From assembly GCA_017484085.1 (NCBI GenBank), contig JAFUTW010000035.1:1-64000 (forward strand): a DNA stretch of 64,000 nt, read 5' to 3'. Positions 1 to 64,000 of this stretch are shown one piece after another (within the stretch, counting starts at the first letter, position 1; each line of letters opens with the position of its first letter). This DNA comes from Clostridia bacterium. Its GTDB lineage: Bacteria > Bacillota > Clostridia > Christensenellales > Aristaeellaceae. Below the pieces are notes generated by a model. It was not told the origin of the DNA. It searched no databases and saw nothing but the letters and a program-made list of their open reading frames with translations. The translations under genes and the position numbers were made by a program.

Positions 1-962
1 CTTTGCGGATCGTACTGGTTGTCCTCGGCGTAGTCATACGCGCCGGCCCTGCGCAGCACGCGGTCGGCGATGAAGTCTTTTCTCGTGCGGTTGCTGTCCA
101 CGATGGCCTGGATGAGGTTCTCCGGCACGTCGCGGTAATTGGCCAGCAGCTGCTTGGTGTCCTTGGGCAGGCAGTATCCGCCGTAGCCGAAGGAAGGGTT
201 GTTGTAGTGGCTGCCGATGCGCGGGTCCAGGCACACCCCGTCGATGATCTGCCGCGTATCCAGCCCCTTCATCTCCGCGTAGGTGTCCAGCTCGTTGAAG
301 TAGGAAACGCGCAGCGCCAGGTACGTGTTGGCAAACAGCTTCACCGCCTCCGCCTCCGTCGTTCCCATCAGCAGCACGGGGACGTCCGCCTCCAGCGCGG
401 CTTCCTTCAGCAGGGCGGCAAAGCGCTCCGCCGCAGCATGCCCTTCGCCTTCCGCGTCGCAGCCGACGATGATGCGCGAAGGGTGCAGATTGTCGTACAG
501 CGCGCGGCTCTCCCGCAGGAATTCCGGGCTGAAGAGGATGCGCTGCGTGCCGAAGAGCTCCCGCGCCCTGGCTGTGTAGCCGACCGGGATGGTGGATTTG
601 ATGACGATCCACGCGCCGGGGTTGGCCGAAAGCGCCAGCCGGATGACCGCCTCCACCGCGGAGGTGTCGAAGGTATCCAGCTTGGGATCGTAATTGGTGG
701 GCGCAGCCACGATGACGAAGTCCGCGTCCCGATAGGCTGCCTCCCCGTCCAGCGTCGCGGTGAGGCGCAGCTCCTTCTCCTTCAGGTACTGCTCGATCTC
801 CCTGTCCTGTATGGGTGAGAGGCGGCGGTTCACCATCTCCACCTTTTCCGGCACCACGTCCACCGCTGTCACCTCATGCCGCTGGGACAGGAGCACGGAC
901 AGGGAGAGGCCCACATAGCCCGTGCCTGCAACTGCGATCTTCACGTCGCCTGTATTGCTCAT
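1..962 (-). CDS. ugd: UDP-glucose 6-dehydrogenase, 3' end cut by window edge
   Basis: Oxidises UDP-glucose to UDP-glucuronate with two NAD+ for capsule or exopolysaccharide precursors (family knowledge). The first 320 codons are present; the family is usually about 390-430 residues, so the C-terminal UDP-binding part is missing. An N-terminal Rossmann motif AGTGYVG lies near residue 12, and the active-site cysteine sits in [10 protein letters not shown] near residue 264. EFLRE and the K-S-T-I-P-V-G stretch also fit. The ATG at 962 overlaps the stop of the upstream glycosyltransferase gene as ATGA, so translation is probably coupled. It is the last visible gene of the recQ-glycosyltransferase operon. 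Because the reading frame has no stop in the window, it is easy to miss; the opposite-strand open frame at 3-818 is its shadow. Confidence 0.93.
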
Positions 963-2443
963 TCTCTTCTCCTCCACAGGGTGTAAGTCCTTTGGTCGTT
1001 CAGGTCGAATACGCCGACAGCGCTGCCGATCGCCTCGTAATTCTCCGGCAGCGTGCGCCACACGGTCACCACGAATTCGCAGCGCCCATCGGCCAGGTAG
1101 CCGGCAATGGCTTCCCTCTTCTCCTCTGTATCCAGGTTGTTGTCCGCAAAATAGCGGCAGACCGGCAGGATATCCGCCGCCAGATAGAAGCCCTGGTCCA
1201 GGCTGCAGAGATCCAGCAGGGTCGGCGCGTCCGAAAGGGCGTGCATCTCAGAAGCAAAGCGTGCCTGCGGCATCTCCTCCCGGCGCACGCCCAGCAGCGG
1301 GACCGCCGTACAGCAGCACCGGCAGGCCGGCAGGATGCACAGCGCCAGCACGGCGGCCGTCACAGCAGGCATCCGCCCTTTTACGGCAGCGGGAATCTTT
1401 GCGGCGAGCGCCAGCAGAAAGGACACGCCGGCGCACGCCGTTGCGGCGAAGACCAGCGCGTAGTAGGGGTGCGCCATCTCCCCCCAGTAGCAGAACAGCA
1501 GCAGCAGCCCGGCGCCGGCCGGAAAGGCCAGCGCTTCAGCCAGGGCACCGCGGCCGCCGCGCAGTAGCGCCCCGGCGCTCCCTGCCATGCCGATAAGCGT
1601 CAGAACGGCCAAAGCCGGGTTCGCGGCGCTTTGCGTGCGCAGGTAGGCCAGCGCGTTGAGCACATGGCCTTTAAGGCTCATGGGCGCGCCGCTGTAGTCG
1701 AAGAGGTTCTGTGCGAAGTACACCTGCCAGCACTCCGCAAGCGCGCCGCACGCAAGCAGCCAAAGCGCGCACAGCAGCACCGGCACGGCAAAGCCCGCAG
1801 TCATGCGCAGCAGAACCCTGCCGCAGGCCAGGGCGCCGGACCGCCGGAGAACGCACAGCAGCAGGAAGAAGCCGAGGCCGAAAAACAGCCCGCAGTCCGT
1901 ATACTTGATGAGAAAGACCCATGCAGCTGCCCCGCCGAAGAGCGCGGCGGCTTTTTCTCTGCCCTTTTCTTCCTGCAGGATCCGCAGCGTGCACAGGATG
2001 CCCAGCAGCAGCGCAGGCAGGCAGAATTCCTCCGCGCTGCCGCCCTGTGTAAACGCCCTGCAGCAGCACACCGTCACCGCGCAGGCCGGCGCTGCCGTAT
2101 AGCGCAGCGGCCCCGCGCCCAACCTGTACGACAGGCGCTGTGCGAGGGCCAGGAGCGCCGCAAGGGAGAGGATCTCCAGCAGCCATACGCCGAGGAAACC
2201 GCGGCTGCAGAGCGCCGCGCCCGTGCCGTAAAGCGCGTAGAGCAGCGGGCCCTTGTGGTCAAACAGGTCCCTGTAGGGCATCAGCCCCTTCAGCATCCCC
2301 CTGCCGATGGTAAAGTAGATGTTCGTATCCGTCCAGAAATTCGTCGCGTACAGCGGGGACGCCGTGGAAGCAAACAGCAGCGCAAGCGCCGCGCACACAA
2401 GCGGCCAGGCAAAACCAAGGAGGCGCGTCTTCCCGTCCTTCAT
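959..2443 (-). CDS. GT-C type polytopic membrane glycosyltransferase-like protein
   Basis: A 494-residue membrane protein with roughly ten or more hydrophobic segments. Near the N-terminus, the acidic/aromatic stretch [19 protein letters not shown] and the following [10 protein letters not shown] resemble the first extracytoplasmic loop of GT-C (PMT/ArnT-like) enzymes, where an Asp is catalytic. Such enzymes transfer a sugar from a polyprenyl-phosphate carrier to a lipid, protein or glycan outside the membrane (family knowledge); donor and acceptor cannot be told here. It is a paralogue of the gene just upstream: both carry SPLY-N-W-D-N, GPxLY and SAEEFCLP. Start and stop overlap the neighbours by 4 nt (ATGA). 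Confidence 0.72.
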
Positions 2444-3894
2444 TCCGCCATCCTCCTGTAAAGATAGAATTCCTTGTTCGGCTTGTTGTTGTCCAGATAG
2501 CCCACATCCGTCGCGATCAGCCGGTAGCGCGCAAACCGCTCCGGCAGGGCGTCATAGACGGTGAGCACGTAATCCGGCTCTCCTTCCTCGACAGCGCGGT
2601 CCAGCTCCCGCTTCATCTCCGGGAGATCCACGTTCAGCAGCACGAAGTACTTTTCCTGCGGAAGGATCCCTGAGGTCAGGTACAGTCCGTCGTCCAGAAA
2701 CTTATACTGCAGCAGGCTGCTCCCCGGCTCGATCATCGCCGCCAGCCGGTACTGCGCCAGCTCCCCGGCCGGCACGCCGCGCAGGAAAGCGTTGGGCGTT
2801 GCAAAAACCCCGAGCGCCAGGCTGAGCAGCGCGGCGATCCCCGCGGCCGCCCCGCTTCGGCCGGATAAGCAGACAGCCAGCTTTTCCTCCAGCAGCCGCC
2901 CCGCCCAAAGGGCGCCGTAAACCGTGTACGGCGCCAGCGCCATCAGGCTGTACTGCCACACGCGCCCCGGCAGCACGACCGCCAGCAGTTGGATGGCGAA
3001 GCCGGCAAGCACTCCGAGACGCGCGGCAGCGCCCTCCCGTCTGTCCGCTGCAAAGGCCAGGACCCCCGCCAGCGCGGGGACCGCCCACCAGCCGCTGCTT
3101 TTCAGAAAGGCGATCCAGTCCGCGGCGCCGAAGCGCCCTTCTCCCGCATAGCAGAAGATGTTGTTCACGACATAAGCAGCCAGCGCGTCCTTCAGCGCCC
3201 CGTTCGCCGCGAAGTACAAAGCCCAGAGGAGCACCGGGATGAAAAAGCCGGCGAGGAAGCAGGCCGCGCTCGCGAGCGCTCGGGAAAGTCCTCCCTTTGA
3301 AAGCGCCGATACGCCTTCGGCCAGGCACAGCCCAAGAAACACGCCCAGCAGCGTAAACTTCACCGTGGCGACGGCGCCGGCCAGCACTCCGATGCCAAAG
3401 AGCGCACGCCTGCTCATGGGCGCGCGCCCCGTCAGCGCTTCACCGTCCGCAAGGCACAGGGCCGCCATGGCGAGCGGCAGGCAGAATTCCTCCGCGCTGT
3501 CACCGCGCACAAACGTCCCGCTGACGAGGATGAGCGCGCCGCACAGCACCGCCAGCGCGGGCGAAAGCTGCTTCAGCCTGCGCCGCAGTAGCCGCTCCGC
3601 CGCAAGCAGGAAGGCTGTGAAGCCCAGGCCTTCCATAAGGTAGACGCCGAGAAAGCTCTTTTCCGAAACAAAGGCCGCCAGCATGTGCGCGAGGTACAGC
3701 GTCGGCCCCTTCTGCTCGTAGATGTCGCGGTAGAGCACGGCGCCGGACTTCATCGTCCTCCCGACGGTCAGCAGGCAGTTGGCATCCCCCCAGATGTTGA
3801 GGGGATAGAGCGGGGAGCTCATCGAGCAAAGGGCGACGAGGACAAAAGCCGACAGCGCGAGAAAGGCCGTCACCGTCCTGTCCTTCCTGCTCAC
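2440..3894 (-). CDS. GT-C type polytopic membrane glycosyltransferase-like protein (paralogue)
   Basis: A 484-residue multi-pass membrane protein, paralogous to the next gene downstream. Shared landmarks are SSPLYPLNIWGDAN, YRDIYEQKGPTLYLAH and [12 protein letters not shown] set the start at the GTG at 3894: it follows GGGAGGAGG by a few bases and overlaps the recQ stop as GTGA. The open frame continues upstream to 4278, but that extension is arginine/glycine-rich nonsense overlapping recQ. Probable role is polyprenyl-phosphate-sugar dependent glycosylation of an envelope glycan. The nearby UDP-glucose dehydrogenase supports polysaccharide work, but the substrate is unknown. Confidence 0.72.
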   Translation of the reverse strand: MSRKDRTVTAFLALSAFVLVALCSMSSPLYPLNIWGDANCLLTVGRTMKSGAVLYRDIYEQKGPTLYLAHMLAAFVSEKSFLGVYLMEGLGFTAFLLAAERLLRRRLKQLSPALAVLCGALILVSGTFVRGDSAEEFCLPLAMAALCLADGEALTGRAPMSRRALFGIGVLAGAVATVKFTLLGVFLGLCLAEGVSALSKGGLSRALASAACFLAGFFIPVLLWALYFAANGALKDALAAYVVNNIFCYAGEGRFGAADWIAFLKSSGWWAVPALAGVLAFAADRREGAAARLGVLAGFAIQLLAVVLPGRVWQYSLMALAPYTVYGALWAGRLLEEKLAVCLSGRSGAAAGIAALLSLALGVFATPNAFLRGVPAGELAQYRLAAMIEPGSSLLQYKFLDDGLYLTSGILPQEKYFVLLNVDLPEMKRELDRAVEEGEPDYVLTVYDALPERFARYRLIATDVGYLDNNKPNKEFYLYRRMAE

Positions 3895-5417
3895 TTCCGC
3901 TCCTCCTCCCACCTGGCGATCACGGAAAGAAAGGCCTCCCCGTATCGCTCCATCTTGTTTTCGCCGACGCCCATCACCCGCAGCATCTCCGTGCGGGTCC
4001 GCGGGCGCTTTACGGCCATATCCCGCAGCGTCGCATTGGTGAAGATGACAAACGGCGGCACCTTCTGCTCCTTCGCAATGCGCCTGCGCGTATCGGACAG
4101 CCGCATGAACAGCCCGCCGGACAGGCCCTGAACGGCCACCGGCGTGCCGTCCAGCCGCCTTGCCGTCTGCGTCCTGCCGGTGACAGCAGCCGCCGTTTCC
4201 CGCTTCACACAGCCGCCGCAGTGGCCGCAGGGCTTCGCCTCCTGCCCGAAGTACCGGAGGATGCGCGCGCGCAGGCATCCTTCGCCCGTCGCGTAAAAGG
4301 TCATTTCCCGCAGCCGCATGCGGGAACGCTCCGCCACCGTCCGGCGGGTCTCCTCGGGCAGGTCGCTTTCCTCCTCCTGCCGCTCGATGAAGTACTGCTG
4401 CAGGCGCACGTCCTGCGGCTTGTAGAGCAGCAGGCAGTCCGCCGGCTCTCCGTCGCGCCCGGCGCGGCCCGCCTCCTGGTAATAGCTTTCCAGATCCTTG
4501 GGCATCTGGTAGTGCACCACGTAAGATACGTTGGATTTGTCGATCCCCATGCCGAAGGCGTTGGTCGCGGCGATGACCTCCAGCCGGTCGGACAGAAAGT
4601 CCTCCTGCACGCGGGTGCGCTCCGCATCCGGCATCCCCGCGTGGTAGCAGCCCGCCGCCAGGCCGTGCTCCGCGAGCAGGCCGGAGACCTGCTCCGCCGT
4701 CTTGCGCGTCGCACAGTAGACGATGCCGCTCTCCCCGCGATGTCCGCGGATAAAGCGCAGCAGTTCCTCATCCCGGTCCTTCGGCCTGCGCACCTCGAAA
4801 AACAGGTTGGGCCGGTCGAAGCCCGTCAGCACCCGCCTGGGCGCAGACAGCGTCAGCAGCTGCTCGATGTCCCTGCGCACCGCGTCCGTCGCCGTCGCCG
4901 TAAAGGCGCCCACCGGCGGGCGGGTTGAGAGCGCATTCAGAAAATCCGCGATATCCAGATAAGCGGTCCGGAAATCCTGCCCCCACTGGCTCACGCAGTG
5001 GGCTTCATCCACGATGACAAAAGCCAGGTCCGCACTTCTCGCAAAGGAGAGGAAGTGCTCGGTCAGCAGCCGCTCCGGCGCCACGTAGATGATGCGGTAG
5101 CGCCCTTCGGCCGCGTTTTCGATCGCCTTCTTCTGCTGGCGGGGCGTCAGCGTGCTGTTGATGTATGCCGCGCGGACCCCGGCCTGGCCAAGCTGCGATA
5201 CCTGGTCGCGCATGAGGGAGATCAGCGGGGAGATGACCAGCGTAACGCCCTCCCGCAGCAGCGCAGGGAGCTGATAGCAGATGGATTTTCCCGCGCCCGT
5301 CGGCATCACGGCCATAAGGTCCCGTCCGGAGAGCAGCGCGCGCACCGCTTCCTCCTGCCCCGGACGGAAGTCGTCATATCCGAATACCGCCTTCAGCGTC
5401 CGCCGCGCTTCATCCAT
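3891..5417 (-). CDS. recQ: RecQ-family ATP-dependent DNA helicase
   Basis: A 3'-5' DNA helicase of 508 residues. Walker A MPTGAGKS is at about 38-45 and the DEAH box (VDEAHCVSQWG) at about 137-140. The second RecA lobe has GIVYCATRKTAE, ATNAFGMGIDKSNV and the QEAGRAGRDG motif. The zinc-binding cysteines are in CLRAR...CGHCGGC. A C-terminal HRDC domain (about 435-505) follows almost directly, so the RQC winged helix of longer RecQ proteins (about 600 residues) appears absent. The aromatic-rich loop reads SQWGQDFR where E. coli RecQ has SQWGHDFR. The start ATG is 5 nt after AAGGGGGG; it is the first gene of the operon and has its own promoter at 5441-5470. Confidence 0.93.
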   Translation of the reverse strand: MDEARRTLKAVFGYDDFRPGQEEAVRALLSGRDLMAVMPTGAGKSICYQLPALLREGVTLVISPLISLMRDQVSQLGQAGVRAAYINSTLTPRQQKKAIENAAEGRYRIIYVAPERLLTEHFLSFARSADLAFVIVDEAHCVSQWGQDFRTAYLDIADFLNALSTRPPVGAFTATATDAVRRDIEQLLTLSAPRRVLTGFDRPNLFFEVRRPKDRDEELLRFIRGHRGESGIVYCATRKTAEQVSGLLAEHGLAAGCYHAGMPDAERTRVQEDFLSDRLEVIAATNAFGMGIDKSNVSYVVHYQMPKDLESYYQEAGRAGRDGEPADCLLLYKPQDVRLQQYFIERQEEESDLPEETRRTVAERSRMRLREMTFYATGEGCLRARILRYFGQEAKPCGHCGGCVKRETAAAVTGRTQTARRLDGTPVAVQGLSGGLFMRLSDTRRRIAKEQKVPPFVIFTNATLRDMAVKRPRTRTEMLRVMGVGENKMERYGEAFLSVIARWEEERK

Positions 5418-5440
5418 CCAATCCCCCCTTGACGGGCTTC

Positions 5441-5470
5441 ATTATAGCCCCCGCCCGCAAGATGCGTCAA
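5441..5470 (-). promoter_or_regulatory. Promoter of the recQ operon
   Basis: On the minus strand TTGACG (5470-5465), an 18-nt spacer, then TATAAT (5446-5441). The predicted transcript starts about 15 nt before the recQ ribosome-binding site. The -10 is perfect and the -35 matches 5 of 6. Confidence 0.75.
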
Positions 5471-5489
5471 GGCTGCAGGGGCGCAGCAT

Positions 5490-5513
5490 GGCCCCTGCCT
5501 TGCGGCAGGGGCC
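5490..5513. terminator. Strong hairpin between recQ promoter and amidohydrolase gene
   Basis: Perfect 10-bp stem GGCCCCTGCC / GGCAGGGGCC with a TTGC loop. The T-rich side (ATTTGCTTTT) is on the plus strand; on the minus strand, where the upstream amidohydrolase gene is read, no U-run follows. It probably ends or stabilises that transcript, but it is not a textbook intrinsic terminator in that direction. Confidence 0.4.
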
Positions 5514-5600
5514 TGCGATTTGCTTTTGAACGGTCTTGTTTTGTATGCGCTTCTCCAAGCTGTATGACTCCCGTATGCTTCGGGGCTGTTGTGCGTCTTC

Positions 5601-6746
5601 TCACGGGTTCTTCCTGCACACGTAGACTTTGTCACCCGTACAGGTAAAAACGGCCGTAGCTTTTTCGCTGAAGGTGCGCGTTTCCTTTTTGGAATCGGGA
5701 TATGTAAACTCGCCTTTTTCAACGGCAAAGACCGTCAGATCCGCTTTCATGCCTTCCCGGATCTCAGTCGCCTTGTCCGGGATGTGCTGCAGGCGCACCG
5801 GTTCTGCTATCGCTCTGTTCAAGATCCACCACCACGGTTTTCCAGTCAGGCCGCGTACTTTGGTCAGAATAACGCCCAGATTGTGGACAGGGCCGTTGAC
5901 ATTGCTGCCATGCAGGTCGGACGAGACGGTATCCGTGAAGAAACCGGCTTTCCAGGCAGCTTCCGCCGTATCATAGCTGTACGCGTTGGTGCCATGAGAA
6001 AAGTCAAAGATAACTCCCCGTTCACGGGCTTCCAGTACACACGGCTTGATCTTTCCGTTGGCATCCAGGATCGACATACCCTCGCTGTTGCCCGCCAGCG
6101 TATGGCAGAGGATATCCCCCTTCTTCATGTAGGTCATCAGCTTCTCGATCCCGATCCGGCTGCGCGGCGCATGGACCGCGATCGGCATCTGAAGCCTGTC
6201 CCCCAGCGCACGGAGCTGCTCCATCACATAGACCGGATCAAAGCAGAACTTGTCGTCGATCCTAGCCTTAAGACCGAGAAGTTCCGGGCGATACCGTTCA
6301 GCCACCCTGATGACGCGCTCCGGGATAATGTCCTCCGGCCCTTCAAAGTCACAGACCTTTCCGTGATTGTAAATGCCGGTATTCGCAATGTTGAGGTAGG
6401 AACGGAAGCGAAGGTCCGTATGATACATCAGCGCTTTGCGGACGGACGGATAGTCATCCGGTCCCGACGTTCCGAGATCCAGTGCATACGTGATCCCCTG
6501 GCGGAGCAGATCCCGTTCCGGATCCAGCGCGATCCGGTTTTCCTGCGCGGCAAAGTGGCAGTGCGCCTCCAGCCAGCCAGCTGTGACATACTTGCCCGCC
6601 GCATCCAGGATCTCTGCACCGGGCGCATCGATCGACCCTGCGATTTTCGTCACGATTCCGTCTTCAACGAGGATATCGGCTTCCTTTTCGCCGCCATCCG
6701 TGATGGAAAGCAGCGTGCCGTTCTTGATCAGATACCGGTTCAGCAT
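5601..6746 (-). CDS. Amidohydrolase-superfamily metallohydrolase
   Basis: A 381-residue cytoplasmic metal-dependent hydrolase of the dihydroorotase/deacetylase-like branch. Metal ligands visible in order: HxH in LEAHCHF (about 61-63), a Lys in GLKARID (candidate carboxylated bridge), His in AVHAPRS, His in CHTLAG and Asp in SSDLHG. The substrate is not identifiable from sequence; family members cleave cyclic or acyl amides. I chose ATG 6746 because GGGAGG lies 6 nt upstream; an in-frame ATG at 6779 has no such site. It lies 71 nt downstream of the transporter gene in the same direction and is probably co-transcribed with it under the divergent LysR regulator. A transporter-hydrolase pair suggests uptake and hydrolysis of one amide or acyl-amino-acid substrate. 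Confidence 0.8.
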   Translation of the reverse strand: MLNRYLIKNGTLLSITDGGEKEADILVEDGIVTKIAGSIDAPGAEILDAAGKYVTAGWLEAHCHFAAQENRIALDPERDLLRQGITYALDLGTSGPDDYPSVRKALMYHTDLRFRSYLNIANTGIYNHGKVCDFEGPEDIIPERVIRVAERYRPELLGLKARIDDKFCFDPVYVMEQLRALGDRLQMPIAVHAPRSRIGIEKLMTYMKKGDILCHTLAGNSEGMSILDANGKIKPCVLEARERGVIFDFSHGTNAYSYDTAEAAWKAGFFTDTVSSDLHGSNVNGPVHNLGVILTKVRGLTGKPWWWILNRAIAEPVRLQHIPDKATEIREGMKADLTVFAVEKGEFTYPDSKKETRTFSEKATAVFTCTGDKVYVCRKNP

Positions 6747-6817
6747 GGTCTTCCTCCCGTTCTTCCGGCTGTGAAGCATAACCGGCCGGATTCTTCTCAG
6801 AGCACTCTTTAGCGTAA

Positions 6818-8104
6818 TCAGAGCGCCGGATACACAAGGCTTACAAAGAGGATATAGAAGATGCTGGCGATCACCGCGAAGAGCCAGCCCATCTTAAAGA
6901 GGGACTTGACATCGTATCCGCCCGCGCCCATACACATTGCGACCGCTGCGGTAGCACTCGGCGTCATGTAAGCCGTCAGTGCACCGGCGGAGATGAGGAT
7001 CATGCAGCCCCTGGGATCGGCATTCAGCGCACTGCAGGCAATCAGCGCAACAGGCGCAAAGACGTTCATGACACTCTGGTTCTGCATGAACTGCGTGATG
7101 ATGAACGGCACGAGGAAGAACACGGCATGAAGCATGAAGGTATTTGCGGTATTGCCGACGACACCCGAAATCAGGGATCCCACCCACTCTGCCGTGCCGG
7201 TGCCGACCAGAGCGTTGGCCATCGTGTTGGCACCCACGAACAGCATGCAGATATCCACCGGGATGGCCTTGATTGCCTCATTTTTGGTCAGTGTCCCGCA
7301 CAGGAGCATCGCCATAACGCCGATGAAAGCGAGGAACCAGGTCGGCTGCCCGACATGCTTGTTGAAAATGAAGCCCAGGATGACCAGGACGAAAATCACC
7401 ACGCCGGCGACATCAGAGAATCTGGAAAGGGGCTTGGCGTTTGCGCTTTTCGCTTCCTGTGATGTGATCGGTACAGCAGGCGTATCCAGCGTGAATTTAG
7501 GCGCCAGGAAGAAAGCCCAGGCCAGTGCGATGAAGAGCATCGGCCAGCGGCCCTTGAAGAAATCCATCGCCGTAAATCCCTGCGTGAAGCCGTAAGTCTC
7601 CATGTATCCAGAATATACGGCAGACTGGCTGATCGCGAAGCCCAGCGGGAAGATCGAACAGCAAGCGAGACACATGACCATCAGCGGGAATTGTGCCTTG
7701 GAACGGCTGACGCCGAACTCGTCGCACACGGAATCCATGATGGGGAAGACGATGGCATAAGCCGCCATCGGGCTGGTCAACAGGCTGGTGAGTACAATGG
7801 CAATCAGCAGGACGCCGAGGTAGGCAAGCTTATAGCTTCCGCCGGTGATCTTTCGGATGCCCGCCGTTATTCTTGCCGGGAAAGACGTACGACCGAGGCC
7901 GGCCGCTAAGATGATCATACAGCCGATCGTCAGCGTGTTGGCGCTGCCGAAGCCGCTCAACACCGTCTTCGCATCCGTGCAGCCGGTCAACACGAGGAGC
8001 CCGGCTGTGGTGCCCGCTATGACACCCAGCGGGAATTTCCCCAGCAGGAAATTGACCAGCATCAGCACAAACAGCAGGATACAGATCATCATTTGCGTTG
8101 TCAT
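6818..8104 (-). CDS. SLC13/CitM-type (ion transporter superfamily) membrane transporter
   Basis: A 428-residue integral membrane protein with about eleven hydrophobic segments, probably importing an organic anion with cations. The repeat-like re-entrant regions TSLLTSPMAAYAIVFP and QFMQNQSVMNVFAPVAL, plus a C-terminal GALTAYMTPSATAAVAM, fit the SLC13/ArsB-NhaD fold. Substrate unknown. Start ATG 8104 is preceded by AGGGAGG at an 8-nt spacing. The longer frame to 8149 has no ribosome-binding site and runs into the promoter. It is the first gene of the LysR-controlled operon with the amidohydrolase. Confidence 0.78.
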   Translation of the reverse strand: MTTQMMICILLFVLMLVNFLLGKFPLGVIAGTTAGLLVLTGCTDAKTVLSGFGSANTLTIGCMIILAAGLGRTSFPARITAGIRKITGGSYKLAYLGVLLIAIVLTSLLTSPMAAYAIVFPIMDSVCDEFGVSRSKAQFPLMVMCLACCSIFPLGFAISQSAVYSGYMETYGFTQGFTAMDFFKGRWPMLFIALAWAFFLAPKFTLDTPAVPITSQEAKSANAKPLSRFSDVAGVVIFVLVILGFIFNKHVGQPTWFLAFIGVMAMLLCGTLTKNEAIKAIPVDICMLFVGANTMANALVGTGTAEWVGSLISGVVGNTANTFMLHAVFFLVPFIITQFMQNQSVMNVFAPVALIACSALNADPRGCMILISAGALTAYMTPSATAAVAMCMGAGGYDVKSLFKMGWLFAVIASIFYILFVSLVYPAL

Positions 8105-8137
8105 TGAAGAAACCTCCCTTTTCGTTTTGTTGCCTAC

Positions 8138-8166
8138 AGAATAAAGCACAGTCTGTACGTTGTAAA
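8138..8166 (-). promoter_or_regulatory. Promoter of transporter-amidohydrolase operon
   Basis: Minus strand TTTACA (8166-8161), 17-nt spacer, TATTCT (8143-8138). The LysR-type palindrome lies upstream, centred about 63 bp before the predicted start site, the usual place for LysR activation. Confidence 0.65.
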
Positions 8167-8186
8167 ATTCGAATCCGCATGCTACG

Positions 8187-8201
8187 ATAAGCCGTGCTTA
8201 T
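8187..8201. promoter_or_regulatory. Candidate LysR-type operator (T-N11-A box)
   Basis: Perfect inverted repeat ATAAGC-CGT-GCTTAT in the divergent intergenic region. It contains the T-N11-A arrangement (T8188, A8200) typical of LysR-family recognition sites. It is the only such perfect palindrome seen between the two divergent genes. Confidence 0.6.
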
Positions 8202-8237
8202 GGCAAGATGAAGGGAGGACAAAAGGGAGGATATCTT

Positions 8238-9176
8238 ATGACACTGGATGAGATCGCATGGATGAACAAGCTGTTTGAAACCGGGAATATGACGAAGGCC
8301 GCAGAAGCGCTGTTTGTCTCCCAGCCTGCGCTCAGCCAATGCCTCCGCCGGATCGAGGAGCAGCTGGGATTTCCCCTGTTTACGCGTTCCAACAAGGGCC
8401 TGGTTCCGACCGAGCGCGGGCTTCTCTTTGCCGAAAGCGCCCGCGTGATCACCGACACCTACCGGGATTTCCTGATCAAGGCCCGGCTCTCGGTGCAGAC
8501 AGCACTTACCAATATCATCATTGGTCTACCGCCCTTTCTCAGTGCCTGCTGTTCGGCTGAAATCATACAGCAGCTTGGAGAGGTCTGCCCGGATATCCGT
8601 TTCTCCATCCACGAAGGATCCTGGGATATGCTCCTGGCAGCGCTTCGGAACAATGAGATCCACCTGGCCGCCACCACAGGGCCGCTGAAACTGGAAGGGA
8701 TAAAGATCCACACCTTCGGACATGGAAAGCTCGTCATCATGCTGCGGCGCGGAAGCCCCGTCGAGAAGCATGTCGTCACAGAAGAGGGACGGCGCATACT
8801 GGATCCTGTTTATCTTGCTGGCGAACCTCTGGCCATGACCAAACCCGGTCAGGCAACCCGGCGCCTGTCAGAGGACTTGATGCGTGAAGCCGGTATCAGC
8901 CCCCAGATACAGCAGGAGACCCGGCACGTCGAAACGCTTTACCGGTATGCCGAGAAGGGCATCGCAACCGCTATTTCGCCGCTGATGGCGGATGCCTTTG
9001 AGCGGGATCGGGAAAACCGCCTTATCTGCGAGGTGCCTTCCCGCTACCGCAGCGCTTCACTCTGCGGATGCATCGCAGCCCTGCCGGACGTGGACCGGCT
9101 GATCCCCTCCAGCGTCTTACAGGTGATTGAAAACAACATCCTGAACAGCAGTTCCTATCTCATGCAGATACCCTGA
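8238..9176 (+). CDS. LysR-family transcriptional regulator
   Basis: A 312-residue DNA-binding regulator. The N-terminal winged helix-turn-helix covers about residues 1-60 (NMTKAAEALFVSQPALSQCLRRIEEQLG, here split across the motif). The rest is the periplasmic-binding-like effector domain. I chose ATG 8238 because GGGAGG precedes it by 7 nt and the LysR fold begins directly there (MTLDEIAWM); an upstream in-frame ATG at 8208 is poorly placed. Divergent from the transporter-amidohydrolase operon, which it most likely activates through the T-N11-A palindrome at 8187-8201. The inducer is unknown. Confidence 0.88.
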   Translation: MTLDEIAWMNKLFETGNMTKAAEALFVSQPALSQCLRRIEEQLGFPLFTRSNKGLVPTERGLLFAESARVITDTYRDFLIKARLSVQTALTNIIIGLPPFLSACCSAEIIQQLGEVCPDIRFSIHEGSWDMLLAALRNNEIHLAATTGPLKLEGIKIHTFGHGKLVIMLRRGSPVEKHVVTEEGRRILDPVYLAGEPLAMTKPGQATRRLSEDLMREAGISPQIQQETRHVETLYRYAEKGIATAISPLMADAFERDRENRLICEVPSRYRSASLCGCIAALPDVDRLIPSSVLQVIENNILNSSSYLMQIP

Positions 9177-9230
9177 GGATCCCGGTAGAACGCAGCGACC
9201 GCCGGCATCGGCTGACAAGCTGAAAATGGT

Positions 9231-9270
9231 AAAGGGCGCTGCCGCAGCAAGCTGCGGCAGCGCCCTTTTT
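9231..9270. terminator. Bidirectional intrinsic terminator between lysR and PTS gene
   Basis: Near-perfect 18-bp palindrome, arms 9231-9248 and 9251-9268, with AAA at one end and TTTTT at the other. It serves the plus-strand LysR gene and the minus-strand PTS gene that converge here. Confidence 0.93.
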
Positions 9271-9281
9271 CTGTTTATGGC

Positions 9282-11186
9282 TTATTTGCTGATCTTCTCT
9301 CCGCGCGCAACGTTCCTGCCGAACTCCACGTAGGAAACCGGCTTCGCGTCGTCCAGCGGCTCCGCGATGACGATCATGGTCTGCGCCGAATACCCGGCTG
9401 CCTTGATGACCGAGAGGTCCGCCTTTACGACGGGTTCGCCGGCCTTCACGGCATCGCCCTGCTTCTTCAGCACGGCAAAGCCCTTGCCCTTCAGGTTCAC
9501 GGTGTCCACGCCGATGTGGACGAGCAGCCCGGTGCCGTCCTTCATGCGCACGGTGAAGGCGTGCCCCGTCTCAAAGACGCTTTCCAGCACGCCGTTTGCC
9601 GGGGAGACGATCGTCCCGTTCACAGGCTCGACGGCGACCGTCTGGCCCATGGCCTCCTCCGCGAACATTGGGTCTGCCATATCCTTGGGGCCGATGAACT
9701 TTCCGTCCGCCACGGCGACGATGTCGCTGTCGGCAGCCGCGGGGATCGCCGGCGCGGCGGCGGTTTCACCCGTCTCCTCCGGATCCAGCTTGCCGCGCTT
9801 CGCCCAGACGCCGAACAGGATGTAGGAAGCGGCAAACGCCACCGCCATCGCGATGACGACGCCGATGACCGCATTGACCAGGTTGCCCATGGTGTAGCCC
9901 AGCTCCGCCACGTCCGCCGTGGGGATGTAGGCCGGCAGAACCAGCAGTCCCGGGGAGCCGCCCGCGAAGCGCGCGACCCTCGTGATGCCCATGTACAGGC
10001 CGCCGATGCCGCCGCCGATCATCGCGGCGTACAGCGGGAAGGTGTATTTGAGGTTGACGCCGTAGAGCACGGGCTCCGTGATGCCCAGGACGCCCGTGAG
10101 GCCGGCGGAGCTGGCCTGCTGCTTGGTATCCGGATTCCTGGAGCGGATGCCCACCGCGAGACCGGCCGCGCCCTGCGCCACGTTGGAAGCCAGCATGCCG
10201 GGGCCGACGACGGTATCCCACTTGACGGTCGCCAGGTTATTGGTGCCGATGGGGATGAGGCCGTAGTGCGTACCGGTCATGACCAGCAGCGGGTTAGCGA
10301 CGCCGACGATGGTCGGCACGATCCACGGGGCCACGGAGTTCAGCCACTTGAAGAAGATGTTGATGAGGTTGGAGACCCAGGCGCCGATGGGGCCCAGCAC
10401 CACGATGGTGACGGTGCCACCCACCAACAGGCTGACCAGCGGCACGGAGAAGAACTTGATCGCCCTGGGGGAGACCTTCTGCATGAAGTGCTCCACGTGG
10501 GACATGAACCACACGTCCAGGATGATCGGGATGACGGAAGAGGTGTAGGTCGCCTTGGTGACGGGCAGGAAGCCGATGAATTTCACCGGGTCCGCGCCGC
10601 CCAGCAGATTGATGAACGCCGGATAGACGAGGATGCCGGCCAGCGCCATCGCGGTGCCCTGGTTGCACTTGAACTTGCGCGCGCAGGAGGCCGCCAGCAG
10701 AATGGGCATGAAGTAGAAGGCCGCATCCGCCATCGCGTTCAGGATGATGTAGGTCTGCGTGCCGCCCTTCAGGATGCCGAAGGCGGAGAAGAGCGCCATC
10801 AGCGCCTTGAGAAGACCGGCGCCGGTAATCGCGGGGATGATCGGCTGGAAAATGCTGGCAATGCCTTCCAGCGCCTTGGAGAGTTTGGAGCGGTTGTCTT
10901 CCTTCTCCGCGTCCGGATCCTCCACGGCTGCCTGCGCTTCAAATCCGCCCAGCGCCAGGACCTCCTGATAGACCTGCGGGACGTCCGGCCCGATGACGAT
11001 CTGATACTGGCCGCCCGCGTTCACCACCGAGAGGACCCCCGGCGTCTTTTTGAGGACATCCGTCTTTGCCGCGTTCACGTCCTTCAGGGTGAAGCGCAGC
11101 CGGGTCGCGCAGTGCACGACGCCTGTCACGTTTTCCTTGCCGCCCACGTTTTCGATGATCTTTGCGGCCAATGCCTTAAAATCCAT
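9282..11186 (-). CDS. bglP: PTS beta-glucoside transporter, EIIBCA
   Basis: A 634-residue phosphotransferase permease that imports and 6-phosphorylates beta-glucosides. Domain order is EIIB (about 1-90, phospho-Cys26 in VVHCATRLRF), EIIC (about 105-465, ten or so membrane spans) and EIIA (about 500-634, phospho-His near 557 in LLVHIGVDTV). Start ATG 11186 follows AGAAAGGA by 6 nt; the upstream frame to 11219 lacks a ribosome site. It lies 29 nt downstream of the 6-phospho-beta-glucosidase gene and is co-transcribed with it. No LicT/BglG antiterminator gene is adjacent, unlike many bgl operons. Confidence 0.93.
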   Translation of the reverse strand: MDFKALAAKIIENVGGKENVTGVVHCATRLRFTLKDVNAAKTDVLKKTPGVLSVVNAGGQYQIVIGPDVPQVYQEVLALGGFEAQAAVEDPDAEKEDNRSKLSKALEGIASIFQPIIPAITGAGLLKALMALFSAFGILKGGTQTYIILNAMADAAFYFMPILLAASCARKFKCNQGTAMALAGILVYPAFINLLGGADPVKFIGFLPVTKATYTSSVIPIILDVWFMSHVEHFMQKVSPRAIKFFSVPLVSLLVGGTVTIVVLGPIGAWVSNLINIFFKWLNSVAPWIVPTIVGVANPLLVMTGTHYGLIPIGTNNLATVKWDTVVGPGMLASNVAQGAAGLAVGIRSRNPDTKQQASSAGLTGVLGITEPVLYGVNLKYTFPLYAAMIGGGIGGLYMGITRVARFAGGSPGLLVLPAYIPTADVAELGYTMGNLVNAVIGVVIAMAVAFAASYILFGVWAKRGKLDPEETGETAAAPAIPAAADSDIVAVADGKFIGPKDMADPMFAEEAMGQTVAVEPVNGTIVSPANGVLESVFETGHAFTVRMKDGTGLLVHIGVDTVNLKGKGFAVLKKQGDAVKAGEPVVKADLSVIKAAGYSAQTMIVIAEPLDDAKPVSYVEFGRNVARGEKISK

Positions 11187-11215
11187 AGCTGTCCTTTCTG
11201 CGGCCCGGGCCGCCG

Positions 11216-12697
<1,482 letters not shown>

Positions 12698-12716
12698 TCA
12701 TATGGCTGTCATACTG

Positions 12717-12748
12717 ATTGTAGTGGAAATAACGTGATTTGTAAATCA
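12717..12748 (-). promoter_or_regulatory. Promoter of bgl operon with palindromic operator over the -35
   Basis: Minus strand TTTACA (12745-12740), 17-nt spacer, TACAAT (12722-12717). A perfect inverted repeat TGATTT-GT-AAATCA (12735-12748) covers the -35 box, which points to a repressor site; no cognate regulator gene lies next to it. Confidence 0.65.
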
Positions 12749-12784
12749 TCAGTTTTTAACCTGCAGAGTATTTTTCCATAGCTC

Positions 12785-12812
12785 TTGCAAATTCCCTGTA
12801 ATGTGGTATGAT
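12785..12812 (+). promoter_or_regulatory. Promoter of the DUF1858 gene
   Basis: TTGCAA (12785-12790), 16-nt spacer, TATGAT (12807-12812) preceded by TG as in extended -10 elements. It is followed by a strong ribosome site just before ATG 12843. Confidence 0.55.
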
Positions 12813-12842
12813 ATCTGCATTCCAACTGAGGAGGACAAAATC

Positions 12843-13073
12843 ATGGCTGAACAAGCTGCCAACACATACGTCACCAAAGACATGGTCATGGGCGACATCA
12901 TCCGCGCCTATCCCGCTGCCGCATATGCCCTGATGGGCTGCGGCATGGGCTGCGTCGCCTGCCCTTCCGCCGCCGGCGAGTCCCTGGAGGACGCCGCCGC
13001 CGTTCACGGGCTGGACGCCGACGAAGTCTGCGCTTTCGTCAACGACTGGCTGAAGGACAAGGTCCAGGCATAA
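12843..13073 (+). CDS. DUF1858 domain-containing small protein
   Basis: A 76-residue cytoplasmic protein. VTKDMVMGDIIRAYP, then GCGMGCVACP and SLEDAAAVHGLDADEV match the DUF1858 pattern, a small helical domain often fused to or encoded beside redox and iron-sulfur proteins (family knowledge). The conserved Cys pair GC-x2-C is present. The start is ATG 12843 after GAGGAGG. Function unknown; it is monocistronic with its own promoter and terminator. Confidence 0.85.
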   Translation: MAEQAANTYVTKDMVMGDIIRAYPAAAYALMGCGMGCVACPSAAGESLEDAAAVHGLDADEVCAFVNDWLKDKVQA

Positions 13074-13081
13074 GGCCCCCC

Positions 13082-13137
13082 AAAAAACAGACAACAGGCC
13101 GTCTCGCATGAGGCGGTCTGTTTATCTGTTTTGGGGT
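13082..13137. terminator. Bidirectional terminator module (copy 1)
   Basis: Hairpin with arms 13094-13105 and 13110-13121 and loop GCAT, flanked by AAAACAGA and TCTGTTTT. T-runs on both strands let it end the DUF1858 gene (plus) and the barstar gene (minus). An inverted near-copy is present at 17170-17222. Confidence 0.85.
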
Positions 13138-13416
13138 TTACGGTCTGCCCGTCCAGGTGAAAGCCGGACAGGCTTCCTCGGCATCGTCCAGCACGCGCCG
13201 CAGCCGCGGCCAGTACGCTTCCATCTCCGGCGTAAAGCGGGCGGGCAGCAGCAGCGTCAGCCGCATCGGCTTCGCGGTCTCCGTCAGGATGTCGTACAGG
13301 GCATCCAGATTGCAGCCGTACCACTCCGGTGCGCGCAGCACATACCCCAAGTAGACCTGCAGGGCGGCAGGGGTCGCGATGTTCCTGAGATCCGCAGTGA
13401 CTTCCCGCATGCTCAT
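13138..13416 (-). CDS. Barstar-family ribonuclease inhibitor
   Basis: A 92-residue cytoplasmic protein. WYGCNLDALYDILTE matches the barstar helix that plugs the barnase active site (Asp35/Asp39 equivalents both present). Start ATG 13416 overlaps the barnase gene stop as ATGA, so the inhibitor is translationally coupled to the toxin-like RNase. Its role is to protect the producing cell from the exported RNase before secretion (established for barnase/barstar). The frame extends upstream to 13545, but that part overlaps the barnase gene and is not barstar. Confidence 0.9.
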   Translation of the reverse strand: MSMREVTADLRNIATPAALQVYLGYVLRAPEWYGCNLDALYDILTETAKPMRLTLLLPARFTPEMEAYWPRLRRVLDDAEEACPAFTWTGRP

Positions 13417-14282
13417 TCCCCCTTCACTTCCGTAAAGCTCTTGTACTTGTCCCGGGTCAGGTAATACAGGCCGTCGTTGGACCAGATGAGCCGGTTCTTT
13501 CCGCGCTTCCCGTCCTCGCCCACATTGACGTCGCACTCGTGCCATTCGCGGCCCTCCGCCGCCGGCAGCAGCCCTTCCCGGTTGCCGAAGACGCCGCCGC
13601 CGATGGTGAACTCCGGCGCGACCTCGCCCATGTTGTCCCGCTTGGAGGAAAAGCCCAGTTCCTTCGCCTCATCCAGCGTGATGTAGTTGACGGGCAGCTC
13701 ATGATAGGCCATCAGATAGGCCGCTACGTCCTGCCAGGCGGTGTAGCACTCCCCGTAGGAGACCTTGGCGCTCGTCACCAGCGCACGCTTTTTAGATGCG
13801 CCAGGCGCAGCCGTCGCCGCGGCCTTCTCGGGGAAGACGACCGTCACTTCCTCAAAATTGCGGTAGTGATTGCCCGAATAGTAGATGAGGCCGTCGCTGG
13901 AGAAGCAGATGCGCTTGCCGCCCCGGTAGCCGCCCGAATAGTCGATGTCGCATTCCGTCCATCTGCGGCCCTTCGCGTCCGGCAGGGCGCCTTCGTAGTT
14001 GCCGAAGCGGTCGCCGCCGATGGAGCAGCCCTTTGCCACCTGCCAGAGGTTTCCCAGGCTGTTGTCCCAGCCGCGGTTCTGCGCCTCACGCTTGCTCAGG
14101 TAATTGCCGGGCAGCTTTCCGTAGGTCGCCAGGTATACGGAAACCTCTTCCTTGGTGGAGTACCAGCCGTCCTTCGTCACCGGGTAGCGCGAGGCATCCA
14201 CCGTCAGCGCCAGGGCGAAGGCCGGCAGCAGCAGCGCCAGCACAAGGGCGGCAAGTGACGCCACTCCTTTTCTCAGCCGCAT
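13413..14282 (-). CDS. Secreted ribonuclease with two tandem barnase domains
   Basis: A 289-residue exported protein: signal peptide (about 1-26), barnase-like domain 1 (about 30-148), an Ala/Lys linker, and barnase-like domain 2 (about 168-287). Domain 1 keeps the catalytic set aligned to barnase: K64 (K27), E110 (E73), R120 (R83), R124 (R87), H139 (H102). Domain 2 keeps E249, R260 and R264 but has L203 for K27 and K279 for H102, so it is probably catalytically dead. It does keep R235 where barnase has R59, which domain 1 has lost (Y96). Known barnases are single-domain, about 110 residues mature. The barstar gene follows with a 4-nt overlap. A promoter is at 14340-14368. Confidence 0.88.
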   Translation of the reverse strand: MRLRKGVASLAALVLALLLPAFALALTVDASRYPVTKDGWYSTKEEVSVYLATYGKLPGNYLSKREAQNRGWDNSLGNLWQVAKGCSIGGDRFGNYEGALPDAKGRRWTECDIDYSGGYRGGKRICFSSDGLIYYSGNHYRNFEEVTVVFPEKAAATAAPGASKKRALVTSAKVSYGECYTAWQDVAAYLMAYHELPVNYITLDEAKELGFSSKRDNMGEVAPEFTIGGGVFGNREGLLPAAEGREWHECDVNVGEDGKRGKNRLIWSNDGLYYLTRDKYKSFTEVKGE

Positions 14283-14339
14283 GATCCATCAATCCTTTCC
14301 GCGGCACATCAGTGCCGAATTATGTGTTTCTGTAACGGA

Positions 14340-14368
14340 ATTATACCGCGTCAGCGGCAGGGATGCAA
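14340..14368 (-). promoter_or_regulatory. Promoter of barnase-barstar operon
   Basis: Minus strand TTGCAT (14368-14363), 17-nt spacer, TATAAT (14345-14340). Confidence 0.72.
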
Positions 14369-14425
14369 GATTAGCGCAACCGGCCCCGCAAAGCGCGACG
14401 GCCCCGGTCATTTCCGCGCTCTCCG

Positions 14426-14454
14426 TTGACACGCTGAGCGATTTTGTTTATACT
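14426..14454 (+). promoter_or_regulatory. Promoter of LRR surface protein gene
   Basis: TTGACA (14426-14431), 17-nt spacer, TATACT (14449-14454); leaves a leader of about 95 nt. Divergent from the barnase promoter. Confidence 0.75.
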
Positions 14455-14554
14455 GAATTATATATCTATAAATGATACTATTGTATTAATCTTGTTATCT
14501 CTTTTTTATGGAGACGGAATCGCAAACGCAATAACGGGAAAGAAGGGGATCCGT

Positions 14555-17134
14555 ATGAAACGTATGCTGTTCACTTTGGCGCTGGCCGCGCTGCTGACGC
14601 TTGCCCTGCCATGTTTGGCTGACACCGCCACTGGATGGTCATATACGGTCAATGCCAACGGCGAAGCCGTAATCAGCAAGTATACCGGCAGCGATACCCA
14701 CGTCGTCGTCCCCGAAGAGCTGAACGGCCATCCGGTTACGTCCATCGGCAGCAGCGCTTTCAGCAAGAATACGACCGTGGAGGAAATAGATATTCCCGAC
14801 TGCGTCACCGGTCTGGGTTCTTGGCAGACCTTTATGGGCGCAACGTCGCTGCAGCGCATCCGCCTATCGCAGTCTATTACTGCCATTCCCGATAATGCCT
14901 TCAACGGGTGTAAGGCGCTGACCGCAATCGACATTCCGGGGAGCGTAAAGTCCATCGGCGTCGGCGCGTTTTACGGCTGCTGGAAACTTACCGACGTCAC
15001 CTTCCACGAGGGGCTGGAAAGCATCGGGGATCAGGCCTTTTACAACTGCAAACTGCATGAGATCCGCTTCCCCGATACGCTGAACTCCATCGGCAGGGAA
15101 GTCCTCGGCGGCTCCATCCACGGGGACAACATCATTATCGCGGAGTTGGGATCCGACCTGTCCTGCTTTTTAAGCGGGAAAGGATACAGTATTACCGACC
15201 CGGATTATCCGCAGTTTGAGTTCCGCAACTGGGTGGATTCCGAAGGAAAACAGAACGTCTCTCTGGAATATGCCGATGAAACCCTTTCCGAAGTGGTCAT
15301 TCCCGATTTTGTCACCAGTCTCGCCAACGTCTTCCGTTCAAAGACCCCGAACGCAAAGAATACGGCGCTGACCTCCGTCACCATTCCGGAGAGCGTAACC
15401 TCCATCAGCGGCAGAACCTTTGCCGATTGCGTCAATCTGATCTCGGTGGAACTGCCTGACAGCATAACAACCATGGACGGTTCCATCTTCTCCGGCTGTG
15501 AAAGCCTTACGGATGTAAAGCTGCCGAAGGACCTGAAGACACTTCCCTACAGCCTGTTCTGGGAATGCACTTCGCTGAAGGAAGTCGATCTGCCGGAGAA
15601 CCTTGAGAAGATCTGGGGCGCCGCCTTCCAGCACTGCACAGCCCTTACGAAGATCGACATCCCGGAAAGCGTGACCTACATCGGACCCTATAACTTCGAG
15701 GGCTGCATATCCCTGACAGAGGTCCGTCTCCCCAAGGGGCTCGAAGACCTTTTCTATGAGGCTTTTCAGGGGAGCGGCATTTACAGCCTCACCATCCCGG
15801 AAGGCATCACGAAGCTGGACGATAAGCTGTGCCAGGGCTGCGAAAACCTCACCACCGTCGTGCTGCCCTCAGGCCTCACGGAGATCGCGGACACCGCCCT
15901 GCCCGACAGCGTTAAAACCGTATACGGCTACGGCGGAACCGTCGCCGAAACCTGGGCCGATGAGCACGACTGCCGGTTTATCGACCTTTCCGATCCCGGT
16001 TCCGCAGTGTCTCCGACCCTGCAGGTACCGGATCACGCCAATCTCGACAAAGGCGAACGCTGGAACTGGCGCAGCGCCGTCAGCATTGCCCCGGACCTCG
16101 GCGGCGAACCCATTGCCATCACCGCCGTGTCCAACAACCCTTCAGTTGCCGAAGTGGACGGCGACTATCTGATCTGCCATGAAACCGGCGAGGCCCTGCT
16201 TACGATTCTCGCCGGCACGGCGGATGGAAACAATATCCCCGGCCGCCTGCTGCGTGTCCGCGTCTGGCTTCCGGTGACGGATTATTCGGTCCCTTACTGT
16301 TACTATGTCGGCGAGAGCGAGCAGGACATGGCGGAGGACAAGGTGCGGCCCCAGGCGATTCAGCCGGAAGGCGCAAATCCGGAGTTTACCTTCTATTACT
16401 ACAGCTATACCGACGGTTACCATTACTTCACGGGAGATGCGCTGCAATTCACCCAGATCCCGGACATGGGGAGCGCCTACATGATCAGCCGCAGCGGCAT
16501 CAAAAAGTACTTCTCCGTCAACACTTACCAGGAATACCTGGGCTTCACGTTTGACGGGCCTTCCTTCAAAATTCACGTGGGCGACAGCGTTTATCCCAAT
16601 ACATACGCCCACCTGAAACGCGGTTCCTATGACGACTATACCGTCTCACCAGCCCCCTACATGCTCTCCTCGTCCAACCATGCGGTGCTTGCTCCCATCG
16701 GGGGAGATTCCACCGGCTTCCTGGCTCTGGCGCCCGGCCAGGCGGACATCACCGTCACGGATTTCAAGAACAAAGAGACCAAAGCCCTCACCTTCACCGT
16801 GCACGACATCCGCTACGACCTTATACTGCCTGAGGACGCCGTCGTCATCCGGAGCAGGGCATTTGCGGGTGCGACCTTTGAGTCCGTTTATCTGCCCCAA
16901 AGCTGCACCTCCATCGAGCCCCGCGCTTTTGAAGGCAATCGAAACCTGAACCGCGTGTACATCGCGAATCCGGATGCCATCGAGATTGCGAGCGACGCGT
17001 TCTACGGATGCTGGAACGTCACCCTCGACGTTCCCGTCGGCACAGGCACCGCCCTCCTCAGCCGCCTTGAAAGCCGCGACAACATGGGGTGGACGCCCAG
17101 GGTTGTCGAGGTGGAATACGCTCCGGAACGCTGA
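14555..17134 (+). CDS. BspA-type leucine-rich-repeat secreted protein
   Basis: An 859-residue exported protein. Signal peptide about 1-21 ending in CLA|D. Residues about 35-480 hold repeated LRR_5 (TpLRR) units of the form SIGxxAFxxCxxLxxIxIPxSV. Then come two Ig-like stretches around 490-590 and 680-780, and a short second LRR block near the C-terminus. No LPxTG-like sorting signal or C-terminal membrane anchor is seen. Such proteins usually mediate adhesion (family knowledge). Start ATG 14555 follows AAGGGG; the upstream frame to 14444 overlaps the promoter. An LRR/Ig-like relative is encoded at 19858-20724. Confidence 0.85.
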   Translation: MKRMLFTLALAALLTLALPCLADTATGWSYTVNANGEAVISKYTGSDTHVVVPEELNGHPVTSIGSSAFSKNTTVEEIDIPDCVTGLGSWQTFMGATSLQRIRLSQSITAIPDNAFNGCKALTAIDIPGSVKSIGVGAFYGCWKLTDVTFHEGLESIGDQAFYNCKLHEIRFPDTLNSIGREVLGGSIHGDNIIIAELGSDLSCFLSGKGYSITDPDYPQFEFRNWVDSEGKQNVSLEYADETLSEVVIPDFVTSLANVFRSKTPNAKNTALTSVTIPESVTSISGRTFADCVNLISVELPDSITTMDGSIFSGCESLTDVKLPKDLKTLPYSLFWECTSLKEVDLPENLEKIWGAAFQHCTALTKIDIPESVTYIGPYNFEGCISLTEVRLPKGLEDLFYEAFQGSGIYSLTIPEGITKLDDKLCQGCENLTTVVLPSGLTEIADTALPDSVKTVYGYGGTVAETWADEHDCRFIDLSDPGSAVSPTLQVPDHANLDKGERWNWRSAVSIAPDLGGEPIAITAVSNNPSVAEVDGDYLICHETGEALLTILAGTADGNNIPGRLLRVRVWLPVTDYSVPYCYYVGESEQDMAEDKVRPQAIQPEGANPEFTFYYYSYTDGYHYFTGDALQFTQIPDMGSAYMISRSGIKKYFSVNTYQEYLGFTFDGPSFKIHVGDSVYPNTYAHLKRGSYDDYTVSPAPYMLSSSNHAVLAPIGGDSTGFLALAPGQADITVTDFKNKETKALTFTVHDIRYDLILPEDAVVIRSRAFAGATFESVYLPQSCTSIEPRAFEGNRNLNRVYIANPDAIEIASDAFYGCWNVTLDVPVGTGTALLSRLESRDNMGWTPRVVEVEYAPER

Positions 17135-17169
17135 GGCGGATGTGGTCAAAAGATCAGGTCCCTGCAGAA

Positions 17170-17222
17170 ACAAACCCCAAACAGATAAACAGGCCGCCTC
17201 ACATGAGACGGTCTGTCTTTTA
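17170..17222 (+). terminator. Intrinsic terminator module (copy 2)
   Basis: Hairpin arms 17189-17200 and 17205-17216 with loop ACAT, followed by TCTTTT. Nearly the reverse complement of the module at 13082-13137, including the flanking ACCCCAAA and CAGATAA segments. Confidence 0.85.
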
Positions 17223-17347
17223 CTGCTTTTTATGCAGGCAGTATAGTATCAAAGCCGTCGGCAAAGCAAGGCCCGGAAACCTTACGACCCCGATGCCACC
17301 TTCCGGTTATCATCACTGTATTGTTAATGATATATTTAGTATATCTC

Positions 17348-17376
17348 TTGCTGTTTTTACAATATTATGGTATGCT
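17348..17376 (+). promoter_or_regulatory. Candidate promoter of small secreted protein operon
   Basis: TTGCTG (17348-17353), 17-nt spacer, TATGCT (17371-17376) in an AT-rich stretch. The rest of the roughly 300-base gap 17135-17433 holds only the terminator copy 2. Confidence 0.45.
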
Positions 17377-17433
17377 TCTTCCACACTCAATATGTATCTT
17401 TGGCTTTGCCGTTGACCCGGCGCTTCTCTGAAC

Positions 17434-17934
17434 ATGAAAAAGACTTATTTGATTCTTGCGGGCTGCTGCATCCTCGCTGCTGCAGCGGCTGCCGCCCTCT
17501 TACGTCCTGCCCGGCCTGCTGCATCGCCGGAGGCTGACAACCCGTCCCCGGCTCCCACCGCACAGCTGATCATCGACCCCAACGCCGGCCCGTCGCCCAC
17601 GCCTGCACCGACGGAACCGGGTGTCGCGATTCCCGGCTGGGGCGGGATCCGGCTGCCCTCCGGCAGCACACAGGCAGACGTATCGCTGTTCAACCCCGAG
17701 GACAACGAAGGGTGGTACTACCTCACCTTTCAGCTGATCCTCAAGGAGACCGGTGAAACGCTCTTTCAGACGGGGCTTATCCCGCCAGGCATGTACTGCA
17801 ACAAAGTGGAACTGTCGCGTGAGCTCACGCCCGGCGCATACGCCGGCACCATGCACGTGCAGCCCTACACGATCACCGATCCGCCGAAGCCCACCAACAA
17901 CGCGGATTTCGACATCCAGATCCACGTGCTGTAA
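17434..17934 (+). CDS. Putative exported/membrane-anchored small protein, unknown function
   Basis: 166 residues. An N-terminal hydrophobic segment (about 4-22, with LILAGCC that could act as a lipobox) is followed by a Pro/Ala-rich spacer (about 28-65). A compact beta-rich domain (about 66-166) contains PGWGGIRLPSG, EGWYYLTFQLIL and PGAYAGTMHVQPY. I do not recognise the family. No clear ribosome-binding site precedes ATG 17434. It lies 50 nt upstream of the next secreted-protein gene, so the two are likely co-transcribed and may work together at the cell surface. Confidence 0.6.
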   Translation: MKKTYLILAGCCILAAAAAAALLRPARPAASPEADNPSPAPTAQLIIDPNAGPSPTPAPTEPGVAIPGWGGIRLPSGSTQADVSLFNPEDNEGWYYLTFQLILKETGETLFQTGLIPPGMYCNKVELSRELTPGAYAGTMHVQPYTITDPPKPTNNADFDIQIHVL

Positions 17935-17984
17935 CCGCCTCATCCATTAAACCCGATGCAAAAACCGATACGGAGGTATATATC

Positions 17985-18656
17985 ATGAAGAAGTTGCTTG
18001 CCCTTCTGCTCACCCTTACGCTTGTGAGCCTGTCCGCTTTCGCCCTGGCCGAGGGTGACCCGGCCGCAGAGCCCGGTGAAACGGCCGAGCCTGCCCAAAC
18101 GCTGGAACTCGACCGCAACACCATGACCGGCACCACGGAGGTCTCCCTGACCGTCGACCGCAGCATGGACAGCTACACCGTCGTCATCCCCTCCAAGGTG
18201 ACGATCGATCCCAAGACGCAGTACGGGTATGGGGATGTCGTGCTGAAAGCCGGGTGGGAGTTGGTGTCGGTGAATAGCCTGAAGGTACAGCTGTCAGGGG
18301 CAGAGAATGGGATATTATCTGGAAGTCTCCATACTTCTGATAGTTATAGAACCTATAATCCCTCCGATTTAGCGCTTGATTGTTTTCAAAACTTTAAACT
18401 CAAAAGCGAGAATCACGAAGTTTCTTATTCTCTCAAAGCAAGCACACTGGCTTGGCCCTTCTCTACTTCAAATAATAGTAATGTGACTGGAAGCTATTAT
18501 TATTATCGAGCATATAATACAAGCATGATCAGTGTATCAAAAGGTGGAAACAATGAAGAAGACAAAATTTGCAATTTGACATTCTATGTAAAAACAATGC
18601 CTGCCGATCCTGGTATATACACCGATACATTGACATTCTCTATTATTACGCAGTAA
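17985..18656 (+). CDS. Secreted beta-rich protein with composition break
   Basis: 223 residues with a signal peptide (about 1-22, FALA|EG). The N-terminal part carries TGTTEVSLTV and YTVVIPSKVTI, closely echoed in the secreted protein at 19370 (TGTTTVSLTI, YTVVIPPSL). The C-terminus ends in GIYTDTLTFSI, echoed there by GEYDGLITFSV, so both are probably one beta-sandwich family. Ribosome site CGGAGG. From about base 18240 onward the DNA turns abruptly AT-rich (poly-Tyr/Ser/Asn codons), while the first 250 bases match the GC-rich neighbours. That suggests replacement of the C-terminal two thirds by recombination. Function unknown; a surface or fimbria-like subunit is possible. Confidence 0.65.
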   Translation: MKKLLALLLTLTLVSLSAFALAEGDPAAEPGETAEPAQTLELDRNTMTGTTEVSLTVDRSMDSYTVVIPSKVTIDPKTQYGYGDVVLKAGWELVSVNSLKVQLSGAENGILSGSLHTSDSYRTYNPSDLALDCFQNFKLKSENHEVSYSLKASTLAWPFSTSNNSNVTGSYYYYRAYNTSMISVSKGGNNEEDKICNLTFYVKTMPADPGIYTDTLTFSIITQ

Positions 18657-19330
18657 ACCTCATCCACCGCCTGCGGGCGGTCCCCCTTCTAACGTCATGC
18701 CCTTTCAGGGCATGATCCCTGGCACAGCCGGGGACGTACGGCCGAAGGCCTACGCCAATCCCGAAGGGGAAGGTTACGAACCCTTCCACCATCCGGCAAG
18801 TGGATGATCCCCCTCCCCTTTCAGGGGAGGCTTGAGAGAGCGCAGCAAGCTTTCTTAGCCTTGCCTTCCCCTATGGGGAAGGTGGCACGGCGTAAGCCGT
18901 GACGGATGAGGTTCCCGGCCCCCTAAAAAGGGAGCTGTCGGAACAAACCCCTCTGTCACGGCGATGCCGTGACATCTCCCCTATAAAGGGGAGCGCCGCT
19001 GTGCGGCGAATAGACTTAAAGGCTTTGCAGACTCAAAGTTTTTTATCGGTCCCCGCACCGAAGGTGCGGCCCCCTGAATAGGGGGCTGTCAGCCGGAGGC
19101 TGACTGGGGGTTACGGATCCCTCCCCTTTCAGGGGAGGCAATGGAGCGCTTTCGAAGTTACTTCAGCCTTGCCTTCCCCCTATGGACTGATCCCGTTCTG
19201 AAAGAACGAGGATGCCTCCCGGCGAGGGGGAAGGTGGCACGGCGTAAGCCATGACGGATGAGGTCCTCGGCTCCCCTTCGTAGGGGAGCTGTCACCGAAG
19301 GTGACTGAGGAGTTTACGATTTCACCTATG
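18657..19330. repeat. Cluster 1 of GC-rich palindromic intergenic repeats
   Basis: About 670 bases with no convincing gene. They hold many short palindromes such as CCCTTTCAGGG, GGCACGGCGTAAGCCGTG, CACCGAAGGTG and TCCCCTTTCAGGGGA, some repeated within the cluster (for example the GGCACGGCGTAAGCC element near 18880 and 19240). The stretch about 18943-19075 recurs in inverted orientation at about 24172-24300 with few differences. A TACAAT box near the end may start the next gene. Confidence 0.75.
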
Positions 19331-19369
19331 ATTTCTACATTCTACAATTTGGCCGAAAGGAGGTTTCCC

Positions 19370-19858
19370 ATGCGCAAAATGGTTCTCTGCCTATTTGTTC
19401 TTCTCGGGCTTTTCTTTGCCTGCACTGCCGGCGCTGAGGAAACCATCCTCTCCAATCAGACGCAGGTCTACACCGGAACGACCACCGTCTCCCTCACGAT
19501 CGAGGAAAAGTACACCGTCGTCATCCCACCCAGCCTGCCCCTTGTCTACGGAGCGGAGGAAACACCGCTGACCCTGGCCGTTTCCGGTCTGGATCTGACC
19601 CCCGGCTATGCCGTGCGCATCGCCGTTGCGTCGCCGGAAGGCGTACTCCTGCAGGCCGGCGGCGAAGGACGGATCCCTTATACGCTCAGCGATCCGGACG
19701 GCCCCTTCACGGAGAAGGTCACCCGTACGGAGGGGGAATTCCCGCTTTCCGTAACGGTTGATGCGGAGGACTGGTTTGCCGCGCCGGCCGGAGAATACGA
19801 CGGGCTCATCACCTTCTCCGTTTCCGCCGGCAAGTACACGGTAAAGGAGGGTGAGTGA
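19370..19858 (+). CDS. Secreted beta-rich protein, paralogue of 17985 product
   Basis: 162 residues with a signal peptide (about 1-22, TAGA|EE). Shares YTGTTTVSLTI, KYTVVIPPSL and a final GEYDGLITFSVSAG with the product at 17985-18656, so a common fold is likely; unlike that gene its GC content is uniform. Start ATG 19370 follows AAAGGAGG; the longer frame to 19301 runs into the repeat cluster. The stop overlaps the next gene (TGATG). Family not recognised with certainty. Confidence 0.65.
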   Translation: MRKMVLCLFVLLGLFFACTAGAEETILSNQTQVYTGTTTVSLTIEEKYTVVIPPSLPLVYGAEETPLTLAVSGLDLTPGYAVRIAVASPEGVLLQAGGEGRIPYTLSDPDGPFTEKVTRTEGEFPLSVTVDAEDWFAAPAGEYDGLITFSVSAGKYTVKEGE

Positions 19859-20724
19859 TGAAGCGCCTTCTCTTCCTGCTGCTTCCCCTCCTTCTGCTTG
19901 CAGCCCTCTCTTCGGCTGAGCAGACCGCCCTGCATACCGTCGTGCCGGAGGGGCACACCGTGTCCCTGTCTCTTGGCGGTCATGCCGAGGCAGCTGTCGG
20001 CGAGCAGCTCGTCTCCGACGATACAGCCTTCTCTGTCGGGCGCTTTGAAAGTCTGCGCATCCGTGTCCTTCCCGAATGGGGTTACCGGCTGGATACGGTC
20101 AGCGCTTCCTCTTCCCGCGGGCTTACGATTGAAGGCAACGATATCCTGCTGTCCTCCGCGGTACAGGATCTCTCGCTCAGCTTGTCTTTTATCCAAGATG
20201 AAGCGCCGGGGATGGCGCTCTCCGCTGCCGATCTCGTCCTTGCGCCCGGCATGTCAGCGATGCTGAGCGCAAAAATGCCCCCTGCACAGGATACAGCAGA
20301 TCTTGTCTGGGAGACTTCCGATGAAAGCGTACTTTTCGTATCGGGAGGAAGCATCACGGCACGCGATGAAGGCCGGGCTGTCGTCACCGCCCGCAGCGGC
20401 GATCTTTCCGCGGCCTGTACGGTCGAGGTCCGCGGGATGCACACTCTCACTCTTCCCAATGCGCTGGAGACCGTCGAAGCAGGTGCCTTCCGCGGCAGCC
20501 AATCTGCCGAATGTATCCGGCTTTCTGACGGAGTCCGCTCTATCGGCGCACATGCCTTTGCGGATTGTACAAACCTGCGCCTTGCCGTCCTCCCCTCATC
20601 CGTCGAATCCATCGGTGAAGGCGCTTTTGAAGGCTGCGGGCATCTCGTCTTTCTGTGCGATGAAACCGCAGAGGCTGTCATCCGGTATGCGAAGATCCAT
20701 GGTATATCGTGCGTGCAAGAGTGA
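19858..20724 (+). CDS. Secreted Ig-like (Big_2) plus LRR_5 protein
   Basis: 288 residues. Signal peptide about 1-20 (LSSA|EQ). A beta-rich region runs to about 115, a bacterial Ig-like domain spans about 120-195 (LAPGMSAMLSA, WETSDESVLFVSGG, GRAVVTARSG), and two to three LRR_5 repeats span about 200-280 (VEAGAFRGSQ, IGAHAFADCTNL, IGEGAFEGC). It is a short relative of the 859-residue LRR protein upstream. Start taken at ATG 19858, 7 nt after GGAGG and overlapping the preceding stop; a GTG three bases earlier is possible. Likely a surface or secreted adhesin-like protein. Confidence 0.75.
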   Translation: MKRLLFLLLPLLLLAALSSAEQTALHTVVPEGHTVSLSLGGHAEAAVGEQLVSDDTAFSVGRFESLRIRVLPEWGYRLDTVSASSSRGLTIEGNDILLSSAVQDLSLSLSFIQDEAPGMALSAADLVLAPGMSAMLSAKMPPAQDTADLVWETSDESVLFVSGGSITARDEGRAVVTARSGDLSAACTVEVRGMHTLTLPNALETVEAGAFRGSQSAECIRLSDGVRSIGAHAFADCTNLRLAVLPSSVESIGEGAFEGCGHLVFLCDETAEAVIRYAKIHGISCVQE

Positions 20725-20980
20725 TGCTAAAAGCTTTCGCAGTGGCGGGTAAGCACAGTCAACGACGGCTGTTGCTCTGCCAATATTCTGTTTTTCCTCA
20801 TTTTTGATGAAGGATTCCCGTACATGATTCTCTGCCTGTTTACAACTTTTACTATCAAAATATGCAATGTCTACTGAGTTTTCGTTAAAAAGTCCATTCA
20901 GAGGTGTTGTGATATGTAAAGACAGCACTCCAAAAATCCAATTAGAATTCTAAGAACTTAGTATAAAGGAGATAATCAAA

Positions 20981-21667
20981 ATGAAAAAAGCCCTTGTTCT
21001 CTTCTCGATGATCCTTCTTTCCCTTCTCTGTTTGTCAGCATCAGCAGAGGGAAAACTGAAGGTAACTTCCAAAAACACTATCATTTATACTGGAAAAGAT
21101 TCCGGTGTCTTTCTTGCCAAAGTCGAAAACACCGGAGATGCGCCTGTTTATTACGATAATGGTAAACTGGTTATCTTTTCAGAAGATGATGAAATCCTTG
21201 ATACAGAAGATTATATCTCTTCCTCACCCAGTGATTTGCTTCTTAATCCCGGTGAATACACTTATGTTTATGAATTCCTTTGGAGCAGTTCGCTTAAGAA
21301 TGCAAAACTGGGCGATATTAAATTCTCTGTGTCTTCAGACAATCGTGGTTACAGCTATAAACAAATTCCCTCAACAGCCGTGATCGATATGCAGCAAAAC
21401 AATTCTTATAGCAACTATGTCGATGTTACCTTCACAAATACAGGGGATGAAGTCCTGTATGGTGCCTATGTCGTATGTGCTATGCTGGATAATGAAGATA
21501 ATGTCATTTTTGTTAACCGCAACAGCTATGATAATTTGGGCGTTCATCCTGGCAGTACAGTTACAATAAAAATGTATATTGATTCTGATCTGATCGATTA
21601 CTATGGGGCAACTGGTATCAAACCGGCTAAGGTTGACTCGCTGGTTTACACTGAACGAACAAAGTAA
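20981..21667 (+). CDS. Secreted protein of unknown function, AT-rich gene
   Basis: 228 residues with a signal peptide (about 1-22, SASA|EG). Two similar beta-rich halves begin near VFLAKVENTGDAPVYY and YVDVTFTNTGDEVLYG, which resemble extracellular FxLYD-like or Ig-like repeats that mention 'NTGD' turns. No anchor or enzymatic motif. The gene is clearly more AT-rich than its neighbours, suggesting recent acquisition. Ribosome site AAAGGAG before ATG 20981. The 256 bases upstream (20725-20980) contain no gene I can support and only weak promoter-like boxes. Confidence 0.6.
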   Translation: MKKALVLFSMILLSLLCLSASAEGKLKVTSKNTIIYTGKDSGVFLAKVENTGDAPVYYDNGKLVIFSEDDEILDTEDYISSSPSDLLLNPGEYTYVYEFLWSSSLKNAKLGDIKFSVSSDNRGYSYKQIPSTAVIDMQQNNSYSNYVDVTFTNTGDEVLYGAYVVCAMLDNEDNVIFVNRNSYDNLGVHPGSTVTIKMYIDSDLIDYYGATGIKPAKVDSLVYTERTK

Positions 21668-21725
21668 TCCTCATTTCATTATATGCAAGAACAAGCCGAT
21701 ACTTACCCTTATATTCGATCTTCTG

Positions 21726-21914
21726 ATGACTGGTACGCTTTATCTGATCAACTGGGACTTTGTTGATTGTCGAATTATGCCGGACAATAGAAGACTTTGG
21801 GGAATCTCTTACTATATGTATTATCCCTCGGTAATCATCATTGCAATTTGCGCTTTGTGGATATTTATGAAAATGCATCGAACAAGATTAAAAGATGATG
21901 CACCGTACAGATAG
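21726..21914 (+). CDS. Possible small two-span membrane protein
   Basis: 62 residues from ATG 21726 with two hydrophobic stretches (about 1-10 extending upstream in frame, and YPSVIIIAICALWIF). No ribosome-binding site is visible and the frame overlaps the end of the preceding gene if extended to 21603. It could be a real small membrane protein, or a remnant in AT-rich, foreign-looking DNA. Confidence 0.3.
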   Translation: MTGTLYLINWDFVDCRIMPDNRRLWGISYYMYYPSVIIIAICALWIFMKMHRTRLKDDAPYR

Positions 21915-21920
21915 ATTTTT

Positions 21921-21942
21921 CGCCCCCGCTTTCGCGGGGGCG
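21921..21942. other. GC hairpin without U-run
   Basis: CGCCCCCGC / GCGGGGGCG stem with a TTTC loop between convergent genes. T residues precede it on the plus strand rather than follow it; it may protect 3' ends of either transcript. Confidence 0.5.
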
Positions 21943-21962
21943 ATTGCTATGCCTTTTCTCTC

Positions 21963-23441
21963 TTACTTGAACGGATTCTCCGTCGGATAGGGCAGGCAGG
22001 CCGGCTGGTTGTAGGCGATGTCCTTGACGCCCAGGAAGCGGAAGACCTCGAAGAGGCTCTTGCCCACATGGCTGAAGGCCACGGCGCCGTGGTGCGGATA
22101 ACGCTTCTCGATGAGCACGTGACGGTAGAAGCGGCCCATCTCCGGGATGGCGAAGACGCCGATACCGCCGAAGCTGCGGGTCTTGACATCCAGGATCTCG
22201 CCCTCCGCGATGTAGGCGCGGAGCGTTCCCTCGCTGTCGCACTGCAGACGGTAGAAGGTGATATCGCTGGCCGCGAGGTCGCCCTCCAGCGTGCCGCGGG
22301 TGAAGTCCGGATCGCTGCCCGCCGGCTCCAGCAGGCGGTGCTGGATCAGCTGGTACTTGACGGCGCGGTCGGCGCACAGCTTGCACTCCGGCGTGTTGCC
22401 GCAGTGGAAGCCCATGAAGGTATCCGTCAGCTTGTAGTCGTACTTGCCCTTGATGTCCTCGTCGTAGATGTACTTCGGCACGCTGTTGTTGATGTCCAGC
22501 AGGGTGACCGGGTCGGCGCTCACGCACAGGCCGATGTACTCGGAGAGCGCGCCGTAGATGTCCACCTCGCAGGAGACCGGGATGCCGCGGCTGACCAGGC
22601 GGGAGTTGACGTAGCAGGGCTCAAAGCCGAACTGGCTGGGGAACGCGGGCCAGCACTTGTCCGCGAAAGCCACGAACTTGCGGTCGCCCTTGTGCTTCTC
22701 AGCCCAGTCGAGCAGCGTCAGTTCGAACTGCGCGAGCCGCACGCTCATATCCGGGTAATAGGCGCCTTCGCCCATCTCCTTGGCCATATCGGCGCAGACC
22801 TCCGGGATGCGCGGGTCGTTCTCATGCTCCTTATAGGAGACCAGCAGATCGAGCTCGCTGTTCTCTTCGATCTCGACACCCAGCTCGTAGAGGCCCTTGA
22901 TAGGCGCGTTGCAGGCGAAGAAGTCCTGCGGGCGCGGGCCGAAGGTGATGATCTTGAGGCCGCGCAGGCCGATGATGGCGCGCGCTACCGGCACAAACTC
23001 GCCGATCATCTGCGCGATGTCCTCCGCCGTGCCGACGGGATAGGACGGGATGTAGCCCTTAAGGTGGCGCATGCCCAGGTTGTAGGAGCAGTTGAGCATG
23101 CCGCAGTACGCGTCGCCGCGCCCGTTGATCATGTCGCCGTCGCCCTCGGCCGCCGCCACGAACATGCAGGGGCCATTAAAGTACTTGGCAATGAGGGTCT
23201 CCGGCGTCTCCGGGCCGAAGTTGCCCAGGAAGACGACCAGCGCGTTGCAGCCTGCCGCCGTCACATCGGCTACGGCCTTCTGCATGTCCAGCTCGTTTTC
23301 CACCGTCACAGGGCACTCATACAGTCCCTCGCCGCAGATGGCCTTAATGGCGGCACGGCGCTTTTCAGACAGCTGGATGGGGAAGCAGTCGCGGCTCACC
23401 GCGACGATGCCGAGTTTGACCTCCGGGATGTTCGAAATCAT
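21963..23441 (-). CDS. L-fucose/L-arabinose isomerase-family protein
   Basis: A 492-residue cytoplasmic sugar isomerase of the FucI/AraA fold, which interconverts aldoses and ketoses with a bound Mn2+. A Glu and Asp in SCEVDIYGALSEY and a His in AVAFSHVGK are in the expected metal/catalytic regions. Start ATG 23441 is preceded by GGAGGAG; the frame extends to 23489 without a ribosome site. It follows DUF4867 in a locus with xylulokinase, araD and pentose importers, so an arabinose- or other pentose/6-deoxyhexose-isomerase role is likely. No canonical araA or xylA is in the window. Exact substrate is inference. Confidence 0.8.
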   Translation of the reverse strand: MISNIPEVKLGIVAVSRDCFPIQLSEKRRAAIKAICGEGLYECPVTVENELDMQKAVADVTAAGCNALVVFLGNFGPETPETLIAKYFNGPCMFVAAAEGDGDMINGRGDAYCGMLNCSYNLGMRHLKGYIPSYPVGTAEDIAQMIGEFVPVARAIIGLRGLKIITFGPRPQDFFACNAPIKGLYELGVEIEENSELDLLVSYKEHENDPRIPEVCADMAKEMGEGAYYPDMSVRLAQFELTLLDWAEKHKGDRKFVAFADKCWPAFPSQFGFEPCYVNSRLVSRGIPVSCEVDIYGALSEYIGLCVSADPVTLLDINNSVPKYIYDEDIKGKYDYKLTDTFMGFHCGNTPECKLCADRAVKYQLIQHRLLEPAGSDPDFTRGTLEGDLAASDITFYRLQCDSEGTLRAYIAEGEILDVKTRSFGGIGVFAIPEMGRFYRHVLIEKRYPHHGAVAFSHVGKSLFEVFRFLGVKDIAYNQPACLPYPTENPFK

Positions 23442-23488
23442 GGTTGTTCTCCTCCGTTCCTCTAGATCGATCTGATCAATGAATTGCA

Positions 23489-24124
23489 TTAAAGATCTCC
23501 GGCGATATCGATGTTCTCGCCCTTAAGGCCCACAAACGCGCCCGCCTTTGCCTCGCTGCTCTCCGGATGCGCCAGCAGCCACTTGTTGCGCGCCCAAAGC
23601 GTATTGTCCCTGGCGTTCGGGCCGGGCGCCGGGCGGTAATCGGTATTGGTCTTGGCCGGCAGCGCCACCAGCACATGGAAGCCCTTTGCCGGATCCGCAT
23701 GGCAGGGCGCATAGTGCAGCGTCGTCGCGTAAACCTCCACCATCACCCCGGCGGGTACGCAGAAAGCGCGTACCTTCGCGGTATCCAGCACGCCGTCCTC
23801 GCCGATGTCGTCCATCTTCGCCAGCAGCAGGATGAAGTCCTCCGTGCCCAGGTTGAACTCGCTGTCCCTGTGGTATTCCAGGCAGTTCAGCTTCGTGTTG
23901 TGTCCGTTGCAGTAGCCGAGCTGGAAGGGCATGCCGCCGAAGAGCGCCGTGCCCACCGTCTCCGCGTCTTCTGCCTGATGCAGCGATTCGACGCGCGGCT
24001 CGTAAGCCGTTCCCTCTGGCAGGGGCGTAGCCGCCAGCGCCTTAAGGATACCTTCCGTCGGATACCCGTCTACGATGCGTCCGTAAGCGCGGAAAGCGGG
24101 ATCGGTTACAGGAATGAATTTCAT
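23489..24124 (-). CDS. DUF4867-family protein
   Basis: A 211-residue cytoplasmic protein with cupin-like features (CLEYHRDSEFNLGTEDFILLLA and TLHYAPCHAD, with several His/Glu that could bind metal). I believe it is DUF4867, a family found beside sugar-isomerase genes in Firmicutes; assignment is moderately sure. GGGAGGAG precedes ATG 24124. It is 47 nt upstream of the isomerase gene in the same direction, so it likely helps in the same sugar pathway. Confidence 0.65.
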   Translation of the reverse strand: MKFIPVTDPAFRAYGRIVDGYPTEGILKALAATPLPEGTAYEPRVESLHQAEDAETVGTALFGGMPFQLGYCNGHNTKLNCLEYHRDSEFNLGTEDFILLLAKMDDIGEDGVLDTAKVRAFCVPAGVMVEVYATTLHYAPCHADPAKGFHVLVALPAKTNTDYRPAPGPNARDNTLWARNKWLLAHPESSEAKAGAFVGLKGENIDIAGDL

Positions 24125-24164
24125 TGCAATCTCCTCCCTGTCTGTTTGTTGATATTGCTTTTCA

Positions 24165-24590
24165 GAACCCCCGGTCAGCCTTCGGTGCGGGGACCGATAA
24201 ACAGCTTTGAGTCTGCAAAGCCCCTTTTGCCTATTCGCCGCACAGCGGCGCTCCCCTTTATAGGGGAGATGTCACGGCGCCGCCGTGACAGAGGGGTTCG
24301 TAACCCCCGATCAGCCTCCGGCTGACAGCTCCCTGTTCAGGAGCGCCGGAAACCTCATCCGCCTCGCTTCGCTCGGCACCTTCCCCATAGGGGAAGGCAA
24401 GGCTATAGAAATTCCTCTGCACTCCTCTTGCCTCCCCTTTATAGGGGAGGGGGACCATCCGCTTGTCGGATGGTGGAAGGGTTCCTAACCTTCCATAGGG
24501 GAAGGCAAGGCCATAGAAGTTCCTATGCACTCCTCTTGCCTCCCCTCATGGGAGAGATGTCATTCCGCCAGGCATGACGGAAAGGGCCTG
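24165..24590. repeat. Cluster 2 of GC-rich palindromic intergenic repeats
   Basis: About 425 bases between xylulokinase and the DUF4867 gene with no supported gene. They contain internally repeated units (GGGGAAGGCAAGGC-TATAGAA and GGGAAGGCAAGGC-CATAGAA) and palindromes. The segment 24172-24300 matches 18943-19075 inverted, including the shared ACTTTGAGTCTGCAAAG core. Confidence 0.75.
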
Positions 24591-24594
24591 CGCC

Positions 24595-26118
24595 TCACAG
24601 CTTCGCCAGCTGTGCGTAGCTTTCCTTCAGCTGCGGATAGAGGGATTCGTACAGGCGGTAGAAGGGCTCGTACGCTGCGCCTCTTTGTGCATCCGGCAGC
24701 AGCGGCGCGTCTTCCCGGATCATCTTTTTGCAGGCTTCGGGGACGCTTGCATACAGTCCGGCTGCGGTGCCTGCCAGGATGGCCGCGCCCAGCGCCGGGC
24801 CTTCCGTGGACTGCGCCGTCGCCACGGGCATACCGAAGACGTCCGCCATCATCTGCCGCCAGAAGGGACTCTTTGCGCCGCCGCCGCAGGCCAGCATGGT
24901 CTCCGGCACGACGTTCATGCCGCGCAGCACGTCCAGATTCTGTCTCTGGGAATAGATAACGCCTTCCATCACGGCGCGCAGCAGATCGCGGCGCGTGTGC
25001 ATCGCAGAGAGGCCGATAAAGGCGCCGCGTGCGTCGCTGTCCAGCAGCGGGCTGCGCTCGCCCATGAGGTACGGGAGGAAGAGGAGCCGGTTGGCCCCGA
25101 TGGGGCTCCTTGCCGCTTCCTCATTCATAAGGACGTAAGGATCGGTGCCCATCTCCGTAGCCGCCCGGATCTCCGCGTGGCAGAAGGTGTCCCTGTACCA
25201 CTTGAGAGAGAGACCGGCCGCCAAAGTGCAGCTCATCACGGTGTATGCGCCCGACACTGCAGAGCAGAAGGTATGCACCCGTCCCTGCGGGTCGATCTGC
25301 ACCGTGTCGCTGTGCGCGTACACGACGCCGCTGGTGCCGATGGTCGTAAATGCCTTGCCCGCGCGGGCCACGCCCGTGCCGATGGCGCCGGCCATGTTGT
25401 CCGCCGCGCCGCCGGCCACCGGCATGCCGCAGCAAAGCCCGGTTTCGGCAGCGGCCTTTTCGGTGATATGGCCGCAAACCGCGCTGCTCTCGCGAAGCGG
25501 CGGCAGCAGGTTCATGTCAAGATTCAGCGCCGCTGCGATCTCTTCCGACCACTGCCGGCGCGGGACATCCAGCATATTCGTGCCGCTGGCGTCGCTGTAC
25601 TCACACAGGTATTCGCCGGTGAGGCGGAAGCGAACGTAATCCTTGGGCAGCATGATTTGCTTCGCCTTTGCCCAGCGCTCCGGATCGTTCTGCTGCACCC
25701 AGAGCACCTTGCCGGCGGTAAAGCCGGTCAGCGCGGGGTTTGCGGAGATGGCGATGAGGCGCTCGCGGCCGACGCGCCGGGTCAGCTCCTCGCACTGCGC
25801 GCCCGTGCGTCCGTCGCACCAGAGGATGGATCGTCCGAGCGCGTTGCCCTCTTCATCCGTCATCACCAGGCCGTGCATCTGCCCGCTGATGCCCAGGCAG
25901 ACGACATCCGCCGGATTCACGCCGCTCTTGCAGAGCACGCCGCGGATCGTGTCCCTGGCGGCGTTCCACCAGTCGTCCGGCTCCTGTTCCGCCCAGCCGT
26001 TCTGCGGCTGATAGAGCGGATATTCCCTCAGTTCCGAGGCGACCGCGCAGCCTTCCTCGTCAAAGAGGACCGTCTTGGTTCCGCTGGTGCCCAGGTCGAC
26101 ACCCAGTACGTATTTCAT
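24595..26118 (-). CDS. xylB: Xylulokinase (FGGY family)
   Basis: A 507-residue cytoplasmic kinase making D-xylulose 5-phosphate from xylulose and ATP. N-terminal phosphate-binding GVDLGTSGTKTVLFDE, then GISGQMHGLV and the substrate region ILWCDGRTGAQ. The C-terminal FGGY domain has LACGGGAKSPFWRQMMADV and TEGPALGAAILAG. Start ATG 26118 follows GGGGAGGAG; the 10-codon extension to 26148 lacks a ribosome site. It lies 38 nt downstream of the sugar ABC permease gene and is probably in the chvE-type operon. Confidence 0.92.
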   Translation of the reverse strand: MKYVLGVDLGTSGTKTVLFDEEGCAVASELREYPLYQPQNGWAEQEPDDWWNAARDTIRGVLCKSGVNPADVVCLGISGQMHGLVMTDEEGNALGRSILWCDGRTGAQCEELTRRVGRERLIAISANPALTGFTAGKVLWVQQNDPERWAKAKQIMLPKDYVRFRLTGEYLCEYSDASGTNMLDVPRRQWSEEIAAALNLDMNLLPPLRESSAVCGHITEKAAAETGLCCGMPVAGGAADNMAGAIGTGVARAGKAFTTIGTSGVVYAHSDTVQIDPQGRVHTFCSAVSGAYTVMSCTLAAGLSLKWYRDTFCHAEIRAATEMGTDPYVLMNEEAARSPIGANRLLFLPYLMGERSPLLDSDARGAFIGLSAMHTRRDLLRAVMEGVIYSQRQNLDVLRGMNVVPETMLACGGGAKSPFWRQMMADVFGMPVATAQSTEGPALGAAILAGTAAGLYASVPEACKKMIREDAPLLPDAQRGAAYEPFYRLYESLYPQLKESYAQLAKL

Positions 26119-26156
26119 GGGTTTCACTCCTCCCCAGTCGGGTCGCACCCTCAGTC

Positions 26157-27365
26157 TTATTTCTTTTTGCCGAAGAGGCTGATGTTCTTCTTGCTCAGCA
26201 CGTCGAAGGCCACAGCGCCCAGCAGCACGACGCCCTTGACGACCTTCTGCCAGTTCGCGTCGATGCCCATGAGGCTCATGCCCAGGTTGATGACGCCGAT
26301 CAGCGTGGCGCCGATGACCATGCCGAAGACGGAACCCGCACCGCCGCTGGCGGAAACGCCGCCGACCACGCAGGCGGAAATGGCATCCATCTCAAAGTTC
26401 GTGCCGGCGGTGGAGTTGGCCGCCTGCGTACGGGAGAGCACCATCATCGTGGTGATCGCCGTGAGGAACGCCATGTTGAGGTAAGCCAGGAACATGATCC
26501 TGCGGGTATTCACGCCGGACATCCTCGCAGCTTCCTTATTGCCGCCCACCACGTAGAAGTGACGGCCCAGCGTCGTCTTGCTCGTGATAAAGCTGTAGAT
26601 CAGCACTACGATGACGACCCAGACGAGCGGCGTCGGGATGCCGCCCGCGTGCGCCAGTTTCCACATGATCAGCAGGATGGCCGCCGCGCCCAGCACGCTC
26701 TTGACGGCAGCGTTGGCAAACGAATCCGCCGCATACCCCTTGCGGAGCTTGGTCGCGCGGGAATGGAAGATGAGGAAAACCGTGAGCACAGCCGCAACGA
26801 TTCCCGCGATCATGCACGGCCAGTTGAAGACCTTGACGCTGGTGCCGAAGATCTTGCCGTAGAAGATGCCGAGGAAATCCGGCTTCGAGGCGATGGCGAT
26901 GGAGCCCGTCGCCGAGTTGGAGCTGAGGATCGAGGTCCCCAGGCCGCGGAAGGCCAGATAGCCGGCCAGCGTCGCGATCCACGGCGGGATGTTGACGTAG
27001 GCGACGAGATAGCCGAGCAGGCAGCCGTACGCGATGCCGATGAGCAGCATCAGCACGATGGCGGGGCCGGTAGCTACGCCCATATTGATCATCATGAGGC
27101 CGCCCAGCGCGCCCAGCAGGCAGACGAAGGAGCCGCAGGACAGATCGATGTTGCCGCCTGTCAGCATGCACATCAGCATGCCGACACCCAGGATGTAGAC
27201 GTACGCGTTCTGGTCGATCAGCGCTTTGAAGTTCGCCGGCTTGAAGATGTTGCCGCCCGTCGTGACCATGAAGAAGATGTAGACGAGGACCAGGATGACG
27301 AGCATTGCGTTTTTCTTGAGGACGGCAGCAAGGTTTCTGCCGGGTTTAACAATCCCTTTTTCCAT
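26157..27365 (-). CDS. mmsB: Multiple-monosaccharide ABC transporter permease (second)
   Basis: A 402-residue inner-membrane permease with about ten spans. It is longer than RbsC-type permeases (about 320) and so fits the GguB/MmsB subgroup. Landmarks: MLTGGNIDLSCGSFVCLLGALGG, the coupling region VGGNKEAARMSGVNTRRIM and the final FDVLSKKNIS. It is clearly paralogous to the permease gene just upstream; the two may form a heterodimer, whereas the GguB-type system usually has one permease gene. GGGGAGG precedes ATG 27365. Confidence 0.85.
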   Translation of the reverse strand: MEKGIVKPGRNLAAVLKKNAMLVILVLVYIFFMVTTGGNIFKPANFKALIDQNAYVYILGVGMLMCMLTGGNIDLSCGSFVCLLGALGGLMMINMGVATGPAIVLMLLIGIAYGCLLGYLVAYVNIPPWIATLAGYLAFRGLGTSILSSNSATGSIAIASKPDFLGIFYGKIFGTSVKVFNWPCMIAGIVAAVLTVFLIFHSRATKLRKGYAADSFANAAVKSVLGAAAILLIMWKLAHAGGIPTPLVWVVIVVLIYSFITSKTTLGRHFYVVGGNKEAARMSGVNTRRIMFLAYLNMAFLTAITTMMVLSRTQAANSTAGTNFEMDAISACVVGGVSASGGAGSVFGMVIGATLIGVINLGMSLMGIDANWQKVVKGVVLLGAVAFDVLSKKNISLFGKKK

Positions 27366-27383
27366 CGACTGTATCCTCCCCTC

Positions 27384-28550
27384 TTACCGCTTTTCACGCT
27401 TGGACAGCACATCGAACATGACAGCCAGCAGCAGCACGATGCCCTTGACCACGCGCTGATAGTTGGAGTCGATGCCCATGATGCTCATGCCCTGGTTGAT
27501 GAGGCCCATCAGCGTGGCGCCGATGATGACGCCGGAGATCTTGCCGGTTCCGCCGTAAGCGGAAGCCCGGCCGATGAAGCAGGCCGCGATGGCGTCCATC
27601 TCATAGCCCTGGCCGAAGGTCGGCTGCGCGTTGGTCGCGCGGGCCACGTTGAGGATGCCCGCCAGGCCGGCCAGCAAGCCCATGTTGGCGTAAGCGAAGA
27701 AGAACACGTTGCGCGTGTTGACGCCGGAGAGGGCCGTCGCCTTTTCGTTACCGCCCACCGCGTAGAGGTAGCGGCCGATGGCCGTCTTTGTCGTGATGTA
27801 GTTGTAGATGAGCAGCACCAGCGCGATCCAGATGAGCACCGTCGGGATGCCCTTGTAGCTCGCCAGCTTCCAGGACAGCCAGAGGATCAGCACCGCGATG
27901 ATGCCGGTGCGGATGTAATCGCCCGTGGCCGACTGGATGATGCCCATCCGCTTCTCCACGGAAGCTTTGCGGATCTGCAGCGCCGCAAAGAGCAGCGCGA
28001 CGATCACGCCGAACACCATGCAGGTCAGGTTGATGCCGGAGCCGCCGAGGAAATCGGGGATGTAGCAGTCTGCGCCGCCGCCGAAGATCCTGAGGAACGA
28101 CTCGTTGGAGATCGTGACCGTGTAGCCCTGCAGCACCACGTTGGAGAGGCCGCGGAAGGCGTACATGCCGGCCAGCGTCGCGATGAAGGCCGGAACATAC
28201 ACCTTCGCGATCCAGAAGCCCTGGAACGCGCCGATGGCCAGGCCGACCAGCAGCATGACCAGCACGGCGATCCACATGTTGACGCCCCGCTCCATGAGCA
28301 CGACGCCGACAGCGCCCGTAAAGCAGACGACGGAGCCGACCGCCAGGTCGATGTTGCCGCCCGTCAGGATGCACATCAGCATGCCGGCTGCCAGCACGAA
28401 CACGTAGCCGTTCTGGGAGATCAGGTTGTTGATGTTCTGCGGGTAGAGGATCCTGCCGCCCGTCGTAACGGAGAAGAAGATCGCCACGACGATCAGGGCG
28501 AGGACCATGGTGTATTTCTTCAAGAAGGAGCTGACCGTATTCGCCGTCAT
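27384..28550 (-). CDS. mmsB: Multiple-monosaccharide ABC transporter permease (first)
   Basis: A 388-residue multi-span permease with ILTGGNIDLAVGSVVCFTGA, VGGNEKATALSGVNTRNVF and a terminal FDVLSKREKR. Start taken at ATG 28550, 9 nt after AAGGGG; a GTG at 28556 overlaps the ATPase stop (GTGA) but is too near the ribosome site. Pairs with the downstream paralogue and the two-domain ATPase upstream to import pentoses or hexoses. Confidence 0.85.
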   Translation of the reverse strand: MTANTVSSFLKKYTMVLALIVVAIFFSVTTGGRILYPQNINNLISQNGYVFVLAAGMLMCILTGGNIDLAVGSVVCFTGAVGVVLMERGVNMWIAVLVMLLVGLAIGAFQGFWIAKVYVPAFIATLAGMYAFRGLSNVVLQGYTVTISNESFLRIFGGGADCYIPDFLGGSGINLTCMVFGVIVALLFAALQIRKASVEKRMGIIQSATGDYIRTGIIAVLILWLSWKLASYKGIPTVLIWIALVLLIYNYITTKTAIGRYLYAVGGNEKATALSGVNTRNVFFFAYANMGLLAGLAGILNVARATNAQPTFGQGYEMDAIAACFIGRASAYGGTGKISGVIIGATLMGLINQGMSIMGIDSNYQRVVKGIVLLLAVMFDVLSKREKR

Positions 28551-28552
28551 GC

Positions 28553-30097
28553 TCACTCACCCCTTCCGGATTGCAGGATCGTCGCCATGATGTTCTCCTG
28601 CGTCGCATCGGCTGCCTGCATTTCGCCTACGATTTTGCCGTTGTTCATGATGTAGATCCGGTCGCTCATGCCCAGGACCTCCGGCAGCTCGGAGGAGATC
28701 ATCAGCACGCATTTGCCCGCCGCCGCCAGCTCGTTGATGATGCAGTAGATCTCGTACTTGGCGCCCACGTCGATGCCGCGGGTCGGCTCGTCCAGGATCA
28801 TGATATCCGGCTCGGCGAACATCCATTTCGCCAGCAGCACCTTTTGCTGGTTGCCGCCGGAGAGGTTGCCGACCAGCTGCTCCACGGAGGGCGTCTTGAT
28901 GCGCAGCTTCTCGCGGTAGTCCTCCGCAACGGCGTATTCCTTATCGCCGTCGATCACAGTGTGGCTGGCCAGCGCGTCCAGATTCGCCAGTGAAGTGTTG
29001 ACCTTGATGGACTGGGAGAGCACCAGGCCGTTGCCCTTGCGGTCCTCGGTGACATAGGCGATCTTGTGGCGGATGGCATCCGCCTCGCTCTTGCGCATCT
29101 TGACCTCTTTGCCGTTCAGCCGCAGCGTCCCGGAGAAGTTCACGCCGTAGGACTGGCCGAAGATGCTCATGGCCAGCTCCGTGCGCCCGGCGCCCATCAA
29201 GCCGTAGATGCCGACGACCTCGCCCTTGCGCACGTTGATGGAGACGTTGTCCACCACCTTGCGCTCCGGATAGAGCGGATGGTGCACGGTCCAGTTTTCG
29301 ACCTCCATCTCGACGTCGCCGATGGTGACGCCCTCGCGCTTCGGGAAGCGGTTGGTCATCTCACGGCCCACCATGCCCTTGATGATGCGCTCCTCGCTGA
29401 TGGGCTCCGGCCCGCGGTTGTCCAGCGTCTCGATGGTGCTGCCGTCACGGATGACGGTTATCTTATCTGCGACATAGGAGACCTCGTTCAGCTTGTGGGT
29501 GATGATGATCATCGTCATCCCCTGCTTCTTGAACTGAAGCATGAGGTCCAGCAATGCGCGGGAATCTTCTTCGTTAAGGGAGGATGTGGGTTCATCCAGG
29601 ATCAGCAGCTTCGCGTTCTTGGCCAGCGCCTTGGCGATTTCCACCAGCTGCTGCTTGCCGGTGCCGATCGTCTTGACCTGCACCTTGGAGCTTTCCGTGA
29701 GGCCGACCATCTTGAGGTACTTGTCCGCCTCGGAATACGTCGTGTTCCAGTCGATCGCGAACTTGCTGCCGCGCTCGTTGCCCAGATACATGTTTTCGCC
29801 GATCGTCATCTCCGGAACCAGCGCGAGCTCCTGATGGATGATGACGATGCCTTTTCTCTCGGAATCCTTGATGTTGGAGAACTTGCAGACTTCGCCGTTG
29901 TAGATGATATCGCCTTCATACGTGCCGTAGGGATAGATGCCGCTCAGCACGTTCATCAGCGTGCTTTTGCCGGCGCCGTTCTCTCCGACCAGCGCATGGA
30001 TTTCGCCTCTCTCCACCTGGAGATTGACATTGTCGAGGGCTTTCACACCGGGGAAAGTCTTCGTAATGTTCTTCATTTCCAGTATGATATCTGCCAT
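28553..30097 (-). CDS. mmsA: Multiple-monosaccharide ABC transporter ATP-binding protein
   Basis: A 514-residue cytoplasmic ATPase with two ABC domains. Domain 1: Walker [10 protein letters not shown] near 39-47 and Walker [10 protein letters not shown]. Domain 2: degenerate Walker [10 protein letters not shown], signature [10 protein letters not shown] and Walker [13 protein letters not shown]. This is the XylG/GguA/MglA arrangement. In domain 1 the signature reads [10 protein letters not shown], as usual in the family. Lies between the binding-protein gene and two permease genes in one operon; a 12-bp stem-loop precedes it. Confidence 0.9.
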
Positions 30098-30152
30098 GGT
30101 TTTCCTCCGCTCCCCGTTTTGTATGGGAACCTGACTGCCCTTTTTCCGAAAC

Positions 30153-30180
30153 GATGCAGGCGGGCTTCCCCGCCTGCATC
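30153..30180 (-). terminator. Intercistronic stem-loop after chvE
   Basis: Perfect 12-bp stem (GATGCAGGCGGG arms, 4-nt loop) just after the binding-protein gene, followed on the minus strand by GTTTCGG. Such hairpins stop part of the transcript or shield the upstream mRNA so the binding protein is made in excess. Confidence 0.6.
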
Positions 30181-30203
30181 ATTTGAGCCGAACGATTCTG
30201 GGA

Positions 30204-31244
30204 TTACTTGAGCTGATCCTCGGTGTAGTAGCCGGAGTCGATCAGGAGCTCCTTGTAGTTGTTCGCGTCGGCGAAGACCGGCTCGCACAGATAGGAGGGA
30301 ACCACGATGACGCCGTTGTCATAGGTCTCGGTATCGTTGACGTCGACAGTCTCGCCCTTGAGGATCTGGCCGACCATCTTGACGACCTGGGCCGCCAGAG
30401 TACGGGTGTCCTTGAAGACGGACATGCTCTGCTTGCCCGCGATCATGTTCTTGGTGTTGGCGATGTCGCAGTCCTGACCGGTGATGATCGGATAGGTGCC
30501 GTTGTAGTTGGCAGCCAGCGCGTTCTCAACGCCCAGCGCGGTGGAGTCGTTGGAGCAGAGCCAGATGTCGACGTTGGAGCCGTCCGCATAATAGGAGGAC
30601 AGGATGTTCTCAGCGCGGTTCTGGGCCGTCTCGGTCGCCCAGGTCGGGGTGGCGACTTCGCTGAACTCAACCTGGCCGGACTTCACAACCAGCTTGCCGG
30701 CGTCGATGTAGGGCTTCAACACGTCGATAGCGCCCTGATAGAAGTAGCCCGCGTTGTTGTCGCCCGGGTCGCCCGCGGTGATTTCCATGTTGAAGGGGCC
30801 GGCCGCATTCTCCAGATCCATGGCTTCCTTGATGTAGGTGCCCTGCACGGTGCCGACCATGTAGTTGTCGAACGTCGCATAGTAGGAAACGGCGCCGGAC
30901 TGCATGAGCAGACGGTCATAGGCGATGACGGGGATCTCGTTCTCCTGCGCCAGGGTCAGCGCGGAGCCCAGGGAAGAGCCTTCGATAGCAGCAATGACCA
31001 GCACGTCGGCGCCGCTGTTGATCATGTTCTCCACCTGGGAGAGCTGGGTCTGCACGTCGTTGGAGGCGTACTGCAGGTCGACTTCATAGCCGGCTTCTTC
31101 CAGCATGGCCTGCATGTTGGCGCCGTCCTGATTCCAGCGCTGCAGATCCTTCGTGGGCATGGAAACGCCGACCTTCTCAGCGGATGCCAGGGAGACTGCC
31201 AGGCACAGCGCCACGACGAGCAGCAGAGAGACAAGTTTCTTCAT
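30204..31244 (-). CDS. chvE: ChvE-type sugar-binding protein of ABC transporter
   Basis: A 346-residue exported sugar-binding protein (type I periplasmic-binding fold): KVGVSMPTKDLQRWNQDG, ADVLVIAAIEGSSL, VIAYDRLLM and GQDCDIANTKNMIAGKQSMSV, with the last motif split by a hinge. The signal peptide ends SLASA|EKV with no lipobox cysteine, unusual for a one-membrane Firmicute. Probably binds pentoses/hexoses for MmsA/MmsB. AAGGAG precedes ATG 31244. First gene of a long operon (through xylB and probably the isomerase), with a promoter at 31337-31365. Confidence 0.88.
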   Translation of the reverse strand: MKKLVSLLLVVALCLAVSLASAEKVGVSMPTKDLQRWNQDGANMQAMLEEAGYEVDLQYASNDVQTQLSQVENMINSGADVLVIAAIEGSSLGSALTLAQENEIPVIAYDRLLMQSGAVSYYATFDNYMVGTVQGTYIKEAMDLENAAGPFNMEITAGDPGDNNAGYFYQGAIDVLKPYIDAGKLVVKSGQVEFSEVATPTWATETAQNRAENILSSYYADGSNVDIWLCSNDSTALGVENALAANYNGTYPIITGQDCDIANTKNMIAGKQSMSVFKDTRTLAAQVVKMVGQILKGETVDVNDTETYDNGVIVVPSYLCEPVFADANNYKELLIDSGYYTEDQLK

Positions 31245-31336
31245 TTTGGGTACACTCCTTTTTATTTATTGGCCTTTCCAGGCCTGAGTGACGAATCAAT
31301 AACACTGTTTTGCAATTTTCTTTCATAACCTCTATC

Positions 31337-31365
31337 ATTTTATCCCAGCAGGTCACAAAAGTCAA
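31337..31365 (-). promoter_or_regulatory. Promoter of the chvE operon
   Basis: Minus strand TTGACT (31365-31360), 17-nt spacer, TAAAAT (31342-31337), in the AT-rich gap divergent from the ROK regulator gene. I did not find a classic XylR-type palindrome. Confidence 0.7.
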
Positions 31366-31513
31366 TCCCTCTGCGTAAAAAAATCCTATAATTTCACCTC
31401 TGCTTTGTCATCTTCTTTGAATCAACAACCGATTTCGCCTAGTACTGTAAACCCGTTTTATAAGTTATGCACAGAATTATCCGTGCGGTTTTGATTTGCA
31501 TCCGCGTTTGTGC

Positions 31514-31542
31514 TTGAATTCCTCCATTCTCTGTGATAAACT
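31514..31542 (+). promoter_or_regulatory. Candidate promoter of ROK regulator gene
   Basis: TTGAAT (31514-31519), 17-nt spacer, TAAACT (31537-31542). Confidence 0.45.
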
Positions 31543-31592
31543 GTCTTTGCATACAGGGTTTCGTATCTCTCTTTCATTACCGGAGGCGTTCC

Positions 31593-32849
31593 ATGAGTCT
31601 GCATATTGAAGCCAATACTCCGGCCATGCTGGGCGATCTCAAAGTGGCAAACCGGCGCACCGTGCTCTCGGCTTTCCGCCGCGGCGCTGTTTCCGGCGTC
31701 ACGGAGGTCAGCCAGCAGACGGGGATCAGCCGGCCCACCGTCGTTAAATGCATCCGCTTTTTTCTGGATTCAGGGCTGCTCATCTCCCTGGGCAAAGGCC
31801 CTTCCACCGCCATCGGCGGCAAGCGGCCCGAAAACTACACGCTGTCCGGCAGCCGTTATTTCCTGTGTCTGGCCCTTTGGCCCCAGGAGATGCGCGCCAG
31901 CCTTTATACGATCGGGCACACGCTGCTCGGCAGTATCACCCTCGGCGGTCCCCTTCCAGACACCGCCGAGGAGATCTCCCGCAAAACCGCCACACTGGCC
32001 TCCCGCCTGCTGCGCGAGCAATGCGTTCAGCCTGCGGACGTCTGCGCGGTCAGCGTCTCCACCTCCGGTACGGTGGACAGGGAGACCGGCACGCTGCTTT
32101 ACAGCTCCCATACGCCGCAGTGGGGCACGCACGTGCATCTGCTCGATGATCTGCGCGCGCTCTTCGGCCTTGGCACCCCCATCTATCTGGAAAACGCGGG
32201 CAAGATGTGCGCGCGTCCCTTCCTGCTCGATCCTGCGCTCTACAACCAGCGCGTGCTCGTCCTCTTCACCACCTGGGGCCTCTCCGGCTGCATGCTGGAG
32301 CACGGGCACATCCTCAGCGGCCCCAACGCCCTCATCGGGGAGGTCGGTCACATGACGCTGGATCCCTCCGACCCGGAGCCCTGCGGCTGCGGCAGCTGCG
32401 GCTGTTTCGAGCGGCTGGTCAGCGCCTCCAGGGTGCAGAAGATGGTAAAGGAATCCGCATCCGCCTTCCCCGAGTCCCCGCTGCCCGGGCAGGAAGACCT
32501 CACGATCCCGCAGCTCTTTGAAGCCTCCCGTGCCGGCGATCTGCTGGCGCAGAGCGTCTGCCGCCGTCTGGCTTCCGTCTTTGCCCATGCGCTGCGCAAC
32601 ATCTGCCTGGTCTTTGATCCGGACTGCGTCATCCTGCAGGGGGATTACGCGGCGGCGGACGACGTCTTCCGCGATGCGCTGGAGTCCAGCCTCTCCGGCT
32701 TCCGGTATTTTCCCTCCGGCATGCCCTTCACCCTGCTCTGCGACTCGCGCTCCCTTTCCGAGATGGATGCCGAGGGCGCCTTCATCGCGCTGGATCACCT
32801 CTATTTCGGAAACCCCGATCTCTACCGCGACGAAGCCGCGGAGAGCTGA
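31593..32849 (+). CDS. ROK-family transcriptional regulator (XylR-like)
   Basis: A 418-residue regulator. N-terminal winged helix-turn-helix (about 15-75; VTEVSQQTGISRPTVVKCI). C-terminal ROK sugar-kinase-like domain has the zinc/ROK motif GEVGHMTL and CGCGSCGCFE. Start ATG 31593 follows CGGAGG; the frame extends to 31533 without a ribosome site. Divergent from the chvE operon, which it most likely represses until the sugar binds. The sugar is inferred to be a pentose from context. Confidence 0.88.
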   Translation: MSLHIEANTPAMLGDLKVANRRTVLSAFRRGAVSGVTEVSQQTGISRPTVVKCIRFFLDSGLLISLGKGPSTAIGGKRPENYTLSGSRYFLCLALWPQEMRASLYTIGHTLLGSITLGGPLPDTAEEISRKTATLASRLLREQCVQPADVCAVSVSTSGTVDRETGTLLYSSHTPQWGTHVHLLDDLRALFGLGTPIYLENAGKMCARPFLLDPALYNQRVLVLFTTWGLSGCMLEHGHILSGPNALIGEVGHMTLDPSDPEPCGCGSCGCFERLVSASRVQKMVKESASAFPESPLPGQEDLTIPQLFEASRAGDLLAQSVCRRLASVFAHALRNICLVFDPDCVILQGDYAAADDVFRDALESSLSGFRYFPSGMPFTLLCDSRSLSEMDAEGAFIALDHLYFGNPDLYRDEAAES

Positions 32850-32879
32850 CAGATGTATTCCCAGTAGCTGTATCATAAA

Positions 32880-32923
32880 CCGCATCCGCCGCGCGTAAAG
32901 CGCGGCGGATGCGGCCTTTTTTT
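32880..32923. terminator. Bidirectional terminator between ROK gene and araD
   Basis: 15-bp stem (32880-32894 with 32900-32914), 5-nt loop GTAAA, then CCTTTTTTT on plus and TTTATG on minus. Serves both converging genes. Confidence 0.92.
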
Positions 32924-33620
32924 ATTTGCCCTGCCCGTAGTAGGCGTTCGGGCCGTGTTTGCGCATGAAGTGCTTGTCCAGATAATGCTGCGGCGCGGGC
33001 GCCGCGTCCGGGTCGACCGTGATCGTGTAGAGCGCCATGCGTGCGACCTCCTCCAGCACCGCCGCATGATAGACGGCCTGCGCCGGATCCTTGCCCCACG
33101 CAAACGGCCCGTGGCTGCGGCAGATGCACCCCGGCACGTGAAGGGGATTCAATCCCCTCTTCCGGAAGGTCTCCACGATCACCACGCCCGTGTTGACCTC
33201 GTACCCCGCGTCGATCTCCTCCGGGGTCAGGCTGCGGCAGCAGGGCACCGGGCCGTAAAAGTAGTCCGCATGCGTCGTGCCGTAAGCGGGGATGTCGCGT
33301 CCTGCCTGCGCCCAGCCCACCGCGTGCGCGCTGTGCGTGTGCACCACGCCGCCGATGTCCGGGAATTCCCTGTAAAGGATCCGGTGCGTCTGCATATCCG
33401 TGGAGGGATTCAGCTTTCCCTCCACCCGGTTGCCGTCCAGATCGAGCACCACCATGTCCTCCGGCATCAGGTCTTCGTAAGCGACACCGGAGGGCTTGAT
33501 GACAAACAGCCCTTTGTCCCTGTCGATGCCGGAGACGTTGCCCCACGTAAAGGTCACCAGGTGCATCGCAGGCAGCTGCATGTTCGCTTCATAGACGGCC
33601 TGCTTCAGTGATTCCAGCAT
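32922..33620 (-). CDS. araD: L-ribulose-5-phosphate 4-epimerase
   Basis: A 232-residue zinc enzyme turning L-ribulose 5-phosphate into D-xylulose 5-phosphate. GNVSGID and KPSGVAYEDL are near the N-terminus, the zinc-binding HTHS is near 95, and a C-terminal His in ICRSHGPFAWG is visible. AAAGGAGG precedes ATG 33620. Last gene of the YtfQ-type transporter / FGGY kinase operon, 14 nt after the kinase. Completes arabinose breakdown with the kinase and the isomerase at 21963. Confidence 0.93.
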   Translation of the reverse strand: MLESLKQAVYEANMQLPAMHLVTFTWGNVSGIDRDKGLFVIKPSGVAYEDLMPEDMVVLDLDGNRVEGKLNPSTDMQTHRILYREFPDIGGVVHTHSAHAVGWAQAGRDIPAYGTTHADYFYGPVPCCRSLTPEEIDAGYEVNTGVVIVETFRKRGLNPLHVPGCICRSHGPFAWGKDPAQAVYHAAVLEEVARMALYTITVDPDAAPAPQHYLDKHFMRKHGPNAYYGQGK

Positions 33621-33634
33621 GGCTTGCCTCCTTT

Positions 33635-35227
33635 TCAGCGCACAGCCGCTGCGGCGCGCTCAGCCGCGAGGGCCTGCTCGTAGCGGGCACGGTACTGTCT
33701 GAAGCCCTCCGTGTCCGCGGGGTCGGGTTCAAGGCGCTGGACCTTCGCCGCTGCAAACACCTTCTGCTGCAGGAAGTCCGGCAGGCTGAGACCGCCGCCG
33801 CGCACCGCGTACGCCGCCAGCAGGGCCATGCCCCAGGGGCCGCCCTCCCCCGCCGTCTCCATCACGGAAACAGGGGTTTCCAGCGCCGCTGCCAGCAGCC
33901 GCTGTCCCGCGTTGCCCGTCTTGAACAGGCCGCCGTGTCCCAGCAGGCTCTGCACCTTTACGCCTTCATCTTTCGTCAGAATATCCATGCCGACCGCCAG
34001 CGAAGAGACGGAGCCGAACACGAGGCTGCGCGCCAGGTTGGCAAAGCTGAGACGCGCCTCCGGCAGGCGCACGAGCATCGGGCGGCCTTCCTCAAGGCCG
34101 ATCACCGGCTCGCCCGAGTAGGCGTTCACGTTCACGACGCCGCCGCAGTCCGCCTCTCCCTCCAGCGCCGCGCCGAAGAGGGCCGTGTACACGGCGTTCA
34201 TGTCGCAGGGCAGGCCCGCCGCCGCGGCAAAGCCATGCAGCGCCTCCGACCAGGCGTTGATATCGCTGGTGCAGGTGTTGCAGTGCACCATGGCGACCGG
34301 CAGCCCGTCCGGCGTCGTCACCATGTCGATTTCCGTGTGCAGCTTCGCAAGCGCCCGCTCCAGCACGATCATCGCAAAGACGGAGGTGCCGGCGCTCACG
34401 TTGCCCGTCCCCGCGGCGACGCTGTTCGTCGCTGCCATGCCGGTCCCCGCGTCGCCCTCCGGCGGACACAGCGGCGCGCCCGCCTCAAGCCTTCCGGTGG
34501 GGTCCAGCAGCCGCGCGCCTTCCTCAGTCAGGCAGCCCGCCTCGGCGCCGGCAGGCTTCACCTCCGGCAGGATATCGCGCAGCTTCCAGCCGATTCCGCG
34601 CCCGGCGAGCTTCGCGTCAAAGATCTCCATCCGCTTTGCGTCGTAATCCCCGGTCACGCTGTCGATGGGGAACATGCCGGACGCTTCCCCGATGCCGGCG
34701 ACCCTGCGCCCCGTCAGCTTCCAGTGCACATAGACGGCCAGCGTCGAAAGGAAGTCGATGTCCTTTACATGCGCCTCCCCGTTCAGGATGGCCTGATAGA
34801 GGTGTGCGATGCTCCAGCGCTGCGGGATGTTGAAGGAGAAGGCCTCCGTCAGTTCCTCCGCCGCCTGTCCCGTCATCGTATTGCGCCAGGTGCGGAACCC
34901 CGCAAGCTGCTTTCCGTCCCTGTCAAAGGGCAGGTAGCCGTGCATCATCGCGGAGACGCCGAGACCCGCGAGCTTCGTCAGCTCCACGCCGTAACGGCCG
35001 CGCACGTCTGCCGCCAGGTCTGCATACGCCTCCCGGATGCCCGTCCACACGTCGTCCAGGTGATAGGTCCACACGCCGTTTTCCAGCCGGTTTTCCCAGG
35101 TATGGCTGCCCTGCGCGATGGGCGCGCAATCCTCGCCGATCAGCACCGCCTTGATGCGCGTGCTTCCCAGCTCCATGCCGAGCACGGCGCGGCCGGAGCC
35201 GATATACGCCGCTGTCTTTTCCATCAT
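33635..35227 (-). CDS. FGGY-family carbohydrate kinase (probable L-ribulokinase)
   Basis: 530 residues; sequence unlike E. coli AraB but of FGGY fold: VLGMELGSTRIKAVLIG at the N-terminus, GVSAMMHGYLPFD, TWRNTMT, and C-terminal LLGHGGLFKTGNAGQRLLAAAL plus EGGPWGMALLAAYA. Kinases of this length next to araD in gut anaerobes are taken as L-ribulokinases; here that is inference from the adjacent araD and the transporter upstream. AAAGGAG precedes the ATG 35227. Confidence 0.8.
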   Translation of the reverse strand: MMEKTAAYIGSGRAVLGMELGSTRIKAVLIGEDCAPIAQGSHTWENRLENGVWTYHLDDVWTGIREAYADLAADVRGRYGVELTKLAGLGVSAMMHGYLPFDRDGKQLAGFRTWRNTMTGQAAEELTEAFSFNIPQRWSIAHLYQAILNGEAHVKDIDFLSTLAVYVHWKLTGRRVAGIGEASGMFPIDSVTGDYDAKRMEIFDAKLAGRGIGWKLRDILPEVKPAGAEAGCLTEEGARLLDPTGRLEAGAPLCPPEGDAGTGMAATNSVAAGTGNVSAGTSVFAMIVLERALAKLHTEIDMVTTPDGLPVAMVHCNTCTSDINAWSEALHGFAAAAGLPCDMNAVYTALFGAALEGEADCGGVVNVNAYSGEPVIGLEEGRPMLVRLPEARLSFANLARSLVFGSVSSLAVGMDILTKDEGVKVQSLLGHGGLFKTGNAGQRLLAAALETPVSVMETAGEGGPWGMALLAAYAVRGGGLSLPDFLQQKVFAAAKVQRLEPDPADTEGFRQYRARYEQALAAERAAAAVR

Positions 35228-35289
35228 GCTGTCCGTCTCCTTTTCAGATCAAGGGGAGGCGGCCGTGCCGTCTCCCCGCCTTAACTTTA

Positions 35290-36351
35290 TTAATTCTTTA
35301 CCGCCGGTTTCTTTTCCTTCTTTCTGCCGGTCGCGTTCACCACGATTTTCTGGATGCAGATGAACAGCAGCAGCAGTAGGCCGGTCGCGATCTTGCCCCA
35401 CCACGAGAGCAGATTGCCGTTGAAGGTGATCAGCGCGGGGATGATGGACTTGAGCAGCACGCCGAACAGGGTGCCGATCATATAACCGACGCCGCCCGTC
35501 AGCAGCGTGCCGCCGATGACGGCGCAGGTGATGACGTCCAGCTCCGCTCCCTGCAGGGAGAGGTTCCAGCCGCTCTTCACATACAGCGCGTAGGTCACGC
35601 CCGCCAGCACGGAGCACAGCCCGTTAAAGCCGTACACCAGGACCTTGGTGCGCCCCACCGGCAGGCCCATCAGCTTCGCGCTCTGCTCATTGCCGCCGAT
35701 GGCGTAGATGTTGCGCCCGAAGCGGGTTTTCTGCAGGATCACCGTGCCGATGATGATCATCACCACGAAGACGATGACGTTGAAGTTGATGAACGCGCTG
35801 GGGCGGATGCGCACCCATTCGCCGTCCTGCAGCTTCATGAAGTAGATCTTCCAGCCCGCCAGGGCGTCCATCATCGGATGTTTGATCTCGATGGATTCCC
35901 GGCTGATGAGGGAGCAGACGCCGCGCGCCAGGAACATGCCCGTCAGCGTCGTGATGAACGGCGGCACGTTGAGGTAGTGGATGACCCAGCCCATCAGCAG
36001 TCCGAGCCCTACGCCCACCACCAGCGAGAAGGCGATGCACACCAGCGGGTGCAATCCGAGGACGCTCGTCCCATACGCGATGAACATGCCGGTCAGCGAA
36101 GCGACCGCGCCTACGGACAGATCGATGCCGCCCGTGATGAGCACCATCGTCATGCCCACGGCGGAGATGCCGTAGTAGGCGTTGTCGATGAACATGTTCA
36201 TGAAGGTTCGCAGCGTGGTAAAGCCTTTGTCGCCGTAGGCCAGCGCGCCGAACAGGTAGATGATGAGGAAGATGCCGACTGTGGCGTACACCATGATGTA
36301 CTTCGGATTGGTCAGCCTGGAGGTCAGGCTGCGGCCTTTCGTTTTCATCAT
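35290..36351 (-). CDS. yjfF: YjfF-type sugar ABC transporter permease
   Basis: A 353-residue multi-span permease: LITGGIDLSVGAVASLTG, IGGNEQSAKLMGLPVGR and TFNGNLLSWWGKIATG match YjfF of the E. coli galactofuranose system. Its start overlaps the stop of the YtfT-like gene (ATGA). Partners YtfT, YtfR and YtfQ are encoded upstream. Substrate may be a furanose sugar such as galactofuranose or L-arabinose; co-location with araD favours the latter. A GC-rich stem-loop (about 35250-35282) separates it from the kinase gene. Confidence 0.88.
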   Translation of the reverse strand: MMKTKGRSLTSRLTNPKYIMVYATVGIFLIIYLFGALAYGDKGFTTLRTFMNMFIDNAYYGISAVGMTMVLITGGIDLSVGAVASLTGMFIAYGTSVLGLHPLVCIAFSLVVGVGLGLLMGWVIHYLNVPPFITTLTGMFLARGVCSLISRESIEIKHPMMDALAGWKIYFMKLQDGEWVRIRPSAFINFNVIVFVVMIIIGTVILQKTRFGRNIYAIGGNEQSAKLMGLPVGRTKVLVYGFNGLCSVLAGVTYALYVKSGWNLSLQGAELDVITCAVIGGTLLTGGVGYMIGTLFGVLLKSIIPALITFNGNLLSWWGKIATGLLLLLFICIQKIVVNATGRKKEKKPAVKN

Positions 36352-37417
36352 TTGACAGCGCCTCCTCCCGCCAGCTGCGACCGCGCACGGGTACGCTTCG
36401 CAAACGCCTCACGCACCGGCTCCGACTGCAGCACGATGACCACCGCGATGATGACGGCTTTAAAGGCCATGGTCGCCTCCGAGGCGATGCCGAAATAGTA
36501 CACCAGCGTCACGATGGTGCGGATGATGATGGAGCCCAGCACCGTGCCGGCCAGGCTGAATTTGCCGCCCGTCATGCTGGTGCCGCCGATGACCACCGCC
36601 AATATGGCGTCCATCTCGTAGTTGAGGCCCGCGTTGTTGGAGTCGTTGGACATGATCCGGCTGGAATAGATGAGGCCGGAGATGCCGGACAAAAAGCCCG
36701 TCAGCGCAAAGACGATGAAGATGACCATCTGCGCGTTGATGCCCGACAGCCTCGCCGCGCTGCGGTTGACGCCGACCGCCTCCACAAAGGTGCCGAAGGC
36801 TGTCTTGCGCACGAACAGCGAAACGCACACGATGACGATGACCGTGATGACGATGGGCGTCGGCAGGAAGAACATGGATCCCTGCCCGATGACGCGGAAG
36901 GGCGAGTAGCCCGTGGTGAACTGCTTGCCGTTGGTGACGATCTGCGCGATGCCGCGGCCGCAGACCATGAGGATCAGCGTGGCGATGATGGGCTGCATGC
37001 CGCCCTTTGCGATGAGCAGGCCGTTGAACAGCCCCATCGCGATGCACACGAGCAGCGGCACCACGATGGCGAGCACGAAGGGATAGACCGTGTAGTCGCC
37101 CGGCGTGTTGTAGACCGTCACGTCCCAGCGCATGAACTTGAGGGCGATCGCGCCCGCCACGGCCACCAGCGCGCCCACGGACAGGTCCGTTCCGCCCAGG
37201 GCGATGACCATCGTCATGCCCATGGCGATGATGGTGATCTCCGAGGAGCGGTTGACGATGTCGATGAGGTTGCCGTAAAGCATACCCGTAGAGGGCTGAT
37301 AGCTGATCTTGAAGAAGTCCGGCCGCACGATGAGGCAGACCAGCAGGATGAGCGCCTCCGCCACCACAGCCCAGGTGAGCTTGGAGCGCATCAATGAAGA
37401 AATGTCGAACCTCTTTT

Positions 37418-37421
<4 letters not shown>
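36348..37421 (-). CDS. ytfT: YtfT-type sugar ABC transporter permease
   Basis: A 357-residue permease with MVIALGGTDLSVGALVAVAG and VGVNRSAARLSGINAQM. GTG start at 37421, overlapping the ATPase stop (GTGA), with GGGAGG upstream. Forms the membrane pore with YjfF. Confidence 0.88.
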
Positions 37422-38941
<1,520 letters not shown>

Positions 38942-38961
38942 TGAAATCCCTCCTATAAAAG

Positions 38962-38991
38962 GCAGGGCGGACAGTCGCCCATCCGCCCTGC
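38962..38991 (-). terminator. Intercistronic stem-loop after ytfQ
   Basis: 10-bp stem GCAGGGCGGA / TCCGCCCTGC followed by CTTTTATAGG on the minus strand; a partial terminator that would favour expression of the binding-protein gene over the transporter body. Confidence 0.65.
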
Positions 38992-39030
38992 ACATGGACT
39001 GTGCTTACCCCAACAGCCCCATATTCCCGA

Positions 39031-40020
39031 TTAATACTGACGCTGATCGATCACGTCAGCCGCCTTGACGGAAACCACAGTGCCGAGGTCGATGCCGCCG
39101 TCGGTATCAAACGCGCCCTCTTCGGGGTGGATGATTTCCTTGGACATCGTCTCGCCGGCCTGCAGCTTCTCAACAGCTTCCACGACGAACGGGCCGTAGA
39201 GCGGCGTGCACTCGATGGTGGCGTTCATGTCGCCCGCGACGATGGCGTCGAAAGCAGCCTTAACGGAGTCGCAGCCCACGATGATGATATCCTTGCCCGG
39301 GACCTTGCCGGCCGCCTTGATGGCGTCCACGGCGCCCAGCGCCATGTCGTCGTTCTGCGCGATCAGGACATCGATCTTGTCGATGGACTTGAGCCAGCTC
39401 TCCATCAGGGCCTGGCCTTCAGCACGGGTGAAGTTGCCGGACTGCTGGCCGACGACCTTCATGTTCGGATACGCTTCGATGGCAGCGAGGTTGCCCTCGG
39501 TACGGCCGACCTGCGCAGAAGCGCCGGTGGTGCCTTCCATGATGACCACGTTGACTTCTTCTTCGCCGCGGCCAATGCTCTTCAGATACTCGCCGGCCCA
39601 CGCCACCTGGCGGCGGCCTTCCTCGACGAAGTCACCGCCGAAAGCGGCCACATAATCGATCTGGTCGATGCAGTCGGGCAGACGGTCAACAAGGATCAGC
39701 GGGATGCCTTCGTCGTTGACTTCCTTCAGGACCTCTTCCCAGCCGGTGGAAACCACGCCGGTGAACAGGATGACGTCCACGCCCTGGGTGATGAAGTTGC
39801 GCAGGGCTTTGATCTGGTTCTCCTGCTTCTGCTGCGCGTCGTCATAGATGAGCTCCCAGCCCTCATGATTCTCGATCGCAGCCTTGATGCTGTCCGTGTT
39901 CGCCGTGCGCCAGTCGGATTCCTGTCCGATCTGGGAGAAGGCGACCTTGTAATCCGCGAAAGCGGATGCCGCGCCCAGCACCATGACCAGGGCCAGAGCC
40001 AGTGCCAACAGTTTCTTCAT
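39031..40020 (-). CDS. ytfQ: YtfQ-type sugar-binding protein of ABC transporter
   Basis: A 329-residue exported sugar-binding protein. FSQIGQESDWRTANTDS, QQKQENQIKALRNFI, VDRLPDC and IVGCDSVKAAFDAI match YtfQ. The signal peptide ends SAFA|DYK without a lipobox cysteine. GGAGG precedes ATG 40020; the frame extends to 40056 without support. Paralogue of the lipoprotein at 43249-44232, which keeps a lipobox. Expressed from its own promoter at 40074-40102. Confidence 0.88.
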   Translation of the reverse strand: MKKLLALALALVMVLGAASAFADYKVAFSQIGQESDWRTANTDSIKAAIENHEGWELIYDDAQQKQENQIKALRNFITQGVDVILFTGVVSTGWEEVLKEVNDEGIPLILVDRLPDCIDQIDYVAAFGGDFVEEGRRQVAWAGEYLKSIGRGEEEVNVVIMEGTTGASAQVGRTEGNLAAIEAYPNMKVVGQQSGNFTRAEGQALMESWLKSIDKIDVLIAQNDDMALGAVDAIKAAGKVPGKDIIIVGCDSVKAAFDAIVAGDMNATIECTPLYGPFVVEAVEKLQAGETMSKEIIHPEEGAFDTDGGIDLGTVVSVKAADVIDQRQY

Positions 40021-40073
40021 GATTCTTTCCTCCATCCTTTTTATTGGGCGGGCCACTCCCGCCTTTTGAGAAT

Positions 40074-40162
40074 ATTGTAGAACAGAGGGTGCTTTGCGTA
40101 AAGGGGAAGGATCTTCAAAGCGGTTTGAATTTCTTCTGTTTTTACCGTTTTTTGACCGTTCA
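40074..40162 (-). promoter_or_regulatory. ytfQ promoter with upstream direct repeats
   Basis: Minus strand TTTACG (40102-40097), 17-nt spacer, TACAAT (40079-40074). About 40 bases upstream of the -35, AACGGTCAAAA is followed at once by AACGGTAAAAA (about 40141-40162), an 11-bp direct repeat of the sort AraC-type regulators bind. The response regulator gene ends just beyond. Confidence 0.6.
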
Positions 40163-40176
40163 GCTGCGGAAAAAGT

Positions 40177-41787
40177 TCAGTTTTCTTTTATTCCGGTAGA
40201 TATTCTTTCGGCGCTCTGCCGGCGGAAATCGCTGGGCGTCATGCCCGTATGCTTGCGGAAGAGGTAGCTGAAGTAATGCGGGTCGTTGTATCCGACGGCC
40301 TGCGCGATCTCGGAGGAGCGCATCGCCGTCGCGCTCAGCAGCTCCTTCGCCTTGCTCATGCGCAGCGTGGTCAGGTACTCCGTAAAGGTCATGCCCATCT
40401 GCTGGCCGAACACGGCGGAAAACCGGCTGTCGCTCATGCCCACATACTCGCTGACATCCCTCAGCATGAGGTTTGCGTTGGAAAAGTGCTGCGCCAGATA
40501 CGCGCGGGCCCGGGAGAGCATCGCGCTGCCGCGGCTCGGCTTTTTTGCATCCCTGTAGAGCAGGGCGCAGCGCAGCAGCTGCGCCGCGGCGTCCATGTCC
40601 GGCGCGCGTTCCGCGTCCGAAAGGCGGCGAACCAGCCTCGCCGCCTCCGGGATGTCGGCTGTCCGCCCGCCCGCCTCGTGCAGGATGCGGGAAGCGGTCA
40701 TCAGGGTTTCCACCCGCAGGTAGTTGTCCACCATCTGGCTGTGGATGTCCGTGCCGCCCAGGGTCGCGGCGTACTCTTCCAGGATGCCTTCCGCCTCCTC
40801 CGCCTGCGCGTACTGCAGCCGCTCGTAAAGCGGGCGCACGTCCGTCTCCGGCACGGTCAGCCCGCCCTCCTGCAGTTCCCTGCTTCCGGTAGCCGCAAAT
40901 CCGTTCATGCCGGATGCTGCCGACAGATGTCTCAGGTGCCGCGCCGTGTGCATGGAATCGGAAGCCAGGCCCAGGCGCGTCACCGGATCCCCCACGCTGG
41001 CCAGCGCCGCCGACGCTCCGAGCTGCCGCAGTTCTTCCAGGGCGGAGCGCGCGAAGGAATAGGCGCGTTCCTCCGCCTCCCTGTCGCTTGCGCCCAGCAC
41101 GAGGATCAGCGTGCCATGCCGCCCGGCGCAGGCGTACACCCTGCCTCCGGACCGTTCCGCCAGGGCATACAGCGCGTCCTGTCCCTCCGAAAGGCCGCCC
41201 TCCGGGCCCTGCCAGGCGATGTCCCCCGCGATGTAACAGGGCGCGTCCAGATCCATACCCAGAGCGCGCATCTCCTCACGGCTCCGCGCTTCCTCCTGTG
41301 CCGTCATCGGCTCCATCAGGATGGTGTACAGCAGCTTTTCCTTCATAAAACGGCTGCTGCCGGCCAGCCTGCGCCGCAGGCTCTCGGCGCGCTCCGCTCC
41401 CCGCCGTTCCTTTTCCAGACGCTGGGCCGCGCGTTCCAGCGCTTCCAGCAGGTCCCGTGCAGAGACGGGCTTCAGCAGGTATTCCTGCACGCCCAGGCTC
41501 ATCGCCTGGCGCGCGTAATTGAAATCGTCGTACCCGGAGAGGATGACGATCTGGATCCACGGCATCTGCCGGGATATCTCCGTGGCCAGCTGCATGCCGT
41601 CCATGAAGGGCATGCGCACGTCGGTCAGCAGGATGTCCGGCCGCACGTCGCTCACCATCGAAAGCGCGATCTCGCCGTCGGGGGCCTCCCCGACCAGCGT
41701 AAAGCGTTCGTCGTCCCAGATGCGGGAATTGCGGATGCCTTCACGGATCGCGATCTCGTCATCGACAAGGAAAACCCGGTACTGCAT
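40177..41787 (-). CDS. Response regulator, AraC-type DNA-binding (YesN-like)
   Basis: 536 residues. Receiver domain about 1-120 with phospho-acceptor D56 in LLTDVRMPFMDG and Lys in LLKPVSARD. A long central region links to a C-terminal double helix-turn-helix AraC domain (about 430-530; LMLRDVSEYVGMSDSRFSAVF and AQAVGYNDPHYFSYLFRKHTG, here given in parts). The ATG at 41787 overlaps the kinase stop (TGATG) after GGGAGG. Partner of the kinase upstream; likely target is the ytfQ promoter just downstream. Confidence 0.9.
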   Translation of the reverse strand: MQYRVFLVDDEIAIREGIRNSRIWDDERFTLVGEAPDGEIALSMVSDVRPDILLTDVRMPFMDGMQLATEISRQMPWIQIVILSGYDDFNYARQAMSLGVQEYLLKPVSARDLLEALERAAQRLEKERRGAERAESLRRRLAGSSRFMKEKLLYTILMEPMTAQEEARSREEMRALGMDLDAPCYIAGDIAWQGPEGGLSEGQDALYALAERSGGRVYACAGRHGTLILVLGASDREAEERAYSFARSALEELRQLGASAALASVGDPVTRLGLASDSMHTARHLRHLSAASGMNGFAATGSRELQEGGLTVPETDVRPLYERLQYAQAEEAEGILEEYAATLGGTDIHSQMVDNYLRVETLMTASRILHEAGGRTADIPEAARLVRRLSDAERAPDMDAAAQLLRCALLYRDAKKPSRGSAMLSRARAYLAQHFSNANLMLRDVSEYVGMSDSRFSAVFGQQMGMTFTEYLTTLRMSKAKELLSATAMRSSEIAQAVGYNDPHYFSYLFRKHTGMTPSDFRRQSAERISTGIKEN

Positions 41788-43247
41788 CACTCTTCCTCCC
41801 TTCTCTCCGCAGGCACGTCAAAGCTCACCGTCGTCCCCTCGGGTCCGCTGTCGATCGAAAGCCCCTGGGCCTGACTGTAGTACAGCCGGATGCGCTGATC
41901 CACGTTGCGCAGGCCGAAACCGCTGCCTGCATGGCCGGGGAACTCCTGCCCGTGGGGCATTTCGGTCCCCTCCGCCAGGCTGCGCCGGACAGCCGAAAGG
42001 CGCTCCGCGTCCATACCGCCGCCCGTATCGCACACGGTGAAGAAGAGCCTGTCCCCCTTTCTTCGGCCCTCCACGACGATGAGGCCGCCGCCGCGGTGCT
42101 CCTTGATGCCGTGGTAGATCGCGTTTTCCACCAGGGGCTGCAGCAGCAGCTTCAGGATCGGGCAGGCGTAAATCTCCTCATCCACCTGGATCCGGTAATT
42201 GAGCACGTCCCTGTAACGCGTCTTCTGGATGGCGAGATAACCGGAGAGGTGCCGGATCTCCTGTTCCACCGTGATCCAGTCCCGTCCGGAAGAGAGGGAG
42301 ATGCGGAAAAAGTCGGACAGCGCCTTGGTGATGCGGATGACCTCTTCGCTGTTCTCGTCCTCCGCCAGCCACAGGATCGTATCCAGCGTATTGTAGAGAA
42401 AATGCGGGTTGATCTGCGCCTGCAGGCTGCGCAGCTCCGCCTTCTTCAGGTTTTCCTGCTCCTCGCGGTTGCGCTGGATCAGCTCGCCGATGCGGTCTGC
42501 CATCCGGTTGACGGAAGCGGTCAGATCCCGCAGTTCCAGCGTGTCCGTCACCTCCGCGCGCGCTTCCAGTTTGCCGGAGGCCAGCAGGCCGGTCACCCGT
42601 TCCAGCCTTGCGATCGGTTCCCGGATCGTCCGCTCCAGCCGCCTGCGCATCCGCAGGGAGAACACCAGCGCAAAGACGAACAGCGCGATTTCGACGGCGG
42701 CGAACAGTACGGCGATCCGCACGATCTGCCGGTTCAGCGCGCCTGCGGTCTCCGCTTCCTGCGTGATGCAGTCGGAGAGCATGTTTTCAGCCAGCGCCGC
42801 AACGGAGCGGACCTCGTCCAGCATCTGTTCGATCTCCACGATGGGCGTCCCGCCGGTCAGACCCTGCCGGATCTCCCCGGCATAACCGGCAAGCGTATCC
42901 ATCGTGCGCCGGGCGACCACCAGCTCCAGCTGTCCGCCCGTTTCCGATATGAGCGCGTCCAGCCGCCCGTTGACCCGCTGCAGCGCCTCCTCAGCCCCGC
43001 AGGCGTCATAGGTCACCCTGCCGGAAACCGCGTTCCAGATGTATTCCGGGATATCCGTCGCCACCATGGGCCGCAGGGCAGCCACCTGTTCCATGTGCCG
43101 TGTGCTGCTGGAGAAGAGCGCCACCGCCACCAGCATCAGCGCCAGGGAGATCAGCGCCGGGAACATGAGCACAAAAGTCAAGACCAGCGTCGAGCGGCGC
43201 GCCTCCCCCGCAATGCTGCGCACCGCGCCGTTTCTGCCGCTCCGCAT
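41787..43247 (-). CDS. Sensor histidine kinase (YesM-like, LytS/His_kinase family)
   Basis: 486 residues. Two membrane spans (about 21-46 and 174-200) enclose an extracytoplasmic sensing region. A HAMP domain follows (about 200-255), then the phospho-His motif QINPHFLYNTLD with His282. The ATPase domain has N-box LVENAIYHGIKEH and G-boxes CDTGGGMD and GSGFGLRNV. Directly after the sugar-binding lipoprotein gene and coupled to the response-regulator gene. The lipoprotein is the likely sugar-sensing partner. Confidence 0.92.
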   Translation of the reverse strand: MRSGRNGAVRSIAGEARRSTLVLTFVLMFPALISLALMLVAVALFSSSTRHMEQVAALRPMVATDIPEYIWNAVSGRVTYDACGAEEALQRVNGRLDALISETGGQLELVVARRTMDTLAGYAGEIRQGLTGGTPIVEIEQMLDEVRSVAALAENMLSDCITQEAETAGALNRQIVRIAVLFAAVEIALFVFALVFSLRMRRRLERTIREPIARLERVTGLLASGKLEARAEVTDTLELRDLTASVNRMADRIGELIQRNREEQENLKKAELRSLQAQINPHFLYNTLDTILWLAEDENSEEVIRITKALSDFFRISLSSGRDWITVEQEIRHLSGYLAIQKTRYRDVLNYRIQVDEEIYACPILKLLLQPLVENAIYHGIKEHRGGGLIVVEGRRKGDRLFFTVCDTGGGMDAERLSAVRRSLAEGTEMPHGQEFPGHAGSGFGLRNVDQRIRLYYSQAQGLSIDSGPEGTTVSFDVPAERREEE

Positions 43248-43248
43248 G

Positions 43249-44232
43249 TCAGTACCCCCTGGGACCGATGGCGTCCAGGTCGTCGTATTCGGTGAACACC
43301 GTCTCCTCCGGATGGATGATCCGCGGCACGGTTTCGCCCGCCTTCAGCTTTTCGGCAAGCTCCATCACCGCGTCGCCCAGCATGGGGGTGCATTCCACCA
43401 CGCAGTTGATCTTTCCTTCACGCAGCAGGTCGATGGCCGCCTGCTCCCCGTCCACCGTGACGATGATGATGTCCTTCCCCGGCACGAGCCCCGCCTCTTC
43501 GATCGCCTCGATGGCGCCCAGCGTCATGCCGTCGTTGTGGGAATAGATGACGTCGATCTCTCCGCCGTGCCGCTCCAGCAGCGCCTGCATGCACTCCTTT
43601 CCCTTGGAGCGCAGGAAATCCCCGGAGATCGTCTCCACGATCTCAAAGCGCTCATCCCCCGCGATCATGCTGCGGAAGCCGCTGGCGCGCTCCAGCGCGG
43701 GCGTGGAATCCAGCGTGCCGGAGATCTCCGCGATCCGCAGCCGCCCGGCGCCCAGATCTTCGATCTTTTTCAGCAGATATGCCGCCGCTTTTTTCCCTTC
43801 CTCCAGGAAATCCGCGCCGACATAGACGTCGTACAGGCTTTCATCCGTCTCCCGGCTGATCATCCTGTCGGAGAGGATGACGGGGATGCCCGCCGATTTT
43901 GCCTCGCGCAGGACGTTCTCCCAGCCCTCCTCCACGATCGGGACGAAAGCCAGCACATCCACGCGGTAGGCGATAAAGGAACGCAGCGCGCGGATCTCGT
44001 TTTCCTGCTTCTGGTTCGCATCCGCCATCATCAAGCGGATCCCGTGGCGCTCCGCCGCTTCCTGCACGGATTTGGTGTTGCCGATGCGCCAGCTGCTTTC
44101 GGAGCCGATCTGCGCAAAGCCCAGCAGAAGGCCCTCCTCAGCCTCCCTGCCCGCTTTCGGCGCGCCGCAGCCGGCAAGGCACAGAAGGACACTGAGGATA
44201 AGCAGGATCAGAAGATTTCTTTTCATCGCCAT
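43249..44232 (-). CDS. Sugar-binding lipoprotein, probable sensor partner of the kinase
   Basis: 327 residues with lipoprotein signal peptide (lipobox CLAGC, cysteine near residue 22). GFAQIGSESSWRIGNTKSV, NQKQENEIRALRSFI, VILSDRMIS and IIHPEETVF closely match the YtfQ-like binding protein at 39031. The stop is followed by the kinase ATG after 1 nt. Because it lacks an adjacent permease set of its own and is fused in order to the two-component genes, I infer it presents sugar to the kinase, as known for periplasmic sugar sensors. Start ATG 44232 follows AAAGGAG. Confidence 0.85.
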   Translation of the reverse strand: MAMKRNLLILLILSVLLCLAGCGAPKAGREAEEGLLLGFAQIGSESSWRIGNTKSVQEAAERHGIRLMMADANQKQENEIRALRSFIAYRVDVLAFVPIVEEGWENVLREAKSAGIPVILSDRMISRETDESLYDVYVGADFLEEGKKAAAYLLKKIEDLGAGRLRIAEISGTLDSTPALERASGFRSMIAGDERFEIVETISGDFLRSKGKECMQALLERHGGEIDVIYSHNDGMTLGAIEAIEEAGLVPGKDIIIVTVDGEQAAIDLLREGKINCVVECTPMLGDAVMELAEKLKAGETVPRIIHPEETVFTEYDDLDAIGPRGY

Positions 44233-44272
44233 GTCCGCTCCTTTCCGTCTTCCCCGCATCAGCCGGGACGGT

Positions 44273-45664
44273 TCAGTCCGCCCCGCTGTCTTCCATCGTC
44301 TTCATCTTCGAGAGGATGCCGCGCATGAGCACGACGGCGAGAATAAACGCCAGCACATCCGCACAGGGCTGCGCCATCTGCAGGCCCAGGATGCCGAGGT
44401 TCGCAGGCAGGATCAGCGCCATGGGAATGAGGAAGATCCCCTGCCTGGCGCTGGAGATGATCGTGGAACGCACGCCGTAGCCGATGGACTGCGTGCACAT
44501 ATTGCTCATGACGTAAAAGCCCCAGAGCGGCAGCGTACACAGCTGGATGCGCAGCGCTTTGGTGCCGATGGCGACGACCAGCGGGTCCTCCGCGCGGAAT
44601 ACGCGGAGGATCGCCCCCGAGAAGGGAAAGGCGAGCGCCGACAGTACCAGAAGGATCAGCGTCGCCACCTTGCCGCAGAAGAAGAAGGCCTCCCGTACGC
44701 GGCGGTAGCGTCCGGCGCCCCAGCAGAACGCGCACACGGGCTGGAAGCCCTGGCCGAAACCGATGACCGCGCTGTTGATGAACAGGACGATGCGGTTGAC
44801 GATGCTCATCGCCGCGATTGCCGCGCTGACCGTCGCAGGGTCCGCGCTGACCGTCCCCGCCATGCGGTTGAGCAGGATGGTCGCCAGGCTGGCGATGCCC
44901 TGCCTGCCCAGGGAGGGCACGCCGTTGTAGAGGATCCGCCCGTAGACGGAGGCGCTGGGGCGGAAGTTCCGCAGCCGCACGGAGATGGTGCTCTCACGCG
45001 TATTGCACATGAACAGCAGGATGCAAAAGCTGACCGCCTGGCTGATCGCCGTGGCGATCGCGGCGCCTGCCGTCCCAAGCCCAAAGCCGAAGATAAGGAT
45101 GGGATCCAGCGCGATGTTGAGAAGCCCGCCGCTCGTGATGCCCACCATCGCATAGCCTGCCATGCCCTGGAAGCGCAACAGGTTGTTCATGACAAAGCTG
45201 CACATCATGAAGGGCGCTGCATAAAAGATGTATCTCGCGTAGGCCACGGCGTCGGGCGCGATGGCATCGGTCGCCCCCAGGAAGCGCACGAGGCCGGAAA
45301 GATTCAGGTTGCCCAGGAGCATCACCGCGATGCCCGTCCCGAAGGCGGTGAAGAACCCGACCGAGACGAAGGTCGCGGCCTCCTCGTCGTGCTTTGCCCC
45401 CAGCGCCCGGCTCGTGTTCGTACCGCTGCCCATGCCGATGGTGAAGGCCAGCGCCTGGATGATCGCCATCGCAGAAAAGACAACGCCGACCGCAGCGCTG
45501 GCCTCCGTACTGATGCGGCTGACGAAATAGGTGTCCGCCATATTGTAAATCGCCGTCACCAGCATCGCGATGACGGTCGGCACCGCCAGGCGCGGGATGA
45601 CGCGCTGCAGCGGCTCCTCCAGCAGCATGGCGGCACGATTCTCTGCCGTGATCTTCTTTCGCAT
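44273..45664 (-). CDS. MATE-family efflux transporter
   Basis: A 463-residue protein with twelve hydrophobic segments. Two MATE halves each begin with P-x-VIAMLVTAIYNMADTYF or RILYNGVPSLGRQGIAS-type segments. The GMGSGTNTSRALGA motif after helix 2 is typical. Exports drugs or metabolites using ion gradients; substrate unknown. Lies between the radical SAM gene and the sensor lipoprotein gene in the same direction, so may belong to one long transcript. Confidence 0.88.
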   Translation of the reverse strand: MRKKITAENRAAMLLEEPLQRVIPRLAVPTVIAMLVTAIYNMADTYFVSRISTEASAAVGVVFSAMAIIQALAFTIGMGSGTNTSRALGAKHDEEAATFVSVGFFTAFGTGIAVMLLGNLNLSGLVRFLGATDAIAPDAVAYARYIFYAAPFMMCSFVMNNLLRFQGMAGYAMVGITSGGLLNIALDPILIFGFGLGTAGAAIATAISQAVSFCILLFMCNTRESTISVRLRNFRPSASVYGRILYNGVPSLGRQGIASLATILLNRMAGTVSADPATVSAAIAAMSIVNRIVLFINSAVIGFGQGFQPVCAFCWGAGRYRRVREAFFFCGKVATLILLVLSALAFPFSGAILRVFRAEDPLVVAIGTKALRIQLCTLPLWGFYVMSNMCTQSIGYGVRSTIISSARQGIFLIPMALILPANLGILGLQMAQPCADVLAFILAVVLMRGILSKMKTMEDSGAD

Positions 45665-45685
45665 CTTTCTTTCCGTCTTTCCGTC

Positions 45686-46810
45686 TTACAGTACGATATC
45701 CCCCGGCCTGTATCCCTGCGGCAGCTCTTCCTCGCAGACGAAGGGCAGCGACTCATCCATGAGCGCCGGGATCAGCGCTTCAAAGGGGATCGCGCCGAAT
45801 TCGCTCCCCCAGGAGGAGGCGCCGAACCAGCCGCCCTCCTGTCTGCGTCCGTGCAGGTCACGCACGAATTTGGTCCGGTTGCTGCAGTCGTGCACCGCCA
45901 TGGGCCACTTTTCCTCCGCCGCTTCCTTCATGAGGCGCAGGGTGATCTCCCGGCTCCACACAGGCGACAGGTAGCCCTGCCTGTACATGTAGAGCGACTC
46001 GCCCAGGTAGTTTTGCAGGTTGTTTTCCCCGAGGTGCAGCTCCGCGCAGTTGATGAAATCCACGCCGCTGTCCAGGATCTCCTGCTTGCGGGTGTGGAAC
46101 GATTCCCAGAAGGCAGGCGTCATCGGCGTCTCGATGCCGACGCTCGGGATAAAGCGCTTGGCTGTGCGGATCGCTTCGATCACCTTCGGGCTGCAGTTCG
46201 TCGCGCCCAGGTTGAAACGGATCTCCGGCAGTCCGGCCTCTCCCAGCGCCCGGAGGTTCTCCTCCGTCGCCAGCGTGCCGTTGGTATACAGGTGCTGATG
46301 CACGCCGGCCTCCGCAAAGATGCGGATCGGCTCATAGTAGAGTCCGATCTCCATAAAAGGCTCCAGGTACACGTAGCAGATGCCGGAAGGCTTCCCGGAG
46401 ACCGACAGCAGCATCGGCAGGTCGCGCGTGCGGTATTTCGTCCCGCCGATCTCCCACAGGTCCTCGCCGATGGGCGGCTGGACATCCAGACAGCCGTAAT
46501 CGTAGCAGAAGGGACAGGCAAGATTGCAGCGGTTGGTTTTGCGCACCGCCGAAAGCCCGGTCCCCGTCAGGCACGACCGGCAGCCCTGCGGAAACTTCGC
46601 CGCGTCGCCCACGAAGAGCGTACGTCCGTCCAGACTTTGAAGTCCCGGCACCTGCGCCTCCAGCGCGGCATGGCGCGCCTGTGCCGCGTCCTCCAGCTGG
46701 GAGAGCACGGCAAAGGCGATCTCCTGCTGATGCGGCAGCAGCGTTTCCCCTTCCGGCAGCTCCGCGAAGAAGCGAAACCACATGAGCGCATCTTTTTTGC
46801 TGATCTTCAT
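45686..46810 (-). CDS. Radical SAM protein of unknown specificity
   Basis: 374 residues. The [4Fe-4S]/SAM motif CNLACPFC (C95, C99, C102) sits after an unusual about 90-residue N-terminal region with an extra CRSC pair (C77, C80) and C107. The core TIM barrel has FMEIGLYYEP, HLYTNGTLA, RFNLGAT and VGIETPMTP; a C-terminal region has VHDCSNRTKF. Resembles radical SAM activases. No obvious glycyl-radical or peptide substrate is adjacent. A ribosome site of AAAGGG is weakly spaced before ATG 46810. Neighbours are a class B sortase and a MATE exporter. Confidence 0.8.
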   Translation of the reverse strand: MKISKKDALMWFRFFAELPEGETLLPHQQEIAFAVLSQLEDAAQARHAALEAQVPGLQSLDGRTLFVGDAAKFPQGCRSCLTGTGLSAVRKTNRCNLACPFCYDYGCLDVQPPIGEDLWEIGGTKYRTRDLPMLLSVSGKPSGICYVYLEPFMEIGLYYEPIRIFAEAGVHQHLYTNGTLATEENLRALGEAGLPEIRFNLGATNCSPKVIEAIRTAKRFIPSVGIETPMTPAFWESFHTRKQEILDSGVDFINCAELHLGENNLQNYLGESLYMYRQGYLSPVWSREITLRLMKEAAEEKWPMAVHDCSNRTKFVRDLHGRRQEGGWFGASSWGSEFGAIPFEALIPALMDESLPFVCEEELPQGYRPGDIVL

Positions 46811-46834
46811 TCGTTTTCACAATCCCTTTCCCGT

Positions 46835-48118
46835 TCACTGCCATGCAGCCGTGGAGACGAGGCTGCGCATCTCCGATACCGTCTCTCCGCCGTGGAAGCG
46901 CCTGGCCAGGATGACCAGCCGGTCGTCGTCCACACAGGTGGAGAGGGTGAGCAGCGCATCGGATGGCTCCGCCGTTACGGGGATGGCATACAGCGAAGCC
47001 AGCTGGGCCCCGCGCACATAGCGTTCGTATTCCTCATCCTTTTTAAAGGAGGGATATGAGAAGTAATTGAAAAAGGACGGATCCCTCGAATTCAGCGACA
47101 CCTTCATCACCGAGATGATCACATAACGTTCCTTCTGCCACAGCGTGGAAAACTCGATGACGGGATGCCGCTTCAGGTAGTTGATGTCCTGGTAGCGGAT
47201 GAGGTGCCCGAACATGCTGCCGTCCTTCATGTTGTGTCCGTGGAGCAGCAGGTTGCAGGCTCTGGCGCTGAAACGGTGGTTCACATCCAGGAAAATCGTG
47301 CCGGAGGCGTTCTCCTGCTTATGGAAGTCATGCGTCAGGTAGTAACTGTTGTCCCGGTAGACGACGGGCAGATCCAGGACCCCGTCGATGGCAAGCCAGC
47401 CCACCAGGTCGCCGTTCTCCTGCCGCAGCTTTGCCATCTCCGGCAGCGCCTCGCCTGTATCCCGGTGGTACTGCGCAGTGCGCACCGTCTCCACAGCCGG
47501 GGTTGGCTGAACCCCGGGTACTGCGCCGCTTCCGGCAGCCTCAGGAGGTTCCTGCGCTGCAGTCTGCACAGCCGCGCCGGGATCGTCTTCCTCTGCCGCA
47601 CCCTCCGCTCTCTCGTCAGCCGGCCGCGTTTCCGCCTGCGGTGCCTCCCCCGGCAGTTCCGCGGACAGCGCAGGTGCCGGCGCTTCCTCCGGCTCATCGG
47701 CAAGCTCCGCAGTATAGGCCGCATGCAGCCGGGAGAGCTCGCGGTTCAGGCGCGCCGTGCGGACGGACCGCCAGGCGATGGACAGGCACATGATCCCCGA
47801 GAAGCCTGCCACGAACGCCAGCACAAAACTCAGGATCCCTTCCAGCCTGCGCAGCGGTTTTCCGTTCTTCGTCCTTTTGCGGTATGCCGCCGCGCGCCGC
47901 GTGCGCCCGGCCGGGACCGTCTTTTTCTTCGGCACCCGCTTCGGGCGGGTCACGCCGTTCCGCTCACCCGGCCTGCTGCGGGTTTCATCCTTTTTCTCGT
48001 CCACGTCCGGCAGCCGGGGGATCAGAGGGCGGGCGGCATTTTGCCGCGCTTCGCTTTGATCCAAAGAGGCAGAAGGCGCCTGCCCGCTCCTTCGCTTTCT
48101 GTTCTCTGTCCCGTTCAT
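46835..48118 (-). CDS. Class B sortase with long basic N-terminal extension
   Basis: 427 residues. A roughly 90-residue Lys/Arg-rich cytoplasmic region precedes a membrane span (about 93-116), a Pro/Glu/Ala-rich extracellular linker (about 140-215) and a sortase domain (about 225-427). The catalytic set is His295 (LLHGHNM), Cys395 (TLSTCVDD) and Arg406 (VILARR). Anchors surface proteins to the wall via an NPxTx-like signal (family knowledge); no substrate with such a signal is seen in this window. The linker and basic tail are longer than in typical SrtB (about 240 residues). Confidence 0.9.
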   Translation of the reverse strand: MNGTENRKRRSGQAPSASLDQSEARQNAARPLIPRLPDVDEKKDETRSRPGERNGVTRPKRVPKKKTVPAGRTRRAAAYRKRTKNGKPLRRLEGILSFVLAFVAGFSGIMCLSIAWRSVRTARLNRELSRLHAAYTAELADEPEEAPAPALSAELPGEAPQAETRPADERAEGAAEEDDPGAAVQTAAQEPPEAAGSGAVPGVQPTPAVETVRTAQYHRDTGEALPEMAKLRQENGDLVGWLAIDGVLDLPVVYRDNSYYLTHDFHKQENASGTIFLDVNHRFSARACNLLLHGHNMKDGSMFGHLIRYQDINYLKRHPVIEFSTLWQKERYVIISVMKVSLNSRDPSFFNYFSYPSFKKDEEYERYVRGAQLASLYAIPVTAEPSDALLTLSTCVDDDRLVILARRFHGGETVSEMRSLVSTAAWQ

Positions 48119-48149
48119 GCGCCTTTCCCCTTTCCGTATTCAGTTTTTC

Positions 48150-48178
48150 ATTATAACAAACTGCCGCGCCGCATTCAA
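48150..48178 (-). promoter_or_regulatory. Promoter of sortase-radical SAM-MATE cluster
   Basis: Minus strand TTGAAT (48178-48173), 17-nt spacer, TATAAT (48155-48150). A hairpin near 48219-48252 between this and the epimerase gene may end the epimerase transcript but has no U-run on that strand. Confidence 0.7.
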
Positions 48179-48311
48179 GCAAGATCCCTCCGCTTACGGC
48201 TGCCGGGCAGCTTGTGTTTTTCCTGTGCCATCGAATACGGCACAGCAGGAAATAGAAAAGCGGCCCGGGTGTTTCCGTTCCGCTTCCTTGCAAATTCGTT
48301 CTTCAGCAGGG

Positions 48312-49406
48312 TTACAGCGGCAGCAGCCGTCCGCTTTTTATCCCCGTGATCCCCAGCCCGGCGCCTTCCGAGACGGTGATCGTCTTTTCATCGAATACCG
48401 CGCCGCCCAGCACCGGGTCCTCGCTGCAGAGCACAGGCCCGTCCAGATCGACCTTAGTGATGATGTCCCGGGCGCAGGCCAGGTGCACCGCCGCATTGAC
48501 GCTGATCTTCGCCTCCAGCATGCAGCCCAGCATGCACTCTACGCCGTAGATTTCCGCCGCCGAAGCGATGCGCAGCGCATTGGTGAGCCCGCCGCACTTC
48601 ATCAGCTTGATGTTCACGAGGTCCGCCGCGTGCGTCTGCATCACCGTCAGCGCGTCCTTCGGGGAGAAGACGCTCTCATCCGCCAGCACGGGCACATCGC
48701 TGTGCCGCGTCACGTAGGCAAGGCCTTCCAAATCCTGCGCCGCGACCGGCTGCTCCACCAGCTCCAGCCCGAGGCCGCGGGACTGCATCTCGTTTAAGAT
48801 GCGCACCGCCTCGCGGGGGCGCCACGCCTGATTGGCGTCGATGCGCAGCCGGATGTCCGGCCCCGCCGCCTTCCGCACCGCAGAAAGCCGCTCGGTATCC
48901 AGCGCGGGGTTGACGCCCACCTTGACCTTGAGCGTATCGTAGCCGCGGCGCACCGCGTCCTGCGCATCCCTCGCCATCTCCTCCGGATCGTTCACGCTGA
49001 TGGTGATGTCCGTCGTGATCTGCCGTCTGCTGCCGCCCAGCATCCTGTAGACGGGCACGCCCAGCCCCTTGCCCCAGAGATCCCAGAGGGCGATATCCAC
49101 GGCGGCCTTCGCGCTGCCGTTGTGCACCAGCGCGCCCTGCACGGCTGCCGCACAGCCCTGCAGGTCCTCCGCGTCCCTCCCGATGAGGCGGGGCGCGATG
49201 TAATCGCGGATGGCCCCGATTATGGCATCCGCCGTGTCGCCGGTGATCGCCGCCGTCGGCGGCGCTTCGCCCCAGCCGACAAGACCGTTGTCCGCGACGA
49301 CCTGCACCACGATATCCTCCACGCTGTCCACCCTGCGCAGCGCCGTCTTGAACGGCACCCGCAGCGGCACGCTGATGCGCCCCAGCCTGACTTCGGTGAT
49401 CTTCAT
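48312..49406 (-). CDS. Dipeptide epimerase (enolase superfamily)
   Basis: 364 residues. The catalytic KxK is in TLKVKVGVNP near 163-165; metal ligands are Asp in RIDANQAW, Glu in VEQPV and Asp in VLADES; the second catalytic Lys is in NIKLMKCGG. This is the L-Ala-D/L-Glu epimerase type, which inverts the second residue of dipeptides, often from peptidoglycan turnover. The exact dipeptide is not set. Own promoter at 49445-49473, ribosome site GAAGGAGG before ATG 49406. Confidence 0.85.
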   Translation of the reverse strand: MKITEVRLGRISVPLRVPFKTALRRVDSVEDIVVQVVADNGLVGWGEAPPTAAITGDTADAIIGAIRDYIAPRLIGRDAEDLQGCAAAVQGALVHNGSAKAAVDIALWDLWGKGLGVPVYRMLGGSRRQITTDITISVNDPEEMARDAQDAVRRGYDTLKVKVGVNPALDTERLSAVRKAAGPDIRLRIDANQAWRPREAVRILNEMQSRGLGLELVEQPVAAQDLEGLAYVTRHSDVPVLADESVFSPKDALTVMQTHAADLVNIKLMKCGGLTNALRIASAAEIYGVECMLGCMLEAKISVNAAVHLACARDIITKVDLDGPVLCSEDPVLGGAVFDEKTITVSEGAGLGITGIKSGRLLPL

Positions 49407-49444
49407 ACCTGTCCTCCTTCAAGAACCCATACCATGATGCCGGT

Positions 49445-49473
49445 ATTGTAGCCTTCTTTTTCACGGATGTAAA
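49445..49473 (-). promoter_or_regulatory. Promoter of dipeptide epimerase gene
   Basis: Minus strand TTTACA (49473-49468), 17-nt spacer, TACAAT (49450-49445). Confidence 0.65.
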
Positions 49474-49501
49474 GCGTTCTTCATTTTTTGAATGCAGGGG
49501 G

Positions 49502-49530
49502 TTGACAATTTGAAAACACCGCGTTATAAT
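49502..49530 (+). promoter_or_regulatory. trpX: Promoter of T-box/trpXYZ operon
   Basis: Perfect consensus TTGACA (49502-49507), 17-nt spacer, TATAAT (49525-49530). Transcription should start about 49537, at the 5' edge of the T-box leader. Confidence 0.85.
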
Positions 49531-49536
49531 CCCCGC

Positions 49537-49803
49537 ATAAACCGTTTGACGGAAGAGAAGTAAGGGTTTATCGCTGGCAAAGAGAGCCGCCGTCGGTGAG
49601 AGTGCGGTACAGAGACGCCCTGAAATGGACTTCCCGAGGGCCCTGTCAACAGGCACCGCCTTATTAGACAGGGACGGGACGCAGGCCCGTTATCAGGCTG
49701 CACCGTATGTTGGTACGGGTTAAGCGGGCCGCAAGGCCAAGATGAGTGGCACCACGGAAGCAATTCCGCCTCATGTTTCAGAGGAAACATGGGGCGTTTT
49801 TCA
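49537..49803 (+). promoter_or_regulatory. T-box leader, tryptophan-specific
   Basis: Uncharged-tRNA-sensing leader. Stem I includes AAGAGAAGTAAG and the loop GGTGAGAG; on its 3' side TGAAATGGACTTCC places UGG (49626-49628) followed by A in the specifier loop, reading Trp. The antiterminator is clear: ATGAG (49742-49746) pairs CTCAT (49770-49774) and CGGAA (49755-49759) pairs TTCCG (49764-49768), leaving the bulge UGGCACCA. UGGC would pair the 3' end GCCA, i.e. discriminator G73, which bacterial tRNA-Trp has. The competing terminator is at 49767-49801. Uncharged tRNA-Trp thus should switch on the transporter genes. Confidence 0.9.
49767..49803 (+). terminator. T-box regulated terminator
   Basis: Stem 49767-49779 with 49784-49796 (one G-U), AGAG loop, followed by TTTTT. 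Mutually exclusive with the antiterminator because both use 49767-49774. Confidence 0.93.
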
Positions 49804-49869
49804 TTTCGGTGCCTCCGCCGCTTTCCCGCACGTCCCCCACGACCATGCAAAAAAGCAGGAGGTACCACA

Positions 49870-50892
49870 ATGAAGCGCATCACAGCCATCGTCCTCACCC
49901 TCGCACTCGTGCTCAGCGCCGCATTCGCGCTCGCGGAAGGCACAAGCTACAAGGTCGGCATCTGCAACTTCGTGGATGACGCCAGCCTCAACCAGATCGT
50001 GGAGAACATCCAGGCCCGCCTCGGCGAGATCGCCGCGGAAAAGGGCGTCACCTTCGAGATCCTCTATGACAACTGCAACGCGGACGCCAGCGTCATGCAG
50101 CAGATCATCGCCAACTTCTTCGCGGAGGATGCGGATCTGCTGGTCGGCATCGCCACCCCCGTCGCCATGACCATGCAGGCCATGACCGAGGAAAACGGCG
50201 TGCCCGTCGTCTTCGCCGCGGTTTCCGATCCCCTCTCCGCTGGGCTGGTGGACAGCCTGGAAGCCCCCGGCGCCAACATCACCGGCACCTCCGATTACCT
50301 GGATACGGGCGCGGTGCTGAACCTCATCTTCGCAGCCGATCCGGAAGCTGACCTCGTCGGCCTGCTCTATGACGTCGGCCAGGATGCCTCCGCCACACCG
50401 ATCGAGCACGCAAAGGCCGATCTGGATGCGCGCGGCGTCGCTTACCGCGAGTATACCGGCACCACCGTCGCCGAGGTCATCCAGGCGGCAGACGCGCTCA
50501 TCGCTGACGGCGTGGACGCGGTCTTCACCCCCACTGACAACACCATCATGACGGCGGAGCTCTCCATCTACGAGGCCCTGGCCGAGGCGGGCATCCCCCA
50601 TTACACCGGCGCGGACTCCTTCGCCCTCAACGGCGCTTTCCTGGGCTACGGCGTCGATTACGCCAACCTGGGCCGCGAGACGGGCGACATGATCGCGGAG
50701 ATCCTGGTGGACGGCGCCGATCCCGCGGCGACCCCGGTTCGGACGTTTGACAACGGCACGGCCACGGTGAACACGGAGACCTGCGCGGCCATCGGCCTCG
50801 ACTTCGACACCGTATCCGCCGCCTTCGCGCCCTACTGCACCAAGGTTCAGCCCATCACCACCGCCGAGAGCTTCGACGATCTGGCGAAGTAA
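49870..50892 (+). CDS. trpX: Tryptophan ABC transporter substrate-binding protein
   Basis: 340 residues, ABC_sub_bind (TrpX-like) family. Signal peptide ends AFALA|EG with no lipobox cysteine. Core KVGICNFVDDASLNQIVENI, VGIATPVAMTMQAM, VPVVFAAVSDPL, TGTSDYLD and VDAVFTPTDNTIM. Start ATG 49870 follows AGGAGG. Directly after the Trp T-box, with a permease and ATPase of the matching type downstream. Tryptophan as the ligand is inference from the leader and family. Confidence 0.82.
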   Translation: MKRITAIVLTLALVLSAAFALAEGTSYKVGICNFVDDASLNQIVENIQARLGEIAAEKGVTFEILYDNCNADASVMQQIIANFFAEDADLLVGIATPVAMTMQAMTEENGVPVVFAAVSDPLSAGLVDSLEAPGANITGTSDYLDTGAVLNLIFAADPEADLVGLLYDVGQDASATPIEHAKADLDARGVAYREYTGTTVAEVIQAADALIADGVDAVFTPTDNTIMTAELSIYEALAEAGIPHYTGADSFALNGAFLGYGVDYANLGRETGDMIAEILVDGADPAATPVRTFDNGTATVNTETCAAIGLDFDTVSAAFAPYCTKVQPITTAESFDDLAK

Positions 50893-51190
50893 ACCCCTCC
50901 GCCGTCGGCATGCCGATCCTCCGCAAACACTTCCACCATCGGCAAAGCCGACGGTCCCCCTCCCCTTTCAGGGGAGGCAGGCCCTCTCCGTCATGCCTTG
51001 CGGCATGACACCTCCCCCAGAGTGGGAGGCAAGGGCATCGCTAAAAGCTTTCTCAGCCTTGGCTCCCCTTCGCAGGGGAGCTGTCAGCCCACTAGGGCTG
51101 ACTGAGGGGTTTTCCCCTTGGCTCCCCCTCCGGGGGAGCTGTCGAGCAAGGCCCGGCTGAGAGGGCTTTCCCCGCCCGAAAAGGCTTCCG
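50893..51190. repeat. Cluster 3 of GC-rich palindromic intergenic repeats
   Basis: About 300 bases between the binding-protein and permease genes of one transport system. It holds palindromes (CCCCTTTCAGGGG, CATGCCTTGCGGCATG, CCCCTTCGCAGGGG, CCCCCTCCGGGGG) and GGGGAGCTGTC units like clusters 1 and 2. No gene supported. Confidence 0.75.
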
Positions 51191-51231
51191 TTTCTTATCG
51201 TATTCAATACTCTGCAATCAGGAAGGCAAAC

Positions 51232-52164
51232 ATGGAACTATCGAAGATTCTGGATCTGGGTCAAACCGCATTGGAGCTGGGGCTGGTCAACTCCCTGACC
51301 GTCCTGGCCCTCTTTCTCAGCTACTCCATGCTGAATGTCTGCGATCTGTCTACGGACGGCTGCTTTACCCTGGGCGCCGTGGTGGGCGCGGTGGTCGCCA
51401 TCTCCGGCCATCCGCTGCTCTCCATCCCCGCCGCCATGCTGGCCGGCTCCGTCTCGGGCCTCGTCACCGCGACGCTGCAGACGCGCATGGGCGTCCAGTC
51501 CCTGCTGGCGGGCATCGTGGTCAACTCCGCGCTGTACTCCGTCAACATGGCCATCTCCGGCAACAAGGCCCAGCTGGCCATGAACAAGACGGAAACCGTC
51601 TTTACCATGGCCAAGCGCCTCCTCGCCGGCACGCCGCTTTCCGGCGCCTACCGGCTCATCGTGGAGCTGATCGCGGTCTGCCTCATCGTGCTGTTCCTCT
51701 CCGCCTTCCTCAAAACCAAGCTGGGGCTGTCCATCCGCGCCACCGGCAGCAATGCGGATATGGTCCGCTCCTCCTCCATCAACCCCGTCTTCACCACGAC
51801 GGTGGGCCTTTGCATCTCCAACAGCTTCACCGCGCTGTCCGGCTGCCTCATGGCGCAGCAGGGCAAGAGCTACGACATCAACCTGGGCAGCGGCATGGTC
51901 ACCGTTGCGCTGGCCTCCCTGCTCATCGGCGGCGTCTTCTTCGGGCGCAGCGGCGTCACCCTCCGGGCCGTCGGCGCCGTGGTCGGCGCCTTCCTCTTCC
52001 GCGTCATCTACGCTGTCGCGCTGCGCTTCAAGATGCCTGGCTTCATGCTGAAGGCCGTCTCCGCCGTCATCGTCGTCATCGCCATCTCCGGGCCCTATCT
52101 GCGGGAGCAGGGAAAGCTGCTGCTCCGCCGCAGGCGCAGCGGAAGGGAGGCGGGCGTATGCTGA
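51232..52164 (+). CDS. trpY: Tryptophan ABC transporter permease
   Basis: A 310-residue multi-span permease of the branched-chain-type/TrpY group: SLTVLALFLSYSMLNVCDLSTDG near the N-terminus (given in part), GVQSLLAGIVVNSALYSVNM, and the loop IRATGSNADMVRSSSIN. ATG 51232 follows a GGAAGG site. The stop overlaps the ATPase start by 7 nt. Separated from trpX by the repeat cluster. Confidence 0.82.
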   Translation: MELSKILDLGQTALELGLVNSLTVLALFLSYSMLNVCDLSTDGCFTLGAVVGAVVAISGHPLLSIPAAMLAGSVSGLVTATLQTRMGVQSLLAGIVVNSALYSVNMAISGNKAQLAMNKTETVFTMAKRLLAGTPLSGAYRLIVELIAVCLIVLFLSAFLKTKLGLSIRATGSNADMVRSSSINPVFTTTVGLCISNSFTALSGCLMAQQGKSYDINLGSGMVTVALASLLIGGVFFGRSGVTLRAVGAVVGAFLFRVIYAVALRFKMPGFMLKAVSAVIVVIAISGPYLREQGKLLLRRRRSGREAGVC

Positions 52165-52949
52165 AGCTCTCCCATCTCGACAAGACCTTCAATCCCGGCA
52201 CCGCGGACGCCAAGCGCGCCCTGTGCGATCTCTCGCTGCATGTGAACCCGGGCGACTTCATCTCCATCATCGGGGCCAACGGCGCCGGCAAATCGACGCT
52301 GTTCAACGCCATCTGCGGCAGCTTCTTCACGGACAGCGGCACCATCCTGCTGGGCGGCGAGGACATCACCATGCAGCCCGAACACGTGCGCGCCCGGCAG
52401 ATCGGCCGTCTCTTCCAGGATCCAATGCGCGGCACTGCGCCCGACATGACCATCGAAGAGAACCTGGCCGTCGCGGCAGGCATGCGCACCTGGCTCTCCC
52501 GCGTCACCTCCAAGGACAGACGCGCCTTCCGGGACCGCCTCGCTACGCTGGGGATGGGCCTGGAGGACAGGATGAGCCAGCGCGTGGGGCTGCTCTCCGG
52601 CGGACAGCGTCAGGCCCTCACCCTGCTGATGGCCACCTACAACCCGCCCCGTCTGCTCCTGCTGGATGAACACACCGCGGCGCTCGACCCCGGCACCGCC
52701 GAAAAGGTGCTGGCGATCACCCGCCAGACCGTGGAGCAATACAGCATCACCTGCCTCATGATCACCCACAATATGCAGTCCGCGCTGGATCTGGGCAACC
52801 GGACGATCATGATGGACGACGGCCGGATCATCTACGACGTCTCCGGTGAGGAGCGCAGCAGCCTCACCATACACGATCTTACCGCCCGCTTCCGTGACGC
52901 GCGCGGGCGCGAACTGGACAACGACCGGATGCTGCTGGGCAACGTTTGA
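52158..52949 (+). CDS. trpZ: Tryptophan ABC transporter ATP-binding protein
   Basis: A 263-residue ATPase with Walker A GANGAGKST, Q-loop GRLFQDPM, signature LLSGGQRQAL, Walker B LLLLDEHTAALDP and switch His in LMITHNM. Note DEHTAAL where most ABC proteins have DEPTSAL; TrpZ/PhnC-like ones do carry H. Start ATG 52158 with GGGAGG; the frame upstream is within trpY. Confidence 0.85.
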   Translation: MLKLSHLDKTFNPGTADAKRALCDLSLHVNPGDFISIIGANGAGKSTLFNAICGSFFTDSGTILLGGEDITMQPEHVRARQIGRLFQDPMRGTAPDMTIEENLAVAAGMRTWLSRVTSKDRRAFRDRLATLGMGLEDRMSQRVGLLSGGQRQALTLLMATYNPPRLLLLDEHTAALDPGTAEKVLAITRQTVEQYSITCLMITHNMQSALDLGNRTIMMDDGRIIYDVSGEERSSLTIHDLTARFRDARGRELDNDRMLLGNV

Positions 52950-52972
52950 CAAGAACCTCTGAAAGGAACCGT

Positions 52973-54202
52973 ATGACTCTCCTGTGTCTTCTCATTCTGC
53001 TGGCGCTGCTGACCGCCGTGCCGAACCTTGCCCTGGCCGAGGGCGGCTTTAACATCGCCGTCGCCACGGATATGCACTATATCTCTCCGCGCCTGACTGA
53101 CAGGGGCGCGGCCTTTTCGCGCGTCGTCACCAACGCGGACGGCAAGGTGACCTTTTACGCCGAGGAGCTTCTCTCCGCCTTCGTGGAGCAGATCCTCTCC
53201 GAGCCGCCGGACGCGCTGATCCTCCCCGGAGACCTCACCTTCAACGGTGCGGTGGAAAGCCACGAGGATCTCGCCGAAAAGCTTCGGCCCGTGCTTCATG
53301 CGGGCATCCCGGTCTTCGTCATCCCCGGCAATCACGACATCGCCTACCGCAACGCCGCCCGCTTCTCCGGCGACGGGTATGAGCGCATTCCCTCCCCCGG
53401 TTCTGCGCAGTTTGCCGAGATCTGGCACGACTTCGGCTACGATCAGGCGCTTTCGCGCGATGCGGCTTCTCTCAGCTACATCGCACAGCTCGCCCCCGGG
53501 TGGCGTCTTCTCCTGATCGACGTGAACACAGAGGATGCGCCCGGCAAACTGAAGGATGAAACCATCGCTTGGGCGTCAGACGTCCTCAGGGAAGCAAAGG
53601 CCGCCGGCTGCCGCGTCCTCTCCGTCAGCCATCAGACGCTGCTGCGCCACAACCCGCTCTTTGAAGAAGGCTTCCGCATGGCAAACGCCGCGCCGCTGGT
53701 GACCCTGCTGGAAGAGAATTCGGCCCTCCACCTGTCCGGGCATATGCACATCCAGCACATCGCCGAAAGCGAAAACGGTCTCACGGAGATCACATGCTCC
53801 GCACTCGCCGTGCAGCCCTGCCAGTTCGGCCTGCTGACCCTCGCGCCGGATTCCCTCGATTTCCGCACCGTAAAGACGGATGTCTCCGGCTGGGCCAAGC
53901 GGCACAACCAGACCGACCGCAATCTGCTGGACTTCGCCGGCTACGCGCTCTCCTTCTTCGCCTCCAACACCGTGCGCCAGTCCGCCGCGCCCCTGCGCAA
54001 GGCGGAAAATCTGGATCAGATCCTGCTGTGGCTCATCAACACCAACATCGGCTACTTTTCCGGCAGGCTGCAAAACGCGAAGACGAACGACGAAGCCATC
54101 CGGCTGCTGATGAACCGCGCGCCCTTCTGGGGCGTCTACATGAAGAGCATCCTCCCCGATATCGGGCACGACTACACGACGCTTTCACTTCCGCTGAGGT
54201 AA
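52973..54202 (+). CDS. Secreted calcineurin-like metallophosphoesterase
   Basis: 409 residues with a signal peptide (about 1-22, LALA|EG). Metal ligands are seen in ATDMHY, LPGDLTFNGAVESHE, VIPGNHDIAY, VSHQTLL and LSGHMHIQH, the five-block phosphoesterase set. A helical C-terminal third (about 300-409) has no recognised domain. Exported enzyme cleaving phosphomonoesters or -diesters; substrate unknown. It lies 23 nt after trpZ and 3 nt before the DUF554 gene, so could share the T-box transcript. Start ATG 52973 follows GAAAGGA. Confidence 0.85.
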   Translation: MTLLCLLILLALLTAVPNLALAEGGFNIAVATDMHYISPRLTDRGAAFSRVVTNADGKVTFYAEELLSAFVEQILSEPPDALILPGDLTFNGAVESHEDLAEKLRPVLHAGIPVFVIPGNHDIAYRNAARFSGDGYERIPSPGSAQFAEIWHDFGYDQALSRDAASLSYIAQLAPGWRLLLIDVNTEDAPGKLKDETIAWASDVLREAKAAGCRVLSVSHQTLLRHNPLFEEGFRMANAAPLVTLLEENSALHLSGHMHIQHIAESENGLTEITCSALAVQPCQFGLLTLAPDSLDFRTVKTDVSGWAKRHNQTDRNLLDFAGYALSFFASNTVRQSAAPLRKAENLDQILLWLINTNIGYFSGRLQNAKTNDEAIRLLMNRAPFWGVYMKSILPDIGHDYTTLSLPLR

Positions 54203-54205
54203 AAC

Positions 54206-54919
54206 ATGATCGGACTCGGAACGCTTATCAACTGCGCGATGGTGCTGCTGGGCGGCGCCGTAGGCCTCCTCTTCGGCCGGGCGATCCGGCAGGAGGTCCA
54301 GCGCGTCATGACGATCGCCTGCGGACTTTCCTCCGCTTTCATCGGCGCTTCCGGAACGCTGGCCCGCATGCTCGCGCTGGAAAACGGAAGCCTCACCTCC
54401 GGCGGCGCGATGCTGCTGGTCATCTCCCTCGTGCTGGGCGGTCTGACCGGCGCGCTGCTGGATATCGAAGGCAAGCTGGAGCGGCTCGGCCTGTGGCTGC
54501 GCCGCAAGAGCCACAGCGAAGGCGATTCCCGCTTTATGGATGGGTTCACCTCCGCCGCCTTCACCATCTGCATCGGCGCGATGGCGATCATCGGGCCCAT
54601 GAACGACGCCCTCTATCACGACTACTCCCTGCTCGTCACCAAGGGCATCCTGGACTGCATCATCGTGATGGCGCTCTCCGCCTCCCTCGGCCGAGGCGCT
54701 GTCTTTTCCGTCGTCCCCCTCTTCCTCTTTCAGGGCGCGATGACGCTGCTCGCCTGCCTGGTCGGCCCGCTGCTCTCCGACGCGGCGCTCGCGAACCTCT
54801 CCTGCGTCGGCAATTCTCTCATCTTCTGTGTGGGCGTCAACCTTATGTTCGATACGAAGCTCCCCGTCGCCAACCTGCTCCCCTCCCTCATCGTCGCCTG
54901 TGTGATGGCGCTCTTCTGA
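54206..54919 (+). CDS. DUF554-family membrane protein
   Basis: A 237-residue protein with about six to seven spans; the N-terminus GLGTLINCAMVLLGGAVGLLFG, SAAFTICIGAMAIIGPMND and GVNLMFDTKLPVANLLPS match DUF554 (given in part). Function unknown; proposed transporter-like. Follows the phosphoesterase by 3 nt. Confidence 0.88.
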   Translation: MIGLGTLINCAMVLLGGAVGLLFGRAIRQEVQRVMTIACGLSSAFIGASGTLARMLALENGSLTSGGAMLLVISLVLGGLTGALLDIEGKLERLGLWLRRKSHSEGDSRFMDGFTSAAFTICIGAMAIIGPMNDALYHDYSLLVTKGILDCIIVMALSASLGRGAVFSVVPLFLFQGAMTLLACLVGPLLSDAALANLSCVGNSLIFCVGVNLMFDTKLPVANLLPSLIVACVMALF

Positions 54920-54946
54920 TCCCGCGACGAAGTTTTCAAAAAAGGC

Positions 54947-54975
54947 TTGCATTTGCCTCCTCACCGTGCTATAAT
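54947..54975 (+). promoter_or_regulatory. Promoter of tRNA-Ala
   Basis: TTGCAT (54947-54952), 17-nt spacer, TATAAT (54970-54975). A roughly 80-nt leader with small hairpins precedes the tRNA. Confidence 0.75.
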
Positions 54976-55059
54976 CTCACACGTTCCCGCAAGGGAGCCG
55001 GGCTTTTCCGGAGCCTTTCAATCCGGCAATTGAATACCGGCGAGAGCCGGAGGTTGTTC

Positions 55060-55135
55060 GGGGCATTAGCACAGTTGGTAGCGCGCGACATTCGCATTGT
55101 CGAGGTCAGGGGTTCGACTCCCCTATGCTCCACCA
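55060..55135 (+). tRNA. tRNA-Ala(CGC)
   Basis: 76 nt with encoded CCA. Acceptor GGGGCAT pairs ATGCTCC with the G3-U70 wobble that marks alanine tRNAs. D-arm GCAC-AGTTGGTA-GCGC, anticodon stem CGACA/TGTCG with loop TTCGCAT gives anticodon CGC. T-arm AGGGG-TTCGACT-CCCCT, discriminator A73. Its last 27 nt recur at 59747-59773. Confidence 0.97.
55109..55135 (+). repeat. attL-like copy: 3' end of tRNA-Ala
   Basis: 27-nt segment from the T-arm to CCA. It matches 59747-59773 with one difference (C55115 versus T59753). Confidence 0.85.
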
Positions 55136-55138
55136 CCC

Positions 55139-55175
55139 AAAGAAAGAAGATTTTTAAAAGGTCTTCTTTCTTTTC
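55139..55175 (+). terminator. Terminator of tRNA-Ala
   Basis: Stem AAAGAAAGAAGA (55139-55150) with TCTTCTTTCTTT (55162-55173), then TTC and T-rich sequence. Confidence 0.8.
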
Positions 55176-55244
55176 TTCTCTTTTTCCTTTTCTCTTCTCT
55201 CTTCCGGGGGACACTGTTACCCTTCGACCCCAAGGAGGAGCGTC

Positions 55245-55415
55245 ATGAGAAACTACTACGCCGACCCCACAGCCAACACTGCCATCGCCAACGTGGACCG
55301 CGAGCGGCGCCGGGAGGAGCGCCGCCGGCAGGAAGCCGAGCGCCGCGCCCGGCAGGGCGGACAGCAGGACACCAGCAGGGAAACGGGCCGCAGCAGCCGG
55401 AACGGAAACAGCTGA
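55245..55415 (+). CDS. Small Arg/Glu-rich hypothetical protein
   Basis: 56 residues (MRNYYADPT start, then an Arg/Glu-rich likely helix ERRREERRRQEAERR and a polar tail). Good ribosome site AAGGAGGAG before ATG 55245 and a terminator at 55426-55458, so it looks real. GC-rich, unlike the rest of the island. I do not recognise it. Confidence 0.55.
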   Translation: MRNYYADPTANTAIANVDRERRREERRRQEAERRARQGGQQDTSRETGRSSRNGNS

Positions 55416-55425
55416 AAACAATGGG

Positions 55426-55458
55426 GTGCACCGCCGAGAATGGCAGTGCACTCTTTTT
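55426..55458 (+). terminator. Terminator of small Arg-rich gene
   Basis: GTGCAC-CGCC / GGC-A-GTGCAC hairpin followed by TCTTTTT. Confidence 0.75.
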
Positions 55459-55564
55459 ATGTTCTCATCTGCTGATACCTATCAAGCATGTATTCTGCAC
55501 AATATTTGGAATTCGCTCCACTAAAGCAAACGTGGCAGCAGAGATGCTTTCCCACCATGTGAAG

Positions 55565-55600
55565 TAAAATGGGACTGCCGCACCTTAATGCAGCAGCCCC
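55565..55600 (-). terminator. Terminator of flavin reductase gene
   Basis: On the minus strand GGGGCTGC (55600-55593) pairs GCAGTCCC (55578-55571), followed by ATTTTAC. Confidence 0.6.
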
Positions 55601-55616
55601 TAAAGCAGATATTATG

Positions 55617-57425
55617 TTACTTGATGTATTCTACAGCGGCTTCACCGGCGCGGCGGCCACAGGTGGCATACAGACCCAGAGAAGCGCCCAGCATGTAGTT
55701 TTCATTGTAGAAGTAGCGGTTGCTCATTTCACCAGCCGCATACAGGCCGGGGATGGCGGAGCCGTCTGCTTTCAGCACCCGCTGCTGCAGGTCAGTCTTG
55801 ACACCGCCGGTGGAACCAAAGGTAGTGGGCGTCCACTGCACCGCATAGAAGGGAGCGGCGGCAAGCACAACCATGTTGTCGGCTGCTTTGCCGAACTGAG
55901 TATCTTCGCCCGCTTCGCACAGGGCATTGTAGGCATCATAGGTTTCTTTCAGCGCAGCAGCGTCCACGCCGATTTCGGCCGCCAGCGCTTCGATGGATTC
56001 TGCCTTGGCTACAACCCCTGCTGCAACGCCCTGCTCCAGAACAGCGGTGATTTCTGCGCTGGAAGCGTCATAGATGTAATAGAAAGGCGCATTGCCATCC
56101 TGGATCATATCGGAGGCCAGACCATCCACATAGGAACCCGCCACAGCAGCGGAATCTTCCCCGCGCTTATACACTACAGCGGATTCGGAAGCAAAGCGCA
56201 AGCCTTTGCTGTTCACGCCCAGCTGGGCAGCGGTGGTCAGCTTGGAAGCGTCGATCGCCTTGGATACTTCGGGGGCAACCTTCGCGTTCCACAGAGCGGA
56301 GAAGAAGGAATCAAACACCTCCGCACCAACAGATTCCGCCATCAGCAGGCCATCGCCGGTGGAGCCGGAAGCAGCGCCGGAAACGACTCCTGCCTTGTGA
56401 ATCTTGGGTGAATACTTGGCAACCAATTCTTCATTTTGGGAAATGCCGCCGGTAGCCAGAATGACCGCCTTGGCGTTAAAGGTGATACGGGCATCCTTGG
56501 TTTCAGCTACAGCACCGATCACAGCGCCGGCTGCGTCGGTCAGCAGTTCCACCGCCTTGGTTTCGGTGCGCACATCCACACCGTCCTTCACCAGCATATC
56601 CAACATTTCAGCAGCCATGCCAGCGCCAGCTTTCACATGCTTCGCAACAGGATATGCGCCGCCGTCAAAGCCCATATAGGGCGCTTCTTCAAAGGAAACG
56701 CCGCTTGCGGACAGCCAATCCACAGTTTTACCGGTATCGCCCACTACGCTTTCCCAGCGTTCCCAATCGGGATAGCCGGATTCCACGCCGGAGTACGCCA
56801 TATGCGCTTCCCAAGCCTTGCGGAAATCGTCCAGAGAATCAGCCACATTGGCGGCATCAAAGATGTCCGCGTCACAGGCAATCAGATAGCCGCCGGCGAT
56901 GGCCAGGGTACCGCCGGTAGCAGCGTTCTTTTCGATCAGCGTGACCTTTGCGCCCTGCTGTACGGCTTCCAGCGCGGCAGCCATACCGGCCATGCCGCCG
57001 CCAATGACCAGAATTTCGGCTTCTTCTTGCTGTTCCGCTTTTTCTACGGCAGCAGCTTCCACACTGCGCAGCGCGTCAACTTCGCCACCAGCCTGTGCTA
57101 CGGCATCCGCCACGGCAGTCAGGATCGCGTTGCTGGTATTGGTCGCGCCGGAAACGGTATCCACGGCCAGGCTCTGCTGGGTGACGATATCCGCAGGGAT
57201 CCGTTCAATTGCCGGATCGGATACGCCGGGTGTTTCCGTGTGCTTGGTTACTTCTACGCTGACGATCTGATCGTCCGAGAAGGTGACGGAAACTTTGACT
57301 TCGCCGTTGTTGCCAATGCCGACGCCTTCGTAGGTGCCAGCATTGTAACCATCGGCGAAAGCGGCAGTGATGCCGCAGGTCATCACCAGGATGACTGCCA
57401 GGATGAGAGACAGTACCTTTTTCAT
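55617..57425 (-). CDS. Exported FMN/FAD-dependent reductase (flavocytochrome/fumarate-reductase-like)
   Basis: 602 residues. Signal peptide about 1-24. An FMN-binding domain (about 28-112) carries DTVSGATNTS, whose Thr95 is the expected ApbE-attached FMN site. A FAD_binding_2 domain follows (VIGGGMAGMAA near 140; ILATGGISQN; LYAAGEMSN). This is the layout of extracellular respiratory alkene reductases of gut anaerobes. The expected HHTMGG block of fumarate reductases reads TTFGSTGG, so fumarate is unlikely; urocanate-like or other acceptors are possible. Electrons would come from a membrane donor not in this window. First-listed gene of the island cargo, apparently with a palindrome upstream at 57464-57486. 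Confidence 0.85.
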   Translation of the reverse strand: MKKVLSLILAVILVMTCGITAAFADGYNAGTYEGVGIGNNGEVKVSVTFSDDQIVSVEVTKHTETPGVSDPAIERIPADIVTQQSLAVDTVSGATNTSNAILTAVADAVAQAGGEVDALRSVEAAAVEKAEQQEEAEILVIGGGMAGMAAALEAVQQGAKVTLIEKNAATGGTLAIAGGYLIACDADIFDAANVADSLDDFRKAWEAHMAYSGVESGYPDWERWESVVGDTGKTVDWLSASGVSFEEAPYMGFDGGAYPVAKHVKAGAGMAAEMLDMLVKDGVDVRTETKAVELLTDAAGAVIGAVAETKDARITFNAKAVILATGGISQNEELVAKYSPKIHKAGVVSGAASGSTGDGLLMAESVGAEVFDSFFSALWNAKVAPEVSKAIDASKLTTAAQLGVNSKGLRFASESAVVYKRGEDSAAVAGSYVDGLASDMIQDGNAPFYYIYDASSAEITAVLEQGVAAGVVAKAESIEALAAEIGVDAAALKETYDAYNALCEAGEDTQFGKAADNMVVLAAAPFYAVQWTPTTFGSTGGVKTDLQQRVLKADGSAIPGLYAAGEMSNRYFYNENYMLGASLGLYATCGRRAGEAAVEYIK

Positions 57426-57463
57426 GTGGGATTCCCCTCTCCGCTCTGATAGAGCAAATATTT

Positions 57464-57486
57464 AATCAACGAATGATTCGTCGATT
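57464..57486 (-). promoter_or_regulatory. Palindrome between MBL and flavin reductase genes
   Basis: AATCAACGAAT, a G, then ATTCGTCGATT: 11-bp arms with one mismatch, just upstream of the flavin reductase leader. Looks like an operator; it differs from the TetR-type palindromes at 58834-58905. Confidence 0.5.
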
Positions 57487-57488
57487 AT

Positions 57489-58112
57489 TCATAAGTAATA
57501 ATGCTTCTCCGCTCCAATACTGGTTTCATCGGAATGTCCGGATAATAACCTGGTTTCATCCGGCAAAGTGAGGATGCGTTGACGGATGCTGCTTATCAGC
57601 TGCCTGCCGTTTCCGCCCGGGTATTGATCGTTGCCCCGGCTGCCCTTAAAGATCGTATCGCCCACAAAGGCAATATTGTGCTGCTCATCGTAAAAAACCA
57701 CCGAATCGGGGGTATGACCAGGTGTGTGGATTACCCGCAGGGTGCAGGCCGGATTGCTCTCCAGTCGGAAAATATCCCCGTCCCGGAAGTGCTTTGCGCT
57801 GTGCACGGTCATATCACAATGGCAATAGCGGGACAGGTTCAGATGCGTATCGGTGAGATAGGCTTCTCCGGCCTCATGGATATAGACAGGAATATCCGTT
57901 TCCTCCCGGATCGCCGCAATGCCGCCGATATGGTCGAAATGCCCGTGGGTCAGCAGAATCTTTTCCATAATCCAGCCGTTTTCATGGCATAGTTCCATCA
58001 ACGCATGCCCCTGAGCCCCGGGATCGATCAGGAAGCCATGCTTCGTTTTGTCATCCACCCAAAGATAGCAGTTGACTTCAAAGCAGCCCTTCACGGGCAC
58101 GCAGGCGATCAT
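57489..58112 (-). CDS. MBL-fold metallohydrolase (glyoxalase II-like)
   Basis: 207 residues. The zinc motif HGHFDHIGG near 56-64, His in HTPGHTPDS, Asp in FVGDTIFKGS and His in LLSGHSDE complete the metal set. Hydrolyses thioesters or similar. Start overlaps the DsbA-like gene stop (ATGA). Confidence 0.88.
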   Translation of the reverse strand: MIACVPVKGCFEVNCYLWVDDKTKHGFLIDPGAQGHALMELCHENGWIMEKILLTHGHFDHIGGIAAIREETDIPVYIHEAGEAYLTDTHLNLSRYCHCDMTVHSAKHFRDGDIFRLESNPACTLRVIHTPGHTPDSVVFYDEQHNIAFVGDTIFKGSRGNDQYPGGNGRQLISSIRQRILTLPDETRLLSGHSDETSIGAEKHYYL

Positions 58113-58816
58113 ACCTTATGATCTGCGATCCGGCATCCATCCGGCCCGCAGGTCATGCCCTCGGGTTCATCTGCCTTCTGCGCATCCATTACCTGGCGAA
58201 GCGCGTGCTTCATGCTGTCGACGGGCAGCGCACCTGGGATGGCGAGCTGTCCATCCAACAGGAAGTAAGGAACGCCATGGATGTTGTACCTCGCCGCTTC
58301 CCGTTCATCCAAGCGAACGTCCATGGCAAATTCATCCTCGGCCAGCAGAGAACGGACTTCATTCTCATCCAGGCCTGCTTCGCGAGCAATACGAAGCAGC
58401 ACGCAGTGGTCAGCCAGCTCCAGGCTCTCCGAAAAATAGGCCTTATAGAGCCGCTCTGAAAGACGATCTGCCAGCGCCTGATCCTTCTTCTGCGCCAGCT
58501 TGGTCAGACGGTGTGCGTCAAAAGTATTTGTGTAGCGAGTTTTCGCATACCGGAAATCCAGTCCGGCATCACGACCCATCCGGGAGATGCTGTCAATACG
58601 AGCCTGCGCTCCCTGGATGGAAAGGCCATACTTCTTCGCAAACCGCTCCACTGTGGTGCCCGTATATTCCTTGCTGGCGTTCGGGTCAAGCTCAAAAGCC
58701 TTCATTTCCACTTCCACCTGATCGGCGATCCCAAGCTCAGCGATGGCTTGTTTCAGATAAGTTTCCCCGATATAGCAGTAAGGGCAAGCGAAGTCTGACC
58801 AGTACGTGATCTTCAT
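58109..58816 (-). CDS. DsbA-family (FrnE-like) oxidoreductase
   Basis: 235 residues, no signal peptide, so cytoplasmic. CPYC at 11-14 in DFACPYCYIG, and the cis-Pro region NIHGVPYFLLDG near 180. A C-terminal CGPDGC adds a second Cys pair. Start ATG 58816 is 7 nt after GGAGG; the ATG two codons earlier overlaps that site. Under the divergent TetR-controlled promoter at 58834-58905. Confidence 0.88.
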   Translation of the reverse strand: MKITYWSDFACPYCYIGETYLKQAIAELGIADQVEVEMKAFELDPNASKEYTGTTVERFAKKYGLSIQGAQARIDSISRMGRDAGLDFRYAKTRYTNTFDAHRLTKLAQKKDQALADRLSERLYKAYFSESLELADHCVLLRIAREAGLDENEVRSLLAEDEFAMDVRLDEREAARYNIHGVPYFLLDGQLAIPGALPVDSMKHALRQVMDAQKADEPEGMTCGPDGCRIADHKV

Positions 58817-58833
58817 GTTCATCCCTCCGCAAT

Positions 58834-58905
58834 TAGAACGTGTTCTATTTGCAATTATAATCAGTTTATGCTATGATGTCAAGGTGAAATTTAGAACAAG
58901 TTTTA
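58834..58905. promoter_or_regulatory. Overlapping divergent promoters with paired TetR-type operators
   Basis: Minus: TTGACA (58882-58877), 17 nt, TATAAT (58859-58854). Plus: TTGCAA (58849-58854), 17 nt, TATGAT (58872-58877). The two promoters face each other and overlap. Operator 1 TAGAAC-GT-GTTCTA (58834-58847, perfect) covers the start site of the minus transcript; operator 2 TAGAAC-AA-GTTTTA (58892-58905, one mismatch) covers that of the plus transcript. Confidence 0.85.
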
Positions 58906-58921
58906 TTTTCTTGGAGGGCAT

Positions 58922-59542
58922 ATGAAAAAGAGCGGCAGACCTGGAAAAAATGATGAGAACCGCTCCTGCAAGGATTTGATTTTGAAAGCAACCACCGATC
59001 TCATTGTGGAAATCGGTGCGGACGCTGTCACGGTTCGGAAGGTCATAGAAAAAGCCGATGTTTCCACCGGCACCTTCTACCACTATTTTGCTGATAAAAA
59101 TGACCTGATGATGGCCTTTGTTCGCGAGGAATCATTCGATGGCTTTGCGCTTCAGACGCCAATCCGGGATGTAGCAGGAAGGCAGACAGAACTATATATG
59201 CATTTGATTAACCGCTACCAGGCATTGGGAAAAGACTTCATGAAGCGGTTTTATACAACAGATAACCGGGCGCTGTCCGCCTACCTGGACGAGGAAGACG
59301 GACGCTTTGCGGATGGCACTATTATGTTGCGTTCGGAAAGGGAACTCGAGCTCTGTGCGGCACAAGGCTATTTGATCGCTTCTGCTGATTTACACCGGAT
59401 CGCCATGGATGTCTGCACCATCGTCAAAGGGTGCGTGTTCGAGTGGTGCCTGACCAGAGAACGCGTTGAAATACAGGAAACACTCAGCAGAATACTTCGG
59501 CTCTATTTTGACTCTCTTATGTTTGAACCCATATCTTTTTGA
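58922..59542 (+). CDS. TetR/AcrR-family transcriptional regulator
   Basis: 206 residues. N-terminal helix-turn-helix at about 20-65 (AVTVRKVIEKADVSTGTFYHYF, given in part, followed by DKNDLM). The C-terminal ligand domain is of unknown type with Cys159-like residues (ELCAAQ, DVCTIVKGCVFEWC). TTGGAGG precedes ATG 58922. Likely represses itself and the DsbA-MBL-flavin reductase genes through the two TAGAAC palindromes. Confidence 0.88.
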   Translation: MKKSGRPGKNDENRSCKDLILKATTDLIVEIGADAVTVRKVIEKADVSTGTFYHYFADKNDLMMAFVREESFDGFALQTPIRDVAGRQTELYMHLINRYQALGKDFMKRFYTTDNRALSAYLDEEDGRFADGTIMLRSERELELCAAQGYLIASADLHRIAMDVCTIVKGCVFEWCLTRERVEIQETLSRILRLYFDSLMFEPISF

Positions 59543-59746
59543 TCGTTGTAAGATGACAATGTTGGGTTGCAATAAGGCGTTGCTAGCCAAGACTTGTACT
59601 CTCTCAGACATATATCCTTATCAGACTGCGGTTTGACGGATGGCATTCACAATGTCTCTGTTGAGCATCAAGCCTTAACAAGATCAGTGCTGTCTGAACC
59701 TGTGAAGGCTATTGCCAAAGACGAAATCAGGTGATGGTAACCTTCC

Positions 59747-59773
59747 GGGGTTTGACTCCCCTATGCTCCACCA
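59747..59773 (+). repeat. attR-like copy of tRNA-Ala 3' end
   Basis: 27 nt GGGG-TTTGACT-CCCCT-ATGCTCC-ACCA, matching 55109-55135 with one change. No 5' half of a tRNA precedes it. The 200 bases before it (59543-59746) hold no gene I can support. Confidence 0.85.
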
Positions 59774-60918
59774 TCGTGAAAACCAGGGCGGCCCGGAGAA
59801 GAACGAGCGCAGCCAGGTGCCGGACGCCTTCGGCAACCCCATCCCGCACCTCTATGAGTCCGACGAGCCGGGCTGCCGCCTACCGGAAGAAGGAAAACGC
59901 CAATCCCGCCCTGCGGCGCTCCCCGCCTTTATCTGCGCGGAAGACGCTGCGGACACGGACTACGCGAATCGGCTGTTTGACCCGGCCCGCGTCCACACGA
60001 TGGAGCTTCGCATGGCCGAAGAGGACTGGGCAGACCTATCACGGCCTCTCCAGGATCGACCTCAGCAATTTCTACGCCGATCCCACCTGCATGAAGAATT
60101 TTATAAGCTTTGACATGTTCCGGGAGGCGGGCGTTCCCTCTCCCCTGGCTTCCTACGTCTGGCTGACGGTCAACGGCGAGGAGCTCGGCCTGTACCTGGT
60201 GCTGGAGCACATGGGGCCGGACTTCCTCGGCAGGACGATGGGCGGTGAAGGATGGCTGTATAAGCCGGAGAGCGACCGGCTCGGCTTCGACGAGCGCAGC
60301 ATCATGGAAGAACTCCTGCAGCAGAAGCGCCAGCCCTTCGATTACGGAGAGGGCGCGGAGCTCAGCTACCGCGGAGACGCACTGGCGGACTATCCGGAGA
60401 TCTTCGGCACAAAGCCGGAGAGCAAGCGGAGCCAGGAGGATCTGTCGCACGACGCCCTGGTCATCCGCGCGCTGAAGGGACTGTCCGAAGGGGAAGACCC
60501 GGCCCGCTATCTGGACACCGATGAGCTCCTCCGGTATTTTGCCGTACACAACTTTCTCATGAATTACGACAGCTATACCGGCCCCATGCTCCACAACTAT
60601 TACCTGTACGAAAACGGCGGCCGGCTCGCGATGTTCCCGTGGGACTACAACGACCTGTGCGGCACGTTCTGGGCGCTCGTCATCCAGGGAGAGCCGGGCG
60701 ATGCAACCGGCCTCGCCAACCTCGGGATCGACACGCCGCTGCTGGGCGTGACGCCGGAGCAGCATGCCGATGCCTGCTGCGTCCTGAAGGATTTCTTCCT
60801 GGTCCGGGCCGAGAGCATCCGCCGGCAGCTGGACGGAATGCTGTCCGCCTCCACGGCTGAGCAGCGCCCGGAAGACCGCGTCGACTCGTCCCACCTGTCG
60901 ATCGAGGCGCTGAGATAA
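59774..60918 (+). pseudogene. cotH: Broken CotH-kinase-family gene
   Basis: Frame 1 (about 59880-60042) encodes TDYANRLFDPARVHTMELR and AEEDWADL, the CotH N-terminal block. Then the coding continues in another frame from GQTYHGLSRIDLSNFY at about 60034 to 60918, with MKNFISFDMF, WLTVNGEELGLYLVLEHM and MFPWDYNDL, the protein-kinase-like core. The stretch of about 50 residues normally between these blocks is missing, so an internal deletion caused a frameshift. No signal peptide is found either. It starts right beside the attR copy. An unrelated-looking intact CotH gene lies at 61650. Confidence 0.75.
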
Positions 60919-61008
60919 GCAGCCGGATGTCCCCGCCGCCCTTCCGGGCGGCTTTTTACTTGCCTTCTTTTACTGGCTCACCCGTAAACGGGTCTATGTA
61001 CTCCTTCA

Positions 61009-61509
61009 TCATTTACGGATCCACCCGGCTGCGCCGCGCAGGCTGACGAGGTATCCGCCGCCTTCCTCTTTCAGGATGGCAAGCCTGGTGCCCCTGTCAA
61101 GCAGGGCGACCTTGGGCGCGGCGGTATCATTCCAGGCATATACCGCCGTTGTCTTCTCAGTCACATACCAGGCGGGGTTGACGGCGATGTAGTCTTTGTT
61201 GATCCAGCCGCAGGGCGAGTCCTCAGAATCACCCAGCGTACAATACACAAACCCGTTCTCTTCCCTGGCCCCCGCCGGCAGATCTGCGCCGATCACGATC
61301 GGCTGATCCCCATAATTCAGGGTCTGCACCGATTTGGAGGAAGCGCCCGGCTTCTCCCGCAGGGTGAGCTTTTCACACAGCACCACGGCCGGATAACCGA
61401 TTTGCTGCCCCGGACCATAGGGCGCCACGATTTCCGCGCAAGCGCCCCCAATGCATAAAAGAGAAAGGATCAGCGCCGTCAGGCCCGTCAGCCAACCGAA
61501 CTTTTTCAT
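61009..61509 (-). CDS. Secreted bacterial SH3-domain protein
   Basis: 166 residues with signal peptide (about 1-24, GGACA|EI). Two SH3b-like units: about 45-105 (LTLREKPGASSKSVQTLNYGD) and about 110-166, ending in GAAGWIRK. SH3b domains bind cell-wall peptides. Start ATG 61509 is 7 nt after AGAGGAG; upstream ATG at 61515 is too close to that site. Own promoter at 61541-61569. Confidence 0.75.
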   Translation of the reverse strand: MKKFGWLTGLTALILSLLCIGGACAEIVAPYGPGQQIGYPAVVLCEKLTLREKPGASSKSVQTLNYGDQPIVIGADLPAGAREENGFVYCTLGDSEDSPCGWINKDYIAVNPAWYVTEKTTAVYAWNDTAAPKVALLDRGTRLAILKEEGGGYLVSLRGAAGWIRK

Positions 61510-61540
61510 ATTCATTCTCCTCTTTTTCTTATTCGGTTTT

Positions 61541-61569
61541 ATTTTAGCCGGGTTCCCGCCGGATATCAA
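61541..61569 (-). promoter_or_regulatory. Promoter of SH3 protein gene
   Basis: Minus strand TTGATA (61569-61564), 17-nt spacer, TAAAAT (61546-61541). Confidence 0.65.
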
Positions 61570-61649
61570 GCTCTGTCCGTTTACGGCGTACGTTTTGTGC
61601 TGTTCAGTATCTTTTAATGCGTGCGAAAAACAAATCCCTGCACTTCCTT

Positions 61650-63368
61650 CTACTGCGCAGCAAAAAGGTCCGTGTCTTCAAAGACCGGCGTATCGTACGG
61701 AAAATCCTCTCCGGTATCTTCACGCTGCCAATGGGTCTTCCCTTTTATGCCGAAGCTTTCTGGCGTCGGAAGGTCCCGGCAGATTTCTCCCGGCGGGACA
61801 CAAAAGAAGCGGTACTGCTTGCGCGCGGTTTTGAGCGTGATGGTGCAGTACTCCTGCCCGTCGATCCACGCCGAATCCAGAAAACCGATGCGCCTGCCCA
61901 GAAAGCCCAGCATTTGCTCCAGCGCTTCTTCGTATGACGCATAAACCCTGTTCTGAACCGGCCAGCGCAATCTGTCCGACAGCGCAGCGGTGCGGATGGC
62001 CTCCGCCTGCCCGGCAATACGCTCCTGCAAAAAAGACTGCAGCGCCGGACGGCATTCCCGTGCATACAGTTCCTTCACATAGTCTGAAAAGGCATCCTTC
62101 TTCCACAGGGCCCCGAACCACGGCGTATACTCTGTTTTGCTCTTCCATTCGCGGCGCGCAAGGAAGCAGTTCGGGGTCATTCCACGCCCGAAGACGCCCA
62201 GGATATCGTCATAATCCCAGCAGGGGCCCGCAAAAACAGTATCGCTGCCCGGTTCAAGAAAGAAGTACTGGCTTTGCGCGCCCGCGTCATAATTCATGAG
62301 GATCTCTTCGACAAGATACTTTCTCGCCCAGGAATCCATGTCGATGTACTCAGACCAGTGCTTCCCGCTCCCGCTTTCTTCTTCCCCGCACAAGAGCGCA
62401 TTCTGCATCGAGAGGAGATGGGTCTTCAGGCAGTCCGCCGCTTCTGCCGTGCACGGCTCCGGATTGCGGATCTCCACGGCCGTTCCCCCGTTGATCAAAA
62501 AGGCCGTATCCATATCATCTATCCGGTCGGCCGCATCCAGGCTGAATAAATAAGAGTCCGGCGGTATTTCCAGCCTGTTTTGTCCGATCCCTACCCTCTC
62601 GCAGAGCAGGTACAGGCCGTTGTACTGCCCGTTCAGATAAACATCGGCAAACTCGCATTTCTGGGAGAACCCCTCGTAAGGGCTGATCTGTTCGGCAAAG
62701 CGATAGGCAAGCCAGTTTCTCAAATTGGTTTCGTCCAGCGTGTTCGAAATCAACGCCCACCGGTCAGAGCTGCCCATCCCCAAAAGATCGGACGGCCTGT
62801 CCAGATAGAGGTTGTAGGATTTCTTTTCCTGCTTCCACGTCCATTGTCCGCGGCCCCGGATTTTATCCCTGCCGGCAGACCTGTATTCAAGGCGTCCGTC
62901 CTTCGTATACAGCGTAATCCTGCCGGCTTCCTTATATCTTTTATCCGCATGGACAGCATCCATATTCCCCGATGCCGTTTCGATAAACGCCGTAGCGACA
63001 CCTGATGAAGTAACAAGCCGGAAGGCAACCGGCTTATGTCCGCTGATCTCCAGCGAATGCTCCGCATCGGGATCCAGCCCGCCGACGGACATGCCGCTTT
63101 TCAAGGGGGTTCCGTCAAGCGTTACTTTTGAAGCCGTGTGAAGCCTGAAGACGGCTCTCTCCGATTCCACGAAGGAAGGTATAAAAAACACCATGCTGTC
63201 TTCATCCGGCATCCAGGGCCGGATCTCCTGCCTGACATCCCCGGCTGAAACCGAAACCGTCAGCACCGATGCATAGCTGATTTCGTCATTTGTCCGTTGC
63301 GAACGGCTCATCAGCCAAACGGCTGCTGCAATCATGACCGGATACAGGATCCATCTCAGTTTTTTCAT
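61650..63368 (-). CDS. CotH-kinase-family secreted protein
   Basis: 572 residues with an N-terminal signal/anchor (about 5-20). CotH landmarks: RGRGQWTWKQEKKSYNLYLD, LISNTLDETNLRNWLAYRFA, FADVYLNGQYNGLYLLCERV and AGPCWDYDD. CotH proteins are atypical kinases of spore-coat or surface proteins (family knowledge), with the GLY-L-ER and WDYD segments contributing to ATP/metal binding. A beta-rich N-terminal 140 residues and long C-terminal helical region are included. Substrate unknown. Promoter at 63449-63477. Confidence 0.85.
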   Translation of the reverse strand: MKKLRWILYPVMIAAAVWLMSRSQRTNDEISYASVLTVSVSAGDVRQEIRPWMPDEDSMVFFIPSFVESERAVFRLHTASKVTLDGTPLKSGMSVGGLDPDAEHSLEISGHKPVAFRLVTSSGVATAFIETASGNMDAVHADKRYKEAGRITLYTKDGRLEYRSAGRDKIRGRGQWTWKQEKKSYNLYLDRPSDLLGMGSSDRWALISNTLDETNLRNWLAYRFAEQISPYEGFSQKCEFADVYLNGQYNGLYLLCERVGIGQNRLEIPPDSYLFSLDAADRIDDMDTAFLINGGTAVEIRNPEPCTAEAADCLKTHLLSMQNALLCGEEESGSGKHWSEYIDMDSWARKYLVEEILMNYDAGAQSQYFFLEPGSDTVFAGPCWDYDDILGVFGRGMTPNCFLARREWKSKTEYTPWFGALWKKDAFSDYVKELYARECRPALQSFLQERIAGQAEAIRTAALSDRLRWPVQNRVYASYEEALEQMLGFLGRRIGFLDSAWIDGQEYCTITLKTARKQYRFFCVPPGEICRDLPTPESFGIKGKTHWQREDTGEDFPYDTPVFEDTDLFAAQ

Positions 63369-63448
63369 AAGGATTCTCTTGAACGTTCTGTCTGCTGCTG
63401 TGTGTGTGCCTCTGCAGCCAAATGTAACTCTGTCATCTCATTAAACAT

Positions 63449-63477
63449 ATGGTATACTACTACATGTTATTTGTCAA
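63449..63477 (-). promoter_or_regulatory. Candidate promoter of CotH gene
   Basis: Minus strand TTGACA (63477-63472), 17-nt spacer, TACCAT (63454-63449). Confidence 0.5.
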
Positions 63478-63517
63478 TGAAGCCTCACGGGGATGACCGT
63501 ACAGCCTCATCAGCTGA

Positions 63518-63598
63518 AAACAGCGTACCCGCCGGCGGTGCCGGCAGGGACGCTGTTTCGCTTTATATTTGAAAGTCCCGCCTTGGCAGCGGGACTTT
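63518..63598. terminator. Two tandem hairpins ending the rightmost gene
   Basis: Hairpin arms AAACAGCGT (63518-63526) / ACGCTGTTT (63550-63558) and AAAGTCCCGC (63572-63581) / GCGGGACTTT (63589-63598). The second follows the minus-strand gene ending at 63638. Confidence 0.6.
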
Positions 63599-63637
63599 GC
63601 CTGTCTTTACTTGGTAGATACCTCTGCTTCGTGAACC

Positions 63638-64000
63638 TTACCGGATGTACACCTGCTCCGCGATGGCCGTCAGGTCCAGTCCGTCCAGATCGGTCGTCGA
63701 GACCGAGAGCGAACCGGCCATACCCGCCTCCGTGTCGTACCAGATGCAGCGCTGCACCCAGTCCTCGCTGCCGCACTGCGCCTGGCCGATGCTGCCCCTG
63801 CAGCCGCAGATCGTGACGTCCTCTTCGTGTTCCCAGTCGAAGTACATACCGGAGATGTCCGGCAGACCTTCCCCTTCCGCTTCACAGGGCTGGACGCGGG
63901 CGCAGTAGTCGCCCTCTTCCCACGTGAACTGCATCTCCGCCAGATTTTCGCCTGCCAGATAGCGGTAAACGATGTTCTCTGCCCCTTCCGGGATGCCGAA
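63638..64000 (-). CDS. Partial hypothetical protein (C-terminal 120 residues)
   Basis: The frame stays open to the window edge, so the start is outside. The visible part is acidic and carries several Cys (YCARVQPCEAEG, ICGCRGSIGQAQCG, QRCIWYDTEAG) and ends LDGLDLTAIAEQVYIR. I do not recognise it confidently; it resembles exported DUF4367-type beta-sheet tails, which is a guess. Confidence 0.5.
   Translation of the reverse strand, partial: FGIPEGAENIVYRYLAGENLAEMQFTWEEGDYCARVQPCEAEGEGLPDISGMYFDWEHEEDVTICGCRGSIGQAQCGSEDWVQRCIWYDTEAGMAGSLSVSTTDLDGLDLTAIAEQVYIR

What the first reader, a model, noticed from the sequence alone, without database searches (positions are those of the whole stretch)
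13138..14282. Tandem-domain secreted barnase with an inactive second domain, coupled to barstar
Seen: one signal peptide, then two barnase-like domains. Domain 1 retains all catalytic positions (K64, E110, R120, R124, H139). Domain 2 has Leu for K27 and Lys for H102 but keeps the guanine/barstar-binding Arg (R235) that domain 1 lost. A barstar gene overlaps by 4 nt. Known barnases are single-domain. Inference: domain 2 may be a substrate- or barstar-binding module, a decoy, or a receptor-binding part of a contact or diffusible toxin, with barstar giving immunity.
Basis: partly seen in the sequence, partly recalled or inferred. Interest (0 to 1): 0.85.

Follow-up and report, generated by a model that had tools for sequence, protein, structure and literature searches.

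The report
Secreted RNase fused to dead twin
A gut bacterium makes a secreted RNA-cutting enzyme of the barnase kind joined to a second, apparently dead copy of the same fold that evolution keeps intact; the second copy may act as a grip on RNA rather than a second blade.

Summary
Domain 1 has every catalytic residue but Tyr for Arg59. Domain 2 has Leu for Lys27 and Lys for His102 but keeps Arg59, Glu60, Glu73, Arg83 and Arg87.

It is neither unique nor a sequencing error. 33 of 308 genomes of the same bacterial family carry a tandem, and a 34th lies in a sheep-rumen MAG. In 34 of 34 exactly one domain keeps His102 and that one has Tyr59; the other lacks His102 and has Arg or Lys at 59. All 77 single-domain ORFs read in the main set keep His102. 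The dead domain is under purifying selection; the 28-member C-terminal kind was not found alone. It is not a recent copy of domain 1. The split arose perhaps two or three times, though a joint-clade test does not reject one origin.

Best reading: domain 2 is a pseudo-RNase kept as an RNA-binding module that anchors substrate for domain 1 (confidence about 0.5). A built-in dimer partner or a barstar-related role are the main rivals. No structure could be predicted and nothing was assayed.

The parts
13413..14282 (-). Tandem barnase gene, 289 aa: signal peptide, active-type RNase domain, linker, His102-less RNase domain
14208..14282 (-). N-terminal signal-peptide-like segment, about residues 1-25 (basic start, hydrophobic core, Ala-X-Ala-like end)
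   Evidence: read by eye from the translation; the cleavage site is inference; no signal-peptide predictor was run
13851..14162 (-). Domain 1, residues 41-144: barnase domain with K27/E73/R83/R87/H102 equivalents and Tyr at 59
13746..13850 (-). Linker, residues 145-179 (35 aa; 21-56 aa in the 33 tandems)
13431..13745 (-). Domain 2, residues 180-284: barnase family domain without His102 (Lys) and Lys27 (Leu); keeps R59, E60, E73, R83, R87
13138..13416 (-). Barstar gene, 92 aa, overlaps the RNase gene by 4 nt; keeps Asp35, Asp39 and an acidic residue at 76

Best explanation
The locus is a secreted barnase-barstar pair in which the RNase carries a second, catalytically dead barnase domain. Shown here: two domains, one with and one without the catalytic histidine; the same division in every relative with two domains that I read; purifying selection on the dead domain; a barstar gene directly downstream in 33 of 33 tandem genes of the family. 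Inferred: domain 1 cuts RNA outside the cell; barstar protects the cytoplasm before export; domain 2 still folds as a barnase and binds guanine-containing RNA through its retained guanine loop (N58, R/K59, E60) and phosphate arginines (R83, R87) without cutting it, so that the flexible linker holds RNA close to domain 1, much as a carbohydrate-binding module holds substrate for a cellulase.
For: (1) 33 of 33 family tandems plus L171 have exactly one His102-bearing domain. (2) 77 of 77 single ORFs keep His102, as do 71 of 71 single loci among the 80. (3) In seven close pairs that I picked, dN/dS of the dead domain is 0.026-0.187 (window vs L035: active 0.102, dead 0.078, barstar 0.176). (4) Of 24 positions at least 95% invariant in 110 active domains, 18 stay at least 90% invariant in the 28 C-terminal dead domains, including N58, E60, R83, R87; the six relaxed are 27, 35, 73, 98, 102, 103, four of them active-site positions. 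(5) Position 59 is Arg (31) or Lys (3) in 34 of 34 dead domains and Tyr in 34 of 34 active partners. (6) Lys at 104 in 23 of 33 dead and 0 of 33 active partners; cleft/rim charge higher in the dead than the active domain in 23 of 28 C-terminal and 3 of 5 N-terminal cases. (7) Precedent: barnase H102A is called a catalytically inactive mutant and was studied bound to d(CGAC) (PMC6306431, passages).
Against: No binding or activity was measured and no structure could be predicted. As a set, cleft positions in the dead domain are not significantly more conserved than the rest (mean entropy 0.80 vs 1.06, p = 0.19, after leaving out 27 and 102; p = 0.41 with them; barstar-contact set without 27 and 102 p = 0.27), whereas in active domains the cleft is (p = 0.006 tandem, 0.0008 single). 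R83, R87 and N58 may be kept for fold stability (recalled), so only E60 and 59 point clearly to a ligand. Rim charge is lower in the dead domain in 2 of 28 and 1 of 5 pairs, the five genus-g10 dead domains are not positive at the rim (mean -0.80; their partners -1.20), and the dead domains as a whole are acidic (mean -4.9 C-terminal, -7.2 N-terminal, against -2.1 for tandem domain 1). Independent events behind the 34 of 34 are few: one to three. In some wider pairs the dead domain evolves faster than the active one (L017-L075: 0.337 vs 0.058).
Confidence: 0.5

Rival explanations
1. Built-in dimer partner: domain 2 packs on domain 1 as the second subunit of a barnase-type dimer, raising activity or stability or making the enzyme hard for inhibitors to reach; it need not bind RNA itself.
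For: Binase is reported as a natural dimer, with roughly 8-fold higher specific activity of the dimer band than the monomer band in a gel assay, and crystals in which one subunit's active site is blocked (PMC4281067, passages). Docking in PMC8837141 (passages) has barstar reaching only one of two sites in the binase dimer. A dead second subunit fits a dimer in which only one site works.
Against: Linkers vary from 21 to 56 aa and the order of live and dead domain is reversed in the five genus-g10 proteins and in L171, which suits independent modules better than one fixed interface. It does not by itself explain the retained E60 and basic 59. No interface could be mapped without a model.
Confidence: 0.22
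2. Barstar-related module: domain 2 binds the cell's own barstar (extra safety before export), or a competitor's barstar as a decoy.
For: Arg59, Arg83 and Arg87 are listed barstar contacts (PMC8837141, passages; PMC11408511, passages) and are kept in domain 2, and domain 1 lacks Arg59. Barstar lies directly downstream in 33 of 33 tandems against 59 of 77 singles. Barstar position 38 is Tyr, Phe or Trp in 26 of 33 tandem and 18 of 57 single loci with the motif.
Against: H102 (33 of 33) and K27 (14 of 33) are gone. Every barstar hit is one domain and D35/D39 are kept with Tyr59 singles too. The position-38 association has only 2 independent pairs on supported branches and cannot reach significance. 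L171 has no barstar in its 6.3-kb locus; its genome's one barstar match lies on another contig.
Confidence: 0.15
3. Wall, surface or other ligand-binding module, or a part that helps folding or export, with the barnase cleft irrelevant.
For: In the same bacterial family other barnases carry other extra modules: a peptidoglycan-binding domain in L096 and a TPM domain in L036, so these enzymes do gain accessory domains.
Against: Retention of the guanine-loop residues and of a basic 59 is unexplained.
Confidence: 0.08
4. Decaying relic without function.
For: His102 is replaced by seven different residues (G 11, K 7, N 7, A 4, Q, E and R one each, and one gap), as expected once the position is free. 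Three singles of genus g14 (L089, L115, L116) group with tandem domain 1 in the quick tree, so domain 2 has probably been lost there. Cleft positions as a set are not specially conserved.
Against: Low dN/dS in close pairs; both domains in one open frame in 33 genomes; invariant core and guanine-loop residues over 28 divergent copies.
Confidence: 0.05

Closest known systems
Barnase / binase (PF00545) with barstar (PF01337)
   Same: Domain 1 aligns without gaps to barnase 6-109 (E 9e-30) and has all catalytic residues; RNase-then-barstar gene order.
   Different: Two domains in one chain, the second without His102; Tyr instead of Arg at 59 in the catalytic domain.
Binase natural dimer
   Same: Two barnase folds working as one secreted unit.
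   Different: Here covalent and unequal: one live, one dead, rather than two copies of one chain (PMC4281067, passages).
Laboratory mutant barnase H102A
   Same: Loss of His102 with the rest of the site kept; the mutant was studied bound to d(CGAC) (PMC6306431, passages).
   Different: Natural, conserved, and fused to an active copy; Lys27 also relaxed.
Catalytically dead paralogue partners such as trypanosome prozyme
   Same: A dead relative kept beside its live one (PMC5201418 and PMC3663545, starts of abstracts in the listing).
   Different: Those are separate proteins that activate the live one; here it is one chain, and no such effect was tested.
Polymorphic toxins with a C-terminal barnase domain and Imm-Barstar
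   Same: Same toxin and immunity folds (PMC3482391, passages).
   Different: No long N-terminal trafficking or repeat region; short secreted protein.

Membership tests
Barnase family PF00545 (domain 1) | Profile match above the curated cut-off | tested here: met
   62.1 bits for the domain against a cut-off of 24
Barnase family PF00545 (domain 1) | Catalytic Lys27, Glu73, Arg83, Arg87, His102 | tested here: met
   K64, E110, R120, R124, H139
Barnase family PF00545 (domain 1) | Guanine/barstar-contact Arg59 | tested here: not met
   Tyr96; but Tyr59 is usual here (67 of 77 single ORFs), so it does not exclude membership
Barnase family PF00545 (domain 1) | Guanyl-preferring RNase activity | not testable with these tools
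   needs an assay
Barnase family PF00545 (domain 2) | Profile match above the curated cut-off | tested here: met
   46.9 bits against 24
Active barnase (domain 2) | Catalytic His102 and Lys27 | tested here: not met
   Lys279 and Leu203; homologous by sequence, predicted inactive
Barstar PF01337 | Profile match and the DxxxD inhibitory helix | tested here: met
   49.1 bits against 23.4; D38/D42 = D35/D39
Barstar PF01337 | Inhibits the neighbouring RNase | not testable with these tools
   needs a binding assay
Polymorphic toxin | Long N-terminal trafficking, repeat or processing domains | tested here: not met
   289 aa; Pfam finds only PF00545 above its cut-off
Known anti-phage defence protein | Match in PADLOC-DB | tested here: not met
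   no family at E up to 0.1 for either protein

The most novel reading that the evidence does not exclude
A barnase lineage has repeatedly turned one copy of its own enzyme into a dead, Arg59-bearing twin that defeats barstar immunity: the dead domain draws barstar away or shields the live site, so that the Tyr59 live domain can act in the presence of another strain's barstar. This would be a decoy domain within a diffusible antibacterial RNase.
Probability: 0.07. Interest if true: 0.85.

Novelty: new variant of a known kind. Interest (0 to 1): 0.6.

Why it matters
Barnase is a textbook enzyme for folding, catalysis and tight inhibition. A natural tandem in which one copy has lost the catalytic histidine, while its guanine loop and a basic residue 59 stay, gives an evolutionary test of which barnase residues serve binding and which serve chemistry. 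It also gives a compact pseudoenzyme system (one chain, one live and one dead domain, one inhibitor) in which substrate anchoring, dimer effects and inhibitor escape can be told apart with simple assays.

Tried and rejected
Recent duplication of domain 1 as the source of domain 2: rejected for the window. In a tree without the trait columns the 28 C-terminal dead domains form one clade (100/100) apart from their own partners. Only L171 looks like a recent internal duplication (84 of 103 identical, sister domains 99/89).

Number of origins: open. The best tree without trait columns needs three changes between live and dead (C-terminal clade, genus g10, L171). Against this, the quick tree with all columns puts the 33 dead domains in one group (SH-aLRT 87) beside three Arg59 singles, and AU tests do not reject a single origin (p = 0.158 for 33 rows; p = 0.145 for 34 rows). 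Direction at residue 59 in L171 is open too: its nearest single relative L223 has Arg59 with His102, so Tyr59 may be the derived state there. With 19 of 103 positions differing in L171, finding 59 among the 18 besides 102 has a chance near 0.18 (my arithmetic), so that case alone is weak.

Cleft-conservation test: not significant for the dead domain; the cleft, rim and contact sets were recalled, not computed from a structure. Barstar position-38 association: too few independent pairs. Barstar contact residues as a sign of co-evolution with domain 2: none at 35, 39 or 76; one search printed only 24 of 33 tandem and 41 of 59 single barstars (my script kept only rows whose domain start matched the alignment's). 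Conserved neighbourhood: the two window neighbours (DUF1858 and LRR genes) have no BLAST match at 1e-5 in the other loci, most of which have only about 1.5 kb of flank. Plasmids: 4 of 72,556 records match, the best place being 354 bases, one domain's length; phages: no match among 50,697 records. NCBIfam: no family for the RNase at E up to 0.1.

Print: the searches listed no paper on a natural two-domain barnase by title or start of abstract; that covers only the open-licence library, and only some papers were opened, by passages (one search found none of my terms in PMC8625414).

Full report
WHAT IS THERE. On the minus strand, 14282-13413 encodes a 289-aa protein with a signal-peptide-like start (by eye) and two PF00545 domains. 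Its stop codon overlaps the start of a 92-aa barstar gene (13416-13138) by four bases. Domain 1 aligns to barnase 6-109 without gaps. Domain 1: K64, E110, R120, R124, H139 (barnase 27, 73, 83, 87, 102) with Tyr96 in place of Arg59. Domain 2: Leu203 for Lys27 and Lys279 for His102, with Arg235 (59), Glu236 (60), Glu249 (73), Arg260 (83) and Arg264 (87) kept. The window's genome (81% complete by the tool's table) has no other PF00545 or PF01337 match.

HOW COMMON. A search of 308 genomes of the same bacterial family found PF00545 in 231. I read 110 distinct RNase ORFs from fetched loci; that is not all of the 231 genomes, and it includes a few ORFs of other families. 33 are tandem and 77 single. 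The tandems lie in five genera: g1 6, g10 5, g12 8, g14 11, g15 3. A profile of the 28 C-terminal dead domains run over the same 308 genomes gave 28 hits at E 1e-48 or better, all in ORFs of 278-417 aa, and then a gap to 2.5e-44: this dead domain was not found alone. Five further genomes with more than one hit have them on different contigs. In samples of the class (57 of 391 genomes with a match, own included) and phylum (19 of 398, own included) no other genome listed two matches in one ORF. Pfam did miss the dead domain of three genus-g10 genomes (one match each there, two), so a divergent second domain elsewhere could be missed. Eight of the nine encode the same protein as a tandem already read (for example L147 = RUG12645 = L035); L171 (JAFXTM010000066.1, MAG RGIG6731, sheep rumen) is new. 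The record titles of the nine are all MAGs, most called Clostridia or Clostridiales; four titles name a source, three from roe deer (omasum, rumen, rectum) and one sheep rumen.

THE RULE. In 33 of 33 tandems, and in L171, exactly one domain keeps His102. That domain has Tyr59 in every case. The other has Arg (31) or Lys (3) at 59. In the 33, His102 is replaced by G 11, K 7, N 7, A 4, and Q, E, R and a gap once each. In 28 the dead domain is C-terminal; in the five genus-g10 proteins and L171 it is N-terminal. All 77 single ORFs keep His102. So inactivation of one copy is regular, not an accident of this genome, and cannot be a sequencing error.

SELECTION. NG86 dN/dS in seven close pairs that I picked (active / dead / barstar): window-L035 0.102/0.078/0.176; L111-L113 0.028/0.026/0.092; L019-L082 0.071/0.098/0.114; L090-L092 0.081/0.142/0.129; L017-L074 0.099/0.187/0.189; L057-L075 0.052/0.095/0.101; L057-L073 0.073/0.126/0.113. 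The dead domain is constrained, usually somewhat less than the live one; some wider pairs show it clearly faster (L017-L075: 0.058 vs 0.337). The output was cut in the middle; these pairs were in view, and pairs with dS over 1.6 in either domain were left out by the script. Of 24 positions at least 95% invariant in 110 active domains, six are relaxed in the 28 C-terminal dead domains (27, 35, 73, 98, 102, 103) and 18 are kept, among them N58, E60, R83 and R87. Against this, cleft positions as a set are not significantly more conserved than the rest in the dead domain (p = 0.19 without 27 and 102, 0.41 with them), while they are in live tandem domains (p = 0.006) and singles (p = 0.0008). The cleft and rim sets are from recall.

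ORIGIN. With the trait columns left out, the 28 C-terminal dead domains are one clade (100/100) and are not sisters of their own partners. The five genus-g10 dead domains group elsewhere (100/98), and L171's two domains are each other's sisters (99/89; 84 of 103 identical). The best such tree needs three changes between live and dead. Against several origins: the quick tree with all columns groups all 33 dead domains (SH-aLRT 87), joint-clade tests do not reject one origin (p = 0.158 and 0.145), and there are under 100 columns. So two or three origins are likely, not proven. In L171 the differences include Y/R at 59, H/R at 102 and D/K at 104. The direction at 59 is open because the nearest single gene, L223, has Arg59.

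BARSTAR. A barstar domain begins within 45 bases of the end of the RNase ORF in 33 of 33 tandems, and a barstar is found downstream in 59 of 77 singles. Each hit is one barstar domain. In the 24 tandem and 41 single barstars printed, Asp35 and Asp39 and an acidic 76 are kept with Tyr59 singles as with tandems (exceptions: L114 has Glu at 39; L060 and L063 are cut off before 76). Two singles (L020, L123) do not fit the helix motif that I searched for. Position 38 is aromatic more often in tandems (26 of 33) than singles (18 of 57), untestable for want of independent pairs. L171 lacks an adjacent barstar; its genome has one on another contig.

HOW IT MOST LIKELY WORKS. Barnase H102A is described as catalytically inactive and was studied bound to d(CGAC) (PMC6306431, passages read). 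A barnase domain without His102 but with N58, R/K59, E60, R83 and R87 is therefore expected to bind and not to cut. Lys at 104 (23 of 33 dead, 0 of 33 live) and a more positive cleft rim in 23 of 28 C-terminal and 3 of 5 N-terminal cases fit binding of a polyanion, although the genus-g10 rims are not positive in absolute terms and the dead domains as a whole are acidic. Barstar is itself acidic, so charge alone does not separate RNA from barstar; loss of Lys27 and His102, both barstar contacts (PMC11408511, passages), tilts towards RNA. The linker of 21-56 residues and both domain orders suit an independent anchoring module. In the same bacterial family other barnases carry other accessory modules (PG_binding_1 in L096, TPM in L036). 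The main rival is a built-in version of the dimers reported for binase and its relatives (PMC4281067 and PMC8837141, passages).

KNOWN OR NEW. The parts are known (PF00545, PF01337). No title or abstract start listed by the searches describes the conserved live-plus-dead tandem; they cover only an open-licence library. I class it as a new variant of a known kind.

Noticed in passing
L096:2573-3589 (minus), genus g31 genomes: A barnase behind a hydrophobic N-terminal segment and a PG_binding_1 domain (E 8e-19), suggesting a wall-anchored RNase; the long g31 ORFs L065 and L098 have similar N-terminal parts by eye.
   Followed up: partly
L036:3116-4408 (plus): A barnase domain at the C terminus of a 431-aa ORF whose N-terminal part matches TPM_phosphatase (PF04536, E 2e-8).
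   Followed up: partly
L217:475-3330 (plus): 952-aa ORF with a C-terminal barnase domain and no other Pfam match at E 0.01; a barstar match lies in the same locus. Looks like a large toxin.
   Followed up: no
L016, L038, L045, L047, L049, L052, L058, L059, L062, L064, L068, L079, L084, L085, L093, L094, L095, L103: 18 of 77 single-domain barnases with no barstar found in the fetched locus, many of them in genera g25, g27 and g7; one (L085) ends 175 bases after the gene.
   Followed up: no
window 13851-14162 (minus), domain 1: Tyr at barnase position 59 in active enzymes: 67 of 77 single ORFs and 33 of 33 live tandem domains, where barnase has Arg; may mark weaker or different barstar contact.
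   Followed up: partly
window 14558-17134 (plus): 858-aa BspA-type leucine-rich-repeat protein (LRR_5, E 5e-88), divergently oriented next to the RNase gene.
   Followed up: no
window 13078-13136: Nested inverted repeats between the convergent DUF1858 gene (12801-13073, plus) and the barstar gene: arms CCCCAAAA/TTTTGGGG and AAAACAGACAA/TTATCTGTTTT; may be a shared two-way terminator.
   Followed up: partly
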